A stretch of DNA of 5,414 bases, taken from the NCBI GenBank assembly GCA_029210545.1, contig JARGFV010000145.1, positions 1 to 5,414 of the forward strand, given 5' to 3'. Below the pieces are notes generated by a model that saw nothing but the letters and a program-made list of their open reading frames with translations, was not told the origin of the DNA and did not search any database. Positions 1-5,414 of this stretch are shown one piece after another. The translations under genes and the position numbers were made by a program. This DNA comes from a bacterium (lineage in GTDB: Bacteria > BMS3Abin14). Positions within the stretch are counted from its first letter, which is position 1. Each line of letters opens with the position of its first letter.

Positions 1-57
1 AACCGAAAACCACGCTTTTCGGTTCCCGTTGAGCCAAAGTCTTACCCGGACTTTGGC
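1..57. repeat. Composite two-hairpin repeat, copy 1
   Basis: Two adjacent perfect hairpins. Hairpin A has 9-bp arms at 1-9 (AACCGAAAA) and 16-24 (TTTTCGGTT) around the six-base loop CCACGC. Hairpin B has 9-bp arms at 33-41 (GCCAAAGTC) and 49-57 (GACTTTGGC) around TTACCCG. The same A-then-B arrangement returns at 80-159 and 5358-5414 with different stem sequences but similar loops. Neither hairpin A arm could extend left of base 1, so the element may be cut by the window edge. No reading frame here looks coding. Function is unknown; the pairing is seen directly. Confidence 0.75.
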
Positions 58-79
58 GATATTACAGCAGTCTCCGTGA

Positions 80-159
80 GGAAAGGAAAAACGACGCTTT
101 TCCCTATCCCCAGGACATTAATGAGCCAGAAAAAGTTCCGCCTGGACTTTTTGCGACTC
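80..159. repeat. Composite two-hairpin repeat, copy 2
   Basis: Hairpin A pairs 80-90 (GGAAAGGAAAA) with 98-109 (TTTTCCCTATCC), with one bulge and one mismatch, around a loop ending in CGACGC. Hairpin B pairs 130-138 with 144-152 and, after an internal mismatch, 123-125 with 157-159. Its upstream flank GAGC and downstream flank resemble those of copies 1 and 3. Copy 2 is the least perfect of the three. It lies downstream of tupB and outside its probable terminator. Confidence 0.65.
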
Positions 160-170
160 AGTCAAAATTG

Positions 171-211
171 ATCCAGGAACCGGTCAGGGTCTTCACAACC
201 GGTTCCTGGAT
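171..211 (-). terminator. Perfect 14-bp inverted repeat at the end of tupB, probable terminator
   Basis: Arms at 171-184 (ATCCAGGAACCGGT) and 198-211 (ACCGGTTCCTGGAT) are perfectly complementary across a 13-base loop. Read on the minus strand, the hairpin is followed by CAATTTTGAC, a short T run, so it could stop transcription leaving tupB. One arm is inside the last codons of tupB and the stop codon (193-195) sits in the loop, which is unusual because a terminating ribosome would cover it. Without a longer T tract, a 3'-end stabilising or processing role is also possible. Confidence 0.55.
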
Positions 212-888
212 TGTAGCCTTCGGAAAAACATGTTTACCGACAGGGCGACAGTCAGCAGAATGATCCCGAGGGCCATGGCGAAGGCGAACTCACCCTTGCT
301 TGTCTCCAGGGCGATGGATGTAGTAATGGTCCGTGTAAAGCCCTTGATGTTGCCGCCCAGCATCATGGCCGATCCCACTTCAGCCACCACCCGTCCGAAC
401 CCGTTGAACAATGCTGCCATGAGACCGAAACGGGCCTCGGCCAGGATGGTGAGAGAGGCCTGCCGGGGGGTGGCTCCGAGGCTGACGGCCGTGAGGCGGG
501 CCCTGGGGTCTACTGCGTTTACGGCGGCGATGGTCAGCCCCACGATGAGGGGAAAAGCCAGGATGATGTCGCCCAGGATGATCCCCGATGGGGTGAAGAG
601 AAGATCCAGGAACCCCAGAGGCCCTTTACGGGACAGGAAGGAGTAGCAGAAAAGGCCCACCACCACCGTTGGCAGAGCCATGAGGGTGTTGAAGAGGGTG
701 AGGACGGCCCCCTTGCCCGGGAACTCCCGTGTGGCTACGAAGTAGGCCAGGGGGACACCCAGGACGGCGGCGATGAAGGTTGCGCTTATCGCCACCCTCA
801 GGGACAGGAAGGTGACGGTCACCACTTCGGGGTCGAAGGTGAAGATCAGAACGAGAGCCCCCTTGACTGCTTCAAAAAGGTAGTTCAT
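193..888 (-). CDS. tupB: Tungstate ABC transporter permease TupB
   Basis: Inner-membrane permease that passes tungstate from TupA into the cytoplasm, powered by a TupC-type ATPase. The 231-residue product is normal length for the family. It shows hydrophobic segments at about 30-52, 61-83, 101-123 and 201-222. The cytoplasmic EAA-type coupling loop runs from about 131 to 182, with EARFG at 151-155, GFGR at 163-166, AEVGSAMM at 169-176 and LGGNI at 177-181, which is the tungstate/molybdate permease pattern. I chose the ATG at 886-888: the protein then starts with the typical short N-terminus, and a purine stretch (GAGAGA) lies about 6 bases upstream. A longer TTG start at 937-939 would add 17 unconvincing residues encoded by a low-complexity tract. 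It lies about 200 bases downstream of tupA on the same strand. No ATPase gene follows. Family assignment is firm; tungstate rather than molybdate is inferred mainly from tupA. Confidence 0.92.
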   Translation of the reverse strand: MNYLFEAVKGALVLIFTFDPEVVTVTFLSLRVAISATFIAAVLGVPLAYFVATREFPGKGAVLTLFNTLMALPTVVVGLFCYSFLSRKGPLGFLDLLFTPSGIILGDIILAFPLIVGLTIAAVNAVDPRARLTAVSLGATPRQASLTILAEARFGLMAALFNGFGRVVAEVGSAMMLGGNIKGFTRTITTSIALETSKGEFAFAMALGIILLTVALSVNMFFRRLQSRNRL

Positions 889-903
889 GGGGATCTCTCG
901 TCC

Positions 904-924
904 GAAGGAGGAAGGAGGAAGGGA
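904..924. repeat. Short AAGGAGG tandem repeat in the tupB leader
   Basis: Bases 905-911 and 912-918 are identical AAGGAGG units followed by AAGGG. In the tupB transcript (minus strand) this reads as a CCTCCTT-type pyrimidine tract just upstream of the start codon. It also explains the spurious TTG-initiated extension of tupB. Similar purine-rich low-complexity DNA occurs at 2976-3000, 3040-3120 and 4551-4585. Confidence 0.6.
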
Positions 925-1013
925 GAATGTATCCGGCAACCAACTTGCAGTTCAGTTTTTAATGTAGTTGTTGCCATATTTTTCCCTTTTCCCTGCAGAT
1001 AGGAGGTTCTACC

Positions 1014-1085
1014 ATGTCGTCCCCTGCAAAAGACTTTGAGGATTTGGTGGTCTGGCAGAAGGCCCATCATGTGGTTCTCTCTGTA
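1014..1085 (+). pseudogene. 5' remnant of a four-helix-bundle (23S rRNA intervening-sequence) protein gene
   Basis: A textbook ribosome binding site AGGAGG (1001-1006) stands 7 bases before ATG 1014-1016. The first 24 codons encode a peptide with DFEDLVVWQKAHHVVLSV, closely matching the N-terminus I know for the four-helix-bundle family (FEDL.VWQKAH..VL.VY..T). The match ends at about base 1083, and what follows is the 3' end of tupA read on the opposite strand. An intact family member has about 115-125 residues, and its later conserved helix motifs (RRAA.SI..NIAEG) are missing. The open frame runs on to 1208, but that stretch is antisense to tupA and not homologous. It is therefore a truncated gene start lodged convergently between tupA and tupB. 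Such proteins occur inside 23S rRNA intervening sequences and also free-standing; their function is unclear. Confidence 0.75.
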
Positions 1086-1120
1086 GATTATTTACCCATC
1101 ACAAGCGGGGTAAATAATCT
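1085..1120 (-). other. Perfect 13-bp inverted repeat overlapping the tupA stop codon
   Basis: Arms 1085-1097 (AGATTATTTACCC) and 1108-1120 (GGGTAAATAATCT) pair perfectly across a 10-base loop. The arm at 1108-1120 encodes the conserved RLFTP near the TupA C-terminus; the other arm contains the stop codon (1088-1090). On the minus strand no T tract follows, so this is not a classical terminator. Between a binding-protein gene and its permease gene, such a hairpin often protects the upstream message and lowers downstream expression; that role is inferred. Confidence 0.65.
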
Positions 1121-1912
1121 GTTCCCGAACTTATCCTCAAACCCCCCGATCATCTTCTGGCCCTCGGGAGAAGCCATGAACTCGATGAGCTTCAGGGCTC
1201 CTGCGTAGTTCACGTGGGGCTGTTTTTCCGGGTTGACGGCCATGATGCCGTAGGGGTTGTATAGAAGATCCGAAGGCTTTGTAAAGAGCATCTTCAGGTC
1301 GACCTTGTCGGAGTACTTCAGGTAGGTGCCGGAATCCGAGAGGGTGTACCCCATCTTCTCGTCGGCGATGGTCAGGGTCTCGCCCATTCCCTTGCCCGAC
1401 TCCAGGTACCAGCTTTTCCCCGTGGGAAGGTCTCCGAGGACGGTCTTCCAGATGCTCTGCTCCTTGATGTGGGTCCCGGAGTTGTCCCCACGGGAAACGA
1501 AGGGGGAACCGCTCGCGGCGATCTTCTTGAAGGCGTCCTCGGCGTTGCCGGCGGCCCTGACGCCGGCGGGGTCGCTTTCAGGTCCAACGATGACGAAGTA
1601 ATTGGCCATGATGGTCTGGTGGTTCACCCCGAACCCGGCGTCCATGAACTTCTTTTCGCTGGAAGGGGCGTGGACGAGGGTGACGTCGACGTCGCCGTTT
1701 TCAGCCAGTTTGAGGGCTTTGCCCGTCCCGACCGCGATGACGTCCACCTTGATGCCCGTCTTCTCCTCGAACTTCGGCAGCAGGTAGGCCAACAGGCCGG
1801 TGTTGTCGGTGCTGGTGGTGGAGGACAGCTTGAGTCTGTCAGCCGACCAACCGGGGGAGGTGGCGGTTATGGCCATAACGGCGGCAAGCACAAAACATCG
1901 TCCTGTTTTCAT
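1088..1912 (-). CDS. tupA: Tungstate-binding protein TupA (periplasmic or exported)
   Basis: High-affinity oxyanion-binding component of the Tup ABC transporter. The 274-residue product begins with a signal peptide: positive start MKTGR, hydrophobic core to about residue 18, and likely cleavage after WSA (24). The anion-binding signature follows at once as SSTTSTDNTGLL (30-41); the usual family motif is TTTS, here STTS. Other family landmarks are GTGKALKLA at 62-70, SRGDNSGTH at 140-148 (its R141 is the likely oxyanion-contacting arginine), SGKGMGETL at 172-180, DSGTYL at 193-198 and the C-terminal FGNRLFTPL at 262-270. Start choice: ATG 1910-1912 has AAAGGA upstream and places the signal peptide at the N-terminus. 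ATG 1949-1951 also has a good GAAAGGA and would add 13 charged residues; it cannot be excluded. The gene lies between the regulator and tupB on the same strand. Family confidence is high. Confidence 0.93.
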   Translation of the reverse strand: MKTGRCFVLAAVMAITATSPGWSADRLKLSSTTSTDNTGLLAYLLPKFEEKTGIKVDVIAVGTGKALKLAENGDVDVTLVHAPSSEKKFMDAGFGVNHQTIMANYFVIVGPESDPAGVRAAGNAEDAFKKIAASGSPFVSRGDNSGTHIKEQSIWKTVLGDLPTGKSWYLESGKGMGETLTIADEKMGYTLSDSGTYLKYSDKVDLKMLFTKPSDLLYNPYGIMAVNPEKQPHVNYAGALKLIEFMASPEGQKMIGGFEDKFGNRLFTPLVMGK

Positions 1913-1971
1913 CAAGGGTTCCTTTGATCGGATCTCGGATTTTCGGTTCATATTATGGTCCTTTCTGGCAT

Positions 1972-2005
1972 GAGACTGCTTCACATGGGGATGGCTCGCA
2001 GTGAC
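1972..2005 (-). repeat. Dispersed intergenic repeat, copy upstream of tupA
   Basis: Read on the minus strand this gives GTCACTGCGAGCCA followed by TCCCCATGTGAAGCAGTCTC. The latter 20 bases recur on the plus strand at 5134-5153 with one difference (A for G). The style resembles the widespread TGCGAG...GAAGCAATCTC intergenic repeats that I recall from Desulfobacterota and related genomes. It forms part of the leader between the regulator and tupA and accounts for the non-homologous 5' extension of the tupA reading frame. Confidence 0.65.
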
Positions 2006-2018
2006 AAACAAAAACACT

Positions 2019-2042
2019 CCGTGTCGCCGCGTCCCCGTGTCC
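2019..2042. repeat. Three 8-base tandem units (CCGYGTCS)
   Basis: Units CCGTGTCG (2019-2026), CCGCGTCC (2027-2034) and CCGTGTCC (2035-2042) follow each other without gaps, starting 6 bases beyond the regulator stop codon. This is a short degenerate microsatellite. It has no evident dyad, so it is not a terminator, and its length probably varies between strains. Confidence 0.6.
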
Positions 2043-2048
2043 GGTTTC

Positions 2049-2966
2049 TTACCCCGTCACTATCCTCCCGCTGTCGGCCGTATCGTACCCTCCCAGCTGG
2101 GATGCCAGAGCGGCGAACTCGGGGGTTCCAAGGAGCCCGATAAACTTCTGCGCCTGATCCAGGAAGAAAACTTCCTTCCTGATAGCGAGGTCGAACCGCT
2201 CCTGCCGCATGGGAATAAAGGGCAGCCCCACCATGCGGGCGACGGTCTCGATGGCGATCCCCGCGTCGGCCCTGCCGGAGAGGACGGCGAGGGCCACGTC
2301 GAGGTGGGAGTCGCAGGGGATCGTTTCCCCGGAAATTTCCCGGAACTGCTTTCCCGCCAGGTCCAGTTCCCTTTCCATGAGGGCCCTGGTCCCTGTTCCC
2401 AACTCCCGGACGGCCCATCTGCGGGGCTTCCCGATGAGACCCTCGAAGCTCTCGACGCCGTGAGGGTTGTCCGGTCCCAGGAGAACCCCCTGGGTCCTGG
2501 CGGCGAAGGTGACCACCGCGATGTCGCTGCCGCCCAGTTCCCGGATGTGGTCCGGGGAGTAACGCCCTTCCCGGTCCACCAGGTGGGCGCAGGCGATGTG
2601 GACCAGCCCCTTGGAAAGAGCGACGAGGCCGTCGGTGCTGCCCGTCCGGGACTGAAGAGTAAGGATATCCGGGTTCCGGTGGCGAAAGAGGGCCAGGGTC
2701 TTGAGAAAAAGGGGGTCGTCGCTGCCGGCGATAAGCATAAGCTGCTTCGTCTCCTGGAGAAAGGGCAGCTGCTCGGGCATGTTGATGACCGCCGATTCCA
2801 GCCAGCGGTCCACCAGGTGAACGGGAAAGAGCCATTTGCCGGTGATCTTGGTGGCCGGCAGGCCCCGCTCGTGGATCAGGGTGTAGACCTGTTTTTCGTT
2901 GACGCCCAGGTATTCGGCGATGCCTTGAGTATCCAGGAAAGGGGTGTCCGGAACAGGCTGGTTCAT
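2049..2966 (-). CDS. HTH/periplasmic-binding-protein-like transcriptional regulator, probably of tungstate uptake
   Basis: One-component cytoplasmic regulator of 305 residues. Residues 10-58 form an excisionase/MerR-like helix-turn-helix (FLDTQGIAEYLGV, then KQVYTLIHERGLPATK and the wing GKWLFPVHLVDRWL). Residues about 74-295 match the PBP-like domain (PF12727 type) found in molybdate- and tungstate-linked regulators: LIAGSDDP at 78-85, GSTDGL at 109-114, DREGRYSP at 131-138, RELGTGTR at 187-194 and GRADAGIAIE at 231-240. There is no signal peptide, so the domain would sense a cytoplasmic ligand. The gene lies upstream of tupA and tupB on the same strand, which suggests control of tungstate import. 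The ligand is inferred. ATG 2964-2966 fits the domain start, but no clear Shine-Dalgarno sequence precedes it; the leader is pyrimidine-rich. No gene symbol is safe. Confidence 0.88.
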   Translation of the reverse strand: MNQPVPDTPFLDTQGIAEYLGVNEKQVYTLIHERGLPATKITGKWLFPVHLVDRWLESAVINMPEQLPFLQETKQLMLIAGSDDPLFLKTLALFRHRNPDILTLQSRTGSTDGLVALSKGLVHIACAHLVDREGRYSPDHIRELGGSDIAVVTFAARTQGVLLGPDNPHGVESFEGLIGKPRRWAVRELGTGTRALMERELDLAGKQFREISGETIPCDSHLDVALAVLSGRADAGIAIETVARMVGLPFIPMRQERFDLAIRKEVFFLDQAQKFIGLLGTPEFAALASQLGGYDTADSGRIVTG

Positions 2967-2999
2967 AAACAGGGATAATAAGGGAGGAAGGAAGAGGGA

Positions 3000-3040
3000 G
3001 CAAGAAAAAAATAACTAATTCTTACTAAATGCAACAACAG
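3000..3040 (-). promoter_or_regulatory. AT-rich leader, possible promoter region of the regulator gene
   Basis: This is a marked AT-rich patch in a GC-rich window, 34-74 bases upstream of the regulator start. On the minus strand TTGTTG (3037-3032) lies 17 bases before TTATTT (3014-3009). The spacing suits a sigma-70 promoter, but the second hexamer is a poor match to TATAAT. A transcription start here is plausible from composition and position only. Confidence 0.25.
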
Positions 3041-3180
3041 GAAGGTGGGAGGTGAAAGGAGAAATTCGGAAGATGGAAGGTGGAAGGTGAAACTGGGAGA
3101 TAGAATTCGGAATGTGGAAGAGATCGTTTGAACTCTGCTTTCCTTCCCGATTCCGCATTCCCCTCTTCCCTGTTCCAGCT
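3040..3180. repeat. Purine-to-pyrimidine low-complexity repeat island downstream of the PAS gene
   Basis: Bases 3040-3057 and 3075-3092 are direct repeats matching at 17 of 18 positions (GGAAGGTGG.AGGTGAAA), each followed by an AATTCGGA-type stretch. The purine-rich half ends near 3122. After a short mixed spacer, 3139-3178 is pyrimidine-rich (GATTCCGCATTCC, CTCTTCCC), an imperfect mirror of the first half. No coding sequence is supported. A similar island lies on the other side of the PAS gene at 4541-4635. Confidence 0.6.
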
Positions 3181-3185
3181 GTTAA

Positions 3186-4499
3186 TCAACTTAGCACCAG
3201 AAGCGAACCTGGATTTCTGGAACTGCCCAGGGGGAGGCGCAGGACGGAAAGCTGCCGGGAACCGGCCCCGGGGATCTGGAAGGTACAGACTGTAGCAGAG
3301 GCGGCGGCGGGGTCCTGGATGACAGGGATGGCGCCCCCGATGATCTGGACGAGGGGCATGCCCAGAAGTTGGTCTGGATCGCACCGGAGCATCTCGGCCG
3401 CCGGCTTGTTGACGTTGGCGACCTTATCCTCACCGTCGAGGAGGATAAGGGGCCTGCTCTCAAGGGAGAGGACCGCCTTTAGGCGGGCCCTGGCTGCAGC
3501 GAGGCTGCGCTCGAGTTCCCTGCGCGCCGTGACGTCCTTGGCGATACCGATAAAGTAGGTCTCATTCCCCGACTGGTAGCTGCTGGCGGTCAACTGGGTT
3601 TCCACGACTTTCCCGCCCTTGCTCAGGTACCGGGTCTCCTCATCGATCCAGCCGGAGGTCTCCCGGAGTCTCCCTAGTCGCCTGTCGGAGTCGGCGCTCA
3701 ACTCCCGGGTATTCAGCTTGACCAGTTCTTCCAGGCTGTATCCCAGCATCTTGAGGGCTGCCGGGTTGGCGTCCAGGTAGTTACCCTCGCTGTCCACGAA
3801 GAAGATACCGCAGGGGGCGTGGTTGAAGATGTTCCTGTAGCGGTCCTCAGAGCGGATGAGTTCATCCTCCATCTTGCGAAAAGGGGTGATGTCCTCCAAG
3901 AGAAGGAGGACCTCCGCCGTTTCACCGTTCCGGAGCACGGGCGCTCCGCTTATTTTCCAGGTCCGGTCCACACCCGGGGTGTCGGGGTGGGGCCAGTTCT
4001 TCTCCATGATGACGGTTTTACCTGCCCTGATCTCCTCCATGCTGAAGGCAAGGTCGGCCGATTGGAGGAACGCCGCGATCTGCTCCTGTTCCTGGTCCAG
4101 GTCCACTCCGAAAAGGTCAGAGGCGGCGGGGTTGTGGAAGGTAATCCGGCCCTTCATGTCCAATGTTATGGCTGCCGCGGGAAGATACCTGATCACCGCA
4201 CGGGCTCTTTTGTCGGAGGAAAATCCGGTGCCGGCCGGGTCGTCGGCGTTCTGAACGCTGCTCCCAGCGAGACCGAAGTAGACCCCGAGGGCAGCCATGA
4301 GTCCGGTAACGATGGGAAGGACGATATGCAGGGTGACCATGGTTTTACTGAAGCTGATGGTCAGCTTCGATTGCACGGCCTGGTCCAGGACAGGAATGCC
4401 GTAGACCAGTGCGGAAAGCGCTGTTACGATAAAAAATACCGGAACAGGCTGAAATAGGCCGCTGTAAGAGCGTTTTTTGTGGTGTTCATGGGCAGCCAT
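3186..4499 (-). CDS. Membrane-anchored triple-PAS sensor protein lacking an output domain
   Basis: A 437-residue protein. A His/Lys-rich cytoplasmic N-terminus is followed by two transmembrane helices (about 18-37 and 54-78) joined by a short loop, too small to be a ligand-binding domain. Three PAS domains follow at about 98-205, 216-325 and 336-437. PAS1 has ITFHNPAASDLFG and ends LLLLEDITPFRKMEDEL. PAS2 has APCGIFFVDSEGNYLDANPAALKMLGYSLEELV and ends IGIAKDVTARRELERSL. PAS3 has LILLDGEDKVANVNKPAAEML and stops at GSLLVLS, just where the DIT-type exit motif would begin. There is no histidine kinase, GGDEF, EAL, sigma-54 or methyl-accepting domain. The product may be a truncated sensor kinase or a PAS-only partner protein. 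No Shine-Dalgarno is visible before ATG 4497-4499, but no better in-frame start precedes the membrane helices. Signal and partner are unknown; no link to the tup genes is visible. Confidence 0.85.
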   Translation of the reverse strand: MAAHEHHKKRSYSGLFQPVPVFFIVTALSALVYGIPVLDQAVQSKLTISFSKTMVTLHIVLPIVTGLMAALGVYFGLAGSSVQNADDPAGTGFSSDKRARAVIRYLPAAAITLDMKGRITFHNPAASDLFGVDLDQEQEQIAAFLQSADLAFSMEEIRAGKTVIMEKNWPHPDTPGVDRTWKISGAPVLRNGETAEVLLLLEDITPFRKMEDELIRSEDRYRNIFNHAPCGIFFVDSEGNYLDANPAALKMLGYSLEELVKLNTRELSADSDRRLGRLRETSGWIDEETRYLSKGGKVVETQLTASSYQSGNETYFIGIAKDVTARRELERSLAAARARLKAVLSLESRPLILLDGEDKVANVNKPAAEMLRCDPDQLLGMPLVQIIGGAIPVIQDPAAASATVCTFQIPGAGSRQLSVLRLPLGSSRNPGSLLVLS

Positions 4500-4540
4500 G
4501 GCGCTGAAGAGTAAGGCTTGGGGGGGAAAAAGGCAAGAGA

Positions 4541-4635
4541 GCTATCGCTTGAAGAGGGAAGAAGGAATAGGGAATAGGGAATAAAATCCGAGTCTTTCTT
4601 CCATATTCCACCTTCCAGATTCCCCATTCCAACCA
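4541..4635. repeat. Purine-to-pyrimidine low-complexity repeat island between the PAS gene and yjbQ
   Basis: Three tandem 7-base units GGAATAG, GGAATAG and GGAATAA occupy 4564-4584 within a purine-rich run. After a short spacer comes a pyrimidine-rich run (4596-4630). The segment at 4564-4575 pairs with 4619-4630 (ATTCCCCATTCC) at 11 of 12 positions, so the island can fold back. The GGAAGGTGGAA word of the 3040-3120 island reappears here inverted. It separates the divergently transcribed PAS and yjbQ genes, so any promoters for them must lie in or beside it. Confidence 0.55.
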
Positions 4636-4656
4636 TGATTCGCGGGAGAGATACCA

Positions 4657-5076
4657 ATGAAAAGCTATCGTAAGGAGCTCTGGTTCGACGTACCTACCCG
4701 AAGGGCCTTTATCCACATCACTCCCCACGTGCAGGAGTGCCTGGAAGAAAGCGGCATCCGGGAGGGGATGGCCCTGGTGAACGCCATGCACATCACGGCC
4801 TCGGTGTTCATCAACGACAACGAGCCGGGCCTCCACGAGGATTACGAAAGGTGGCTGGAAGAGCTGGCCCCCCACGAACCGATCAGCCGGTACCGGCACA
4901 ACCTCTCCGGCGAGGACAACGGCGACGCCCATCTCAAGCGCCAGATCATGGGCAGGGAGGTGGTTGTGGCGGTCAGCGACGGCCGACTGGACTTCGGGCC
5001 GTGGGAGAGGATCTTTTACGGGGAGTTCGATGGGGGGCGGAGAAAAAGAATCCTCCTAAAGATAATTGGGGAATAA
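4657..5076 (+). CDS. yjbQ: YjbQ family protein (UPF0047), thiamine-phosphate-synthase-like
   Basis: A 139-residue cytoplasmic protein of normal family length, complete from a good ribosome binding site (GGGAGA 4644-4649) and ATG 4657 to TAA. Family signatures are all present: [12 protein letters not shown] at 45-56, the NDN-type segment then H81, [18 protein letters not shown] at 87-104, and [18 protein letters not shown] at 109-126, followed by a basic C-terminal strand [12 protein letters not shown]. Conserved His45, His81 and His92 are the probable active-site or metal residues. Family members are annotated as secondary thiamine-phosphate synthase because E. coli YjbQ shows weak activity of that kind; the main physiological role is unsettled. 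It is the only intact gene on the plus strand and shows no operon partner, with repeats on both sides. The assignment to the family is very secure. Confidence 0.93.
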
Positions 5077-5086
5077 CGGCCCCAAT
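5065..5086 (+). other. 7-bp inverted repeat with the yjbQ stop codon in its loop
   Basis: Arms ATTGGGG (5065-5071) and CCCCAAT (5080-5086) surround the loop AATAACGG, which contains the TAA stop at 5074-5076. No T run follows, so intrinsic termination is doubtful. It parallels the longer inverted repeats at the ends of tupA and tupB, but a stem this short could arise by chance. Confidence 0.35.
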
Positions 5087-5275
5087 AGCACATCATCTGC
5101 TGCCTCCAATAACTACCCTCATTACTCTCCCTGTCCCCATGTGAAGCAATCTCGGGTTCCTGTAAAGGCGGCAAAAGCCTTAAGGCAGATGTTCCGCCCG
5201 TCCTCGCCCCTTCGACTAGCCCGCATTATTCATGATGCAAATGAGATGTCAGCTAACTGTGTGACAATTAAAGAT
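5087..5275. other. Gene-free intergenic stretch
   Basis: Nothing here has coding character. The open frame that crosses it (5066-5350) starts inside yjbQ and runs through the repeats and palindromes downstream, with no recognisable protein motif. Apart from the dispersed repeat copy at 5134-5153, I see only a small hairpin, AAGGC (5165-5169) with GCCTT (5177-5181). No tRNA or other RNA gene is recognised. Confidence 0.5.
5134..5153 (+). repeat. Dispersed intergenic repeat, copy downstream of yjbQ
   Basis: TCCCCATGTGAAGCAATCTC matches the minus-strand copy before tupA (1972-1991) at 19 of 20 bases. Sequence on either side is not shared: the upstream TGCGAGCCA part is replaced by other bases, so this copy is shorter or more decayed. 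Both copies lie in intergenic DNA. Confidence 0.6.
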
Positions 5276-5354
5276 GATGACTTCGCAAAAAGTCATCAAC
5301 GCGCCCCGCGCGGGGCGCCCAAATCAATGACCCGCATCGTAAGTCATTGATTTG
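5276..5354. repeat. Cluster of three perfect palindromes
   Basis: Three dyads follow almost end to end. First, GATGACTT (5276-5283) pairs with AAGTCATC (5290-5297) around CGCAAA. Second, GCGCCCCGCGCGGGGCGC (5301-5318) is a perfect 18-base palindrome with no unpaired bases. Third, CAAATCAATGAC (5320-5331) pairs with GTCATTGATTTG (5343-5354), a perfect 12-bp stem. Gaps between them are only a few bases. The first and third share the word GTCAT. The arrangement leads straight into the composite hairpin repeat at 5358. None has a convincing downstream T tract. Confidence 0.75.
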
Positions 5355-5357
5355 TAA

Positions 5358-5414
5358 GGAAAGGGAAAACGACGCTTTTCCCTTTCCGTGGAGCGAAAAG
5401 TCCCGGATTGGACT
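5358..5414. repeat. Composite two-hairpin repeat, copy 3 (cut by the window end)
   Basis: Hairpin A is perfect here: 12-bp arms GGAAAGGGAAAA (5358-5369) and TTTTCCCTTTCC (5376-5387) enclose the loop CGACGC. Hairpin B begins with GAGCGAAAAGTCC (5391-5403); the loop CGGATT and GGACT (5410-5414) follow before the window ends, so only the inner 5 bp of its stem are visible. Order and spacing match copies 1 and 2. Confidence 0.7.

Follow-up and report, generated by a model that had tools for sequence, protein, structure and literature searches.

Both ends of the window (the whole analysed stretch of 5,414 nt, whose ends are the termini of contig C145) fall within copies of a mobile repeat built from hairpins. 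The overall reading that we consider probable is that of a non-autonomous transposable element (MITE) whose inner part has a fixed architecture, five hairpins in series, and whose core is kept as RNA, with predicted CsrA sites, in gammaproteobacterial relatives. Insertion duplicates a short target, a resident DDE transposase would supply the movement in trans, and the inner hairpins would be retained through the reading of the element as RNA. Such a role would give a concrete and testable reason for the retention of a fold in the core of a MITE.

The five-hairpin unit in the window

The preliminary description had reported a hairpin A followed by a hairpin B at three places in the window, and the sequence, the repeats and the folds showed such pairs at all three. 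The CCACGC and CGACGC loops were flanked by a run of A and a run of T as described, and the switch of the stem from AACCG/CGGTT to GGAAAGGG/CCCTTTCC was real. The three pairs were correctly placed, but the unit is larger than a pair, and the hairpins H1, H2 and H3, which lie 5′ of the third pair at 5274–5357, had been overlooked. The full unit is 158 nt long and has the order H1-H2-H3-H4-H5, with hairpins A and B as the final two of the five (H4 and H5, respectively). Its instance in the window spans 5274–5414 and is clipped at the contig end.

In this instance, H1 (5274–5299; plus strand, as are all hairpins, spacers and terminal repeats given below) is the left terminal inverted repeat folded on its local complement (ATGATGACTTCGCAAAAAGTCATCAA; consensus TTGATGACTTCGCAAAAAGTC). 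It was recognized by sequence and forms the left boundary of the second copy, with AAAG directly 5′ of it. H2 (GCGCCCCGCGCGGGGCGC, 5301–5318) was assigned from its loop and from the fold of the homologue L007, and carries a GCGC loop where the gammaproteobacterial relatives have a CsrA-type ANGGAN loop. H3 (CAAATCAATGAC..GTCATTGATTTG, 5320–5354) corresponds to inverted repeat I24; its loop is variable, and it showed the strongest covariation in alignments A3 and A5. H4 (hairpin A, 5358–5387), with the apex AAAACGACGCTTTT, was assigned from inverted repeat I25 and its fold, and H5 (hairpin B, 5393–5414), recognized by sequence, is clipped at the contig end and complete in L007 and other copies.

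At the opposite end, positions 1–165, with the first two pairs, form a tandem H4-H5/H4-H5 variant with a period of about 81 nt, as also found in L005, L011 and L028. The first H4 (1–27; hairpin A with the CCACGC loop and the AACCG/CGGTT stem) has lost its 5′ end at the contig end and folds at 1–24; full-length homologues of it (GGGAACCG..CGGTTCCC) are present in L005 and L028. The first H5 (hairpin B, GCCAAAGTC..GACTTTGGC, 33–57) was assigned from its fold and from the 81–82 nt tandem unit of L005, L011 and L028. In the second unit, H4 (80–109) has the CGACGC loop and an imperfect stem, and was assigned from its fold and from direct repeat D3, which it shares with 5354–5387. The spacer between H4 and H5 (110–127) is the linker variant CCAGGACATTAATGAGCC, found in many copies of the same genome (L001, L005, L011, L014, L015 and L019), and the second H5 (hairpin B) folds at 130–152. 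The right terminal inverted repeat GACTTTTTGCGACTCAGTCAA (145–165), assigned from sequence and from the boundary and target statistics, is the right boundary of this first, composite copy, and the AATT 3′ of it gives an NNTT target context. Segments 1–24 and 33–57 folded as two hairpins with a z of −4.0, and 5358–5387 with the start of H5 gave −2.5; for 80–109 with 130–152, the fold of the single sequence was weak (z −0.7).

Tandem arrays of sub-modules were observed at L084:354-660 and L005:1201-1600 (H2-H5 at 133–143 nt, H4-H5 at 81 nt, and H2-H3 pieces). These arrays show that hairpin modules were duplicated internally.

Elsewhere in the window, the minus strand at 193–2966 holds tungstate-type ABC transporter genes (a permease and a TupA-like binding protein) and an HTH_17/PBP_like regulator, and perfect terminator-like palindromes lie at 171–211 and 1085–1120. 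Purine-rich repeats of the GGAAGGTGGAAGGTGAAA type at 3040–3120 and 4599–4628, with an inverted copy too, look like another intergenic repeat family. A 20-nt intergenic inverted repeat, GAGACTGCTTCACATGGGGA, is present at 1972–1991 and 5134–5153 (95% complementary, 3.1 kb apart).

Copy number and covariation

The copies in the window are a few among many. The sequence AAAACGACGCTTTT, with at most one mismatch, occurred 222 times in the genome of the window (G000, 2.7 Mb), compared with 0 for the reversed pattern, an excess that chance does not explain. A covariance model of the unit (R1; 158 positions, 52 pairs) matched at least 150 times each in G000, G003 and G004, 138 times in G006 and less often in the remaining family members, with no match in G001, so that copy number in the family of the window varies between none and at least 150 per genome. 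The length of 158 nt (<500 bp), the lack of coding capacity and the presence of at least 150 copies are those of a MITE. Many contigs of G000 start or stop inside a copy, at positions 8–26; in practice, these repeats break MAG assemblies and have fragmented the contigs of G000.

The complete copy L007 (same genome, 158 nt) folded into exactly five hairpins, with z values of −8.7 (DNA parameters) and −9.0 (RNA) against 200 shuffles, and full units overall gave about −9 to −10. The idea of a maintained fold, which the preliminary description had drawn from compensating stem changes, gained support from covariation in the copy alignments. In 22 non-redundant copies, mostly from the family of the window, 93.7% of cells paired and double-sided changes were present in 13 of 52 pairs; the covariation score was 0.168, whereas shuffled alignments scored 0.098 and slid structures no more than 0.081. 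For 27 divergent gammaproteobacterial H2-H5 segments, double changes were seen in 38 of 44 pairs, with a score of 0.490 against 0.177 shuffled. Relatedness persists after shuffling, and the slid structures retain it yet score far lower.

Ends, targets and mobilisation

The 5′ arm of H1 and the 3′ arm of H5 are the terminal inverted repeats, each folded on its own local complement, and TTGATNNNNTCGCAAAAAGTC is common to both ends in opposite orientation. With the element bounded by TTGAT..ATCAA and the expectation taken from shuffled partners, the two flanking bases were identical at 64 of 103 sites, compared with 9.1 expected, with AA before and TT after them (AANNTT target). No comparable excess was found at these 103 sites for duplications of other lengths, and the flank pattern can be taken as a duplication of 2 bp or of all 6 bp of AANNTT. 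Gammaproteobacterial copies with type b ends (GGAANCTCTGA..) had a YTAR target, with these 4 bp duplicated at 26 of 42 sites (5.5 expected), and those with type c ends (CAGGCTGTTGAAAAA) had a duplication at 6 of 11 (3.0 expected).

An insertion sequence adjoins an element copy at L212 (G000:C1:15778-17337). Its 520-aa protein has DUF772 and DDE_Tnp_1 domains, with IS1182 as the top NCBIfam match, under the model cutoff, and its ends TTGATGGACCCGCAATTAGTC / TTGACGGCATCGCAAAAAGTA lie in AANNTT contexts. The ends of this IS1182-like sequence matched the element ends at 18 of 21 positions, and related fragments in G007 and G009 at 20 and 15 of 21, respectively; shuffled ends equalled these matches in 0 of 20,000 trials. 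IS5-family elements in G310, G129, G139 and G173 have type b ends (15–17 of 19 positions), several of them with YTAR flanks. The match is not universal, as the elements of G070 and G218 are of type c while the insertion sequence detected there has type b ends.

Because it combines terminal inverted repeats and clean target duplications with a resident IS1182-like insertion sequence with matching ends, the element in the genome of the window is a MITE and not of the REP/IS200 type. Since the ends of insertion sequences match those of the element, we infer that a DDE transposase acts in trans, IS1182-like in the family of the window and of the IS5 family in Gammaproteobacteria. One core uses ends that belong to two or more transposase groups, through either end exchange or convergence. 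A structured core with the ends of different transposase families would have a way to outlive its own transposase.

The target duplications support the proposal of a mobile palindromic element made in the preliminary description; its suggestion of a REP-type or IS200-like transposase was not supported. A REP/REPIN-like or IS200/IS605-derived (PATE) element would depend for its movement on a Y1 HUH transposase that acts on hairpins in single-stranded DNA; the abundance of extragenic hairpins speaks for such an element, as do single RAYT and IS200 genes in the genome. IS200 and REP systems have neither terminal inverted repeats nor target duplications, and the element has both. In addition, the RAYT gene stands beside different repeats, the Y1 loci examined in relatives have no complete copy, and the many-copy members G006, G010 and G011 have no detected Y1 gene, which leaves this origin largely refuted and highly improbable.

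As to the individual candidates, the link to REP/RAYT was rejected, as the repeats flanking the RAYT of G000 are different and one copy about 0.8 kb upstream is expected at this density. At L032 (G000:C150), the RAYT-type transposase gene has short repeats of its own on its flanks (GCTCTGACACC / GGTGTCAGAGC), with which it forms a separate REP-like system. Derivation from IS200/IS605 was likewise rejected: a PATE has hairpins at its ends and lacks both terminal inverted repeats and target duplications, and the IS200 ends in L031 differ from those of the element. The loci examined around Y1 transposases in relatives contained no complete copy, and one of them, with only a truncated match, has an H1-type palindrome.

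Distribution and placement in Gammaproteobacteria

A genome-wide pattern scan reached MAGs of Gammaproteobacteria, among them one of Thiohalocapsa, together with one MAG labelled Zetaproteobacteria. In a survey of 274 genomes sampled from the class to which the gammaproteobacterial MAG G044 belongs, with ten candidates scored per genome, the model matched in at least 31. The gammaproteobacterial copies keep the H1-H5 order and the AAAAYNRCRYTTTT apex of H4, and differ in stems and ends. Four pattern matches in viral contigs all lacked the five-hairpin architecture, and no match was found in plasmids (two gammaproteobacterial copies as query) or phages (one as query). Rfam gave nothing at threshold in the window, nor anything overlapping the element in the gammaproteobacterial loci.

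The gammaproteobacterial copies lay between convergent genes in 21 cases, in antisense tandem in 14, between divergent genes in 8, in sense tandem in 6 and inside predicted open frames in 10. They stood near the 3′ ends of genes, at a median of 17 bp after a co-oriented gene, and the sense-strand preference beside genes expected from a 3′-UTR role was not found in them. Such positions agree with purifying selection against insertions and do not speak for a role of the sense strand in adjacent mRNAs. An RNA role, if there is one, is more likely to act in trans, through CsrA binding, or in both read-through orientations.

The same closeness to stop codons, mostly between convergent genes, would also be expected of 3′-end structures kept by the host, that is, terminators or mRNA stabilisers repeated by coincidence. 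However, selection against harmful insertions yields the same placement, and the spread in copy number inside one family and the target duplications, which indicate insertion, speak against such structures. Terminator function also leaves the GGA loops unexplained, and we regard this alternative as distinctly unlikely.

Predicted CsrA sites and probable selection on the RNA

In the CsrA/RsmA site RUACARGGAUGU, ACA and GGA are invariant, the loops are mostly six bases and AC pairs with GU (PMC7652899), and the ANGGAN hexaloops and CAGGA(U/A/C)G repeats of CsrB are published CsrA/RsmA sites (PMC3791407; PMC4066749). The gammaproteobacterial copies have loops of these kinds, either an ANGGAN hexaloop closed by C-G or CAGGA(U/A/C)G. 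The H2 loop was C-ANGGAN-G in 65 of 75 unselected copies, and the H5 loop was CA(N)GGANG in 58 of the 75, with another GGA loop in 14. Alignment A5 was selected for the H2 motif, so its H2 loop is invariant by construction, and the loop evidence is that of the 75 unselected copies. Hairpins with an A(N)GGAN loop and a stem of five or more perfect pairs numbered 113 on the plus strand of the element and 0 on the minus strand, compared with 14 in 294 kb of flanking strands, an enrichment of about 200-fold. The H2 stems have seven GC-rich pairs and are longer than the short stems favoured in CsrA SELEX (PMC7652899). From their sequences, we infer that H2 and H5 of the gammaproteobacterial copies are two predicted CsrA/RsmA binding hairpins.

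An excess of G-U over A-C mismatches in the stems is predicted by selection on RNA and not by selection on DNA. On the plus strand of the gammaproteobacterial copies, G-T and A-C mismatches, to which the hairpin finder gave equal scores, stood at 142:77 in 56 representatives and 43:12 in 16 divergent representatives (p 3e-5), in counts that ignore kinship. RNA-level selection is therefore visible in these copies, and a transcription-linked mutation bias could add to the G-T excess. At divergent representatives of the family of the window, the ratio was 20:19. The preliminary description had offered a folded RNA or an extruded DNA structure; selection at the RNA level could be seen in the gammaproteobacterial relatives but was not apparent in the family of the window, so that the answer differs by lineage.

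The family of the window also had only 2 strict CsrA-type hairpins in 103 copies, with a mostly GCGC loop in H2 and a CGGATT loop in H5, in which the leading A is missing, outside the CsrA/RsmA loop patterns. The csrA gene (PF02599) was detected in 1 of the 12 family genomes (G000–G011), compared with 29 of the 31 element-bearing genomes of the gammaproteobacterial survey. In G041, csrA is present and the copies retain GGA loops. The exceptions were G007, with csrA and without the loops, and G056 and G171, with the loops and no csrA found in genomes that are possibly incomplete. As csrA is mostly present also in gammaproteobacterial genomes without elements, it is no predictor of the element. 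The correlation between csrA and the loops runs in the direction expected if CsrA binding maintains the loops, and is essentially one contrast between clades. In the family of the window, the loops would have been lost after csrA.

If the element were purely a DNA parasite, its hairpins would act solely at the DNA level, by forming cruciforms or single-stranded folds at the ends, and the GGA loops would be inherited sequence with no RNA role. DNA ends suffice for movement, and the balanced mismatches and near absence of CsrA-type loops in the family of the window agree with this, as does the lack of a sense-strand preference near genes. The gammaproteobacterial bias among divergent representatives argues against it, as does the restriction of CsrA-type loops to the plus strand while the stems vary by paired substitutions, and we think such a parasite rather unlikely.

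In the reading of a MITE whose core is kept as RNA, H2 (C-ANGGAN-G hexaloop) and H5 (CAGGAUG or ANGGAN loop) in Gammaproteobacteria and in the one MAG labelled Zetaproteobacteria resemble two CsrA/RsmA sites, and each transcribed copy could bind one CsrA dimer. In the family of the window, where csrA is nearly absent and the loops no longer fit, the copies are probably in decay, or else spread simply as DNA palindromes. A wider proposal, which we put forward tentatively, is a mobile RNA superfamily that brings two CsrA/RsmA hairpins to many places in a genome as a dispersed CsrA sponge or a CsrA-controlled mRNA tag, persists across lineages by swapping its ends to those of the resident transposase (IS5, IS1182-like) and drops the CsrA loops in lineages that lose csrA. 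Were this true, a transposon family would disseminate the sites of a global post-transcriptional regulator, which would tie genome parasites directly to the Csr/Rsm network.

Comparison with known repeats and RNAs

Literature searches did not find the core or end sequences or a link between CsrA sites and MITEs, and we did not find a description of this pairing of mobile DNA with regulatory RNA in the literature searched. A review of MITEs names BOX elements and does not mention CsrA (PMC10969869).

Like Correia/NEMIS, ERIC and QMITE, the element is shorter than 500 bp, gene-free and intergenic, with terminal inverted repeats and target duplications; their transcripts, too, are predicted to be stably folded, and they are moved in trans by an insertion sequence (PMC10969869). 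Unlike them, it has five separate serial hairpins with conserved loops, terminal repeats folded on local complements, the same core with IS5-type and IS1182-like ends and, in Gammaproteobacteria, CsrA-type loops. The BOX elements of Streptococcus pneumoniae are, as here, modular, with units duplicated internally and an RNA-like fold that is conserved. Their sequence is unrelated and they belong to a different phylum, and we know of no CsrA-type hairpins in them.

REP/REPIN and CGTC repeats are likewise abundant extragenic palindromes, but they are single palindromes of 20–40 bp with an end tag (PMC3733652), compared with a 158-nt five-hairpin unit with target duplications. The CsrA-sequestering sRNAs CsrB, RsmY/Z and RsmV share the GGA-in-loop hairpins; an H2 hairpin can be aligned with the consensus hairpin of RsmV (cGACACAgGGAUGUGUC), with overall similarity to the Rfam RsmV family at chance level (E 0.58–0.84). 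These sRNAs are single regulated genes with many sites, whereas each copy of the mobile, multi-copy element has two predicted sites.

The gyrA RNA motif (RF01740) resembles the element in its GUGAG linker with two hairpins, and differs as a gyrA leader that is not known to be mobile. The H4-H5 part of type d gammaproteobacterial elements (L249:532-619, L170:124-209 and L264:790-880) matched RF01740 with 30.7–39.5 bits (E down to 1e-6), the best of these being below the curated gathering threshold of 45. The leader motif of gyrA could be a relative of such an element, or a domesticated copy of one.
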